Shown here: positions 1-64,000 of the stretch, piece by piece
How the letters are laid out: each line of letters begins with the position of its first letter
Numbering within the stretch: the first letter of the stretch is position 1
From: Ophiosphaerella korrae
Taxonomy: Eukaryota > Ascomycota > Dothideomycetes > Pleosporales > Phaeosphaeriaceae
Direction: 5' to 3'
Assembly (NCBI GenBank): GCA_028456385.1
Contig: JALNQF010000040.1
Coordinates: 124,001 to 188,000 of the forward strand
DNA length: 64,000 nucleotides
Program-made: the position numbers and the translations under genes
The notes under the pieces: model-generated
Databases searched by the model: none
Told to the model about the DNA's origin: nothing
What the model saw: the letters and a program-made list of their open reading frames with translations, nothing else

Positions 1-864
1 CCGCCAGCAAGAGCCCAATATAGATCTTGATTTTCCGAAGGAGTTGCTTTCAAGATTCTCTGATCTGCGGTGACCACTTCCCACTCAAGCGCCTGATCAG
101 CCCCGAGGCCATACTTGGACACTGTCAGACCATGGCCTCCTCCTTGAGTAAAGCCACCAGCGAGTCCGACAGATGGACATGTTCCCCCAACTACAATTAA
201 GCCAGCATCGTGTGCGGCCTTATAAGCGTCCCGGAGCTGAATGCCTGCCCCCACTTTGAGTGCCTTGCCTTTATAGTGTGGTGACTCGTAGTCAAGAACT
301 TGAAGGTTCTTCATGTGATGAGTCCAAATTGCGATAGCACCAGCTCCGTTAGATTTGCCTAACCAGTCATGGCCAGTGTTGCGAATCACCAATCGAATAT
401 TGCGTTCTTGAGCAAAGTTGATTGTAGCTTGATAGTCAGATGCATCTACCGCAGCCACAGCGTATTGTATGTATGCTCCGACAACACACTGAGCCTCCTT
501 TGGTAGAAATGGATTACAGCTATCATTGGTGAAGAACGGTGCCATGATAGAAGAAGATGTTTCAATGTGGATATCTGGGTCGTACCACTTCTCTCGAATT
601 GCCTGGCATTTTGCCGCATCGTAGGCTGCACCGTGACAAGGCGTAGCAAGAGGAACAGTAGCAACTAGTTTTCCGCCGATTGTCTTATTAAAGCTTCCCC
701 ATTCTTCTTGGGTAGGCCAGCACGCGTCGCCTGGAAAGCAACGACAACCGTCTTCTCTCGCAGTGAGCTCTGGACGTGCATGTGAAAGTCGAACCGGCTC
801 ATTGAGAGCTGGTAGGAAGATTGTAAAAAGGCACAATAGAAAAGAGTAGAAATACACAAACATC
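1..864 (-). CDS. FAD-binding (berberine-bridge-type) oxidoreductase, C-terminus cut by window edge
   Basis: Open reading frame of 288 codons from an ATG at 864 that runs off the left edge without a stop. It begins with a hydrophobic signal-like segment (MFVYFYSFLLCLFTIFLPAL). The FAD-binding PCMH domain follows, with RNTGHDWLGKS, where His is the expected 8-alpha FAD attachment residue, and GGTCPSVGLAGGFTQGGGHG, where Cys is the second attachment residue of bicovalent BBE-like enzymes. It ends in the WALAGG region, just before the usual GGGSxYGVV. Family enzymes are secreted or vesicular oxidases of alcohols, sugars or secondary metabolites. The closest visible relative is the gene at 4119-5888 on the same strand, which shares long motif blocks, so the two look like a local duplication. 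The substrate cannot be read from the sequence. The substrate-binding and BBE C-terminal parts lie outside the window. Confidence 0.9.
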
Positions 865-1155
865 TTCACTACCTCCAAGATGAGTGCAATGGAGCAAATC
901 TACTTTCCATAGCCTTAATCTACTTTAAATAAGACTCGATGACAATATACAGTCACTTTTACCAGACAGAAAATCTGCCTTGTATCTTTCAAATAGTATC
1001 AACGGGCCATAATTAGCGGCTATGTCATGGTACTGTAAGCTTAGCCCGTAAGCTAGTTATCGCAATCAGTTCGAATTGTATCTAAAATGTATCGGTTACC
1101 GTAGCCCCTACCAAATTTCGCCTAACGCTTAACTATAATCTGAAAATGAGTCTAC

Positions 1156-2178
1156 TCAAAGCTCTCTGATCCCCACAATAGATCTGATCGAATCACAGGA
1201 GTATAGAAACGGTGCGGAGTAAAGGATCGCGGTCCACAAAGCCCATAGCTCCCAGGTCTTCCTGTCAGCACTTTTCCCCTTCAAACTCATACATCTCCAC
1301 GATATAATGGAGCCCAGACTGACGGGTACAAGGCCAATGAGGCCCAACCGCCAATAAATTGTGCATACGATTGACCAGAAGGCTACGGGGACTGCAACGG
1401 TCAAGCGGGAAGTATAATCCCCGAGAACAATTGGCGCGGTACGGCGTCCCTTTTTTCGATCCCCATCCAGGTCTTTCAAGTCCTGCACATGCATGGTCGT
1501 TAATATAACGAGGCTGACAATTGTGGTCCAGGCCATGCCGACAGGGCTAAGCGTAGATGCACGGGAGCCTGGGTCCATGGCCGCAATTTTTGCGGATCCG
1601 GCATTAAATTGCCAAAAGGCTGCGGCAATGATTACATTGCGCAATATCCAATCTTGGTCGCCACCGCCGAGGTCGTTGTACAGCCACGTAAGGATCACAA
1701 TTAGCGCAGATTCAGCCCCGACGTGCAGGATGTAGTGATTGAACGCAAGGACGGCGGGTATAGCCATTAGCAGAACTTGGCGAACATGATCCGATGTCAT
1801 TCGGCCGCTCGGCACGGGCCTCCACGGCTTGTTGAGTAGATCCTCCTGAACGGAACCAGGAAGTCGTTGGTTTGCAAGATCGAAAATCAAGAGGTTGGAC
1901 CAATTGAAAAGGATAACCCAGTGCAGGCGGAGAAGCAGTGATTGTGGCGAGTCTGGTTTGTCGAACATGAGCGACCCTGAAAGAGCAGCGAAGATTCCAT
2001 AGGCCGTGTTTGGACAAACGAATGTAAAAAAATCATCTTTTGTTATGAGCCAGAAAATCTGTGGGGCTCGTTTAGCCCATTCGTATGGTGTAAACTGAGG
2101 TGGTACCGGCGAGTTGCGAATTGAGTTTGTCTCTCTGACAGGGTTGTTTACCCGCTCTAAAGCGGTTGCGTTGGTCAT
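1156..2178 (-). CDS. UbiA-superfamily integral membrane terpene cyclase or prenyltransferase
   Basis: Single-exon gene of about 340 aa with about eight hydrophobic segments. The start at 2178 (MTNATALERV) is preferred; an in-frame ATG at 2211 would add 11 residues. Two aspartate-containing regions sit where UbiA enzymes bind diphosphate through Mg2+: NLLIFDLANQRLPG followed by EDLLNKPWRPVPSG, and QDLKDLDGDRKKGRRTAP, the latter matching the second DxxDxxGD motif. The first motif departs from the classic NDxxDxxxD. From memory, that divergence and the NKPWRPxPSGR block resemble fungal UbiA-type sesquiterpene cyclases of the fumagillin Fma-TC kind more than ubiquinone or heme O prenyltransferases. 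Neighbours are two FAD oxidases, an SDR, a 7TM protein and a P450, which supports a biosynthetic cluster. UbiA membership is secure; cyclase versus prenyltransferase is inference. Confidence 0.8.
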   Translation of the reverse strand: MTNATALERVNNPVRETNSIRNSPVPPQFTPYEWAKRAPQIFWLITKDDFFTFVCPNTAYGIFAALSGSLMFDKPDSPQSLLLRLHWVILFNWSNLLIFDLANQRLPGSVQEDLLNKPWRPVPSGRMTSDHVRQVLLMAIPAVLAFNHYILHVGAESALIVILTWLYNDLGGGDQDWILRNVIIAAAFWQFNAGSAKIAAMDPGSRASTLSPVGMAWTTIVSLVILTTMHVQDLKDLDGDRKKGRRTAPIVLGDYTSRLTVAVPVAFWSIVCTIYWRLGLIGLVPVSLGSIISWRCMSLKGKSADRKTWELWALWTAILYSAPFLYSCDSIRSIVGIREL

Positions 2179-2556
2179 TATGCTGTGAACCACAAGACGG
2201 CGTAGAGGCAAAAGCTTCTTCTGGCGACGAAACTCTCGTTCAAATATGATAACTCTTGGTTAATATTTTTCACCCTTAGTAGTACCACGTGGACCATTGT
2301 CTTCTACTTGCTCCGCCGAAATCAGCTTCATCGGTGGATCACACAACCGCAGGTGCATGAGCAGGGCAGAGACCGAGACTGCATCATATACGAAAGTAGC
2401 ATATAGTGTCGACTAGGTAGCTTGATAGGATTGGAAGATTAAAGTGCTCACTTTGTAAGCCCATAGGATTGCAGGAGATAACATGCTGGTAACTCAGCAG
2501 AGCGTTGCGCTAGGGTGCTACTTTAGCTACAAGCTTCTCACTCCCCTTGCCAAGGC
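2179..2556. other. Intergenic: likely promoter of the UbiA-type gene and 3' region of the SDR
   Basis: About 380 bases between two minus-strand genes. No ORF with recognisable content. The stretch next to 2179-2300 should hold the 5' UTR and promoter of the UbiA-type gene. No terminator or operator motif can be named. Confidence 0.4.
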
Positions 2557-3589
2557 TTAGCCCTGATGTGGAAACGGCCACCCATCCAACCCGAACGTCA
2601 ACTTGTTTCCCGAGATCTCATCCTTCATTCCTTTCAACTCGCCAATGTCCCAGTTGGCCCAAACAAATTTTCCGCTGAGAAATTTAGCCTCGGGGAGAGT
2701 AGCCCATAGACTGAAGCCAGCCGAAAGTTTAGCTAGGTAAATATTAGCTATTGGACTGAAGAAACCGTGTGACCAAGATGTAAAACGTACGGGTATCCAT
2801 CGCAAGCATATCAGGGGTTGCACCCGATGCACGGAAAAGATCTGTGTCAACCATTCCCGGGTGAACGGCGATGAATGATACATGAGGATTTTCCAAGGCG
2901 AGGAATTCAACTGTCTTCGCAAGTGCCATTTTCGACACCAAATATCCCGAAAGACCTATGAGCATTTGCGTTGGAAAGACGAGTGAGCCGCCGATGTATG
3001 TGAGAAACGCAGCATGTGTTGAATCTGATTTGGGAAGGAAATACTTCGCGACAATGAGCGCACTTTTCAAATTGACCTATAAATCAGGTCAGTCTGTTGG
3101 ATATTGCAGTTTTGGCTGGACAGCCGACCTCGTAAGCTTTCCAAAAGTCATCGAGTTCGGCGGCTGCAGCTGCTGCCGGCTTGTTCATGTATCCTGCGCA
3201 GTGAAGTATTGCGTGCCAGGTGCCCACAGTCTCTGCTACAGCCCTCACAGCCGCCTCATCAGTAACATCGGCTACATGGACAGTAACCTTTGTAGCCGTG
3301 TTGAGGGCAGCGATGGCCGACTCGACTTCACGAAGCTTCGATTCACGACGTCCTATGAGGAGAAGATGACTAGCCCCAGCGGTTGCAAAGCCAAGCGCGC
3401 TTTCGCGACCGATTCCACTCCCCTAGAAGTTTTGTGTAAGCTAGTTGCTTCCTAGAAGTCTTTTGAAATATTTACTGCGCCAGTGATCACAACTGTCTTC
3501 CCCTCTTGCGCCAGCGACGGATTGGAGTAATCAATCGCCGGGTAGATATCATTATGCCATGTTGGCGTTAGAGAGGGATAGGGTGGCAT
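2557..3589 (-). CDS. Short-chain dehydrogenase/reductase (SDR), four exons
   Basis: Reconstructed by joining exons across introns at 3423-3475, 3077-3128 and 2733-2790, giving about 289 aa. The start is MPPYPSLTPT at 3589. The Rossmann nucleotide motif TGAGSGIGR is created exactly across intron 1. The active-site YLVSK (Tyr-x3-Lys) follows a GGS segment, then HPGMVDTDLF, and the C-terminus ends in FVWANWDIGELKGMKDE, a typical fungal SDR tail. Expected to be a cytosolic NAD(P)H-dependent oxidoreductase acting on an alcohol or ketone. It lies between the UbiA-type gene and a FAD oxidase on the same strand, so a tailoring role in the same pathway is inferred. The GTC at 3128 is a weak donor, but it keeps phase and domain continuity. 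No frameshift is seen. Confidence 0.85.
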
Positions 3590-4118
3590 CGTGAAGTCAA
3601 GACTTTGGTGTTGAACGATTATGGTAAACGGTGGCGTGAAAAACGAGTTAGTGCTGCGCATCTGCGTGCCTAGCGCGCGCACCTTTGAAATATACCATAC
3701 AACCTCATCAATCCCAGCATATAGGCGCCTCAATATTTAAATCGATCTACCCGACAGAATGGTCATGTTGGATATGTCAATATAAATTCGGGGATTAATA
3801 CTTCTTAATTCCCGCACTGCTTGTAAAAACGCTATCCAGTTATCGAAGGTGACAAGTCGGACGATGCTGTGCCCCCCCCCCCTCCTCTAGAGCCCACCGT
3901 AATTCTTATCAAACAAGGATCAATCAAAGGCAACGCCGGAACTTCCCACGTCAATGTTACACCCGTTTCTAGGATAGCTAGCCGCTTTCAAGGGACTACT
4001 ATTTTTTGGAGTAGCTAGGCTATTCACGGCCACTATCCGACGCTTACAGGTCTAGCCCGTCTGGCACACATATGGTCGATACCATCTTAGTTAATGCAAC
4101 TCGATACCTCGGCATCGA
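3590..4118. other. Intergenic: promoter of the SDR
   Basis: About 530 bases. An in-frame extension upstream of the SDR start (to 3733) has no conserved content and is treated as leader. There is a C-rich homopolymer near 3872-3882. Nothing else is recognised. Confidence 0.4.
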
Positions 4119-5888
4119 CTACGCCTTGCATAGCCTCCCCTCTCCATTCTCAGCCCATCGATCACTTCCCACAGCTGTCTTTGCGTAGAATATGTCGCTA
4201 GGGTCGTAGCGCGATTTGATTCCCTTGAGCTTATCGTAATGCGCACCATAGAATAGGCTCTTGAAGTCGGTAGCTTGGAAATCTGCTTCATTTAGGTATG
4301 CCGCGCCATTAGGCGTAAGCGCAGCAAGCTTAGGGAGCAGAACGTTGGTGATCTGATCCTGTCCGGCCAAGGTCGCATTCCAGTTTGTATAGCTGATGGG
4401 GGTGCCCACTGAAATGCCCACAAGGGCTTTCCTGAAATATGGATTAACCGCCACCTCATCAGGGGAAGAGACGCCGTTTGCTACATTAAATGTCACGCCT
4501 GACATAAGGGTTTGTGAGCTTATGAATCGGACGGCATCAAGGAACCCTTCTGGATTATTTTCAACCAGGCTTCGTGGGATGAGACGACCTCCCAAATTGT
4601 AATCTGAGACATTCCAGGATGACGTCTGAGAATTGTAATTAGTGAGGAAAGTAGGTTTCTCCCATGATTTGTACTGATGCTCAAGTTTGAGTTCATTGAG
4701 CTTAGTGGTGAAAGGCTCGAGTAGTTTATCCAGGTCCTTCTGGTGGAGATCGGGTGCTGTGGCGGGCATGAGCATGAATCCGAATGGAGCCGCAACCCAA
4801 ACGACGAAGGCACCAGCATCGACAAGGCTGGGAAGCGTTTGCAGAAACGTTCCTACTGCCTCGTACAGAGCATCGGTATTGGTACCGTTGTTGAGAACGG
4901 TTGCGTAAGCTGTTGAAAAATAGGTGTCAGGGAAGGCCTTGATTGTCATAGAGACAACGACTCCATATGTACTACCACCACCACCTCGTAATGCCCAATA
5001 AAGATCAGGGTGGCTGACACTATTGGCTGTGACGAGCTCTCCAGTACCAGTCACAACCTCCCACTCTAGTACTTGATCCGCGCTTAGACCATACTTGGAC
5101 ACAAGATGCCCATGACCACCACCTTGAGTGAAGCCACCGGCAATACCCACAGTAGGGCAGTTTCCTCCGACAACCATCAGATTATGCGAGTTTGCAAAAT
5201 TATATGCCTCGATTGCCTCAACGCCTGCACCGACCTTGATGGCCGGACCCAGGTAATCTGCACTCTGATGCTTGTCGATTAGTTCGAGATCCTTCATGTA
5301 ATGGGTCCAAATAGCAAGTGCATGAGCGCCGGTAGATTTTCCAAGGTAGTCGTGACCAGTGTTGCGAATGACCAGACGAACGTTGTTGCGTTTAGCGAAC
5401 TGGATCGTCTTCTGGAAGTCGGTAGCGCCCGTAGCATTGACAGAGTAGACAACATGGCCACCTAGGCCGCAAGGGGTATCAGGTGTCAGCCAAGGATCAC
5501 AGCTATTGCCCGAGAATGGATAGCCCATGGGGGATGACGATGAGGAGAGATGTGTCTCGGGAAAAAACCAGACATTGCGCAACGCATCGCATTGGGATCG
5601 ATCGTAAGTGGAGAAGTTTGCGGAATGAGAAAAGGTTCGATGACAAGGCGCACCGATAGGAATAGTTGCAATTAGTCTGCCCCCGACAGTGTTGTTGAAG
5701 GCAGCCCAATCGGCTTCTGAAGGCCAAGCAGCGTCCCCCGGAATAACACGACATGTTGGCGCAGGTGGGATGACTGCACGAACTGCAATCGAGATACCTA
5801 GCACAAGACCAGAAAAAAGAACTGTGCGGCTAAATGTAGACATGTTGCGGTAGCGGACCTGAACGGAGGCATAGATTCGACGAAACAT
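4119..5888 (-). CDS. FAD-linked oxidoreductase (BBE/PCMH type), complete
   Basis: Single-exon gene encoding 589 aa, the full length for the family. A hydrophobic N-terminal segment around residues 18-40 (FSRTVLFSGLVLGISIAVRA) suggests a signal anchor or signal peptide. The PCMH FAD-binding domain shows RNTGHDYLGKS (His attachment), VVGGNCPTVGIAGGF (Cys attachment) and WALRGGGGSTYGVV. The BBE C-terminal motif is YDPSDIFYAKTAVGSDRW, near the end. The reaction is likely an FAD- and O2-dependent oxidation of a secondary-metabolite intermediate. It shares motif blocks with the truncated gene at 1-864, so both probably arose by local duplication. It is transcribed divergently from the 7TM gene at 6487. 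Family assignment is firm; substrate unknown. Confidence 0.92.
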   Translation of the reverse strand: MFRRIYASVQVRYRNMSTFSRTVLFSGLVLGISIAVRAVIPPAPTCRVIPGDAAWPSEADWAAFNNTVGGRLIATIPIGAPCHRTFSHSANFSTYDRSQCDALRNVWFFPETHLSSSSSPMGYPFSGNSCDPWLTPDTPCGLGGHVVYSVNATGATDFQKTIQFAKRNNVRLVIRNTGHDYLGKSTGAHALAIWTHYMKDLELIDKHQSADYLGPAIKVGAGVEAIEAYNFANSHNLMVVGGNCPTVGIAGGFTQGGGHGHLVSKYGLSADQVLEWEVVTGTGELVTANSVSHPDLYWALRGGGGSTYGVVVSMTIKAFPDTYFSTAYATVLNNGTNTDALYEAVGTFLQTLPSLVDAGAFVVWVAAPFGFMLMPATAPDLHQKDLDKLLEPFTTKLNELKLEHQYKSWEKPTFLTNYNSQTSSWNVSDYNLGGRLIPRSLVENNPEGFLDAVRFISSQTLMSGVTFNVANGVSSPDEVAVNPYFRKALVGISVGTPISYTNWNATLAGQDQITNVLLPKLAALTPNGAAYLNEADFQATDFKSLFYGAHYDKLKGIKSRYDPSDIFYAKTAVGSDRWAENGEGRLCKA

Positions 5889-6486
5889 GTTGGATTTGCT
5901 GGCGCTTTAAGGGCGGGAACTTGAGAAGGATTGTCCGTGGTTTAGACGCAGCCACCTGCTAGGTGGCTTTGGAAAGACCGAGTAGTGTCGTGGGCGTGGA
6001 TAGAGGCCAAGGGTATATTCGTGTTGGAATCCGCTTGAATCTCAGGCCCTGGATCCAAAGGTACTCGCGATGAATCCTTTTTCTACCACTTGCGGACTTG
6101 GATCATGTTTTCGGATTTATGGGTGTGCGCCAGGCCACGCCACGGCCTCGCATAGCAGACATGACAGACCCTGTTGCTGTTGTGCAATATTAGACTATCC
6201 TTTATTTGGTGCTTGGGTAAGCTGACTACATGTGCGTATCTAATTCCATCCCGGTTCCAGTGCCTCGGGACACTAACAGAGTGCGTGCCGCTCGGGGAAG
6301 CATGGGTGGCTGCAGTAAGAACGCAAGTCCTCCCTCAGCCCGTTCGGCACCTCTAGCAGATGCTGATGACTATGCGCATACAAAAACCATGGCGGGTGTG
6401 GCTTACATCTTCACGACGTTGGCTGCTCACCACCCGCAACCTTCTGCAAACTGCTGGCCTTGGCCGGTCGCCCAACACGATCCGAA
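5889..6486. promoter_or_regulatory. Divergent promoter region, FAD oxidase / rhodopsin-like gene
   Basis: About 600 bases between a minus-strand start (5888) and a plus-strand start (6487), so both promoters must lie here. Overlapping short plus-strand ORFs are present but have no conserved content. No specific binding site can be named with confidence. Confidence 0.5.
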
Positions 6487-7701
6487 ATGATAAGCCCACA
6501 TGGACGAGATTTACTCATCTGGATAATCGTTTTCACGGTTATCAATCTAATTATACTTGGATTGAGATTCCTCACGATTATCCAAATCAAAAAAAGAAGT
6601 TTTCGAGCAGATGATTTCTTGATTGTTCTCTCTGTCGCGGCAATGATCGCCATGGAGGGAACCACGATTTGGGGTATGTTTCACTTGCTGCAATGCGTTG
6701 TTGGCACCCACTGATCCATTTCGTATCACAGCGATTTGCCATGGCCTTGGAGCCCGAACTGCGACCCTAACTTGGCCTGACATCGCCGTAACGATCAAGG
6801 TGAGCGAACCAATCATACCGTCCACACGTCCCAGCGCCATTTAACCATATCCTAGCTTCTTGTTTCAGCCTTCTGGTCATGGACGATTTCCACTTGCGCT
6901 TGCAAGCTGGCCATCTTGTATCTCTATCTTGAGCTGTTTGCCATCAACTCCCTGCACAAAAAAGCAGTGTGGACTGTGATGGGGCTGTGCATTGTCTATG
7001 TTCCTACATTTATCGCCTTCTTCATGACCCAATGTAGTCCAGTATCGGCTGCATGGGATCCGGTCAAGTCTGTGACCCACTGCCGAACTAGGAAGACCCA
7101 CGAATTAGCCTCAGTTGCCATCAATGTTGCCCTTGATCTTCTTGTAGTCCTACTACCGGTACCTATGGTCTGGGAACTTCAAATGCCGACCAAGAAGAAG
7201 ATCGCCGTTACTGGCGTATTTAGTATTGGATTTCTGTAAGTTTTCCATAATTCACTACTCGTAACCTTTCTCATTCGATTTAGCGTCATCGGTATTATGA
7301 TTTGGCGTCTAGTTTCGACCGCGGTTCCTAAGGAAAAACCTGACCTTGTTTACGACACATATTTGCTGGCACTACAAAGCCACTTGGAACTTTGGCTGGG
7401 AATTATAGCTGCAAACCTCCCCACGCTTGTGCCACTGGCTAAGCGTATTCCAGTCTCGCGATGGAACTCTTATTTGTCTAAATTTGGTTCCAAAAGCGGC
7501 AAGTCAGATAATTCAAGTTTAAGTGTCAAACTTAGGACGATTGGTGGATCAAACAGAGCAACAGTATCGAAACGGCCCGATCATGATGAATTTGGTCTTC
7601 TTAGTGATGGCGATAGCGGGCAAAAGGTTGACTTAGGTGGCATCACAAAGAACCAGGACTTCCAAGTAAGGGTGGAAGGATCGAAACGTGGCACTGTATA
7701 A
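6487..7701 (+). CDS. Rhodopsin-like fungal 7TM integral membrane protein, four exons
   Basis: About 350 aa after removing introns 6674-6731, 6800-6855 and 7236-7283. The first two joins give TTIWAICHGLG and VTIKLLVSAFWSWTIST, and the third IGFLVIGIM. Seven hydrophobic helices are visible. Characteristic blocks of the fungal rhodopsin-like family follow: CKLAILYLYLELF, then QCSPVSAAWDP, then DLLVVLLPVPMVWELQMPTKKK and LELWLGIIAANLPTLVPL. The tail is hydrophilic and Ser-rich. No retinal-binding lysine was identified, so it is not called an opsin. Family members of this kind are common in fungal secondary-metabolite and effector loci; their molecular role is largely unknown. It sits between a FAD oxidase and a P450. 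Confidence 0.8.
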
Positions 7702-8123
7702 ATACAGGAGATAAATATCCTTATCCGAGCCCGTTTTTTTAGCTTTAGAATAATCAAAGTTTCAGCGTAATTTATGGCCTGCTTTTCATGGCTTGAAAAT
7801 AAGACCCTGGACACCTAATTGTGCCCAATTCCCTGTTTCATACCAGCGGATCCAACTGCATTCAACCTTACCTCTCGGCTACTGTGTACCTCTACAACGG
7901 AACCCGAAGGATTACAGAGCTAACGCATGCCAATCAATATTATATTGTGACAAGGCTATCACTCCTAGCTGCAGCACAAAAGGCAAGTAATGAGGGTGGC
8001 TGAGGCAGCAGGCCCAGCTAAACCCATGATAAGCTTCGAAGCGTTGAACGAATCCTATAAACCTAAATTCCCCGCTCCCCACCAAGATTTACCGTCAAAA
8101 TTCGTACCACACTTTACTCAGCC
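7702..8123. other. Intergenic: upstream region of the P450 gene
   Basis: About 420 bases holding the 3' end of the 7TM gene and the promoter of the P450. Short ORFs within it carry no recognisable domain. Confidence 0.4.
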
Positions 8124-10072
8124 ATGCTGAATCTTGGTCTATCTTTTCTCGCTGGCGTTGGCGCCCATTTGGGATTCTTCATCCACGGAGAATGGCACAA
8201 CCGCACACCACAGATCATCACTACACACTTGGTTCTCTCGTGTATAGTATTCTATTTATCCATCTCTCTATCATCCACCATTTTAACCGCCTATATTGAG
8301 TTGCTCAAGGTAGCCACATTCTATTTCGTAGGCTTGTTCACTAGCATGACCATATATCGCCTGCGGTTTCACGCCATTGCCCACTTTCCTGGTCCAAAGC
8401 TTGCAGCCGTCACAAAGTTTTGGCATATATACCATGTCCGAGACTCTCGGAATTTTCTGTTCCAGCAGAAATTGCATCAAAAGTATGGAACCTTTGTGCG
8501 CACCGGTGAGAAGTCCACATCACCCTTTTTTTATCTAACTTGCTGATCGAGAATAGGTCCCAATGAAATCAGTATTTTCCATCCTGCAGCAATACAGTTG
8601 CTTGATGGCTGGATGAACACAAACACAAAGGATGTTTGGTATGATGTTTTGCAACCGCGCAGCTCCGCAATTTTCACTCGTGACGAATACGATCACAAAG
8701 AGCGACGTAAAGTATGGACTCAGTCGCTCTCCACAAAATGTACGTGAAGCCACAAAATCCCTAATTTCACTCAATCTTACAGATATCGCGCTACAGCCAT
8801 GGACTCACTGCGTCCACGGATCGCAGACCAGGTGCAGTCGCTCGTGCAGTGTATTGACAAATACGCCGGGGCACCTGTTGATATCGACGAGGTCATGTCG
8901 TGGTTTTCATTTGATGCCATGGGAGAAGTGGTATTCGGAGAGGATTTTGATTTGCTCAACTCTAGGGTGATGCATCCAGCAATCTTGCATAGAGATCGGG
9001 CGTTGGCAATGTTGGGGCCGATTGCGGATGCGATCTGGATCGCTCGGCTCGCGTTCTCATTCGTGCCATTCTACGGCAAGGTGAGAGATTGGATGCGTAT
9101 GGTCGCATTTTGCGAGGAAAGAATGGAGATGCGCATGAAGGTGAGTGCTGGGACAAGGCTCTTCTTGGTTCAGACGGTGTCTTACGTTCCTTACTTAGAA
9201 AGGGCAAAAGGGAGAAAAGCCGGATATGGCTTCATGGTTCATCGACGAGCACCACAGACTATCCGATGTGCGCAGTCCCAAAGCCCGCGACAACTTGTTG
9301 AGCGGTACCGCAGTGTCTGCCGTAGTTGCTGGAAGGTAAGTCGCATCCATTCGGTTTTCCTCACAACGCTATACTTTACTGACACAAGAAAGCGATACGA
9401 CTCGCGCCTCACTCATAGCAACTTGGTGGTTCCTGTCACGCTATCCTGAGCATGCTGACAAAATTCGCTCTGAAATTGAGAATATTGACGTCCGCGATGC
9501 AAACGCATTAGCCACACTGCCCCATCTGAACGGGGTTGTTAATGAGATTCTGCGACTCGTCCCACCGGCGATGACCGGAGGCGGCCGTATAACGGGACCT
9601 AATGGCCTTCTTGTAGATGACACCCTGATCCCTCCGTTCACGAAGGTCACGGCGCCAAAATACGTGATTAAGAGAAGTTCGTAACACCCTTTCCATATCA
9701 TTTATGACAGAGCTGATTTCCATCAGTGGACGCAGCATTCGAATTCCCCAACGAGTTCATCCCTGAGCGGTGGTATTCCCGGCCGGAACTAGTTCGCGAT
9801 AAGAGGGCTTTTGGTCCATTTTCTTTTGGTATGTTCTAGCACTTTAGTGCCTCTTTTGATGCGCTAACGCTATGGATCAAGGAAACCGCCAATGCGTGGG
9901 TAAAGTGCTAGCCTATGTTGAACTCCGCCTTGTGACTGCAACCTTGTTGAAGTACTTTGATGTGACTTTTGCACCTGGCTACGACCCAGACACTATGTGG
10001 CGCGACATGAAAGATCAAGTCACCGCGCAGCCAGGGGAGGTGAAATGCTTGTTCACGCGAAGAACTTCATAA
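8124..10072 (+). CDS. Cytochrome P450 monooxygenase, seven exons
   Basis: About 540 aa after removing introns 8506-8556, 8740-8796, 9141-9198, 9336-9392, 9677-9726 and 9829-9881. The N-terminus has several hydrophobic segments, then FPGPKLAAVTKFW. The oxygen-binding I-helix VAGSDTTRA forms across intron 4, and the K-helix ExxR is NEILRLVPPA. NEFIPERW is followed by the heme-cysteine loop FSFGNRQCVGK, completed across intron 6. The intron at 9677 needs a weak donor (GTTCGT), but it restores phase exactly before the FIPERW block. It is an ER-anchored heme monooxygenase, likely oxidising the product of the neighbouring UbiA-type enzyme (inference from position). All key residues are present, so it appears functional. 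Confidence 0.88.
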
Positions 10073-10782
10073 ATGTAAAGGAAAGCTCGCTCAAGATGAA
10101 CTGAATCGATTGCTTTGCTATCATTCATTATATAGGGTATATCGTATTATCCTGTGGCCTGTTCTCTATCCGATCGATTCAAATGTTCTCTGTTAGCTCT
10201 GAATCGTCGGTGAAGCCTTCGTTATGTTTCATTTTGAAGAAAATATCGAATCAAAAGGGTAAATTGTAGGTTTTGGGTTGTCTGAATCCGTGAATTGGAC
10301 TTCTAGTGTGCAGAGCACACCGCTGTACGTCAATCGTGATATTGAGAGTATTTTGCGCCCGTGCTTAATGAAATTCAGGGCAGACAATCACTAGGTATAG
10401 TTTAAAAACTACAGAGAACTTAAATTTAGAAATCATATGGCTATTTAGATTTCAGCCCATGATGTTATGCACTAGATGTTTTGCGGTAACTAATTGGCGT
10501 CCGTAAACCGTTTCTACGCAGTAAGCTACGCTTCTATATAACTCCCTTAAACCCTTTCTGGGGCTCAATAGAATGTCTCTTTTTTTCTATGCCGATAAGA
10601 TCCGAAACCACTCCGCGGCTTTATTTCTGAACACCGTGAGTAATCATAAGTATGACGTCAATGCGCATTGTATTTAACCTGGCATAGTATTGATTAGAAG
10701 AGTCAAGTGAGTATGGTGATGGCGTGTTTTGCCCTGGTAGAAGCGCATAGGCAGAGTTCTGATTGGAGATGAGTGGAGGTGG
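10073..10782. other. Intergenic between the P450 and the transposon insertion
   Basis: About 710 bases, fairly AT-rich, with no recognisable gene. It is the left flank of the transposon target site. Confidence 0.4.
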
Positions 10783-10791
10783 CGCTGACGA
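10783..10791. repeat. Target-site duplication, left copy (9 bp)
   Basis: CGCTGACGA directly repeats 16616-16624. Each copy lies exactly 6 bp outside the terminal inverted repeat core. A 9-bp duplication is the size typical of Mutator-like elements. Confidence 0.8.
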
Positions 10792-10797
10792 CAGGCT

Positions 10798-10836
10798 GCA
10801 TGTCATCTAACCATGGGTTTGCCAAGGATGCCATGG
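10798..10836 (+). repeat. Terminal inverted repeat, left
   Basis: Begins GCATGTCATCTAACCATGGG. It pairs with 16571-16609 in inverse orientation with two mismatches. The outermost 6 bp on each side (10792-10797 and 16610-16615) do not pair. Confidence 0.85.
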
Positions 10837-10839
10837 GCC

Positions 10840-10950
10840 TAACCAAGAAGAGGCACCGAAATACAGCCGACGTTCAGCCCATGGTTAGGCCGAATTTTCC
10901 CATGGTTAGGCCGAGTTTTCCCATGGTTGAGCAGAGTTTTCTTATGGTTA
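10840..10950. repeat. Subterminal CCATGGTTAG repeats, left end
   Basis: After the left TIR, the unit CCCATGGTTAGGCCGARTTTT occurs twice in tandem (about 10878-10919), followed by variants CCATGGTTGAGCAGAGTTTT and TTATGGTTA. Related CCATGG-plus-CTAA/TTAG words also occur next to the right TIR. Such subterminal repeats are typical transposase-binding sites; binding is inferred. Confidence 0.6.
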
Positions 10951-10978
10951 TTTCTCGTAAAATCACGTTCTAAACACA

Positions 10979-13900
10979 ATGGCCAGCTTAGATACTGCAT
11001 TTGGCCTGTTCAACCCTTTCGCTATCTGGAGGGAAGATTCTATTGATGAAGATCGCACGCTTGAGCTTGGGGACCTATTTGCCGCCCCCGTTGATGGCAG
11101 TAGGGACGAAACAACTGACCCTACCCAGGTAAAGTAGTTTAGAACACGTTCTAAATGCGTTCTAACTGACGTGTAGGAAACTCTTACTATATTCACGGTT
11201 GGTAACAGTAGAGGCCCTCCCCTCTCTGCCGCAAAGGTACTATGGGTACCGGCTGTGCCTATGTATCCTTCAAGTGTTGATGGAGGGTGCGCCTACGTTG
11301 TTCCTATTACAAGAACTGATTTTGGTGAACTACCAACGAAGAAGCAGATTTTGAGGAAGGCTACACAGGTAAACGCACGTTAGAACACGTTGTAAACACA
11401 ATCTAAATATATTCTAGTTCCAATATTCGAAGGCTACTAAAACGAACGATCGTCCAACAATATCACCTTTTTTCAATAACCTACCTGCAACAAGATGGAG
11501 GTATAACTGTACAGGTATAAAGAGGTGCCCTTATCTCTCAGACGCTTTACGAATACATCCGCATCGTAGTGTTGACGATGAGCTTTGGGAGAAGATTAGG
11601 AAACTTCGACACGCTCCTGGGAAACTTCTTACTACTGCAAAGCAGAAGGCTACAAGGTAGGTTTGAACGCGTTTTAGATTAGTTCTAAACGTGTTTTAGT
11701 ACATCTGCTAATATAGTAGTGTCTACATTGGAGTACAGAAGCGATTTGAGTTGGGTGCATGCCTTCAACCTAACGATAACTGTGGGCCTGTTATTCTAGA
11801 ACAGACACGCATAGTACGTAGTAAGCTAGATTATATTAAGAACACGTTGCTAACGTGTTTAGCCAATAGCTGGAAAGTGTCAGCCCTTTATTGGATGTAG
11901 AAGCTGGTCCCGGCAGACACAAGATGTAGAGAGGCACTTTACCCGGAGTATTAATCCAGACGTAGATCTTGAATACCTTAAGCATTTGTTTGAGCATGGA
12001 TTACCAACTGAGGAGCAGGAAGTAGAGCGCTGTTACGTTGTTGAGCCTACGTCAGCTAGGGTAGACAAGTGCAGTAAGTTTTGACGATTCGAATTCGAAT
12101 CCGTTGCGAATATGTTTCTAACGTGTTTAAAGATATTGACCATGCCCAAGGTCCAGGAATTCTCGTACACGACAACTGTGAGGCCTATTACCATATTATC
12201 ATTCCAAATGACATCCAGACGTCTCCCTATTTTGTTCTAATTGTATTTGGAGAACATACCCATATCCCACCACCTCCTTCAATAGCAGAGGATGAAGATA
12301 TAAGGGGCTTAGAGGAGGTTTTGCGACCTATGTTAACCCCAGGCCTAACAAGATGTAGGTCTATACAGAAACGGGATTGGAGAGTGTTTCTAACGTGTTT
12401 AGCCCAGTTTCTTAATTCGCCCCAGCTTAAGGCATATCTTTCTAGCCGTGGTATTCGTTCTGTTGAGGAGCTACATGCTGCATTTGCAAATAAGGATCGT
12501 ATTACAACTATTATTAAAAGGGAGAAGCTAAGTCGATTCCCCTATCGTCACGGAGTTGAAAGTGTTGTATATGAGTGGAGGACTCGGCATCAGATCCCGG
12601 AAACGGTATGAAGATGTTTGAAACACGCTCTAAACGCAATCTCATGATAAGTAGGCATATATCCGGCAGGTCCTGTCTGGCGTGTCAGGCGATATTATTG
12701 TCTGTTTCTTCGATGAACAGGCAAAGATCCTACTTGACCTCGACACGTTCCAGATAGATATGTCGTATAAGCGTCTCCGTGGAAGTTGGGCAGAGATCCT
12801 GATAGCTGCCTTTCATTCAAGACAGAACAAACGTAGGGGTTGAGTACAAATACGATTAGAACGCGTTCCTAACTAGTTTCAGTCATCACGCTTGGCCGGA
12901 TTATTACTGATACATCCTATCGCGATATGTACGAGTTGAGCTTTGCAAGCTTCTTCAAGCTTGCGGGCGAGCGTGCAGGAAGGCCTGTACAATGGCGTCA
13001 CCTTCATGGAACTGGGTTCTATGGAACTACCATTGACATGTGCAGTAAGCAGATGGGAGGTAAGATATTTTACCTAAACGTATTCAGAACACTATTGAAA
13101 CGCGTTCTAGGCCTTGGGCGATATCTGAAGAGTATTGATCCACAAGGTAGAAACTGGAGATGGCAACTAGCTTCGTGTGCTCGGTTCTGTCTAGTTCACT
13201 TTACACGAACGATTAATACTGCATGTGGACCTGGTTCATTACATACTGAAGACTCTCCTTGGGGCCGTATGATGCAGGTCCAAAAAGCTGAAAGAGCTGA
13301 GGAGTACTTTGAACTATTAGATCTCTTAGCTTGTAAGTCTCTCCAACGTGTTTGTAACGTGTTCTAATTGTGTTTTAGTGCATGAAGATTCTCAATTTGT
13401 TCGAAACTGGGCTATTAACAAGAAAAACCCAGTTATTGCAGCTGGGATAGTGAGGTGTTGTAGTAATATGAATAAAGATGTATGGAATAGGTTAGAGTCG
13501 CATACAAACGCGGCTGAGCAAGCTGGGCAGAAGAGCTATAAAACAGGGATACAAACTCCACTCCTAGAGGCCATACTAAAGTAAGTACTGTAGATTGTAT
13601 TGAGAACGTACTCCTAACGTGTTTAAAGCGGCCTACAAATGGATCTCCAAGATGTACTTGAGTTTGATGGTATGGATAAATACGGTACCCGTAGATCCTA
13701 CCGCGGGCTAGCATCTATGTCGCAGCGATACTCGTTAAATAGAGGGAGAGAGAAGAGTAAGTACTCTCTAATGACGTTGTTGATATTCCTACTAAAATAT
13801 GTTTAGAACGTACTCGAAAGCAGTTTGAAGCTGAGACCAATATCTCTGACAGCGATGAGGATCTACTAAGTATTGAAATGCCAGTAAGGGGTCGAAGGGC

Positions 13901-14261
13901 TACTCCAAGAGGAGCACTGCGTAGAGGAGGAACCCCACGTAATCAAACTCGGTCGCCCTCAGTTACAGTGGCGAGGTCTTCACCAGCAAGATCATCACCA
14001 GCAAGATCGTCACCAATCCCAGGGTACGATATAGAACTTGTTTCAAACGCCTTCCTAACGTGTTCTAGGCCTATAAGCTCGCAGGTAGGCGTCCAGAGCC
14101 TTGCCCGGCAGGCTATAACATCAAATCAAGCAATTCAAGACCAACAGAGGTTGCTCGAGATCCAACAGGCGGCCTTTGAGCTTAAGAGGAAGGAATTTGA
14201 GCTCCAGAAGGAGATAGAAGAATACAAAGAGAGGAAACAGCGGGAGGCAGTAGCCAAATAG
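10979..14261 (+). CDS. Mutator-like DDE transposase, 14 exons
   Basis: About 876 aa after removing 13 introns: 11129-11176, 11369-11417, 11657-11716, 11814-11862, 12074-12132, 12355-12402, 12606-12654, 12833-12882, 13060-13110, 13333-13378, 13581-13628, 13757-13806 and 14024-14068. The putative catalytic triad is D473 (FQIDMSYKR), D549 (GTTIDMCSKQ) and E677 (ESHTNAAEQ), with C583-x2-H586 (FCLVHF) between the second Asp and the Glu, as in MULE transposases. The N-terminal half has paired Cys (NCTGIKRC) and a HTH segment followed by four Pro, possibly a zinc-binding DNA-recognition region. The C-terminus has three repeats of RSSPA and a charged coiled-coil-like helix. All exons join in phase with no stop. 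The MULE assignment comes from motif order and the 9-bp TSD, not from a database match. Confidence 0.8.
11129..11176 (+). repeat. Example intron made of 11-bp units (transposase intron 1)
   Basis: Splits as GTAAAGTAG, TTTAGAACACG, TTCTAAATGCG, TTCTAACTGACG, TGTAG. Units of 11-12 bp align on a TTCTAAACGYG-like consensus. Comparable arrays fill the other introns of this gene and of both zinc-finger genes. Confidence 0.75.
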
Positions 14262-14402
14262 GTTTGAGCAGTATAAACAGGCTTAGAACGCGATCTAAAG
14301 ATGTTCTAGCGTGGAAAAATTTTCTTCGCTTAAAATCTCCATTTTTCCTCACCCCGCTTCTCTATATCATTCTCTTCTATCTCCTCTATCTCTATCTACA
14401 AT
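14262..14402 (+). other. Leader between transposase and zinc-finger gene, with an 11-bp-unit array and probable 5' UTR intron
   Basis: Holds an array from about 14282 (TTAGAACGCG, ATCTAAAGATG, TTCTAG), ending in a possible acceptor at 14297. A pyrimidine-rich stretch follows up to the ATG at 14403. It looks like a leader intron of the downstream gene, although the donor (GTTTGA) is weak. Confidence 0.45.
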
Positions 14403-15249
14403 ATGGGGAACAAGACTCTACTTCTTATGGTATGCAACTAGATCATGTTTTAAACGCGTTCTAATCTCATTTCAGCCAATTTATCAGAGATATGCTGAAC
14501 CAGCTTCTCTGCCGCCGGGTACACCTGAATTCATTGAGAATGTCGATGGCTTCTGTACTGTATATCCTGGCGAGTTATTCTGCAGAGCAAAGTGGACCCC
14601 ATACGATGAGCAAGTATGCGGAGTACGTACTTAAACATGATCTAAATGTGTTTGCAACGCGTTCTAATTTTACACTAGAAGAAATTCAGCGATCGAGGTG
14701 CTTTGATCCATCACATCCGGCGAGCCCATCTAGTGTACAAGATTGATTCTGTTAAGACTGGGCGGCGTTCAATTTCTGAAGAGGCTAATGCTCTCTACTT
14801 CTACTACGCAGTAGTTATGCCTGGAGATCCACGGTCAAAAGAGTTCTGGGACGCATGCAAATCACGTTCCTTAACAATTCCTCCTACAGTAACTCAACAA
14901 ACTGCTGGAGAACCTGAGGAGGAACTTAGAGGCCAATCGGAAGATCTGGAACGCGTTGTAAACGCGTCTGAAACACGTTCTCCCTCACTAGATCCAGCTT
15001 CTCCCCCCCCACGTCCTTCAAAACGACAGAAGCAGTCATATATACAGTCTCGTGTAGAAGAAGAGATTACTCCGTTGCCGGTAGATAAGTCTCTTCCCAA
15101 GAATCTTATTCCTGTACCAATATACCGGGTAAATAACTCAAAGCGAGGGCAAGTCAAGGGAGAGGTAAGTTTCTGTTAAAACGTCTTTGTATTACGTTTA
15201 TAACACGTTTCAGGTCAACATAAATAAATGCCATCAGCTTCTCGCATAA
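14403..15249 (+). CDS. Transposon-encoded C2H2 zinc-finger protein, C-terminus lost to a stop codon
   Basis: About 231 aa from exons 14403-14429, 14476-14622, 14679-15164 and 15214-15249. A C2H2-like finger spans intron 2: FCRAKW, then VCGKKFSDRGALIHHIRRAH. A low-complexity acidic and proline-rich middle follows, with a basic RPSKRQK motif. It shares intron positions and phase, finger and tail with the opposing gene at 15482-16398, so the two are duplicates. Here TAA at 15247-15249 falls inside the region matching the partner, and the conserved cysteine-rich tail continues in the same frame to 15351. The role (DNA binding or transposition accessory) is inferred. Part of the exon (about 14949-14982) is itself an 11-bp array. 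Confidence 0.7.
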
Positions 15250-15351
15250 AATAATCTCCTACCTGTATGTGAGGTTTGCAGCGAGAACAATAATGCAAAG
15301 TGTATTTTTATCGGGTCCTGTATAAGTAGAAAGTACTTTAATTTTACATAG
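15250..15351 (+). pseudogene. Severed C-terminal cysteine knuckle of the zinc-finger gene
   Basis: In frame after the TAA at 15247-15249, the sequence reads NNLLPVCEVCSENN, then AKCIFIGSC and RKYFNFT before TAG at 15351. This matches the partner tail VPCASCLEEDKN, ICFFSS and IKYFDLQ. The distance from the last intron to the first Cys is 19 residues in both copies, so the stop looks like a point mutation rather than a real gene end. A minor splice form avoiding the stop was not found. Confidence 0.6.
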
Positions 15352-15481
15352 AGCAACTGCACACAGTAATATAGTAGATCTTTCATTAAAGAAAACTACG
15401 AACCGAACCGAAATCTCTTATTATCTATTTACGAACATGTTTCAACCTACATTGAAACTTGTTCCACCCATCTGCTAGAAA
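15352..15481. other. Convergent gap between the two zinc-finger genes with further 11-bp units
   Basis: Contains GAACATG, TTTCAACCTAC, ATTGAAACTTG, TTCCACCC around 15433-15470, the same periodic unit outside any coding exon. It may be a 3' UTR intron of either gene. Confidence 0.4.
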
Positions 15482-16398
15482 TCAACCATAGATTGGCTGA
15501 AGGTCGAAATACTTAATATTAGCGCATGAGTCCTCTGCATTGGCGCCAGAGGAGAAGAAACATACTGGAACATGTTAGAAAGACACTTCAATCACGTTTC
15601 AATTTCTTACTCTCAGTATTTTTATCTTCCTCCAGACAGCTGGCACAAGGGACCTGGCGACGCTGAACACCGAGAATGTAGGACATGCTAACCACATCAA
15701 GCTGGAACATGTTAACATCGCATTTACAACACGTTTCAATATACCTACCTCAGGCTCACCACCCTCTGGAGTAGTGAAGAGTGGCTGCATGCGCGAGTTG
15801 AGCTCCTGCATGGCGACGCGGCGAAGTTGCTCGCGCTCTCGCGCGTCGCGGGTCTCTCGGCGGATGATACGATCATGGCGCTCCATCATATCATCGTAGA
15901 ACTCTAAAAGCATTATTAGAACATGTTTATAACTTGCACAAAACGTGTTGCAATCTATAGACACAATGTGCCATATTATAAAACGTGCTGCAGACGTAAT
16001 TGAAATATGTTTCAACTTACTCTTGACTTTCTGACCGTACGCCGTAGACGGCTTGCCCTTGTTGTCAGAGTCAACCGAGTCCAGCTTGTGCTGCACCCAG
16101 AGATGATTCACAAGCACGCCGCGCGTGCTCACTTTAGCCTGATCACATTAGAATATGTTTAGATCGCGTTAGCAACGTGTTTCAATACATACACCGCACA
16201 GGGTACCATCATCGTACTGGAAGCGACAACGGATCTCGCCGAAATGGACGATCGGGTCACCGTTCGCATTTTCTTCGAATGGCTCGAGGCTGCGGGGAGG
16301 ATTCGCTTTGTAGCGGAGATAGGATGGCTGGAACATGTTTAGAGCGCGATCAAATCACGTTTCAGTTGACTTACATGGCTGTCGAGAATTCCTGGCAT
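15482..16398 (-). CDS. Transposon-encoded C2H2 zinc-finger protein, intact copy
   Basis: About 201 aa from an ATG at 16398, with introns 16328-16374, 16139-16192, 15904-16020, 15702-15748 and 15565-15610. The finger is RCRFQYDDGTLCGAKVSTRG, then NHLWVQH (C-x9-C...H-x4-H type), split by an intron at the same CG|x position as its duplicate. A strongly charged helix follows (RHDRIIRRETRDARERE), then a C-terminal C-x2-C...C...C knuckle (PCASC). An alternative in-frame ATG at 16494 would read through another 11-bp array; the shorter start matches the duplicate better. It is probably a DNA-binding accessory protein of the transposon (inference). The intron at 15904-16020 is about ten 11-bp units long. 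Confidence 0.7.
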
Positions 16399-16570
16399 CG
16401 TGTTGAGATCGCGTTGAGATTGTGTTGCAAACTTGTTGTTAACGTGTTCTAGCAATATTGTGTTGGGGTTGAACTCGCTTAGAGTTGTGCGCATGCACTA
16501 ACCCGAGCCCGGCGTAGTCATCACAATATATGGCCTAGCGCTGTTTCCATGGCATCCCCGGCTAATCTTG

Positions 16571-16609
16571 CCATGGCATCCTCGGCTAACCCATGGTTAG
16601 ATGACATGC
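16571..16609 (-). repeat. Terminal inverted repeat, right
   Basis: Inverse copy of 10798-10836. Just inside it, around 16548-16570, lies another CCATGGCATCCCCGGCTAA unit, part of the subterminal repeats. Confidence 0.85.
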
Positions 16610-16615
16610 CAACAC

Positions 16616-16624
16616 CGCTGACGA
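16616..16624. repeat. Target-site duplication, right copy (9 bp)
   Basis: CGCTGACGA, identical to 10783-10791, and symmetrically placed 6 bp outside the TIR core. Confidence 0.8.
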
Positions 16625-17276
16625 GCTCTGACCTGAAGGCCGCAGCGGTGGTACTGAGGCCATGGCAGAGTTATCACAGCACCTCGTGCGAGGCAACAAC
16701 ACCAGGGACCATGGCCGCGACGTCGCTCGGGGGCCCGTTCATTTATGTCCTTCTGCCTCTCGAAAGAGTTCAGCTAGGGGCTCTAGCTCCTTTGGTAAGG
16801 AGCTTTGCATGATACGAGGCATTTGGCTCAGCCACACTATACACATGTTGTGATCCGACGCAACAATCCAAGAAGATTCAAGATGGAACGCCTCTATTCA
16901 CAGGCTAGTGATTTAATATAGCTTTTTAAAAGCGAAGCATAAGCTTGGGTAATTCACAGAAATTATAAATAATAAAAACTTTCAGTATTTTATTATAACT
17001 ATGAAATGGACGCTATCGCAGCAGTCCTTACATCCAATGCCTCTCTTTCGCCAAATCCAAAAGCATTAACATTCGTGTCTCATTCTTGGTAGTATTTCAA
17101 GAATACACAACCGCAACGGTGGCCCTAGAGAGTTTACGTGCTAGATGTATCAAAATGGCCAGCCAATAGGGACTGCCGCAGCATCGCTCACATGATCGGT
17201 CTCAGCTGTTGTTCTTCGAAGACTGTAATTTGCCTTCTCCCTTGTCTCTCTCAAGCATCCCTCACGCACGCCTGCT
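16625..17276. other. Right flank of the transposon, no gene recognised
   Basis: About 650 bases. The first 200 are GC-richer, with two short plus-strand ORFs lacking conserved content; the rest is AT-rich. It probably includes the former promoter of the decayed kinase gene at 17277. Confidence 0.35.
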
Positions 17277-18282
17277 ATGGAAGCTCACCCAAATTTAGCT
17301 TATAATGTGCGCAAGCAAACAGATATACCTACAGGAACGCCGCCTTGTTCAGCTTGCTCGTTCATCTTAGGTACCGAAAGGAAGCCCTACAGTGGCGGTG
17401 AGAATATCGTCTTTGCGCTTGAAGATCACAAGGGAAGGGCGACATGTATGCGCATCCAATGCAGTTCTACAGAAGGGACTTCATACGTCTTGAAGAATGA
17501 AGTGAATTTCCGAAAAACCATAGAGAGTTTCGGAATCTTAGGCTTCCAAAAGGTCACTGGGCACGCCATTGCAGGGAATGACCTTATACACTCCCCATTC
17601 ATTACGCCGGAATGGGCGCATGGCACTACCCTTTGCTGGACGGACGAATTCCCTATGAATCTCAGCCACCGAAATAAAGTTATCCATGCAATAGCTAGAA
17701 TCACAATTGACCTCCTTAAGATTCAGAAGCATGGCTAGTATTCTTCTTAGAGCAAATGCAACGACCTCAATAACCTCAATACCGGTATCTCAGCAAAAGG
17801 CTACGTCAAAACAAGAATTAATCGCAAGATAGTGCGAGTTGAACGTCACAAATATAGGGGTGGTGATGCTGAAGGATGCCGGAGACAACTCAGCCTCATA
17901 GAAATCTATTGGGTGCCTAGTCTTGATGAGGCACCTCATGTATTCGTCCATGACGATCTCAGTGCCAACAATATGTGGTCGACGAGGAGTTCGACCCGAA
18001 AAGTTACAAGGTCCATCACATCCTATAAATCTCTAATACTTACAAGCCTGCAGTGTACTCGATCTTGGGTGGGGAGATATGGTTCCGCTTCAATTTGCAG
18101 CAGAATACCCTCGCTTTCTCACCCATGAGCCAATTCAGGTTTCCTCTGGCGCGGCAGTCTTCGATTGGCGGAAGAGAAATACAGATATGATGAAACGGGA
18201 CAGACTGTTTTATCGTGATTTTGTCAGAGAGAGAGAGCTTATTCCGAGGGTGGTATCGCACGCGATTATTATCAGTTACTAG
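17277..18282 (+). pseudogene. Decayed aminoglycoside-phosphotransferase-like (APH) kinase
   Basis: The frame opens at ATG 17277, has a TAG at 17736-17738 and a second TAG four codons later, then continues in the same frame with recognisable content. HDDLSANN is the catalytic HxDxxxxN loop of APH-type kinases. About one base is missing just after it (near 17970), because the VVDEEFDPKSYK segment is in another frame. A likely intron precedes LGWGDMVPLQFAAEYPRF, the usual fungal APH block with the metal-binding Asp region. The N-terminal lobe has PYSGGENIVF and a Lys-containing segment. Two stops plus a frameshift argue for a pseudogene. An undetected intron over the stops is possible but would need sites I cannot find. 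The domain call is fair; the family substrate is unknown. Confidence 0.6.
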
Positions 18283-18693
18283 CTCGCTCAGACGAGTGTA
18301 GTAGATATGGTGGTTCAAGGCAATTAGCCAAGCTGATATCCATAGAGCAATGTGTGCGTGTGACTGGAACCCAGTCAAAGACAACATTTTGCAATGTTAG
18401 TTTTCTCTTTGAAAATCACCAATCTGAGAAAGTAGGTCCGTTATAAAGATACGCAGGAACAAAACTCTATTGCAAGGCTAATTGTAAGATTTGACCCATC
18501 TACATCAAATACAAGCTAGAATCAGCCTGACTGTGCAACAATGTGCCTATTATGACCATTATAGATGCTATTATATTCGGGACAGAGACATTTGCAGCCA
18601 TGCTTGATAAAATTTTCCGTGAAAAACCAGGCTGCTTCCCGAGTCTTCCCAATTGCATAGATCTTGCCCTATTGCACAATGTTAGATTACGCA
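18283..18693. other. Intergenic, nothing recognised
   Basis: About 410 bases between the decayed kinase and a convergent minus-strand gene. Only short shadow ORFs. Confidence 0.35.
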
Positions 18694-19281
18694 TTAGGCC
18701 AAGCTGGGTATATGTTCACAAACCTGGGCAGGACTGAGGTTGATGTTGGTACGGCCTGCGCCGACCTCAACACGACCTGGGAATCCATCTCCAGGGCATT
18801 GGGCAAATCCAAAGAGTCCCTCGACACCAAGCTCCTTCACAATTGCGGAGTATTCCAGAAGGAAGGGCTGGTTGGAGGCAACGAACTTCGGAAAGTTAAC
18901 GTCATTCCACGGAGAAGCCTTATCCAGATCAGCATTGCCTGAATTGAGCATGAATTCAAAAGGCTGCAGTTGGAATCGGTCGTCGTTGTGCTCGAGGCCC
19001 CAGATGGTTGTGGTCATGTTCGATACTTGACCACCCTTAGGTATAATGGGCACCGAGGTACCATTGAAGTCCACAAGACGTTCTCCAGAGTTGAGCTGAA
19101 AATGCTGATGGAGGAGTTGTCGGCCAAGGACCTTCTCAACACCGTGTTTACGGAATAACGGCGTCATAATGTCAGTGATGATAGTTTTGCCATCGACTGC
19201 ATCAGACTTTGGGCCGGCCACCTCAAAGTCGGGAAGGTTGTTGGACGTACTAGTGCAATATGGAATAATAATGACTGCCAT
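18694..19281 (-). CDS. Conserved fungal protein of unknown function, 195 aa
   Basis: Single exon starting MAVIIIPYC. Visible blocks are TPLFRKHGVEKVLGRQLLHQHF, then LNSGERLVDFNGTSVPI, PFEFMLNSG and LGVEGLFGFAQCPGDGFPGRVE. The pattern of RKHG, a His-x-His-F step and a late PG-GFxG motif resembles a family of uncharacterised ascomycete proteins I recall without an assigned role. No convincing signal peptide, although the first 12 residues are hydrophobic. No neighbour suggests a pathway. Because the motif pattern is coherent over the whole length and there is no stop, I regard it as a real gene. No function is proposed. Confidence 0.6.
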   Translation of the reverse strand: MAVIIIPYCTSTSNNLPDFEVAGPKSDAVDGKTIITDIMTPLFRKHGVEKVLGRQLLHQHFQLNSGERLVDFNGTSVPIIPKGGQVSNMTTTIWGLEHNDDRFQLQPFEFMLNSGNADLDKASPWNDVNFPKFVASNQPFLLEYSAIVKELGVEGLFGFAQCPGDGFPGRVEVGAGRTNINLSPAQVCEHIPSLA

Positions 19282-21102
19282 GATTGAAAGGAAGATTGTG
19301 TCGACTCAGGTAATATTCTTTTCAAAAAGAATGTTAGGATGAAAGTGTCTCCAGCAGGAAATCGGCTGGAATTTATATCCAACATGCATTCAACCGTATT
19401 TGTAAGGATATGCTATGCTCTATCGGCGCTTCGATAAAGAAGGCGCCATAAAGCCCTCTCCTCTTTTGTCACAGGGTAGGGAGGGATATTATGGCCAATG
19501 AGTGCAAGCTGCTCGCGGCAAGGATGAGTCACTAATCGACGCGCAAATTAGGCATATGATGTTTAACGGGGTGGCCATTGCTCCTGAACCTTTTTTGCTT
19601 CTCACGCGATGAAACCTTGCGTAGGGAGCAATCATCTACTGTTGGAGCTAGCTTGATTTTCCTATAAGATTGTGTAGTACAAGGACGCTGCCTGAGAAAA
19701 CCAATAACGAGTTTTAATCCGGGATAATGCGTGAATGTACATTTCATGCAGCATGCTGCTGTGCCGTATCTTGGCTTAAACGAAGGGATGTGGTTAATCA
19801 GGCTGCAGTGTGATTGCTGCAGTGCCGTATAGCTTGGACAAAGCTAGAGGAATGAAGAAAGCGGGGATATCTTTCAGTATTCAGGTACAGTGGGCAGCTA
19901 ACGCCATATTCGTGGATTATAGTACCGATGCTGCTTTCACGCATGATACCGAATTGGTAGGGTTTTGTGGGTACTCGTCACGGAGTTGGGCCAAAGAAGA
20001 TGGTTGAGAATTATCACAGAACAGATTTAGCACATGTGGTGCTAATAGCGGGGCAGTGGAACACGTCGTCTCGCTAGCAATACTCTTGCCTTTCGACCAT
20101 GAGACATGGTCGGGCACAGTTTACTGCACAACTTGCTATAAGTATTTCTTGTAGGAACTCGTTCGTAATCGGGCTATCCTGGATTTACGTTTGGAAACGA
20201 ACAACCTTGCATTAGCGTTCATAGACGAACAACCTTGAATCAGCGTTCGGAGTCAAACAACTCGACAGCTAACCTAATAGCTATGCGACAACAACACCTA
20301 AGCGTAAGATCGAACCAATAGGAGGGTATTCTCAAGCGCACTGAGTGAGAACCTCGTCAATGACCAGATGCCAATGCTTGCCGAACATTTGATTTGAAAG
20401 AAATTTGCCTGGAGCATGTCCCCTACGCAATGCATACACACCTCGCAATTCATCATATTAATTTAATCAGGAGGTCCCCCAACGGTCCCAGCCACAGTGC
20501 GTACGAGCACAATCGCATGCCACAGGATTAAACTGGCTCTCAATCACACTAACTAACCTACCAATTAGAACACAATTCCTGTGCAATATCAAATCATATA
20601 CAAATTTGTCTCTCTCTTTCTGACTTTGAAGACTTGGTATTCCATCCATTTCTAGGAGATTGATATTCGCATTCGTTTTGCGATGCAGATCGAGGATGAT
20701 ATGCATCTTGGAAGAGTTATTAGGGGCTATCAAATGCGAGTAAAAAGGATGTGACCTGAAAATGTGCTGCTCTGATCCAGCAATGAGATTTTATGAGCTT
20801 TGATGAGATCCAATAGCTAACTAATTGATATGGCCTAGAATTCTTGAATTAACCAGCCACTGTAATCTTTGTGTTCAGGCACTTATTAGCTACTAGAAGC
20901 CTACTAGGTATATAACATGACACGCGCTATTTATTCTTACACTAGTCAGATAGCACGTACATTATTGTAGGAACTTTGGGGGCAGCTGCGGCTTTTTACA
21001 TGCTTCATTAACCACAATGATACTGCCCCCAAATCCTCACGGAACACCCACACTCCAACACCAGGGTATCAATGACCAAACCAAACTAAATCACCCACCC
21101 CA
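19282..21102. other. Gene-poor 1.8-kb stretch
   Basis: No supported gene. A short imperfect tandem duplication (ACGAACAACCTTG followed by a TAGCGTTC/CAGCGTTC block) lies around 20190-20255, and CTGCAGTGCCGTAT-like words repeat near 19750-19830. ORFs such as 20467-20733 have no conserved content. Confidence 0.4.
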
Positions 21103-23983
21103 TTACAAATTCCCGATAACAACCATAAACCGCAATTTCCCATCCCCCCTCTTACTCGAGCCATCCTCCCCCACACCCAGCGCAACCTCATCCAACATAA
21201 GCGTACTACTCTTCCAGCCCCAACTCTGACTAAAGTTGAAGCGATCGGGAGCGCTCTCATAGATGCTCAGCATGCGGCCGCCCTTGGAAGGCGAGTAGAT
21301 CTTGAAGTAAGTTTTGATAGTGGGGCGGGCGTCGACGTAGGGGGGCAGAGCGGGGAGGAGAGGGCGGGTCCGGGGGTTGAGAGCGGGGAGGTCGTCTTCG
21401 GAGGAGGGGGGGGAGGAGGAGGAGGAGTGGGGCGAGGTGGATGGGAGAGGGGCTGTGGCGAGAGCGGGAGAGAGGGGCTGTGAGGGGGTGTAGGAGTTGA
21501 GGGTCGGGATGTTGGCGCTGCGGCGGCGGCCGAGGGTACTGGAGAAGAGGAGGTTTCGCGGGGTGGGGGAGAGGAGGGATGGGCTGGGTGAGAGAGTTGT
21601 TGGGTCGGGGTCGCCGCCGCTGCCGCTTGTGTCTTCGTCGGCAGCTTGGTCGTGCATTGTTGCGCGGGTGCGACGGCGGGTGTCACGTCGTCCGCCCCGC
21701 ATTAGCATCTCGCGTTCTAGTTGGCCAATGCGCTCATCGACCGAGCCGTTGTTCTGCTGGCTGAGAGTGTTGCCCTGAAGGGTTTCATCGGCTTCTCGAT
21801 CCTTGGCACGATGCAGGTATACCCCTAGCTGGACGTTCTTCGCCGAGGAGCGCACCTTTTGGATGTAGATATTCCAGAGTGATCCAGCGTATGACACCGT
21901 TCGTGAGTAGACTCGCTTCTTTTCTTTCAAGAAACGCGGATTTGGGAATTCGACAGAGAAGCGAAAGGGAGGGTACTCGGTGTAGGATATAGGCCTTGGT
22001 TGACCAGCATTGTTGCCACCTGCTGAGATTGGCCGCAGAGATGGATCCATGCGTGTATTAGGGTTTGTGAGTGTAGACGGTGTAGATGCAAAGTCCGTTG
22101 CCCATTGCGCATCCTCGGGTTGTATAGAAGCCGAAAGGCGGGTTGCATGGTGTTGGAAAGAGCTCGACGTTGTGACAACAGGATCCGCACCGTTACCTAG
22201 CACTATATTGCAGTCTGAACTTGGTATCCAGAACTTACGTGGTTTGCCGTTCCCGTCCCAGCTGTCAGATTCCATTTGGACCTCTAGGTTTTCTGTGGAC
22301 GCAGGCTCCTTTCCATTCTTCTGTACTCCTGCCTCCTCATTCGGAATCTCTGGTTCTGGCGATGTTTGACATAGTCCAAGCTCTTGGGCTGACTCGTCAG
22401 TGTTAAGAACGCGTTGACGAAGAGCTAGCTGCTGCCATAGTGCGTTCGAAATAACACGTTCAGGCATGACAGGAAGGCCAAACGCATCGCGTGCACTGCG
22501 AATGAAGTCCAGCTGTTCGTAATCCATATGAATGTAGTGAATGCCTTCATCAAGAAGAACTAGAATACGCTCGACATCAGGTGTTGTGTAGAGTGCGAGC
22601 CAGTCGCTTTGAGCGTCTGATGCTGCGTGGGGTGTGGTAAGTGAATTTTGGCGATAAACGCCATCAAACCGGAGGGCCATCAGGCGAAGAGAATCTGGAG
22701 CCTGCACTGGTTTCTGGCCACGTTCCATGAGGCCAGCCTCGATCGCAGCCTGACGCAACCTGCGGTCAAGCAGACGTTTGGCTAGAACCCATCTATCCCA
22801 TTCGCTCTCAACAAAGAAGCCATCAGATCCTACAAGCTCGCGGATGATGTCGCCTGGCATATCGTCCCAATACCTGATTGGCATCTCCCAGCCATTCCTG
22901 CTGAGCATAGCTTTGGCGGATTCGAGGATGCGGTCGCCTGACCTGCCATAGTAATTTGTCGTGACAAGACGGATTAGAAAGGCCAACGTTTCTGGAGCCA
23001 TCTGATGCAGTATGGATTCAATTGCAGAATCTATCAGATCTTGCATTTCTAACCAGCAACCTGTAGCAAAGAGGCCGACAGCCTCTGCGTCTGACTCTTG
23101 CGATATGTCCACGCCATATAGTTTCCTGATGGCCAGCTCGAACGAAGCTTGGGTAATGCTGTGGTCGATGCCTTCAGGATGCAGCTCCACCTCCTTCCTT
23201 TGACTCTCAATCCAGGGCTCAGAAAGGGCAGTGGTAAAAAATGGGGCGCGGTCGAGAATCAGGCGATGGAGATTGTATCGCTGGCCAAAAGCGAGGAGGG
23301 TGATGTCAGAGTGACGCCCTTCGAGAAGACCGCGAGTATAGAGGTGGTCGGGCAGGGGTATGGCGTCGTTGGATGCTGGGCCTGTTAGTCTTGCCACTAG
23401 AATAAAAGGACTGAAAAGACATACCCCGCTGGTAGAGAGGCCCAGTGGCGTTACTGTAGGAAGGCGCGCGCGAGGCTGGTGTGGTGGATGTCTCGCTGAA
23501 GAGTTTGGAGAGAGTCATGCTGGTTCGGTCGGCGGTGACAACGTCCAGGGTGGTGCGCTTCCTACTCGTGTTTTCGAGAGGCGTAGTGGGGTCATCGCCG
23601 CTTTTCTGTGCTTCTGGAATTCGTGTGTGGAGCTGGACAATGGGCGGATGCGAATCTGACACCTTGAGCCTGGCCATACGCTTCGACAGGCCTGGACTGG
23701 CAGCGAGTGAGGCCATGGAGCGTGAGGAGCTTGGTGCTGCAAAGCTACTCACAGGCGTTCTGCTGCTTCCGACAGCGACTTCGGGCGGCGATGGGGGTAA
23801 TATCGGAGGCACGCTTGGCGAGAAGAGCGAGACATGTGGAGGGCTGCTGGCGCTATCGTCGTCTGTAGGCGCAGCCGGCGTGAAGGACCAAGCCTCGGCG
23901 CGGTCCTCGTGACCGGCTCGCTGGCTATCGTGGTCGGGACTATCTGGATTGCTAGTGGCCGGATCCATTGTGAAGGCGGTCAT
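21103..23983 (-). CDS. BTB/POZ-domain protein, two exons
   Basis: About 945 aa with one intron at 23382-23424, whose join gives YQRGPASNDAIPLPDHLYTRG. The first ~200 residues are Ser/Pro-rich and disordered. A BTB domain follows: LLEGRHSDITLLAFGQRYNLHRLIL, then RAPFFTTALSEPW, typical of the dimerisation fold. BACK-like helices come next (IRELVGSDGFFVESEWDRWVLAKRLL), resembling the germ-cell-less/fungal BTB architecture. The C-terminal third has a folded segment (RFSVEFPNPRFLKEKKRVYS and SLWNIYIQKV) interrupted by a long disordered Ser/Pro insert. Likely a scaffold or CUL3-type adaptor (inference). The start at 23983 is chosen because the upstream extension is hydrophobic leader without conservation. 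It shares its 5' region with the divergent COX15 gene. Confidence 0.85.
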
Positions 23984-24390
23984 CTGGACATGTGGCTGAG
24001 CAATGACTAGGTAGCTGGCAACGGGAACTGGGCGGGGAAGACTGAATGCACGCAATGGGGGTATCACAGAAGAAAGAATGCCACAAAAGAGGGGTGCAGA
24101 GAAGAGAAGGCAAGCGAAGCAAAAGAGGAGAAAGGAGGGCTGGCGAGGGCCGTCACGCAGCCATAGTAGGAGAGAGATCGCCACGGTACGAGGTGGAAGC
24201 GTGCGTGTGATATACGACGCTGCCAACGTCGCGCGAATGGCAGGATGAGCACTTGCGCAGGGTCCACTTGCCCCGCCGTCCAATCACCCCACGCGGAATT
24301 GCTCGTCAACCCACCAAAAGCCCGACCTCTCGTCTGTCTCTCTTCCGCTGTTTGTCTGGTCAGTTGCCATCCACGCATTGCCGGGTCGCC
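23984..24390. promoter_or_regulatory. Bidirectional promoter between BTB gene and COX15
   Basis: About 400 GC-rich bases separate the two divergent starts, so both promoters and both 5' UTRs must lie here. The CCAATCA element at 24280-24286 (GTCCAATCACCCC) is a plausible CCAAT box. No TATA box is evident. Confidence 0.55.
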
Positions 24391-25982
24391 ATGGCCTCCC
24401 TCTTCCACGCCTTCCCGCAGCTGCGCACCGCCGCCCCGCGCCTCTCCAGGCGGTTGTTTGCGTGCCGGCCGTGTCTGAGTCTCAATGGGCCGACTCGATC
24501 CACCATTTCTGCGTCGCCATCGCGATCCACCGCACCGCGGCCGGCTGTCCTGCAATCGGTGAGATGGGCCTCCACCCAGCCGCTGCGAGACAGCGCAACC
24601 ATCGGGCAGGCAGCCCAGGAAAGTGCCGTGCTCACAGAAGCGGCGAAGAGCGCGGGCAAGACTAAAAGCGATGAGAGCACCTTCCCCAAGACATCGTCTA
24701 AGAGCGTGGCCTACTGGCTGCTGGGAAGCGCAGCCAGCGTCTTCGGCATCGTCGTCTTCGGAGGTCTTACCCGCCTTACGGAGTCCGGGTAGGCACAGTC
24801 TCTTTGCCATGCTGCACTTGGAAGGCAGTGCTGACCGAACCTGCCAGCTTGAGCATCACCGAATGGCGCCCCGTCACCGGCTCCCTCTGGCCTGGGAGCC
24901 CTGAAGAATGGGAGAGCGAGTTCACAAAATACCGCTCCTCGCCTGAGTTTGCCATGCTAAACTCGAGCATGACGCTGCCTGAGTTCAAGCAAATCTACTT
25001 CATGGAGTGGGCCCATCGTCTATGGGGCCGCGTCATTGGCGTCACTTTCCTCCTACCTACTGCCTATTTCATTGCGCGCCGGAGGGTTGCGCCTTCCATG
25101 AGATGGAAGCTCATCGGCATCTGCGGCATGATCGGCTTCCAAGGCTTCATTGGTTGGTGGATGGTCAAGAGCGGGCTCAGGGACGATCTCTTCGACCCCG
25201 GCAGCCATCCGCGTGTTAGCCAGTACCGTCTTGCTGCTCATCTTGGCGCTGCTTTCGCCGTATACTGCTCCATGCTCCTCACCGGCCTCTCCATCCTCAA
25301 AGAACACCGCATGCTCGCTAACCCTGCAGCCGCAGCTGAGAAGATCAAGGCGCTTCAACACCCTACTCTGCGAGTCTTCCGTGGCTCAGTAGCGGGCCTC
25401 ACGCTTCTCGTCTTCACCACGGCCATGTCTGGTGCCCTCGTTGCCGGCCTGGATGCCGGTCTCATCTACAACGAGTTTCCCTGGATGGGTCTTGGTCTAA
25501 CTCCGCCAAAGAAGGAGCTTTTCGATCCTTTCTATAGTCATGTGCCAGACCAGTCTGACCTCTGGTGGCGCAACATGCTCGAAAACCCATCGCTCGTCCA
25601 ACTAGATCACCGAATTCTGGCTACTACGACTCTCACTGCCATCCTCTCCCTTTCTGCATACACTCGCTTCTCCAAGGGAGTCGGCAGCAAAATCCCAAAG
25701 GATGCTGTAAAGGGTGTACGGGGCATGGTGCATACCGTTTGGATGCAGGTTGCTCTTGGTGTCAGCACATTGATCTATATGGTCCCTACTTGGTTGGCTT
25801 CTGCACACCAGGCTGGTGCCCTCGCCCTTTTGACTAGCGCCGTGGTGCTCTACAGTCGAATCTCTTTGCCTCGGCGTGCAATTCTACGACACGTCATGAA
25901 CCCTATGGCTCCGCGAACCCACGCCGCAGCCCATATCAACACTCGTCTAGAAGCTACGAAGGCTGCTAAGACAACCCTGTAA
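24391..25982 (+). CDS. COX15: Heme A synthase, mitochondrial (COX15)
   Basis: About 510 aa from two exons, intron 24789-24847; the join gives LTRLTESGLSITEWRPVTG, a signature of heme A synthase. The basic, Ser/Arg-rich N-terminus (about 80 residues) is a mitochondrial presequence. Seven to eight transmembrane helices follow, with conserved histidines in EWAHRLWGR and LDHRILA, which bind heme, and QFxAHLGAAF/HQAGALALL-like blocks (here RLAAHLGAAF and SAHQAGALALL). It converts heme O to heme A in the inner mitochondrial membrane for cytochrome c oxidase assembly. The start at 24391 gives the best presequence; an upstream frame extension lacks support. The gene appears intact. Confidence 0.95.
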
Positions 25983-26525
25983 AACATACTCGTATCACCT
26001 CACATCATGACTTGTACAATAAAAGGTGCTGTATAGGCATCATTGAGCTGTATTATATGTCGGTCTATTGAATACCATGGATCTGGTAGACCAAATCTCT
26101 CTCCCCTCCACCAGTCATCGATACTGTGAATCCCACTCATATCTTACTAGCTTTTATCTGCACTCCATAAACAAATGCAGGAATTTTACACGAGTGAAAT
26201 TAGGAAAATCCTATGATGCTAATTTTGCCAAAACTATCAAAAGGCAAACTCAGCCAATCGTGTCAGAGCTCTGTACGGTATAGTTCCAAATCGAGATCTT
26301 TGTGAGCCGAGGACCACAACCCCGTAGCTCAATGACTATCCAACGTGCCACCTTCTACTCTTCCAGTGTCATACTGCGGCCAAGCCAAAGCGGAGCTCCC
26401 TAAAAACAACACGCGGAAGATTAATCCACCAATCAGGACTATCTACAGAAACCAAAGCTACAAAACCTCATCTTCTCCCTTCCTCCATGCTTCTCCATTC
26501 CAACCACCTCCAATAAAAAGGAAAC
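25983..26525. other. Intergenic between COX15 and PEBP gene
   Basis: About 540 bases, AT-rich. A CAATAAAAG stretch at 26018-26026 may act in COX15 3' end formation. Overlapping ORFs in the last 180 bases belong to the 5' region of the PEBP gene. Confidence 0.4.
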
Positions 26526-27122
26526 ATGTCTCAACGACTCCTCGACTCCCTCCGCTCAGCATCCCTCCTCCCCTCCCCGGTCATCCCAGAATTCTTCACC
26601 CCATCCATCACCCTCGCAATCCACTTCCCCACCATCTCCCCCTCAAGCGGCAGCCTCGTCCGCGTCACCCAAGTAAAAGACACACCCCGAATCTCCATCT
26701 CCACCACCACCACCACTACCACTCCATCCTCCTCCCCGCCCTCGCACACCTTCACCCTCATGCTCATCGACCCCGACGCCCCCACCCCCGCCGACCCCAA
26801 ATTCGCCTACTGGCGCCATTGGATCGTGTCCAACATTTCTGCCACCAACATCGACGACATCGTTCCCTCTGGCACAACCGTTACGCCGTATTTAGCGCCT
26901 GGCCCCAAGGACGAGAGTGGGCCGCATCGGTATTTGTTTTTGCTTTTTAGCGAGCCAGAAGGGTTGGTGGTGGAGAAGGAGCATGTTGGCGGGGATGAGT
27001 TTGTTGAGAGGAGGGGGTTTGGGGTTGAGGGCGTGGTGCGTGGGTTGGGGCTGGAGTTGGTGGGCGTGCAGTGGATGAGGGGGGTGGGGGATGGGTGGGT
27101 GGAGGGGAAGAGTGAGCTATGA
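26526..27122 (+). CDS. Phosphatidylethanolamine-binding protein (PEBP) family
   Basis: 198 aa, single exon, start ATG 26526. The PEBP core is clear: FTLMLIDPDAPTPADPKFAYWRHWIVSNI (the DPDxP and HW motifs of the ligand pocket) and later GPHRYLFLLFSEP (the GxHRYxFxLF motif). In yeast the relative Tfs1 inhibits carboxypeptidase Y and Ras-GAP; whether this protein does either is unknown. The loop before the DPDAP motif is unusually Thr/Ser/Pro-rich (a run of Thr). The second half is strongly Gly/Val/Glu-rich because of GGG/GTG codons. Cytosolic, no signal peptide. Confidence 0.88.
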   Translation: MSQRLLDSLRSASLLPSPVIPEFFTPSITLAIHFPTISPSSGSLVRVTQVKDTPRISISTTTTTTTPSSSPPSHTFTLMLIDPDAPTPADPKFAYWRHWIVSNISATNIDDIVPSGTTVTPYLAPGPKDESGPHRYLFLLFSEPEGLVVEKEHVGGDEFVERRGFGVEGVVRGLGLELVGVQWMRGVGDGWVEGKSEL

Positions 27123-27417
27123 GGAGGGAGTGTGACTTAGTGACTACTTGGGAGTAGAGGAAGGAGCTGACGACATCATAGCAAGCTTTCGTATTTTACC
27201 ATGTCTACATAGGCTACATACTCTCGCCGATCGCCGCGACAAGGCCTGTGAGAAGTGAGTCTGAGATTTTGGGCCCACTTACCATTGTCTTGATTCACTT
27301 CACTACGAACAGCCTATTCATTAGGCAATAGATGGAACTTTCTTTGCCATAAAAACGAGCCTCCTCAACACTTCATCCCTCTGCTACTTTACGGCTCGCC
27401 TCTGAAAACACCCAACT
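27123..27417. other. Intergenic, nothing recognised
   Basis: About 295 bases between the PEBP stop and the first plausible exon of the F-box-like gene. A TATAAA-like ATAAAAACG at 27349 might be promoter sequence. Confidence 0.3.
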
Positions 27418-28600
27418 ATGGCGTACGAATGTTGGGCGGTGACGGTGCCTAATACCTTTCGCCCCGGGTCGGCGACGACATGGATGAATGTTCTCATTGG
27501 GTGAGCCACTTCAGTCCACATCATGCTATGGTACTAAAAGCTAACACGAAAAAGACTCCGTAAGGCTCAAGCTGCATATATCGCGGACAAGAAAGACAGG
27601 TTACCAACATGCACAGCATTCAAGTGGTTCATTGTTAACATTCTTCAGGTCAAAGAAAAAATCGGGTGCGTTCTATGCTAGATCAGATCACTATATTGGT
27701 TCACTGAAAGAGTAAAACATGAGCTCCTTTGAAGAAGCCGAATGTAAATTAACGAATAAAAGGTCGATCCACTTTCAATCCGATACATACGCAAGAGACT
27801 GGAACGTAGGCTGTGCATACAATCTACTACACTATCGTCACTTGGATGGTGAAGGCGAAGGTCTCCCTCTAGAGCTACGCAACATGGTCTTTAAAGAACT
27901 TGTTAGTTTTGATGCACCCAAGTGTGTCAAAGATGGTGCATTCATGGGCTTCCGACACACCCGACCTAGTAATCATTTCGACAGGTCTAGCCACGCTCTA
28001 ATCGAGGCTAAGGATCACCGGCATTACTTCCACCAGTCATTTATGGGAACCGAATTCGTTAAAGAGTTATCTCGGGAGTTCTATCTGCATCATAGGTTCA
28101 GCCTAAACCATCCGGCAGACCTCACCGAGTTCTTGAAGCGTGATAGATTCGGAACTACCTTCGCTCCATCTGAGAGCATCACCTATATTCGCATCACTCT
28201 TGGGCTCGGGGGTTTCGGGACTAAGTACGGAAATCACTATCCTTGTACATCATTAAAGAGTGATGGCCATATCAAAACACGAATGGCGACTATCACCACG
28301 AACCTTAAGAGTTTGAAGTTCCTTAAAACGCAAAATCGCTCTGCAAAATTGGTCCTCGAGGTCGACTGCCACACCCCGGGACATGACGCATCGAAGTGGG
28401 CTGAGGCCCTCTATCCCATTATCTACACTCTGAAAGACTGCGGATGGGTTGTCAAGATCAAGGGTGTCTACGGGAGCAGTGCAAATCGAACGGCTCAGGA
28501 CTTTGACTATAGTGTTCCTATTGCCTGGTGGGAAAATAAAGTCAAAAAGGACAGTGCTTTCGTAAGTCTCGACAAGTTTGAGTTTCTGGCCATGTTCTAA
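27418..28600 (+). CDS. F-box-like orphan protein, copy 1
   Basis: The last exon (open from 27719) holds most of the protein. A plausible four-exon model adds 27418-27500, 27555-27599 and 27649-27664 with introns 27501-27554, 27600-27648 and 27665-27733, all in phase; the upstream exons are inferred. The motif LPLELRNMVFKELVSF resembles the first helix of fungal F-box-like domains. The rest has a coherent alpha/beta look (SHALIEAKDHRHYF, ITYIRITLGLGGF, CGWVVKIKGVYG). It shares length, motif order and ending (SAFVS) with the gene at 29672-30532, so the two are paralogues. No function is known to me. The F-box link to ubiquitin ligase is weak inference. Confidence 0.6.
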
Positions 28601-29320
28601 CTTGTAATAGAAGGTTCAGAGTCGCAAGTGACTTCGGCCCTCGTCCTGCATGGGAAATGCTGAGTTCGATATTGCCGGTACACGCCTGTCAGCTTTTCTT
28701 CCTGAATGCATGTGTGCTAACATATGATCTTAGAAAGGCCCGACACTCAGTTTGCGCATCAGGAATGGCACAGATCCCCTTGGACATTAGAGATAGTCAC
28801 AAGACGTTGAAACAGAGTCCATCCTCTGCTACTGTCTGTGTTTCGTTCAAGATATCTGCCACACGGTCAGCTAGGCCCCTCTTATATACCCAGCGGGCGC
28901 ATTTCCTTCACAAATAATACTAGGATCAAGTTAAGGGAGAATGAGGCTTAGCTTGTGCTGGCACAGTCCGACGCAATCGTAGCTGCAAAACTAGATAACT
29001 TTGAATGATCATGGAACATTTCCTTAGACTGAACTTTACTGCGCTGCTGTGACAAGTATTTTAGATGCAATATTTTGTTTTATTGACTTTGGCACTCAGT
29101 GAGCTTACTTCGACCCGCTTTACAGGTGTGGAGATCTTCGCCTTCACCTTTACCTTGGCTCATCCCTAGTAGCGGAAAGGCTTGGCGTTTGCCAACAATC
29201 TTCTACTCGACTCTTCTAACACCTCGACTCTTCTTACACCTCAGCTCTTCCTACACCCCAACTTACAACTAAAAACTCCTCTCCAGCTCCCATACTTGAC
29301 CACAACCGTACTAGCTACCA
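28601..29320. other. Intergenic between the paralogues
   Basis: About 720 bases with only short ORFs of no recognisable content. Close to 29200-29280, CTCTTCT/CACCTC words recur three times, giving a short pyrimidine-rich repeat ahead of the next gene. Confidence 0.35.
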
Positions 29321-30532
29321 TGGCGCAACGAGAACAGCTGGCGCAGTATGCTAGTAGTAGCAGAGAGTCGTTGATGGCCATCCTTTTTGAGTAAGATATC
29401 TTTCCGAATGAAGTTCCAAAGTGATTCATGCTAATATTGACTAGATTGAAAAGACAAGGCGTTGAAGTCATGAACAAGTCCGGAATTTCGTGCTACTATA
29501 TACCCGGCCGGCTAATAATCTCTCTAGGTACAAATCTATTCAGATCGAGGATAGGGACTATAATGCAAGATCCAAAGCAGAGCGTTATGAAGACGACGTG
29601 AGATCATCGAAAAGGTAGACCACTCTGATCACAGGCAATCAGAATCTTGCTGAACATCCGAAGGGCAATAATTGCTTTATGCAAAAGCTTGGAATCGTGG
29701 GTTCTCCAACAATGTCCTATGTCGCCTGCCCCGGGAGCTTCGCAAAATGATATACAAAGAGCTCATCTACAACTATGCTAGCCATGGCTCTAAGAAAATA
29801 TCTAAGAATCGGCGCATGAATGAGTATGAATACTGCCGCCAATCCGCAACTACATACATCCAGTCGAACGTAGGAAGAAACACCCCAACGCATGCCTTAA
29901 TATCTGCCCAGGATTATCCCCACTATTTTCAAAAGGTTTATACAAGCCCTGGATTTGCCACGGAGATATCCGAATCGTTTCACGGTACACGGAAATTCTG
30001 GTTGAGCAACCCAGCTGAAGTAAAAGGATTCCTCTTGAACGACCGCCTCGATACAGAATGTATCCCCGCAGATCATATTAGGAACATTACACTCACTCTG
30101 TCTCTTAAGGGATTCAATGTTGCTCATGGGATTGAGTCCGCATGGAAGTCCCCAAAGTTTCCGAGGCCGTTGAAGCAGCACTATCTAAACGCTACGAAAG
30201 ATTTAGGCATGCTAGAGGCTCTGAAATGCCGACGCGGCGCCCACCTGGTTCTTCAACTCCCATTGGACGACTACGAATGCTGTGAGAAGTGGGTGGAGAT
30301 TCTGTTCCCGTTCGTCAATCGCATGAGGAGCAAGGGATGGGTTGTGAGAGTTTACATCACAGAGGAAAAAGATACATGGCGAGGTTCCTATCAGGAAACA
30401 ATGCAAGTCAATATCGATGAAAAGTTTGATATCCCACAATCTGAATGGGAGAAGAGCGTTCGGAGTCACAGCGCATTTGTGAGCCAAGTCCCCCATCATA
30501 TATACTACTATTATGGAACTAACTCCAAATAA
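29321..30532 (+). CDS. F-box-like orphan protein, copy 2
   Basis: The main frame 29672-30532 (no ATG at its start) encodes WNRGFSNNVLCRLPRELRKMIYKEL, then HALISAQDYPHYF, IRNITLTLSLKGF and KGWVVRVYITEE, ending SAFVS plus a short tail. It parallels copy 1 motif by motif. An upstream exon from ATG 29321 (MAQREQLAQY) with an intron at 29392-29446 is likely, but the joins between 29446 and 29672 could not be settled: each option leaves a stop or a phase break. It may therefore be intact with unusual splicing or slightly degraded. Function unknown. Confidence 0.5.
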
Positions 30533-30926
30533 CAGTGGGATGATTCGAGCGACACGAAATATGGCAAAATGGGACGAAGTTAAGTTCGTTTAGCGTTGTT
30601 TATGGCCTGTGCTCATCTTATTGGAGATACCACCGCAGCTTCCCAGTCTAATCACTCAATCACTGATTGGATGCTCCGAGGCAAGAGGCGCGAGGGTCTT
30701 TACCCATTAGCTGCACATATATCCTGCACGTCACGAGTATTAAAGGGTACACATGGAGATGCGGAGCTTTTCAGTATCAAGTCGTTTAAAGATTCAATTG
30801 AAAGCAACATCGGTTCAACTATGCTCTAGGCATAGGAAAAGCGGAGGGCCCTTCATAGCTTTGCTCACCGCCCTTGATACTCATATATTCCATAGCTAGC
30901 CCAAGCTCATGGAATGTTATCGAGGC
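30533..30926. other. Intergenic between convergent genes
   Basis: About 390 bases holding the 3' ends of the F-box-like gene and the P450. A 77-codon ORF (30596-30829) has no conserved content. Confidence 0.35.
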
Positions 30927-32628
30927 TTATTTCCTGGAATTGAAATTCATAAAAAGCCCTTCTTGCTTTACGAACCACCTGCTTTGTGATCAACCTTACT
31001 TTTCAATCAAGTCTTGGAACCACGAGATACTCACCAACAGTGTTGTTTAGGTTCTTTGCCTGCGTCCAATAGCTCGACATCGAAGCGCATCAGTAACGAT
31101 GGAACCAATTTTGTTAGCTCAATCCAGCTCAAATCTAAGCCGCAGTCAATATTAAGGGTGTCTAGTTGCGAGGGTGTAGAGGATCATACTGCGACCGATG
31201 CACATTCGTGCCCCAGCTCCGAATGCGAAAAAGAAGCGATCTACAACCCGCCAATCCGTCAATGTTCACTCCTGTTGTAAAAGATTGGAGATTTGAACTC
31301 ACCCAATTGTCCCCGGTCCCCGCCCAGCCATCTCTCTGGCCGAAATTGGTCGCAATCGTCACCAAACACTTCTTTCTGACGATGTATGACCCACGGATTT
31401 GCACCAATGATAGTCTGTGTTTTGTGTTAGTCTGAGGTATCACTAGCACAACAACTAAACATCTGCCACTTACACCGCCAGGTAGAAATACGCCTCCTAG
31501 CTCATATCCGTCTCGAGGGACCACTCTTGGCAAACTCATACCGACTGCAGGATGCATCCGCAAAGCCTCGTATATACATGCCTGTAGATAAGGCATTGCG
31601 AAAGCAACGTCGAAAGGCATATTTTTACCTCGACCTAGGGTAATTCCCTCACGCTCTACAGCCTCCCTAATCTCATCCTGAAGTTTTGCCTTGCATTGCG
31701 GATACTTGCCTAGGTAGTACAAGACAGCCCCGATTGCTATCCCGGTTGTATCCGAGCCAGCGAAAATGTTTGATGAAGCCATTGACAGAACGCTGTTATC
31801 ATTGAACTCTTGGGGCTTCGCTTCCTTCACAGCAATTAGCGATGCAAGGATGTCCTTTCGATCACTGCCTCTACCCTTCCTCGCATCGCACTCCTTCGCT
31901 GCAAATTGTCTTAGACTCCCATTGCGATTGTTGACGCCCAACCAGTTTCCTATGAGCGGCATACACCGATCGTGCAACCAATATAGCCATGGCACCTGTC
32001 CAATCCAACTTGCACTGACCAATGCATCATCAATCGCTTTGAAACTACCATCGTCCTTTCCGGCGCGTACAAATCCAAATGATTTCGAGAATGTGACTTC
32101 GCCAATAACATCGAAGGCGAACAGCTGCGCCCACTTCGCCATGTCGACTGGGCCTGCTTTAGTGACTTCGCCAAGTCGATCGAGTAGTAGGGAAATAGCC
32201 GTATCAACGTAGGGTTCCAATTTCTTCAACTGGTCTAGACTATAGATTGAGCTGATAAGTCGGCGATGCTGTCCGTGGACCCTCTCATCCCTTCCGCCGA
32301 AAAGATCGAACTTCCTATGTCCTTGCCAGACGGAGTACCATTCGCTTTTCTGGAACTTAGTGCCAGCGCCATAGATTGCTTTGATGGCGGTGGGATCGGA
32401 GATGCTGATTTCCTTGGGTCCCGTACGGACTAGCTTGCCGTGTTTTTTGTGCAGAGCAATCATGGTGGTGTGCATATCGCCAGCGATGGAATGGTAAATC
32501 ATCCATAGTCGAGAGAATCTTGCAAGAAGAGGACCTGGAATACCAGAGAGTGGGTCTTGGATGTAGGAATAGGCTATGAAAGCTGCTACGAGCACTGTTG
32601 TGATCGAAAGCAGGTAAGTAGAATCCAT
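30927..32628 (-). CDS. Cytochrome P450, pisatin-demethylase-like, five exons
   Basis: About 489 aa, start MDSTYLLS at 32628 (an upstream in-frame ATG at 32670 is possible). Introns are 31415-31473, 31241-31302, 31135-31189 and 30979-31034. After an N-terminal membrane anchor, GIPGPLLARFSRLW, GPKEISISDPTAIKAIYG and FDLFGGRDERVHGQHRR are typical of the PDA/CYP57-like clade. The I-helix is FAGSDTTGIA, the K-helix YEALRMHPA, then FRPERWLGG and the heme loop FAFGAGARMCIGRN, completed through introns 2 and 3. The last exon gives the usual WWFVKQEG ending. All key residues are present. Unspliced, the frame runs 31162-32670 and would miss the heme cysteine. Pisatin-demethylase-like enzymes oxidise plant phenolics or fungal metabolites; the substrate here is unknown. 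Confidence 0.88.
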
Positions 32629-32670
32629 ATTAGATATTAACTCAGCGCTGCCATATGTTGAATCTTGCAA

Positions 32671-33088
32671 TAAAGAAAATTCCTTTGCCTTCGGGATTTC
32701 AGTTTAGTGATATGTTGCTGTAAACTCGGCCGAGTTCAGTCACGGCCAGTGCACGTCATCGTGAACCCCGCACCATCACTCGGCTCCTAGAAGCGGCAGG
32801 ACAGGGCGCAAGAGTATCATTCAAGAGTCCAGAAAGGGAAAAATTATTGATATCATGTTTAACATTGAAAAAAGTTCAAGTAGAAACAAGCTGCAGCCCT
32901 TAAAATATCAACTCCTTCTGCCCTTCGCATGTGTATGTATTGCGAGTGGCAACGCATGGGATAGAGCTGCAAGATGTAAGATGTCCACAACGCCTGTAAG
33001 CAAAAAACTATCTTATACAACTTAACCTTTCAATCATCGATGGCTGATACAAGTTAGTCATCATGCATAAAATACCGGCCTGCAAAAC
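32671..33088. other. Intergenic: promoter of the P450
   Basis: About 420 bases between two minus-strand genes. Nothing besides the P450 leader and the 3' end region of the next gene is recognised. Confidence 0.35.
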
Positions 33089-34993
33089 TTACTGGACGAG
33101 ACGGGTCGCTCTGACCTTTAGCCGGCGCGGGGTTTTCGTGAATGACACTGGTGACGCAACCTCATACAACTGATCCATCTCATCATGCGCAGCATGCGGA
33201 AGGACAAGTGCTGGAGAAATCCCAGCATCGCCGCGGAACAAAAGGATGAAAGGCACCACCACAAGAGCTAGAGCTGCTAGGTGTCTCAATAGACCAGAAA
33301 GGAACCCCAGCATTGCATAAATGAGTATGGGAAGCAGCATCATCTTCAGCCACAAGTCTGGGTTGTTGCAACCTGCAGATACCTTGAGCTTGACGACAGT
33401 GTTGACAGACAGGTTGACATCCTCCGTCACCGGCTCCGTTGAAGAGGTTCCATTGAGCTCGTCATCATAGACGTGGGTCGATTGAAGGAACTGGTTGTTG
33501 TCATTGCAATCCGTAACAAAGTGTCCTCCATAGCCGCCGCCGCAAGACTGAGAAAGATGGTTCTCATCGTCAACGCTGACAGATATCGAGGCAACTTCCT
33601 CATCTTCCATTTCATTTGCGACCCAAGACTCAACAACGAAATGCGGATATTCGTAGCCGACGCTCTCAACCACAGGTGATAGCGTGACCGGCAGATGGTC
33701 CCTAATTGGGGCGTGCGACGCGACGCTCTGATCTGGCGAGGCAGGTGCGCTTTGCGTAATGAGCGAGGACTCCGTTGTTTGTTGTGAGGATCCAGATCGG
33801 TCGCTGCGCTCGAAGGCATGTTGCGTAGAGTCAGGGACTTCTTCTCCTACAGCGGCCATCCACTTGGCAATCGAAAATTCATCTGGGTACTTTGCTTGTA
33901 TATCGTTGATAAGCACGGCTTCGGAAAACTTGTGGACCACCTTGCGATCCGCAGACGATGAGACATGATCATTGGTGGTGGAGTGCCCAAGTTTGGACTT
34001 TCCTTTTCCTTTTTTCTTGCTCCTTTCCTTGTTTTTACCTTTCCCTTTCCTCTTGGATTTTTCTTTGCCTTTGCCTTTGACTTTTTCTTCTCCCTTTTCT
34101 TCGCCAGAAGATTGATGTTGCTGAACTGGTGATTCAGCTGGAGATGTTTGAGGAGTATAGCCAGTGGCTCTGAACTGTCTGTCGTCGTCGCTATCCGAGG
34201 AAGTTGACGAAGCAGTAGCGGCGAAGCGCTGTGAAGCCAGCTGTAACTCAATGCATGTCTCTCGGTGCTTGAAGCAGAGCCGCTTGAGTTGCTTGGTTCT
34301 AAACCAATCAATATCTTGGATGAGTTTTTCTGGTTTTACTGGTCGGTTCCAGGACTTGTGCTTGATGACTGCAGGCGTCAAGCGTGAGAAGGAAGTTGGG
34401 TCATACAAGAGCTGGCCTCTATCTTGATAGGTTGCGTACAGCCACACTCCCTCTCTGCTTGCAAGGTCTTGGTAGATGATCCGTTCTTGGTGGGCTCTCC
34501 AGTGGGAACCGAAATCCTCTGGGGACTTGTCCTCTGCCGCGGCCCACCACTCCTCGAACACATTCTTCGGCTCTTTTGGCTGCTTGGGTGGATCAAACTT
34601 CTCACGGTTGAAGGGAATGTGTTCCTGTAACTCATCGTCCTCCCTAATTTTGATCATGGTGATGGCCTCCATGAACGTATTCTTGCTTAGCTCAGCGCCG
34701 TCCCAGTGGCGTTTTGCCGCGCTGAAATCATCGTAGGTTTCGAACCATGCCAAGTAGTAATTGCGATATTGTTTACCAGACCATGGATTGTGGCATGGCT
34801 CAACATCAATCACCTGGTACTGGTCGAGCATCTCTGCAAGTATCTCTGTGTAGCACCGGTTGAGGTGATCGCGTGCAAGATACTCGCCATTTCTGGCACG
34901 TGGGCGGCTCGTTTCACCTTCAGCAGGATAGATTTCAACCAGAGCTGCACATGGGCTATTCTCCTGAGGCTTTGTATGATCGATTGAGGCCAT
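33089..34993 (-). CDS. Unknown 634-aa protein with Lys-rich linker and C-terminal membrane segments
   Basis: A long single-exon frame starting MASIDHTKPQ. The N-terminal ~230 residues look folded and rich in Trp/Tyr (YYLAWFETYDDFSAAKRHWDG; WWAAAEDKSPEDFGSHWRAH). The middle (about residues 265-345) is extremely Lys/Gly/Glu-rich with repeated KGKGKEK/KKKGKGK words, resembling a nuclear or RNA-binding linker. An acidic Ser-rich stretch follows. Near residues 548-590 there are two adjacent hydrophobic segments (LLPILIYAMLGFLSGLL and LAALALVVVPFILLF) that probably span a membrane. I do not recognise the family and propose no function. Overlapping antisense ORFs are shadows. Confidence 0.6.
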   Translation of the reverse strand: MASIDHTKPQENSPCAALVEIYPAEGETSRPRARNGEYLARDHLNRCYTEILAEMLDQYQVIDVEPCHNPWSGKQYRNYYLAWFETYDDFSAAKRHWDGAELSKNTFMEAITMIKIREDDELQEHIPFNREKFDPPKQPKEPKNVFEEWWAAAEDKSPEDFGSHWRAHQERIIYQDLASREGVWLYATYQDRGQLLYDPTSFSRLTPAVIKHKSWNRPVKPEKLIQDIDWFRTKQLKRLCFKHRETCIELQLASQRFAATASSTSSDSDDDRQFRATGYTPQTSPAESPVQQHQSSGEEKGEEKVKGKGKEKSKRKGKGKNKERSKKKGKGKSKLGHSTTNDHVSSSADRKVVHKFSEAVLINDIQAKYPDEFSIAKWMAAVGEEVPDSTQHAFERSDRSGSSQQTTESSLITQSAPASPDQSVASHAPIRDHLPVTLSPVVESVGYEYPHFVVESWVANEMEDEEVASISVSVDDENHLSQSCGGGYGGHFVTDCNDNNQFLQSTHVYDDELNGTSSTEPVTEDVNLSVNTVVKLKVSAGCNNPDLWLKMMLLPILIYAMLGFLSGLLRHLAALALVVVPFILLFRGDAGISPALVLPHAAHDEMDQLYEVASPVSFTKTPRRLKVRATRLVQ

Positions 34994-35402
34994 GATGAGA
35001 GTTGTGTAGTAATTTGCGTGCTTGTGTGTGATGTGTCTGTGTCTGGCGCGTTTGAGTGTGGCGCGTCTTTATGTGTGCTGTTTGGGCGTGGGTGTATGAT
35101 GTGTGGTGTGACTGTGTTTACACTTTCGAGTGCGCGGTATTGCGGACAGCAATGGACCGGTCGTGATCGAGGCGGATTTTGTAAAGAGTTGAAAGTCACA
35201 CTGGTAGATGTGAAACGAGATAATCAAAGTTGGGGTAGTTGAGGTAGTTGATCAGTTGGAGGTTCGCGGGCGGGACAGCAGGGCGATATATATACCTAGC
35301 GGGGGTGCTTGATTCACCTACGCGGGTGACGGATCGGCTTTCCCTCTGACAACAAATGAATCAGGTAACTTCTTTGATTTGCCAGGCTAATGAAACTTAT
35401 AC
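34994..35402. other. Intergenic: promoter of the 634-aa protein gene
   Basis: About 410 bases with a GTGT-rich stretch at 35015-35125 (repeated GTGTG/TGTGT words) just upstream of the start. Confidence 0.4.
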
Positions 35403-36833
35403 CTAGAGTCTCCGGGCAACCCAGGCTTGTGCTAGGTATGCGTTCTTCGTCAACGCCTTGCCATTGAAGCCATACTCTGCCTCTTTACTCCTAATCTTCT
35501 TGCCCTTGAACGTCAAATCTCCGCACTCGTCCCCAATATCTTCAAACTCGAACCCCATCTCTTCCACCACGGCTACGATCTCGTCCAAACTCAATTGTAC
35601 AAATGGTGCAGTACCATAAAGTAATGGGCCGAAGTTTAGCCACTTGCCACCAGGTTTGAGGAGGAAGTGAATCGTATCAAAGTAAGATATGAGGTTGCGA
35701 GCGGTGTCGATGAAGAAGTGGGTGACAATGATATCGTAATGACCACCCTGATCGTTGAAAACGGTGTTGAAGTCGCCCTCGACCAGGAGAACTGAAGGGT
35801 TTGGGGAGCTGTTAGGCACGATAACTTTGCGAAGAATGTCAGCCGTTGTTGCATGATGCGATAGTCCATCAATGAATGGGTAAATTGAGAAAGGGTTCAG
35901 CATGGTATGATTCTCGAGGAACCGGTATCCCACGTTCATGTACATAGACCGCTCATTGACGGTAACCTCGAAGTCTGTATTGATGTTAATACCTTGGGGA
36001 ATAAAAGTAGTGTGCATACTACCTCGGAGGCTAGCGACTTCATGCCCAAGGCGCCCAAGCCCAGAGCCTGGCAGGAGAGTCTTTAGCGGCCCCGTGTCCT
36101 TGGACTTAGCCTTGGTTTTTGAAAGCGTGCTCAATATGCATGGAAAGGCATCGTTGCGTTCTTTTAACCCTTCCTCAGCCCAGTCACGGATAAAATGCTT
36201 GATAGTCTGGCTCGTGCTGTGCCTGTCGGCTTGACGCGCATCTTTTTCAGCCTCCTTGATATGCCTGTCTAGCTCCTGCTGTTCAACGCCATAAAATTGC
36301 ATAGCGTTGGCAAGGATACTTTTGCAAACCATCAAATTCTCGTATATCAGTTCTTCGATATCATGTAGCTTCTGATTATATTTCACCACTTTTTCTAGGG
36401 TCTGCCAGTGTCAGAGGAAAACAAGGATTGGTGTTGGTGCGCCTACTTTTTTCTGCTGTTTCCCTATATTTTTGTACAACCCTCTCCACCTGTCTAACTC
36501 TGCCATATTCCGCTCCCGATACTTTTGCAGGCCGAAAAGGGTTTCCAAAAGACGATAGCGTGGGTGAGTGGTTCCCCATTTGCCGTACTTTCGGTCCATT
36601 CTTATCATCAGTTGGGCCTTCTCTTGTTCATGCCTTGGAGAAGGTTTTACGCCGCCTGAGTTCATGGCACCCATCTGCAACGGGTCCCGTGCAGCATGAT
36701 ATCCATCTCCGTATAACGGCTCGATGGTCTGAGCAACGTTGCCGCCCGTTGATAAACTGGTTGGGGTGTTGTCGAGAGCACTGGACGTGCCTAGACCCAC
36801 AAGGAGCAGCGTGAGTGGCAGTCCCAGTCTCAT
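35403..36833 (-). CDS. N2227/carnosine N-methyltransferase-like protein with a signal peptide
   Basis: Three exons, introns 36402-36446 and 35975-36022. Start chosen at 36833 because MRLGLPLTLLLVGLGTSSAL is a strong signal peptide. Domain blocks of the SAM-dependent N2227 family follow: LLPGSGLGRLGHEVASL (SAM site), then, after removing intron 2, RDFEVTVNERSMYMNVGYRF (NExS motif), LNPFSIYPFIDGLSHH, DIIVTHFFIDTARNLISYFD and LLKPGGKWLNFGPLLYG. Homologues methylate carnosine or similar dipeptides in the cytosol. A secretory signal on this fold is unusual. Intron 2 is 48 nt, lacks a stop and keeps frame, so unspliced RNA would insert 16 residues at the SAM site. The protein is about 450 aa. Confidence 0.85.
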
Positions 36834-37705
36834 GTCGATCAAAGTTGGCACTGCACAGCTGGTTCGCCGCTGTGGTAAACCTAGATACAAATCTACCAGA
36901 TAAATTTAGGTTGTGCGATTGAGCACCATGATGTCTGCCAAGCACATGCCAACAGTCGCTTTTGGGGCTTTGTGCCCGAACTGTCGTTTGATGATCATCT
37001 ATTCTATAGAATTATATTGTTAATGTGGTGTGATAACTGCGTAGGTATGCTGCGGAATTACGCCCCGCTTGTTATCCCATGGCGCTGAAATATGTGGAAA
37101 CTTAATGGAAGACTGATTCAGGTATCAACTACCTCAACCAGAGAAGATCATCTTCAACCGCGATGTCATCGACCAGATTGTGGGTTACTTGTTGGGTGGG
37201 AAACTTGATAGTGTTCAAGCTAATGGGTGCCAATGGCGAACCCCGCCTGTGCCACGTTCAGCTGAAACAGCAAGGCGGCAGTAGCGTACCTTTGCACCAC
37301 GCGGTCATGCCCAGGTATCTTTTAGTTCTGGCCCGCTCTCGTCGATGTCTTTCACATGCTACGTCCTAGGATTTTTGTATCACTCAAACGATTAACAGGG
37401 GGTATAATGAGTTTGGAAAGATCCTGGGGGCATTCAACGCAGTGGGATAGTGCAAAACCAAGCGCTGATGTGGTGGAACTTAAAATGCCTACCGATCATG
37501 CTTGCTATCTAAGCGTCATTAGTGCAGAGCATGTTTCGGGGCGGAATTACGCCAGCGCCTAAACAATAGCCCGTGGCTTTGGCTTCGAGCCGAGTTCCGA
37601 GAAAGCGCTACTGATACACAAAAGTGAGTAGAATATACCCAGTTTTGCGTGTATTAAAATAATGGTCTAGTTACATCATTTTCATTACGTCATACAAATA
37701 TTGCT
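36834..37705. other. Intergenic, nothing supported
   Basis: About 870 bases. It holds the 5' region of the methyltransferase gene and the 3' region of the 7TM gene. Two 68-codon ORFs (37163-37562) are not conserved. Confidence 0.35.
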
Positions 37706-38620
37706 CTAGCCCAAGGAGTCCACATTATCCATCTTCTTAAACCCGCTAGGACTAGCAGCGCTGACACTCATCCGCGCTGTTTTCGTTCCAGTCCATGTCG
37801 ATAACGCAAGGGTATTGCTTCCAAACGATCTTCGATTGCTGAACAAGTCTTTGTGTCTCACCATTGCGACTAAGCGGTTGAGGACAGAGAATTCGATTTT
37901 AAGCTTGACGCTGTATACTGCCGTTTTATATGTCGTCTGGATTTCGTAATGTCCGGAAAATTGTACTGCAAGGAGTGTGATGTCGAAAATCAGGACAACA
38001 ATATTGACAAAAATGAGGTGTCTGAGCAGTTTTTGTAGAGGATCCTGACGTTCGTTGTCGCTGCTACTCAGAAGACGCACCGTTTGGTAGATGTAGATGG
38101 CCGAGATGATAGTCTCCTGGACCGATATTATTACCAACTGGACTTTGTCGTATATTAAAAATGCCGGTAGGAATCGAGCTGAGTACTTGGAGTTGGCACC
38201 CATGGCCAGGGTGAAGAGTGGAACGCCGAGAGCAATGCCATTGAAAATGATCATGTACAATACCCAGCGTATCTGAGATTTGTTCCGAACAACGAGATGT
38301 AGTCGCGAGTACAGCACGACTGACTGTCCAATCACCATGCATGCCCAGCCTACGCCGACGATAGCGCTCGACAGCAAATCCAAGTTGGTAACTTGGAAGA
38401 ACTTGAGGATGAATCCGACACCGTGTGGAGCGATACCCCAAGTCGCGACGATGAAACTCCAAAAGTATAACCCATTTCGTTGTTTGAAGACGGCAAATAT
38501 CAGGAACGTGATTTCCACGACGTTGTACAACGCGATAGCCAGGAATGCCGACATCGTCATCAGGATTGGAAGGCCAACATTCACACCACCGACAATGCCC
38601 ACATCCTTCTCACTCGCCAT
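37706..38620 (-). CDS. Seven-transmembrane fungal protein (DUF7703-like)
   Basis: 304 aa, single exon, start MASEKDVGIVGG. Seven hydrophobic helices, beginning GLPILMTMSAFLAIALYNVVE, then YFWSFIVATWGIAPHGVGF, CMVIGQSVVLYSRLHLVV, WVLYMIIFNGIALGVPLF and LIFVNIVVLIFDITLLAV. The helix 3 segment with SVVLYSRLHLV and the LNRLVAMV motif before a Ser-rich cytosolic tail are typical of an uncharacterised ascomycete 7TM family. No ligand or G-protein signature could be seen. Function unknown. Its neighbours, an N2227 methyltransferase and a P450, do not define a pathway. Confidence 0.7.
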   Translation of the reverse strand: MASEKDVGIVGGVNVGLPILMTMSAFLAIALYNVVEITFLIFAVFKQRNGLYFWSFIVATWGIAPHGVGFILKFFQVTNLDLLSSAIVGVGWACMVIGQSVVLYSRLHLVVRNKSQIRWVLYMIIFNGIALGVPLFTLAMGANSKYSARFLPAFLIYDKVQLVIISVQETIISAIYIYQTVRLLSSSDNERQDPLQKLLRHLIFVNIVVLIFDITLLAVQFSGHYEIQTTYKTAVYSVKLKIEFSVLNRLVAMVRHKDLFSNRRSFGSNTLALSTWTGTKTARMSVSAASPSGFKKMDNVDSLG

Positions 38621-39912
38621 TGTTGGATGCGATAACTAGGTGGAAGTGCGAACTTGTTGGGCTAGGAAATGATTTCGTGGAAGGTGGCCGCTACCTCGAT
38701 GATATGATGCAACTCGAAGAACTCGTTGTATCCAAGATCAACTGAAGGTGTAGTATCTGGTTGAGCAGACTAAAATCTGCCACGGAGTCGGGCCGGGGAG
38801 CATGGGAATTGATTTTGTATTTGGACTGCCATGCGATCAAAAGGAATTCTAGCAAAGCTACCCAGCTCTGATGGCGGAGGGGATTCGCGGCGCATATGCA
38901 TCTGGTGCCTTTGAGCACAGTCACCTATCTATATGCGACGCTTCGAGGGCTCCAAGGGGTGTGCCTGTTCTTGGACACCTAAACCGATCCGGTCGTGATT
39001 GGCCAGTATGCGGGACCTACCGACGTGCACACCTTGGCTACGGAGATTAGTAGCGTGTGCACCTGCACGAGCGCGCGACAGGCTCGGCTTCCGATTTGTC
39101 GGCTGCAGGGCCTATCACTCCAGTAGGGTAATGCGAATACTTTTAAAGTTCTGTCGCATCCACTGCCTGATATGCGCCACGCATTGCATTGACAGGCTAG
39201 CTGATGGTTCACCCATAGTTGATGACGGTTAGTATGTGAGGGAGTCGCGTTAGTGCCCTTCCATTTACATCTTTGCGCGAAGTGCAGAAGCTGAGATTGG
39301 CGAGCTGGGGAGCTGGGGATCTGGGTATCTAGCTTATTACAAGGATACAATGCGAGGGTGCATGCTAGTATACCATATATGGCATTGATACCATGCCATT
39401 CCTGAATCATGGGGTTCCTCACCAATCGGCAGAGGACGCGGAATGGAGGGCCAGCTGCACAACATGTGGAATGACAGGTTGCAGGCATGTTAACCTGTTA
39501 ACCTGTCAAAAACACTCTAGAACTCGAACCACGCTGGGCCGTGTCGAGTCATGTTTATCCCGAACAACCCTGCCGCAAAGCCGTTTTCACCTACAAGTTT
39601 CGTGTGAGTTAGGCTTTCAGAAAGGTTACCTCAAGATTGAGATGATGCCTGATGTTGTTCAGAATAGAGTTGGATCAGCCTTGATACCCAAAATTCACAA
39701 TTTCATGGTACACGCATTGGATACGTCAATTATCCAAGCGTCAGACACAGTGAGTTGCGTAAACGTAAATGATACGTGCTTTGCGACATGCGTGCGTGTA
39801 TCTACAGGTGGCGGAAGGCGGCAGGTGGCGCAAATAAGGCCCTAAAATTAGTCTGTTATGGGCCAGTTCCTGTCGCATGCCCAGGTGTTGACTCGTACTC
39901 GCATTCACATGT

Positions 39913-40163
39913 ACAAGGGTGGTGCACGAATTCTTGAGCATGGCTCGTGCGCATAGAATTCAATCGGATCTTACGTATATTGTAATTTACATCCAACTTG
40001 CATCAACTCAGTATCGTGTATGGGGCCATTTGGGTATACATGCCTAGCTATCCTGGGGTACTGAATTGTATATAGGATTCTATTGGAGTAAAGAATCGTC
40101 GATAAGTTTTTATGGCCCATGCGCTGCACGAGTCATGCTCAAGAATTCGTGAACCACCCTTGT
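39913..40163. repeat. Imperfect inverted repeat pair, about 43 bp arms
   Basis: Left arm 39913-39954 begins ACAAGGGTGGTGCACGAATT; right arm 40119-40163 is its inverse with two substitutions and a 3-nt indel. The arms are separated by 164 bp of AT-rich DNA. It could form a hairpin or be a small non-autonomous element. No target duplication was found. Confidence 0.65.
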
Positions 40164-40473
40164 GCTAGGGCAGCCACGAGCGCGGCACGTCAATAACTTC
40201 CGAATGTTTTCAATCGCTTGATCATACCTGTCTCGGTATCCCGTCTTGCCTAATTTATTGACAGAAATCCTTGGATGGAAACATGTAATAAGCATGTTAT
40301 GTTGGAATTTGGCCCGGCTCCAGAAATAATCAAGTGAAGCAATTTGCAGATTCATTCATAGTGTGTTGCATCTGAATCTTATTTGATATTTTTATCGTAA
40401 TCCAAATGACCAGGATATCATTTCCGCTTGTATTTTCCACGGACAGTTAGCGACATTTGTGTATTTCTAGGCC

Positions 40474-40502
40474 CAAGATTCGACTGAAGTCTTCGCTGTA
40501 GG
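40474..40502 (+). repeat. Dispersed 29-bp direct repeat, copy 1
   Basis: CAAGATTCGACTGAAGTCTT followed by CGCTGTAGG. It matches 44688-44716 at 28 of 29 positions. Confidence 0.7.
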
Positions 40503-40920
40503 ATGCATCGCGAAATTCGCGCGCACCCCCTAAATTCCCGTGAGTCCCTATGCTAACACAACGCGCCGCGACGCTGTTGTATAGAGCAATTTTTTCTAGA
40601 AGGATGTAACATAGGAACTAGAGTTGTGTTATGTAGGGCCTGTGAGCAGGGCCCATACCTAGAAGTGCCAGCGGAGAAAGCGAGGCAAGCAACAGCTGCT
40701 GTTCACATCTATCAATTTCGGTAGGTAGACGCGCCTACATTAGTAATATGGTATTTCTTTAGCTAATATCTTTAGATGCATGGGGTATTCACCTGGGTTT
40801 GTTTCAGGTTGTTACAAATAGCCAATTCGAAGCAGCTAGCAGTCTTGGAATATCAAGCTATCCGTGGAAAATGAGGCTTACCAATGACCCTCAAAGCGAC
40901 TTTGCCCTACCAATTCAGCT

Positions 40921-43403
40921 TCACGTCTCTGTTAGTAACCGACCATCCCTATTGACAAGACGTAGTGGGCTGTTTCTCTCGTTGAGCTTAGCACTTGTCA
41001 CCAAGCCCTGTCCATCCCACTCAAAATCAACAGAACCGCCACCTCTAAGCCTCAGACCCCTAACCTTTCCATTCGCCCAAGCTGGCGGAATCGCAGGTCC
41101 CAAGACAACGATTCGCCTGGCATCGTCTCCAAACGCCAACGGCATATCCACAACCAGCATACTCAGCACCGCGCCTCCGAACCCAAAATTCGCATCAATC
41201 TGGAATGGCGTATTCAAACTCTTATACATAGAAAATCCGTTTCCGACAACATTTTCATCAATTGCGTAGCGGAGCTCAAAGTACGCTCGCTCGGTATTGT
41301 TCAATCTCGCCCAACAGGCTGAGCGCCAGAGCTTAGCCCACCCGGCATTTGCATCTGCAGCTTTGCCTTCACCTCGACTATACAATTTCTGTCTAATTGC
41401 ATCCTGGATGGTAGCGTTTGCATAGCCGTTCATAAAGGAAGCCAGTGAATAGCCGGGATACCAGCCCACTAGTTCAGACAGATGGCGGTGAGTATCGTTG
41501 ATGAAGTCGTAGCCCTGAGAGTCGGGGAGCTTCCATTCTTTGATTTGGCCCCAAGCTCCGACGTGGAAGCCTTTATCTAAACGGTCAAGAGAGCTTGATA
41601 CTTTGGCTAGAAAGGCAGCATCCGTATCCTTTACGATGGCGTTTACGGATAGCACCGCTTCGAAAACTTGGTGTATTAATTGCTGATAGTGCGTACAGCC
41701 GAATGTCGTGGGGCCATGCTCAGGACTATTGCAGGGATTTACGACAAGCGATTTATCTTTGGTGAAGGCATCTTCTTGTAATTGGCTGAGCCAAAACTCG
41801 GCAACACCCTTCATCATCGGATAGCCCTGCGACTTCAACCAGTCAGTATTACGAGAGTAATCCCAGTGGTCGAATACATGCTGCATCATCCAAGCTGCAG
41901 CCGCGGGGTAGTTGGCCCACAAAGCCTCGCTTTTCATACTCGTGTGCCCAAATACATTCATTTCATTGTGGACGACCCAGCCTGGTGCACCATACAGTAG
42001 TTCGGCTGTTTCACGTCCCCGTGGAATCCACGTGTCCGCCATATAGTCCCAAAGCGGTGACTGGAGGTCAGTCAATCCAGTTTGATCGGCTGTCCAGTGA
42101 TTCATCTGTACGTTGATGTTTGCATGGTAGTCGGCTGACCAGGCGGCCGTCACATTTTCGCTCCATCGACCCTGTAGATTTGGTGGTAGGGAGCCGGGCC
42201 TCGAGCTTGAGATAAAGAGATAGTTGGCATAGTCAAAGAGGAGATTTTCAAGGTAGGGGTCACCAGTTAAATCGGATGCTCTGTACCGCGTAGTGAGTTC
42301 TTCCGTCGGTTTTTTGGCGGAGCCAAGTGGGTCGGGTAGGGACAATTCGAACCGACCAGTAAGCGATGCGAAATCTTCGACATGCTCGTTCTTTAGCTCG
42401 ATAAACGTCTTTGAAGCTGCTTTCTGTGTCCTGTCTTCGACCGCCGGACCTGGGTCCTCCCCTCGAAACGAGTATCCAAATTCGGCTGTCCCCTTCTTCG
42501 CGTCATAGTTTGTCTCGGCGCCAACGACTATGGTCACAGATTTGGTCCCGTTCTGCGGCATGATTGTCATAGTGCTGGTTTTGTTGTTACATGACGTCCT
42601 GACGCCTGTTGGAGACGCAATACGAGCGATGGAATCGTATCGCATTCCCTCTGGTGGCCCGAGCTGCGTTACACCACGCATCCTCATATGTCCGAGCTCA
42701 CAGGAAAGACTCTGTAGGTCTGGGTTGACTAAATCATTATATAACCGCACTTTCAAAGGTGGAAGTTCTTGTGATGCGTGTACAGTATACACGCATACTT
42801 GGTTCGGGAATGAGCAGAAGGCGGTGGTCTCGAAGTCACTGGTATTACTATGGAATTGTGTCGTGTGGATCCCGTTGCTTATATCCAGCGTGCGTGTGTA
42901 GTTTGAGACAGGAGTATTGCCTGCATGTATAGATGGAATGGTGACACTGAGGTTGCCTAGCACCTGATAGGATCCGTACAAATTGTCACTACCTTGCAGC
43001 TCTGTCACATTCCCTGTACCATTGGTGAAGATCCAGTCCCTTATTCCCGGTAATACTGGAGCAATTGGTGAGGTAGGATTGCCACCAGTATAATTCTGCA
43101 CGTTGAATTTAGTGTTTCAGCATGCGAGACTTCGTAGAGTTAGTGGCTTACGGTGACTTCAAATGGCCCACCGGACCAGAGGCTGTCCAGATTCAACGTC
43201 AAAGTTTCAGATCCTGCAGGGCCAATGGGCATTGCGGCAAGCCGTCCATTGCCAAGAGGATATGTCGTTTTAATGATGTTGCTCCCGTTTGCGGGAGATG
43301 TGGACCATAACGATTTGGCCTCGACGAAGTCTCCAAGAGATAGTAGGGAATAGACACCCAGCCATGAAAGCTTTCCCGTAGCCATTAACATGGTTGCTAC
43401 CAA
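40921..43403 (-). CDS. Secreted GH95 alpha-L-fucosidase-like glycoside hydrolase
   Basis: Two exons, intron 43096-43151; the join gives GPFEVTNYTGGNP. About 810 aa, the usual length for GH95. The N-terminus LSWLGVYSLLSLGDFVEA is a signal peptide, then SLWSTSPANGSNIIKTTYPLGNGRLAAMPIG, the GH95 N-terminal domain start. Catalytic landmarks by comparison with the family: NVQMNHWTADQ (the paired Asn motif), CNSPEHGP (general acid Glu) and QIDANFGFGG (Asp of the inverting pair). Expected to hydrolyse 1,2-alpha-fucosyl or related plant xyloglucan side-chain linkages outside the cell. The several close N-terminal ATGs leave the exact start open. Flanked by two copies of a 29-bp repeat. Confidence 0.92.
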
Positions 43404-44687
43404 AAGTGAGGCATGAATCCCTAATCAGTCCTGTGAATTGGCAAGTCGCTTGCATTATTTGTACAGTTTGTACTTCACGTCATTATCCCGAACCGTCAGG
43501 TTTTTACCAGGGCCCATGGCAGGGAAATGGGGTACATACTTGCACGTAACCCATGTCGGGGTGGAAATTCCTCCGGGTCCAACCCTATATTGCAACGATA
43601 TGCGGAGTACTTGCATTTGTAGCACCAATACCGAGACGTCACAGCGGGGTAACGGTCGGAACGATGCACTTCAGAGAAAAAAAGATGCGCGCCTTCCTCC
43701 TTTATCAAAGAGATGAGATCTTGGTGACATCAAAGACATCGAGATATAGTGAAGAATGTCAGACTTGTTGGCGTGATGGTGGCACGTGGGTGGCTGTGGC
43801 CGTGGCGTCCAACCTCGGCACTCCACTTCGCTGGCTTGGCCTGTTCAGGATGTGAAGTAGCCCTGCTAAAATTTGTACCAAAACTCGTGTGCCCCATAAT
43901 TTCTCTGTCTACTTAGTAGAAACTTGCTCTTTAATTCTGTTAGTGCTCTCTATTGCATTGGTTAGCCTGACTTTGTGGGCTTCGATTGAAAATTTCGCCA
44001 CGTTTGCACTAGTGAGGCCGCACAGCGCCCAACCTTCCAAAATTCTACGGGACTAAAGAGAAGCCGTAGGCCGTTTGTCTCCGAATTCCCATTCTGATAT
44101 ATCCATGAGATGAGCGTAACATATCATAGTTTATTCATACCAGTCGTATATGTGATTTACAGCTTGTGGTAGTTTTGCGCTGGCCCTCCTATCTGTGCTA
44201 GATAGCAAGGCCTGATGTGTTATTCTACTTCGTATCACGCGTAGCGTACTTTCCGCGGTTCCCTGCCCACACTCACTTGTAGGCGCACGCACTTTGGGCT
44301 AACTTTTATGTTGTCTAGTTTGAGGCCTACTCTCTAACCGCGAGATGGAATTGGGCACAGGGACCATTGCTGTTAACATGCTTTATGAACCTGCCGTTTG
44401 CTTACAGCTCTGGAAAACGGCGCGGTGTTTGCAGTAGCGTCCTTCAGGACAAGCTTTCCAATCGGAAGTAATATTATCCATGGAGCAAGGGTAGGGCGAC
44501 ATGGTATAATCGGAGGTAGAAGTATCTCCAACGGCAGACTTCGGTTCTGTATTCACTTAGAAGTAATAGTCAGTAATTAAACACAAGGTATTAATGTAGA
44601 GTATATTGGCCATATGTAGATAAATGCGAGCGCGTACCTAGGTGACAAAGTGCTGAATTCACATCACCGCGAACCAGCAGAGGCATG

Positions 44688-44716
44688 CAAGATTCGACTG
44701 AAGTCTTCGCCGTAGG
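44688..44716 (+). repeat. Dispersed 29-bp direct repeat, copy 2
   Basis: Same orientation as 40474-40502, one mismatch (CGCCGTAGG versus CGCTGTAGG). Confidence 0.7.
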
Positions 44717-44822
44717 TTAGTATAATGAGTACTGCGCCCAGGTGGTAGGGTCGAAGAAGCTGCTCTCCACGAACTGGTTGAAAAGATTATGTCGGTAGGG
44801 TTATACAACGGGCGAGCCAAAA

Positions 44823-44864
44823 AGTATGGATTCGGGAGTATGGATTCGGGAGTACAGATTCAGC
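44823..44864 (+). repeat. Short tandem repeat, 14-bp unit, three copies
   Basis: Units at 44823, 44837 and 44851. The third differs by several substitutions. Confidence 0.6.
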
Positions 44865-45433
44865 AGTATAATAACAACCCCAAGGTGTCTATGCAAGCTA
44901 CATAAGAGATTTGTGAGAATAGGGAACTCCACCATAGGCCATTCTGTTCTGGGCTGATGCTTCCATAGTTAGGTGGTCACAAGTGAGTCGCTCTCCACGC
45001 AACCTGAGGCACCTGAGCCTAACGACTGATCGCCTCGAAATTACATACCCTACGTTGTATATCAATTCAAATCTTCTTTTCAACCATAAATCAAACTCGG
45101 GGAATCATCTGCAAGCAGAGAGAACGTATCGCTGAACATTCGGGATATTTGAAATGAAGCGGCTACGAGCTGACATTGTGTTAATTGAGTGAGCTTTTGT
45201 GGCGGACTGTTACGAATCATTGCTTAATTTGTGACCTGGAGATTACAAAAGATCTGAGCAAAGGATGGGATAGGGCACTACTCGAAAATCAAGATTGATT
45301 GATCGACTGCCAATGGGGGTGACTAAACGAATGGACTCATCATACTCGTTATAAAAGGCAATTACTACCCTTCGGAATCAGGGCACCATACCTGCAACTG
45401 CCTTTCCACCTTTGGTTCAATACTTCTCGTCTC

Positions 45434-46028
45434 CTATTCTGCGAAAGCTGAGAATTGCTCAGGCACATCTGCCTTAGCAGTGCCGTTATACATCAATGCT
45501 ACCAACTCCTTGGCCAGCTCTTGTTTCATTCCCTGAAGTTGATACTTCGTTCCATCATTCAATACCAGAGTGTCTACCAGCTGCGATCCTGTGCACTGAA
45601 TCTGTTGATCGAGCTCATACCTCTTCCTTCCAGCTTGGAACCAAGCACCACCAGCATAGGTGGCTCCACCTCCAATCTCTTGGAGACATCCATTACCACC
45701 GTTGCCTAAGACTTCGCGCCGAGCCTCGACGCCACAGTTGCTTCCCTGTCGGTTGCGTTGATAGCCCACTATAAGGGCATTGCGTGGCGTGCCGACGAAA
45801 CCAACAGACTTCCAGCCTCTACTGCCATTGATATCTCCCGCAGTGCAGCAGGTCTGAGTAATTGTTAGAAAATCAAAGTGGTTTAAAAGAGGTAATATGC
45901 AAACGTACTGCTTGAGGTATATTGTTGCAAGAGAGATAGCCACCTTGGCATCCCCCATCGTTCCTCATGCGAATCTCTACAGCTGAGACAACAGTAGCAA
46001 AGCTTATGACGAGGCTAAAGAAATGCAT
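45434..46028 (-). CDS. Small secreted cysteine-containing protein
   Basis: About 179 aa from an ATG at 46028 with one intron, 45854-45908; the join gives NNIPQATCCTAGDING. The first 16 residues (MHFFSLVISFATVVSA) are a clear signal peptide. The mature protein has seven cysteines (GGC, LSC, CC, SNC, GC, QC), so one would be unpaired, and is Gly-rich in the middle (GGATYAGGAWFQAG). No enzymatic motif is seen. The tail (KADVPEQFSAFAE) is hydrophilic. Size, signal and cysteines make it an effector-like candidate, which is inference from form alone. The frame open from 45958 is a partial view that skips the signal peptide. Unknown family. Confidence 0.7.
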
Positions 46029-49000
46029 CTTGAGTTAAGAACTTGGCAAAGATGTAGAACAAACTTAGGAGTTCTGATGGTGAGGATTGAAGTTGTTGCA
46101 ATGATGCGATGGATGTTCCATGAGGACACAATGAGCCTTTATACTAAGTCTCGCCACTCACTTCAGGTCATATATCGTTTATTATAGACTTAGCATCAGA
46201 ATCAGGTGCCCTTCAAGAATCTTGGCTTGCACACCTAGTGTCTCTGTGCCCAGACACTAAGGATGACGAGAATTCTTACAAGGCATACCCGGGCAGGGTA
46301 GCGTGGTGTATTGTCTCGGACAGTTTGAAGATGCTCAAATGCCGTATCTTAGTTTTTCGGAATACGATGACTGCGGTAATTGCTTCTTGAACCATTCTTT
46401 GGGCTGAGTAGCCTTCTGGTAACTAGTATTCTGGAGGTTCTCTTCTCATGATATCTTCCAAGTGCTCTTGCGCTTTGAAGTATACCTAGATACTTAGAGA
46501 TAGTATATTTACTCCACTTTATCAAACCTTCACGATATTTTCCATGCCTTCGGTCACGAGCAACAGCCATTTACTGGTGGCACTTGCAACCTTAGAATCC
46601 CTGGCCAGCCGTAGTCTGCCTAAATGGTTTCCAGCTTAGTAGTACTTACGCCCGACACCTTTTCATTTAGGTGGCTTATGCTACAGCAACCAAATCCAAG
46701 TAAGGCCACAGGGCGAACTGTAGGACCCGCTCGTTTAAGTAAACGGAGAAGTCCTCGCTTATGAATTACCACAACGCTAGCCGAATTCATCTATGAATGC
46801 CTAGAGAACATCGCCCCAATATAAAAAAACACGATAGATCAGTTCGCGTGAGAACTTGAGAACTTCATGAGGTTCTTCCCCACCGATCAGGCTAGGAATG
46901 GAATTAAGTTCCGCACCGATCTCAAAAGTATCGTTCTCTTGTTCAAAAGAAGCGAGAGAGCTAGATTACCCGGTAAGACTGTGAGAAAACGCCCATGGCC
47001 TTTAGATCTAGGCACGCGGTTGACAAAATAATGCGCACTCCCAGGCCCTCAATCCTCACCAAAACCAAGGAACGCCAAAATAGCACCGTACTTCCACACT
47101 CTATTACTCTACAACAGCGCAAAATAATAGAAGTATTAATTATACCAATAGATAGCTACTCTGTTTTTGTATGTTTTTAGAGAAGAAGAATTTAAGTTTA
47201 GAGTATATTCCTGTCGTCAGAGGCTGCTGTTATAGGCGAGTTTGGGAGTGCGCATTATTTTGTCAACCGCGTGCTAGGGTCTTACACTTGCATTCTTCAA
47301 GGCAGAATTGGAGGTTACTAGGTGCATGGCTTGCAATCAATGTCATATCTTGCGTTCAAGGAGCTGCCCTGGTGGAGCTCACAACAAAATCATGTTCTAC
47401 TTCTGCCTAATATTGACCTGTTTTGCAAGGCAACGCGAATATCTATATTTGTGTTCTCTGCTAAACCAAGTTTCATATCCAAACATGCTCTTTCAAACCA
47501 ATCCCATTTCTAGTATTTTCGCGATTGGGCATACTATTCCGGTTACCCAATCTTGAACCAAAAAATGAACCTATCCTCGCAATTACGTCTTTACTGAATA
47601 CTGCCAAAAAAAAAGAAATTTTACAACTAGCAACGACACCCATATTTATTTAAACGGGTCTGAGGACTTGTTAGTCTAAGGAGGCGATAGATTAAGGCCT
47701 AAATTTACGAGAAGGGTGCCACCTGAGCTCTATCCCAAAGTGGGTCTTCGTCTTCATTATGGTAATGTGTAATAATAGTAGCTAATCCTATAGCATTCAT
47801 GATGCATGCGCTATAAGATGGGCTAGAGACTATTTTTTCGGTTAGAAAGATATACCACATACGCCAAACCACTCAGAAAAATGGTGAGTAACCCGAGCTT
47901 GTTCATCAATCGATATATAGTTTCATAAAATGATTGATTGGAATGATAAATCTATAGAACTTGGTGATTATATTGAAGGGCATATGATTATAATTGTTAT
48001 TCTGGCCTTTTGTCGGCAGCAAAGTGAGGGGGTTTAGCTATCGTTGCAATTCACAAGAATTGCTAAAGAAAGACCGAACGATGTGATATTGATCAAGGCG
48101 AGTCCTACAAGCCCTTTGTAAAAAAATTCTCCTTGAGTTGTCGTAGACTCCGAAAAGGTGATTGTATAAGATCAATATTGATCCCTTAACCAATAGCATG
48201 GTGACAAAATAAGGTGCACCAAGTGAAGTATAAAACTCAAGGCGAATTGGCATCCTGTACTGATTGAGGACGTGTTACGTACTCAACTTCGCTCTTTGGT
48301 GAAGAAGTCATCGGGAAGTTCCTAAGAATGCCTGCCGAACCTAGCATCAAAGGCTATTTTTAAAAGAAGGAAGTATGCAATAAACCCTAGCTAGGCTGGA
48401 TAAGTACTGATGGGAAATTTATTCGATTATATCCGTACCATGCCGGCTATGATTAAGACTGTCTGGCTTCAGCTTTTCACCGCTTTCCTAGCTCTGTGAT
48501 ATCGTTTCTTACCATCATCCCGACCATGTCTACGATCAGACTTAAGGATCAAGCATGCGCGCATGCGAATATATACCATTAGACTACCTACCAATAGATA
48601 GTAAAATGTAATTTATAATCATTATAGCGGTTGTATTAGTCTCGTGGCGGGTGAAGCTTGACCAGGCGCCTGGAATAGGGCTCGTTGCGGGTAGGTCTGC
48701 AAGGGGCCTGAGCATCTTTGCGCGTAGTTTAGAACTATTTGGACGTAGAAAATTTAAACGTGGATGGTATGTAGGGATGGTTAAGGAGGGAGAGGCGTAA
48801 GCGCTCTGGACGCATCAGGGTCTCCGGCTCGACAAATCGATAAGAGTGTCAGCTGCCGCTAGGAGCCGGTCTGCTTTATATTTTCTCATGGGTAGCTGAA
48901 CAAATCGGAGCATATTTGAAGTTCGTTCGTAGTGGTACAGAGTGGCGGCTCGTTAGAATTTAATGAATGAGTTATCACCACAATCTCACATGAGATTCAT

Positions 49001-50070
49001 AGCGCTTAATACTATGTAGTTGGATGGGCTATCTGTTCTAACTAGTAGACTAATCGTAGCGCTTTAACTTTGGCATGTTGTATCCTCAAGATGACTAGGT
49101 CTAACTAAATTCGATAGATTATGTACGCGGGAACTAACAAATCAAAAGGCCTAAACGACACCCGAAAGGCAATGCACCACTACTAAGAACCAAACTCCTT
49201 CCGAACAGCAAAAGGGACCCTCATCTACCAGTGACAGAGGGTTATTCATCTCTGTTGTGAGGTATGACTGAAACCCTGACTTACCCATTGAACTAGCCCA
49301 ACTTGCGATGTGTGTTGGGAGATCTGTAAATTTTCTGATCTTTATACACATCGATAATACAGTTATAATTAGGAAAGACCAGAATAGAATAGGGTGCGGG
49401 GAATGTATAGCGCGTGACGTGTGGTGCAGCTCGAAGTGGGTGAGGAGCGGGTATAAAGAAGTGGTGTGAAAGGTTCGCTTATTGACTCCGCTTATCAGAG
49501 AGCCGTTCTTCGTACTCGAAAAATTGGCACGCATTCAAAAGAGGAAATTTCCTGTTGCATGGGAAAGAGTATGGCTAAAAAATGCAATGTTTATCTCAGC
49601 CTTTGTCAGCTAGTTGAAAGTGGGCCTGTTGACCTTGTGAAAAATTTTGGTTTTCTTTCTTAGTGAAAGATCAGCCGCTATTCAAGCTTATATGAATGGA
49701 AAACAACTGTGAAGCTATATTTCCGCAAGTTTTGTCCCCCTTTCCACTCCAGGGGCTATACCTATGCTTTCATCTATCTGACTATAAATCATGAAATGAG
49801 TGCCCCTGTAGAACCAATATAATTTCAAGATTTCCTAGTCGCTATACAATCCACTCACACTTTTTGTATATTCGCTTTATGCTCTTTTCACCAGCGATGC
49901 CCCTTTGCGCATCCATGGATGATAAGGGCTCAGTCCAATACCTATACAATTCACTCGACACCCTTGGATATAAACTACTCTAACCAAGCTAAACATAAAT
50001 TATCCTTTCTTTGAATCTAAGCTTTCGCGCTTGATCGTGTAGACGACAACTTCTCGACGACGTATTACAC
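46029..50070. other. AT-rich, gene-poor 4-kb block
   Basis: No supported gene. The sequence is visibly AT-rich with many stop codons in all frames. The only structured item is the MITE at 47012-47274. ORFs such as 46349-46570 or 49151-49534 have no conserved content. Confidence 0.5.
47012..47274. mobile_element. MITE with perfect 32-bp terminal inverted repeats
   Basis: Arms at 47012-47043 and 47243-47274 are exact inverse copies; the outer end reads GCACGCGGTTGACAAAATAA. Total 263 bp with an AT-rich non-coding centre. Flanking TAG on both sides (47009-47011 and 47275-47277) is consistent with a TA or TAG target duplication. Size, perfect arms and lack of coding sequence fit a non-autonomous TIR element mobilised in trans, recently active because the arms have not diverged. 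Confidence 0.8.
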
Positions 50071-51147
50071 ATGGTGACCGCTGTCACATTACCTGAGCCC
50101 GCACGGGCTCGCATTATCCGCGTCTCTAGTATACATGAAACAGCCGACGAGAAATTCATTGAGAGATATTTTGGAGACTTCAAAATAGAAGGTCAATACC
50201 GAACCGTCGACACCCGCGCAAGATCAAAGCTAGTCATATACGTACTATTCGCCACCATTTCCGACTGTGTCCGAGCGGTTAATCAGCCTCGCCGCATAAT
50301 CCAAAACTGTGTAATTGATATACAGCCTGCACCAACCGGGAGCTATATATGTATGAACCTTTACCACGTCTAAATCAACAAATTTGACATTGACATATGT
50401 ATAGTGAATGTAAACGAGACCAATTTTATTAATATATTATCACCTAAGGCCCAAGGATCTCCAAGTGATCCTCAATTTTTCTTTCGTAAATTGGACAGCA
50501 CAGAATTTTCACCCTTCTGCCGATTCCGAGTACTCGAACGTTAGTGATCTTTTGCATCAAGTTAACAAAGTACCATGCGTTGATTTAACGTTCCTAGATA
50601 TCAGGAAAAGTAGCGATATGCCAAAGCAGATTCCTATGAAAATGACGAAGCAAAAACGCACTTTGGACTATTCCCTTGAATTAGCAGACATAGGCGTGAA
50701 AGCCACTTACGAAGAGTTATTCAACGCTTGTCAAACCACAGATCTACTGGCGGAGAGGGTTGACAACGATTTCGGTAGCCCCTACGCCGAGACAGTAAAA
50801 AACAAAGACCCCGAATATAGCTATCAGATCCCCGCTAATTGGGATGCTCCGACATTCATTTCAAACGCACCTCGCTCTCCGCCTCCGGGCGTCGATGTCT
50901 AGTGAGTCGACCTTGATTTTTATTTATTCTTCAAAGTTTCGTGATGCTGACTTTATTAGTCCTTCCACAAGACCAAGACTGGAATCTCAACGGTCACGAT
51001 GCCTATGATACTACTAAGAATATTAACACCAAGGACGCATGGTACGACACTCAAGAAGATGACTGGCGTGGTATCAAACAGCATCGGAAACGGGGAATCT
51101 CAAATCTCCGTCGCATCATAGATGATGATAATGGGCGTAAGAAGTAG
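50071..51147 (+). CDS. Hypothetical gene with a possible RRM-like domain, splice sites unresolved
   Basis: Three consecutive open segments on the same strand: 50071-50373 (100 aa from an ATG), about 50465-50902 and about 50941-51147. The first has the look of an RNA-recognition fold: ARIIRVSSIHETADEKFIERYFGDF, then VIYVLFATISDCVRAV. The later parts are hydrophilic (ATYEELFNACQTTDLLAERV; WRGIKQHRKRGISNLRR). Short introns between the segments are likely, but several donor/acceptor pairs were possible and none could be fixed by phase and motif together. Function unknown. The RRM suggestion is tentative, supported only by pattern and by a second small RRM-like gene just downstream. Confidence 0.35.
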
Positions 51148-51797
51148 GTGGACGTGGGAAGTAGGAAATCACGAGGAGGCGAATAAATGGCCCGTCTTTC
51201 GGGGCGTTATCAATTTAGAAAGGATGAAGTGCGCAGTGTGGTTTTGTGCACAAATATGTACAGCTATTATTTATCGTCCCGAACCCGAAAGCTCCTTATA
51301 TACCCGAGTTGACCAACTCTGAGGTCAGTATATTGAAAATTTGGAAAGTTCATTTACCTTGTGTCAATACCAGATGAATGCAATAGATATAGGCTAGTAG
51401 ATAGTTCAACTAGAAATCCTAGATTACTCCAACTTTACTTGTAGTGGCCTCGAAAAAAAGTTTTAGGCAGCTTATTATTCTCTGGATGTCACATGTCAAG
51501 TCGCTAGTACCCTACTTCTTAGTCGACTGAGGGCCTGATGATTAATAGCTTTCTTTAAGTGAAAGCCGACTCTGATCGGACGTCATAGAAAGGCTGAAAG
51601 CATGTGGATGTCGCTTTTCTCATAGCAAACTATGAGGGAAATCCGTTTGTGCCTAGATATTCACTTCTCACTCCTCCTTAAGCTTGTTACACCATCACAC
51701 AACACGCTCTGTCGAATCTTCACTCCACCTTACCCCATTTGCTATCTTCATTCCACACATTTTCGCCTGTTCACGAAAAGCTCTCCAAACGTACATT

Positions 51798-52240
51798 ATG
51801 GCTCGTAAAATCGCCAAACGCGGCAGGAAAAACGCACCAAATGCGAACCAAAAGGTAGACTACTTACTACTCCTCTACCTATTTCTATCCTTTTAACTTA
51901 GATCTAGCAAAACCGTACATCCCTACCACCCCTAGCCAAGCAACCCACACCTCCCAAGCCCCACAAACCAGCATCTCGCCCCGGGGCCATCGTCTCCATC
52001 CACAATATCACGGCAGCAGCCACCGAAGCCGACGTGCGCACTTTGCTTGCTGGCATCCCGCTCACAGAGTATAAGCGGACCATCAACCACATGACCAACG
52101 AGCTTTCTGAGGCGGCGTTCTTGCTGTTTCCGAGCGTAGAGTGTGCGCAGCGTGCATTCTTCGCTTTGGATGCGAAGGAGTGGATGGGTAATGAAATACG
52201 AGCAAACTTCGTGAATGGGGTCAAGTTTGGGCGCGGTTGA
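51798..52240 (+). CDS. Small RRM-like protein, two exons
   Basis: About 129 aa. Exon 1 51798-51854 encodes a very basic start (MARKIAKRGRKNAPNANQK); intron 51855-51907; exon 2 51908-52240. After a Pro/Lys-rich linker, GAIVSIHNITAAATEADVRTLL begins an RRM-like domain (an RNP2-like IVSIHNI strand, then a helix), followed by EAAFLLFPSVECAQRAFFAL (RNP1-like strand and second helix) and a final strand. RNP aromatic residues are partly missing, so RNA binding is uncertain. The intron is phase 0 and skips two TAGs. Probably nuclear because of the basic N-terminus (inference). Confidence 0.55.
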
Positions 52241-54824
52241 TTAGAATCTCAACGAGATCCGGTTGTGAAGTGGGAGATGAATGGTAGACTAGGGAGGGGG
52301 GATATTGACGAACATGGAATGTTGTTTGCCTGGTCGGTGTATCCCGACGTTGGCTCTACTGAAGCTCCAGGGCTGCCTTATTTCAAAGAGGTTAAAGGAG
52401 GATTATCTTACATCAAAGGGAAATGGAGAGAAGGGTGTGACGGATAAAAGTTCAACAACAAGTAATTCCAAATTAGGCAATCCAGAAGCTGAGTTTTACT
52501 CTGCCTGATAGTGTGCTTTCAATGTTCTTAGTCAAGGACGATTCCAATACTTGCCAGGCTAGGTAACGCATGGCTGTATTAAACACCACCTTGTTCTATG
52601 GATGTTGAATGCAGAACTCCATTTCTGCCTTTTGAGTCTCTATAGCTAGTAGTATAGCATAATAGGCTAATACCTAACCTTAGGAAACACGTAGAGAATA
52701 GACTCCCACGAGAAAACCTCCAACCGCTTCGCTTCCCAAACGATGCTTTTCTCGCCAACTCCCTTCCAAACATCCTTGCAGAAATCCAACCGCACCAGCC
52801 CCACCCCCACCGCCAAACCCACGTGTCCCACCCCAACCAACCACCGGCCGACACCACACAAACCGGCATCACGGCACCCATCCCAGCACACACTGAGCTT
52901 GGCCAAAACAAAAGCATCGCTCAAGCACGCCTGCGCTCCACCCCATCAATCTTTATCCGTCCTCATGCCCAGAAAATGCCAAATCTTGCCGTTTGCTTTG
53001 CGCTTTGCTTGATTGCTCTGTAGAGGGCACACGTAGGGCTGCCTGAGGTCGCATGGGCTTGTGTAACACATCCCTGTGGTGATCGGTTGTGGCGCGGAGG
53101 CTTGGCGGTGAAGGGTGGATGGGCAGGTTGGTCGGAGGGGTTTAATAGAGCACGATGCCCTGGATATTTGGAATAGACGAACTTGCGTTTCGGTTGGTCT
53201 CGCGAGGGACGGCGAGATGGTTGCGTAGGAAAGGGGTTGATGTGTGTGGGGAGTGGGACGAGGTGTGTTGCTTGAGAAGATATGAGGCAGGCATGTGCGT
53301 GCCTGCGTATGATTTGTTGATATAGGCTTCGTGTTGATTACGCTGGCCTCTTCTGTAACGGTCTATGATTCAGATTGACAGAGTTCTGAATGATCTTGTG
53401 ACAGCTTGTGTGCTCACATCCTTGGGCGGTGGAAGTCTTGGCATGGCGACTCAAGCGCTATCTGAGCCCAGGTTGATTGATGTTGTTCATATGTCTAGAA
53501 TGTTGTAGTGTATGCAAGGCGAATGCTAATGTGACTTTACAATCGGACGTATCACTGTTCGCTATCACGGGGCGTGGTCTTATGTAAAATACACCAGCGT
53601 TAGCTGGCGGAACGCCAACACTAGACATACTCTCTAAGCTATGATGATAAGGCCCGCTCCGCTTACATGGACCTCACTATAGTGCCGCTGCGTCCGCAGA
53701 ACAGCGATAGTTATATCATCCAAGACTTATAGTTCCACTAATCTACATAGCTGGCATGAGAAGTGAAATCGATTTGGATGTATCACGATCTTTACCAACC
53801 TAACGATCGGCCCCAAGACAAGCCTTCTTCATCATAGACTTAATGTTCATACGCTTCAGCTCCAAGCTTCCTTGGCCGATCTGAAGAGGCTGGCAGTCGC
53901 TGACCTCCAACTGCTGCAGTCTGGAAAACATGTTGGCAACAACCATCAGCAGGTCTTGTACACCACCGAGATCAGCTACCCACGTTTCACAAAAATATGG
54001 TTTGGGTATGACATGGCGTGGGAAGACATGTATCTCGCCTTAACGGCCAGACCCCAACGCTACACAACCTGCAATCATCCGACCAAACCTTTTCCTACTG
54101 GAGGCTACTCCGCCGCACAATAACACCAGCTCACCAAATGCACATACGAACAACAAAACCCACCCAAATATGCTTTTCGCATGTAAGAAAATCCGAGAAT
54201 TCAGCTCGCATACCTACAAACTTCCAATGCATACGAAGCTACATATCTAGCTCTCTTATCAAGACCACCTGCACGCCAAGCACCGAAACGACCCCCGCTG
54301 GTCGACGCGCATAAGCTCGTATCTCGGGTACCTATGCGTTGTAGCTGCGAGGCGCTGCAGCAATCCAATAAATTTTAATATTAAGTCTTCGTAAAGAAAT
54401 ATTTCAAGAGGGTGTGTGGTATGTACAAGCCGGAGCGAGCTGCCCAGCCGACGGGTGCATGTGGTGACATGGATCAGGAAGGTAGCATCCTGGTTGCCGG
54501 AGCGCGTGGGTCCGCGGGTTGCGGGGGTGTTTCCCGAAGTGTGTAGGATGGATGCTTAGTTGCGGGGCTTTTCGGGCGCGCCTGGGCCGAGTTGCACAGA
54601 CGGTGTAGATTGGGGCCGAGATGCAGTGGGAGAAAGGTAGTATTAGAGAGAGAGTATATTGTCCAAGTGACGTGACTATGAGCTATGGATTGCACATAAA
54701 GTACATTCTATCATGAGACGAAAGGGCGAAATGCTTGAAAGAAAGAGGGTATCCTGTCCGACATTTTAGGCCGCCATCAAAACCGTGAACTATACATGCA
54801 AGACGTCGACCATTAAAATGCTGT
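52241..54824. other. Gene-free 2.6 kb
   Basis: No supported gene. Around 52740-53000 several overlapping frames stay open because the sequence is C-rich on the plus strand (Pro/Thr/His runs), without a recognisable domain. ORFs at 53872-54314 are unconserved. Confidence 0.4.
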
Positions 54825-56703
54825 TCACTTGAAGTGAGGGGCGTTAAGAATGATGCCCATGGATAGACCACCGATGGTGCCAGCGATGGGGATGGTCATG
54901 ATCCAAGAGAAGACGAGGAGACCAACTCGCTGCCAGTTGACAGCCTTGATGGTTCCGTTGCAGAGACCGACACCGACGGTGGCGCCAGTAATGCACATGG
55001 AGGTAGAGACAGGTAGAGAGTATTGCGAGAAGATGAGGACAGTAAGCGCGGCACCCATTTCCATAGAGCAACCTTTGTTGAGTTAGCATTTGAATCAATG
55101 ACATAGTTCTGTGTTGACATACCTCTGCTGGGAGAATGGTAGGTGATTTTGTTACCCATGACCTTCATGATATTGTAACCGTAGGTGATGAGACCAAGTG
55201 ACAAGGTGGCAGACAGCACAGCGAGCTGCCAGACGGGAACAGGAGCCTTTGACTTGGCGGCGTTACCAGTGCTCCAAGCCGAGTAGATGACAGCCCAGGG
55301 ACCAACAGCGTTACCGATATCGTTGGCACCGTGAGCGAAAGAGGCAGTGCAGGCAGTGAGAACCTGGACGAAAGAGTAGGTATGCTCAACTTCGTTGGAG
55401 TACTTCTTCGCATGGCTGTAGACACGCTCCATACGGGCACCCTCGGGAGTACCGTGAATACCAGTCTGGGCCGCGTGAATATCGTAGTTAATACCGTAGA
55501 GACATCCGACGACGATCATGGCAGGAATACGCTTGAGAATGATGATCATGTTCTTTTTCTCGTAAACTTCACCATTCTGGATCTTGTTCTCATGAAGGTA
55601 GCGCATGGCCCAGGCGAGAGGACCTGACTTGGCGCGGAGCTTAGCGTGGAAGCGTTCCTGGCCCTGAGCAATGAGTTCCTTATAGCTGAGTTGGCGGTGC
55701 TCAGCAACGACAGCACCCTTTTCAGCATCATTGTTATGGATGCCGTTGTCAGATCCGCTGACGGATTCGGGTTTCATATCCTCATCGTGCTGAACAACAG
55801 CGTAATCACGAACGCGAGCGGCCTCAACACCTTCGGGAGCTGGCCTGCGGAAGAGAAGGGGACCCTGAAGGCAATGGTACCAGCGGACGGAGTGATCACG
55901 CTTGACGACAACGGCGTGCAGGTAAGGGACAAAGAAGACAAGCGACAGGAGGGCGAGACCAACACCGCAGGAGACGGTGACGGTAGCGACATACCAGGCG
56001 GGCTTCTTGTTCAGACCGAGGTTAGGGGATCCCTTGTAGACGATGGAGAGTGTGCAAATGGTACCGGCAATGAGGAAGAAGAAGGGAGCAGTCCAGATAG
56101 CCCACGGAATGGGGTTCTTGCGAAGGTGGACAGTGAGCTTGATCAACATGAAGATGATGGCACCGAAGCAGGCAGAAGCGGCGGGAGCCATTCCGAGACC
56201 AGCAAAGATAGCACCGAGACCCTTGCCCTTGTTCCATCCCCATTGAACCTTTTTGGCACCAGCAACAGCAACACCGACACCAGCAACCGAAGAGATAAGC
56301 GAATAGGACGAAGAAACGTGAGCGGAGTGCTTAGTGCACCACATGACCCAAATGGAGGCACCAGCGAGCGCGCAGGTGAAGGCAAGCATCTGAACACCAG
56401 CATCGCCCTTGAAGGCGGTGGTGGGGATGATTCCGTTCTTGATGGTGTCGGCAGTACGAGCACCGACAGTGATGGCTCCTACCATTTCGAAGATGGTACC
56501 GAGAACCATGGCCTGGCGGTAAGAGACGGAACGGGACGAGACAGACGTAGCCCACGCGTTGGCGACATCGTCTGGAAATTGTTAGTACCTTAGAGGAGAG
56601 TGTGAGGAAGACGGTACGTACTAGCACCGTTGTTGTATGCATCGAGCATGGCAAAGAAAGTGCCAATGGCGAAGACATAGTTGTATTTGGTGAGTCTAGG
56701 CAT
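54825..56703 (-). CDS. Sodium- or proton-coupled phosphate transporter, PiT family (PHO89/pho-4 type)
   Basis: About 592 aa from three exons, introns 56572-56621 and 55073-55122. The start MPRLTKYNYVFAIG at 56703 precedes the first PiT signature GANDVANAWATSVSS, formed across intron 1. The second signature GANDIGNAVGPWAVIYSAW lies in the C-terminal half, as in all PiT proteins. Ten to twelve membrane helices surround a large hydrophilic central loop (about residues 260-400) with acidic and Lys-rich stretches. The protein ends IAGTIGGLSMGIIL plus a short tail. It imports inorganic phosphate at the plasma membrane and in fungi is usually induced by phosphate starvation. No PHO box could be identified with confidence upstream. 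The gene appears intact. Confidence 0.95.
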
Positions 56704-59700
56704 GGTGACTGAGTTCACTGCTGGCTGCAGGTATCTTCAGCGATGCTAATGAGTGGTGGTCCGCTTGGAGCTGGGATACAGAACGAACAAGGCGGCGTAA
56801 GAGCTGGGTATATATGTGCAATTTAGGAGCGGCTTAGGTTGCTCGTGTCGGCTTCGAGGGTACCACCTACTGGGCCCTTCGTACTAGAAGGCCGGGGGTG
56901 ACACAGCCCGTGCGGCGCTGTCGAGCAGCAAATGCGCCGTGAGCATTGCTCGCCCACTCAGCCACCAAGACGCATGCTTGTCGGGCAGTCGCACATGTCA
57001 AAAGGCAGGACAACAATTGGCCAGTATCTGCCAAGACACGCAGCGGGCAGGCCGGTATTGGCCGTGGGTAGCATCCCAGTAGCTTCATCGCGCTCAAGCA
57101 AATTCGGCAGACGGGGGAGAGAGCTTGGTGGAGCGGATGGAAATGGTTGAAAAAGGCAGAAGCGGCCGAGCCATCTCGTCTTGGCGCTGCGCCTTCGAGC
57201 TTGCCCTCTTGACAGGCTTGGCGCACGTTCTCCTCAATGGGCCAATCAGGACGCCTAGCTGGCCCACGCACCCGCGTCTCGCACGTTTATTTGAACGTCG
57301 CCTCCCCTCTGCAAACAGCCCAACTGCACCGTGGCATGCACCCGACCCATTTTTGCTCGCTACCCTCCCCCACGCCTCTCTTGCTCATGGTCTTGGCCCT
57401 CGAAGATTCTGCTTCCATTCTGCTTCCAAAAGCGTGGCCAAGGTTTCGACAAACCGATGAGATGCGTGCTTTTTTTCGTCAATGGTAGACGCCGTGGCCA
57501 TCATTCGACACAAGCGCGCTTCCCTTTGCATAGTATATTTTTCTACCATACCGCACACGTGCGAAGATGCAGCCAATTGCAGCTCCCATCCCGAGATCAT
57601 GGTTCTTGGAGTGGGCCCGGTTGTCTAATTCTAGCACTGAATTCGATCGTGGTCCTAGGTAGTTTCCAGCTCATGATACCACGCCATTGGATACAGCCTG
57701 CGTCGCATTACTGTCTTCTTCCTGAGGCTACGCTCTGCAACACGAAACGAGAAAGCCTCGTCTGAGGCTCAAGCATGTCCAAGCCACGCTGCCTTCGGTG
57801 TATTGCCAATCGAGTTCGACCTTTTGGATTCGCAGGGTGTCTGCTTGATGCGGATCCCGAGTTCATCTTGGTTGCATGATTGGATGACATTTCTCAAATC
57901 ACCAAAGCTATTTCGATTCTCACCACTCGCATCTGGAAGCTCCTCCATCATGAGCTCCACCCTTGCATGGATCATCATGATAGAACACTTCGCTACCTAC
58001 CGAACCTTTTTCTTGGCCATGATCAGGCCAAGGCAGCCAGAAAGACCTCGGGGTGCGCGACTTCTGTACGCTGGTGGGCAGGCGCAAGGTAGGCAGTATA
58101 CCATTCAACAACCGAGGCATTGATACGGCGTCACGGCTAGCAGTAATTCCCCTAGATTGCCACTGACCTATACGAACCAACTCAACAGTCGACTTTCATT
58201 TCCGACTTCATGCCCGCTATGGATCAAATTCGAACACGCAGTGGGTCTCAGGGTCTGCGGAACAGAGGGTCGACGGTGCCGTCCATGTCCGCCCGCAGCA
58301 CACGTGCTTCCATAGAAATGCTCCTCCATTACTTAGCGCCATTCCAACACACCCACAGGCCGTTTTCAAGACATCTGCATGTCACTGCGCACAGATAGAC
58401 GAGGCTTCCATCCCTACCAAAGTGCCGCAGCAGAAGTGCCGCAGCAGGTCGGGTAGCACAGCGTATATGAAACCACCCTTAGACTACGTCCCTTGCGACT
58501 CGCTGAAGAGAGTCTTATGGCGCCGTGACATAGCGCATCCGGATTCGGTACTCCGGTGAAAGCGGGGCTGAGATGGCGTATTGCCCTGGCTCTACATGCG
58601 CGACAATAGGCTGACACCAGTCATCCCTCGCTTCCCTCTGCCTGTGATCCCCACACTAGTGATACCATAACCTTTGCGCGATTTACTAATGTGCAAAGTG
58701 CTGAGAGAAAAGAATTTTGAGCATGACGGGAGGTATCGACATGCAATAGAATCTAGACCAGGTGACTTGGAAGGCAGGCCGTTTCCAGGCCCCCTCTCCG
58801 CACTTGCATATCGCCGCGACTCTCAGTGCCTCCAGAAGAACATCACACTTTCCCTTGTCAACACCACTGCACCGCTACTCACGCAACATCACCCGGAAAT
58901 CGTCAGAATCATCTCATGCGACCTTCGACCATGTCGTCGATACAAGCTTGTCGTGCTCATCACACAAGTCTTGCGTTTTCTTGATGTCTGCCACATCAAG
59001 GCCTGCATTGCCGACTTCCGTCTTCGCCCATGACAAGCTCAGGTTTCCCGCGTCCACTTGGCTCATACCCAAGCTTCTTCTTTCCGGCTTGGGAGTGAGA
59101 TCCTTGTGCCTAGCGTAAGACTTTTAGCGATAGGGCCTGTTAGCTTGGTGTGGGTATGATGTGATCTCGTGGTGCTGCCAAAAAAAAGTAAGATTGAGCA
59201 AATATATATTCACTCCTTGACTCGGATAGCAGCTTTGTTGCAGCACTGAAACCATTTAGATGCCAAAATAGGTCCAAATACCTTCCAAGGTTAGGATATC
59301 GATACTCCAACCCAAATTGTTCGAGCGATGACACGCCCCACAACGCATTCAGAGCATTATACGACTTTACTCAGTTCCCTCCACTTCTAGGTTCCCTCCA
59401 CTTCTAGTTTTCCACTTTGTTGAAATGTCTCCCATAGCTATCGAAACTGACGTCAACCATAGCATTGGAAACACGCTGGGTTTGCGAATAAACATATTCA
59501 CGTTTAAGGCCTCCCTTTCGACATAACCCGGTAGAATCCGTTTCTCCCAAAAATACACATATGGATCTAACGCAGAACGTTGTCTTGATAAAGACCTGCG
59601 TAATGACGTCTGTTTCTCGCGGGTTATACTGCCTCGAGCACAGGCGATGAGGTAAGCCCTCATTTGAAAATAGGATAGGCTCTCCAGCCAATGTCAACAA

Positions 59701-60362
59701 CGGTTATAGATAAGTTAGGTGTTGATCTTATGTGTCTCAATACTCCCACATTGAATTATCGTTCCTCTCATGACCCTGGCCTATAGTATAGCTCCATTCA
59801 GGAGATGTTCGCTTTGATCTAAGACGCGACTGTTGGCAGATTGCAACTCTACAGCACCGCGCCAGACAATTCAAAAAGGCAGTAATAATCAAAATTGATT
59901 GATTGTTGGGTGTAGAGCAGTATATATACGCTGCTTTGTAGTCTTGAAACTATGGTTGAGTTGGGGTCACCCGATTATTTATCTTTGTGGCATGTGCTCT
60001 ATATGCTCCATGAGGCGGTATCAACCTGTCTGTAAACCGAAAATGCGGGATAACCACTCTCTTTATAATAATACTAGGTATATATTGCGGCATACTAGGA
60101 TGACGTAGAAGTAGGAGACATGTGCCGACCCGCAGTCGGTGAGATGAGTTGAATATAAGGGTTGAGTGACTACTTGACGAATTGATCTCGGTGTCTATCT
60201 GCCCCGTCCAACCTCACTCGAAAGCCCCCTGTAGAGCCACAAAGCTGACCTAATGCTCCCCGATCACGTGCGGTCCTACTCCACCACAATATGGAAATCT
60301 ATAAGTACTACCAAAGTATTCTTTATTAAATAAAGCCTTCTTTAAGACTCCAAAAAAAATTA
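56704..60362. other. Gene-free 3.7 kb
   Basis: The first few hundred bases are the promoter and leader of the phosphate transporter. Beyond it only overlapping, unconserved ORFs on both strands. A 16-bp word TTCCCTCCACTTCTAG is duplicated in tandem at about 59376-59409. Confidence 0.4.
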
Positions 60363-60647
60363 ATGTATAGTATTAATAACGAAGCTAAGGCAAAACAGTC
60401 GATACGACTACTAGTTGTAAAGACGGCAAAGGTAATAAGCTACACGGACCTTGATAAGGCTTGCACAGCACGTACAGCCAAGGGGAAGGCTGCCACAGAC
60501 AAGGGCAAGGGAAAGCGTAGTCGTAAGCGCAAGGCGCCCACACAAGAGGGCGATGTCCAGGGCAATCTACAGGCGGCGGGCTCATCGATGCCTCCTTCAA
60601 AGGACAAGAGGGCGCAGAGGGACAGTACCCAGGAGCCAGAACCATAG
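60363..60647 (+). pseudogene. Remnant of a pogo/Fot1-like transposase C-terminus
   Basis: A 94-codon frame reads KTAKVISYTDLDKACTARTA, then a Lys/Arg-rich GKGKRSRKRKAP tail and a polar end. Fungal Tc1/mariner (Fot1/pogo) transposases commonly end this way: a VISYEDL-like helix followed by a basic GRKRK tail. The catalytic DDE core is not present upstream, so only the 3' end survives. No TIR was identified. The call rests on remembered motif pattern, hence moderate confidence. Confidence 0.5.
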
Positions 60648-61084
60648 CGGGCACAAGTATCGCCGATACACAAGCAAGCAATATAATATCGTTTCAGCAG
60701 CTAGTTCCAACATCCTGCTTCAAAGCTACAAGTCGCCAGTGAAAATCAGCTTCCGCCCTGGCGCAACGCAGGCCTAGCAACCCCCCTCTCTCCCCCCGCC
60801 TTACGTACCCAGTAAGGCGCCATTCTTACAGGCGTGATTCACCACAGTACAAGGGAGTACTTCTCTATTACAGTTTGAGCCTGCAACTCTATGGCTGGTG
60901 GCGGGCCCGGCCGCCTTGCTTGCTAGCGGTGGCAAATCCACTACATCGGTAGGCCGATGCTCGCCGCGCTACTGGAGGCAAGCGGGTGCTGTCTTGTCTT
61001 TGAATCCTGGTAGTTGACATGGAACTGCTCTGGCTGCCACTCGTCTGCTTCCTTAGCTGGGCCGCCGCTGTGCTAAACAGCGTT
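60648..61084. other. Intergenic, GC-richer than surroundings
   Basis: Contains a C/T-rich homopolymer stretch at 60779-60800 (runs of C). No gene is recognised. It lies at the 3' side of the NLR-like gene. Confidence 0.35.
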
Positions 61085-64000
61085 CTACGCTAATTTGCGC
61101 CGTTTAGAAGTTTCTTTCTGCCGTACTGGGGCATGCCGCGTTGGTGATTGGAGTGTAGGATGAGGACTATCTTGTTCCCCGACCGAAGTGCTGTCCGAGG
61201 GCTCTGAGCTGCATAGTTCCTGAAGCGAGGCATAGTCATTGAGGCATGCTCGGGTAGTCTGATGATCTGGGCCCAGTGTCTCCTGATAACCAGCGCAAGC
61301 TCTGCGGTACAGTGATGAAGCCTCACTATACTGTTTTCGTTGATGCAACAAGTAAGCAAGGCTGTAAAGGCTAGCCAGCGTGTCCAGGTGCTTCTTTCCC
61401 AACTCCTCCTCTCTCAGTGCCAGCGTCTCTCGAAACATCGCCTCTGCCTCCGCGTGCTTCCCCTGGCTACTCAGTGCATCTGCCAAATTGTGCATGCTCA
61501 TCAGCGTGCCTGGGTGCTTCTTTCCCAACACCTCCTCTCTCAGTGCCAGTGTCTCTCGATGTATCGCCTCTGCCTCTGCGTGCTTCCCCTGACCACCCAG
61601 TGCAGATGCCAAATTGCTTATGCTCGCTAGTGTGTCCGGGTGCTTCTTTCCCAACACCTCCTCCCCTAGTGCCAGCGTCTCTCGAAACATCGCCTCTGCC
61701 TCCGCGTGCTTCCCCTGGCTACTCAGTACATATGCCAAATTGTGCATGCTCGCCAGCGTGTCCGGGTGCTTCTTTCCTAACACCTCCTCTCTTAGTGCCA
61801 GTGTCTCTCGATGTATCGCCTCTGCCTCCGCGTGCTTCCCCTGGCTACTCAGTGTAGATGCTAAATTGTGCATGCTCATCAGCGTGTCCCGGTGCTTCTT
61901 TCCCAACACCTCCTCCCCCAGTGCCAGCGTCTCTCGAAACATCGCCTCTGCCTCCGCGTGCTTCCCCTGGCTACTTAGTACATATGCCAAATTGCTTATG
62001 CTCACCAGCGTGTCCGGGTGCTTCTTTCCCAACACTCCCTCTCTCAGTGCCAGTGCCTCCTGATGCATCTTCTCCGCATCTGTGTACTTCCCTTGTCCAA
62101 TTAGTGCCAATCCCACAGAGTTCATGCTCGCCAGCGTCCATGAGTGCTGCTTTCCAAAAACTACTATCCTCTGTTCAAGAACCTTTCTATGAGCGAGCTC
62201 TGCGGCTCTGAACCGTCCCAGCGTCTGCTCACAACATCCTATTCGGTCCAGCAGCGACATCCTGGCCTCTACCTCATACAGCTCGGGCAAGTCTACCACG
62301 TGTGTAGCATGAGGCAGATATGCTGTCCACACCTCTTTCCTGTTGTGGTTGCCAAACGGCACAACCTCTACAAGTCTTTTTAAAGTCTTTTCCGCCCACC
62401 CGACCCATTGGCTGTTCTTTTTCAACCACCCTTGCATGGCTAGGTGAACGAGCGGGTGGACGTCAAACGCCTTCGCTAGCTGTCTCGTTTCCGCTGTTTG
62501 CTCGCCTCCCTGGCTTTGCCGTTCGGTGAAAAATGCGTAGGCCTTTAATATCCCAATGGCCTTCATCTGCTCTACTTTAGAACCATCCGCGGGCAGCATC
62601 GACGCTGGTATATCAGTGTTGGCTATGCACGCCATAAACGACAAGTAGTCGGCAGCTAGCTTATTCTTTTTCTGGATCTGCTTGAACGAGATATACCATG
62701 TCGTGGCTACTGGATTCTTAGTATCCCGGTACCGGCCCTGGTCCTCAAATTCTTCGCTGAGAAGAGTCATCGCCTCCCTCTCACTGCTTCGGTAGTTAGA
62801 GATGTAGTCGGACAGGGTGACGTCGTTTGTGTTGATGAAGGCTGCCGCCTGAACAATGGCAAGAGCGAGGAAGGCGAGTATGTCAAGAAATTCGTCTATG
62901 ATCTTGCTATTTTGAAGCTGATGTTGATGCTCCTGGAGTAACCGGGTCGTTAATACCTCTTCTGCCTCTAGCTTTGTCAACTCGCCCAGTGGTACGACAT
63001 TGTTCGCGGCCAGTTTGATCGCAGCCTCCCGAGTGCGCGTGGTGAACACGATCGATCCCTTACGGCTGTGCGGGAGCCAGTCGATGAGCCGGTCTACACT
63101 GCTCGTCTCTCTGAGAGCGTCAAAGAGCACACTGTCGTCGTCGGCATTGTCCACCACCATCAGCCACCGGCCGAACTCTTCGTTGCTCAGCCTCGCCTTG
63201 ACGAGCCGCTTGACGTCCGCGTTGTCGTCCGCGATGCCTGGAATGGACAGACGCTCTCCAATCTCTCCATATGCCTGCTCAAAGCTTTCCCAGCTAACCG
63301 CCGGCACCCACAAGACAGCGCGAGCAGGTTGCCGCTCCCTCGTCCGATATGCCACCTCGAGAGCAAGCGCCGTTTTCCCACAGCCGCCAAGGCCGTAGAT
63401 TGCAAGCCGTCGGCCACCCTCTGATGAAATGTGCGCATCGAGCTGGGCAAGCGGAGTCTCTCGTCCAGCGAAGGACGGCGGCCTCGCGAATGGGACCACC
63501 CAGGGCGCTGCCAGGCATCAGCATATTACGCATGCGTTAGATTTTAAATATAAATGTCATTGATGCCATTGATGTACTGCTGTGTTCCGCATACGACGCA
63601 GCCCATTGCAGGATAGATCTATCACTAACCTTCACGCAAACCTACATTCACACCTTCCATATCCTTGACCATGCTAGGCTGGATCCTGCAGAGCAGTTCC
63701 CTAGTGAATGCAGCTGCCTTTCCCGCCGCGTGCGATCGCCACACGTCGCTCTTGTGCGAGTCCGCATAGTCGGAAATGCCGCGGATAACCAGACACTGTC
63801 GGTTGACGTCCACGCCCGCAGCCTCCATCTCGACGCAGAGCGCTCCATCGCATCTCGCACCGATTCTGTCGCGCTGCTCGCCGTCTTGGATGACTGCATT
63901 CCCTGTCGCGATCCTTCCTAGGTGGAAGACTAGCTGGTCCTTGTCGTCTTCGGTCCTTGCAGGTCGCTGCACGAGTTCGTTCGGATCGCATGATACGCAC
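61085..64000 (-). CDS. NLR-like protein: nucleoside-phosphorylase domain, NB-ARC NTPase and TPR repeats (N-terminus outside window)
   Basis: Two exons visible, intron 63508-63629, joined as REAPWVVPFARPPSFAGRE. The upstream exon is the end of a PNP/UDP-phosphorylase domain: FHLGRIATGNAVIQDG, then CVEMEAAGVD and CLVIRGISDYADSHKSD. The NB-ARC domain has P-loop YGLGGCGKTALALEV, Walker B-like WLMVVDNADD and IVFTTRTREA. The C-terminal half carries kinesin-light-chain-type TPRs of 42 residues (for example QGKHAEAEAMFRETLALGEE). The order is that of fungal NOD-like receptors involved in non-self recognition or regulated cell death. The six or so central repeats are nearly identical and alternate between two types. 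It ends in a basic KETSKRRKLA. No frameshift is seen. The gene continues past the right edge. Confidence 0.9.
61400..62110 (-). repeat. Tandem 126-bp TPR-coding repeats with 252-bp higher-order unit
   Basis: Successive 42-aa units within the NLR-like gene are almost identical. AMFRETLALGEE and AIHRETLALREE types alternate, giving an 84-aa super-repeat. High nucleotide identity suggests recent expansion or gene conversion. Confidence 0.85.

Follow-up and report, generated by a model that had tools for sequence, protein, structure and literature searches.

Arrays of an 11-bp near-palindromic unit in the introns of a MULE-like transposon of Ophiosphaerella korrae: putative binding sites for an element-encoded protein

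The window analysed here is a stretch of 64,000 nucleotides of Ophiosphaerella korrae (contig JALNQF010000040.1, positions 124,001 to 188,000), in which positions 10792-16615 are occupied by a complete MULE-like DNA transposon, whose three genes have open frames and are interrupted by 21 introns. Its limits were drawn from copy boundaries and from 9-bp duplications, and its features are as follows.

10783..10791, unstranded, left target-site duplication, CGCTGACGA
10792..16615, unstranded, complete MULE-like element, 5824 bp
10798..10836, +, left terminal inverted repeat, 39 bp, 95% identical to the right end
10979..14262, +, transposase-like gene, 13 introns, 876 aa
11129..11176, +, transposase intron 1, array
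11369..11417, +, transposase intron 2, array
11657..11716, +, transposase intron 3, array
11814..11862, +, transposase intron 4, array
12074..12132, +, transposase intron 5, array
12355..12402, +, transposase intron 6, one core, at the acceptor
12606..12654, +, transposase intron 7, degenerate units only, no full core
12833..12882, +, transposase intron 8, array
13060..13110, +, transposase intron 9, array
13333..13378, +, transposase intron 10, array
13581..13628, +, transposase intron 11, array
13757..13806, +, transposase intron 12, weak array
14024..14068, +, transposase intron 13, array
14268..14311, +, degenerate units in the stretch separating the transposase stop from the start of gene 2
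14403..15249, +, gene 2, 231 aa, C2H2-like zinc finger, 3 introns
14430..14475, +, gene 2 intron 1, array
14623..14678, +, gene 2 intron 2, array
14950..14982, +, in-phase cores within gene 2 coding sequence
15165..15213, +, gene 2 intron 3, array
15434..15463, -, two cores in phase, in the gap separating convergent genes 2 and 3
15482..16398, -, gene 3, 5 introns, 201 aa, similar to gene 2 and zinc-finger-like
15565..15610, -, gene 3 intron 5, array
15702..15748, -, gene 3 intron 4, array
15904..16020, -, gene 3 intron 3, 117 bp, partly in register
16139..16192, -, gene 3 intron 2, array
16328..16374, -, gene 3 intron 1, array
16399..16480, unstranded, array upstream of gene 3
16571..16609, -, right terminal inverted repeat
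16616..16624, unstranded, right target-site duplication

MULEs carry terminal inverted repeats, as found here, and generate target-site duplications of 8-11 bp; the 9-bp duplication is perfect in all six copies that have both flanks on the contig. A Pfam search of the element's proteins for the MULE domain of DDE transposases gave no match up to E 5, and Rfam, at the gathering threshold, gave none in window positions 10000-17500. Our own gene models reproduce the 13, three and five introns of a preliminary description, with open frames in all three genes; the splicing of transposase intron 6 is less certain, since its length is a multiple of three and its frame is open. The gene 2 zinc finger is a weak call (Pfam zf-C2H2, E 0.00039, under the curated cut-off), and a Pfam search with the gene 3 protein returned no zinc-finger match. 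By eye, genes 2 and 3 have their first two intron places in common.

The introns share an 11-bp period, as had been described. Over 300 shuffles identity at lag 11 averages 0.266 (sd 0.014), and the introns reach 0.431 (z 12.0; z 11.9 when repeated after two intron boundaries were refined). Lag 22 is also raised (z 7.6), whereas exons, at 0.258 for lag 11, lack the period. The repeated unit consists of the near-palindromic core AACRYGTT and a 3-bp spacer. This core occurs 24 times in introns (21 per kb), twice in exons (0.5 per kb) and four times in the remaining 58 kb of the window (0.07 per kb). It is found exactly in 19 of the 21 introns, and a pair in phase, scored with the looser word AAYNNRTT, is present in 13. 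The claim that almost every intron is an array thus holds for degenerate units and less well for strict ones, and the supposed ten-unit array of 15904-16020 is only partly in register. That the arrays follow gene orientation is true only in a weak sense, because the core is near-palindromic; with donor and acceptor zones excluded, the gene 3 introns score nearly equally on both strands.

The arrays are also aligned with the splicing signals. Measured from the 3' splice site, 30 of 35 intron cores share one phase to within a single base, from which it follows that splicing also shapes the arrays, and a branch-like CTRA word stands 9-12 bases from the end of 16 of the 21 introns. Both observations agree with an origin as a splicing by-product, in which a branch-site/acceptor word (CTAACGTGTTYTAG) spread outward by copying at 11-bp intervals, yielding redundant branch sites without any role at the DNA level. 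However, cores are not confined to introns. In-phase cores occur at 14950/14972 in coding sequence, at 15434/15456 between genes 2 and 3, and at 16430/16441 upstream of gene 3, in an array with no splice sites seen by eye and with counterpart arrays at the corresponding position in family 2 and, probably, family 3 (see below). Cores are also borne by a 680-bp mobile derivative (L040) that has a perfect 9-bp duplication, no intact gene and no open reading frame of 50 aa lying within it. Moreover, the rest of the window, 58 kb with many apparent host genes, yielded no pair of cores 11 bp apart. The cores upstream of gene 3, in the coding patch and in the gene-less derivative make splicing alone insufficient, and we regard the by-product as an unlikely full account; the copying of splicing signals suggested in the preliminary description is partly right, as an origin or a constraint.

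Genome-wide, AACRYGTT-N3-AACRYGTT occurs 60 times and the corresponding N4 word (12 bp apart) twice, with one match to the reversed-word control in each search. Among the 50 of these 60 places that were listed and assigned by reading, 43 fall within or next to DNA related to this kind of element and six have the same 19-mers as such copies. The remaining one (L034, C668:87440) has two arrays and no clear relation to the element kind, its similarity to the compared loci being limited to 20-38 bp at its array. Since RIP has mutated most other copies, diverged relatives were used for comparison. In ten of the 11 mutated copies used, C:G to T:A changes make up at least 99% of the differences, and in the eleventh (L003) 98.1%; conservation within family 1, to which the window element belongs, was accordingly rejected as a sign of selection. 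Intron CpGs at first seemed to be spared in mutated copies. CpGs in the context RCGY were rarely mutated in RIP copies (106/834 in exons, 75/832 in introns), in contrast to other CpGs (1661/2416 and 104/190), and shielding of intron CpGs by protein was rejected, since this context suffices and is spared in exons too. CpA within cores was mutated at about half of the sites (ACA, 113/234).

Copies differ in unit number by exact 11-bp steps. A chimera junction and the borders of the gene 2 module lie at or near arrays. Both features would be expected if tandem slippage and conversion alone had spread 11-bp units neutrally among the introns. Such a purely mutational origin nevertheless appears improbable in view of two more distant families. 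The transposase exons of family 2 are 36-64% identical to those of family 1, and its transposase intron sequence is largely replaced, yet its 11 testable transposase introns as a set keep the period (lag 11, 0.44 vs 0.283, sd 0.020), core and phase; the motif is common to families 1 and 2. At the place of 14268..14311, ahead of gene 2, family 2 is longer by a single 11-bp unit. Its gene 2 introns are near-unchanged, an exchange of the gene 2 module being the probable cause, and hence they give no independent support for persistence.

In family 3, represented by one copy, 23 pairs of cores have a spacing of exactly 11 bp, where shuffles predict 0.00; their outer letters recur as in family 1 while the centre has changed. 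An RY centre is present in 8/37 phased cores of this one copy, against 28/33 in family 1 (Fisher p 9e-8) and 21/26 in a family 2 copy (L018); for all cores the counts are 9/39 and 36/46 in families 3 and 1 (p 4e-7). Autocorrelation alone does not single out 11 in family 3, since lags 12 (0.290) and 22 (0.306) are raised along with lag 11 (0.286 vs 0.255, sd 0.008); over the 11 kb examined, lag 11 is not raised. The centre also bears on a quite unlikely alternative, recruitment of a host DNA-binding protein instead of an element-encoded one. In fungi the MluI cell-cycle box reads ACGCGT, which could point to a host factor. However, the centres of the 35 intron cores include GT 11, AT 9, AC 6 and GC only 6, on which counts the MluI box was rejected as main target, and family 3, in the same host, has another centre.

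Of the transposase intron places, all 11 that could be tested are occupied in family 2 too. Introners are many similar short introns that insert at new places, and the likeness of introns from different places (mean score 20.2 vs 9.3 shuffled) could suggest, as had been proposed, that one ancestral repeat intron multiplied into all positions. Here, however, the places are old and mainly the unit is held in common, which leaves this origin highly improbable. From the 11 places common to family 2 and the two common to genes 2 and 3, the sequences indicate that the introns are old and that the arrays evolved inside them.

On balance, we read the arrays as probable rows of binding sites for an element-encoded DNA-binding protein, the best supported of the three ideas in the preliminary description. 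Several observations favour this reading: period and core far above chance, with 43 of 50 listed places element-related; lag 11 kept in family 2 despite intron turnover and a changed centre in family 3; cores outside introns and in the derivative; unit changes in 11-bp steps; two zinc-finger-like genes adjoining the transposase; and the experimental precedent of VANC. It is weakened by the weak zinc-finger calls, by strict in-phase pairs in only 13 of 21 introns, by a family 3 lag signal not specific to 11 and a core change known from one copy, and by the phasing of cores to the 3' splice site. We infer that the binder is most likely encoded by gene 2 and/or gene 3, whose products have one C2H2-like finger apiece. 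It would recognise two inverted half-sites of 3 bp (AAC..GTT) and occupy tandem sites spaced by roughly one helical turn, so that site density would make binding specific to the element. Introns would host the arrays as the element's non-coding space, the last unit serving as branch site as well. The likely consequence would be continued expression of the element, or its escape from silencing, which is what VANC achieves for VANDAL elements. If so, binding sites and splicing signals would share the same letters, and the compact, phased, near-palindromic site would come with small, easily tested candidate binders.

Comparable designs are known. In En/Spm, which belongs to another superfamily, an element-encoded protein binds many short repeated motifs; these TNPA motifs are subterminal and do not run through introns. 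The ascomycete MULE Mutyl resembles the present element, by description only, in having inverted repeats, target duplications of 9-10 bp and a second gene whose role involves DNA binding; the part of the description consulted mentions no such array (PMC6446971). The closest parallel is offered by the Arabidopsis elements VANDAL21 and VANDAL6 with their VANC proteins (PMC5735166, PMC10398659), MULE-type transposons with accessory genes in which a short motif is tandemly repeated in introns and in intergenic and terminal non-coding DNA. The earlier statement that no described transposon has this property was thus too strong (PMC5735166). As in VANDAL elements, the fungal repeats are concentrated in one kind of element (L034 apart), gain and lose units, and differ in motif between related families (1 and 3, the latter from one copy). 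The two systems differ in that VANC proteins carry DUF1985/DUF287, for which Pfam gave no match among the element's three proteins, two of which are short and zinc-finger-like; in the motif, a 9-base YAGTATTAY as opposed to a near-palindromic 8-mer at an 11-bp step; and in setting, plant DNA methylation as opposed to a genome with RIP-type mutation. VANC proteins bind their motif, as demonstrated experimentally (PMC5735166), and remove silent marks, whereas the fungal arrays are known from sequence.

A bolder proposal is that a fungal transposon lineage evolved its own sequence-specific self-recognition and anti-silencing system independently of VANDAL/VANC, in which zinc-finger proteins would coat helically phased palindromic intron sites, protein and core would change together between families, and site CpGs in RIP-spared context would let part of the arrays outlast RIP. 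We hold this to be possible but rather doubtful, the more so since RIP still mutates core CpA at many sites. If the arrays do bind an element protein, density-based self-recognition would have arisen separately, with unrelated proteins, in a RIP genome and in plants, where methylation is RNA-directed. The arrays are best read as analogous to, and not homologous with, the VANC targets of VANDAL elements.

The element is a complete DNA transposon whose transposase-like gene, on the + strand with a start at 10979, yields an 876-residue open frame once 13 predicted introns are spliced out. The spliced gene models return the intron tally of the preliminary description (13 in the transposase gene, three and five in two zinc-finger genes). 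The features considered here are as follows.

Features of the element (window coordinates)
10792-16615: complete DNA transposon, flanked by the 9-bp duplication CGCTGACGA
14403-15249, + strand: gene 2, three predicted introns
16398-15482, - strand: gene 3, five predicted introns
14950/14972: in-phase cores in the gene 2 coding sequence
15434/15456: in-phase cores between genes 2 and 3
16430/16441: in-phase cores upstream of gene 3
14268-14311: degenerate units outside introns

Most of the introns carry a near-palindromic core, AACRYGTT (in looser form AAYNNRTT), which together with a 3-bp spacer forms an 11-bp unit. The proposed autocorrelation check bore out the period, with base agreement at lag 11 of 0.431 in introns versus 0.266 (sd 0.014) after shuffling and 0.258 in exons; with refined intron boundaries, the signal reaches a z of 11.9. 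AACRYGTT occurs 24 times in introns versus four times in the 58 kb of the window outside the element. The element holds 46 AAYNNRTT cores; the next core lies 11 or 22 bp away for 17 of them and 38 bp away for one, and none of the 58 such cores outside it in the window is followed by another at 11 bp. Across the 63-Mb genome, the 11-bp core pair occurs 60 times versus twice for the 12-bp pair, with one occurrence of each in the reversed-sequence control. The earlier statement that almost every intron is an array fits degenerate units better than strict ones: the exact core is present in 19/21 introns, and 13/21 contain an in-phase AAYNNRTT pair. Elsewhere in the window, 126-bp tandem repeats at 61370-62137 lie within a long open frame, which we take to be NB-ARC/TPR-like.

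The arrays had also been described as following gene orientation. Scored with a matrix built from the + strand introns, from which donor and acceptor zones were removed, the gene 3 introns gave near-equal values on both strands; since the core is near-palindromic, little remains of this claim beyond a slight advantage of the sense strand in 4/5 introns, the antisense leading in the long intron. Relative to the 3' splice site, 30/35 intron cores lie at most one base from one single phase, and the acceptor end is the main source of such directionality as is present.

Perfect 9-bp target duplications, with a sequence own to each copy, flank all six copies having both flanks on the contig, drawn from the first eight loci found in the same genome, the window copy included. 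The two ends form an imperfect inverted repeat that includes 39 bp at 95% identity, and duplications of the MULE superfamily are given as 8-11 bp in PMC6446971. The length of the duplications, the inverted ends and the presence of accessory genes point to this superfamily; the label is taken no closer than MULE-like because Pfam recognizes no MULE domain in the element's proteins up to E 5. Near the left end (10878-10950), the 21-bp unit CCCATGGTTAGGCCGAGTTTT stands in 3.5 copies, and two other loci, L007 and L016, have 21 extra bases at this place.

Inspection by eye shows one finger-like unit each in gene 2 (C-x11-C-G then H-x4-H) and gene 3 (C-x9-C-G then H-x4-H); as the first two intron places, likewise judged by eye, are also common to both, the two genes look like paralogues. 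Pfam gives a weak zf-C2H2 match for gene 2 (E 0.00039, below the curated cut-off) and none for gene 3.

Conservation of the arrays in homologous elements is borne out by family 2 (e.g., L017, L018 and L028), in which gene order is as in family 1 and the transposase exons that could be placed are 36-64% identical, values lowered by repeat-induced point mutation (RIP). In L018, 11/11 testable transposase intron places (introns 1-11, both flanking exons placed; 12 and 13 were not placeable) are occupied by an intron-like insert, and the eleven pooled introns keep a lag-11 agreement of 0.44 versus 0.283 (sd 0.020). The donor GT of intron 6 is lost in L018 and kept in L017. Mean scores are 25.5 for homologous introns, 20.2 (sd 7.1) for non-homologous pairs and 9.3 for shuffled sequence: some homology remains, and the shared unit accounts for most of the likeness. 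The exception is the gene 2 module (about 14268-15484), in which transversions are low, non-coding parts included (0.038 versus 0.127-0.219 in five transposase exons); an exchange of this module between the families is probable. Compared with L017 and L018, the module has its borders at or near 11-bp arrays.

The mutated family 1 copies are 82-93% identical. Indels are almost absent from the aligned pieces, L012 having the most with two insertions (one of 1 base, one of 15), and C:G to T:A changes, mainly at CpA and CpG, make up nearly all of the differences, the pattern of RIP. Together with the introns, these RIP-type mutations suggest a fungal host, probably an ascomycete. L002 matches the window copy in all aligned bases, one base being missing. 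Rates were taken from 11 copies (L003-L006, L008, L009, L011-L015), leaving out the nearly unmutated L002 and L007 and the more diverged L016. CpG within RCGY is seldom mutated (106/834 in exons, 75/832 in introns; about 0.1), and CpG outside RCGY is mutated at 1661/2416 exon and 104/190 intron positions (0.55-0.69). Since RCGY makes up 91/113 intronic versus 91/353 exonic CpG positions, the motif CpGs lie in a RIP-poor context, a placement that may or may not have been selected. ACA in intron cores is mutated at 113/234. RIP is also less frequent at sites near the element ends.

Family 3, a single copy (C778, L029-L031; 11 kb read), contains sequences related to gene 2 (E 1e-18) and to gene 3 (E 7e-6) and a weak match to the transposase C-terminus (E 0.13), the rest of the transposase not being found in these 11 kb. 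With gene 2 exons that are for the most part open, it seems little touched by RIP, and it has the appearance of a remnant or host-kept copy. It contains 14 runs of 2-3 cores at an exact 11-bp step, two within the gene 2 coding match, and 23/39 cores have the next at 11 bp (expected 0.00). Its plain autocorrelation does not set the 11-bp step apart, lags 12 (0.290) and 22 (0.306) being raised beside lag 11 (0.286; shuffles 0.255, sd 0.008). The outer core letters are those of family 1 and the centre letters differ: an RY centre is found in 8/37 phased cores versus 28/33 in family 1 (p 9e-8; 21/26 in L018), and in 9/39 versus 36/46 of all cores (p 4e-7).

Arrays also occur in short derivatives. 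L040 is 680 bp long, is flanked by a perfect 9-bp duplication, has family 2-like ends and contains no ORF of at least 50 aa wholly within it; one side is 66% identical over 218 bp to the gene 3 start region, and in-phase cores lie in its middle, outside that stretch. In its relative L041, an array close to one end is longer by three perfect 11-bp units. L037 (1038 bp) is a chimera that combines the ends of family 1 with an interior from family 2, and its junction adjoins an array. At L034 (C668:86700-88200), two 11-bp arrays of AACRYGTT-like cores lie at 719-830 in sequence that does not clearly resemble the element.

An 11-bp step sets sites on nearly one helix face, and two inverted 3-bp half-sites around a 2-bp centre would suit a pair of single-finger proteins. 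Given this geometry and an anatomy close to that of VANC targets, we lean slightly towards reading the arrays as putative binding sites for the gene 2 or gene 3 protein; the likelier effect, proposed by analogy, would be anti-silencing. The view that no described transposon has this property requires amendment, as VANDAL repeats are comparable; beyond the VANDAL work, a literature search of limited coverage, and hence weak as evidence of absence, found no such arrays in fungal or other transposons. In Arabidopsis, VANC21 is reported to recognize a 9-base motif, its specificity arising from the density of this motif within its own family, in introns as well as in intergenic and terminal DNA (PMC5735166), and the motif of VANC6 targets differs from that of VANC21 (PMC5735166, PMC10398659). 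The arrays described here are close in anatomy to these motif repeats; however, the element differs from the VANDAL/VANC system in protein family, in the palindrome and in the regular step.
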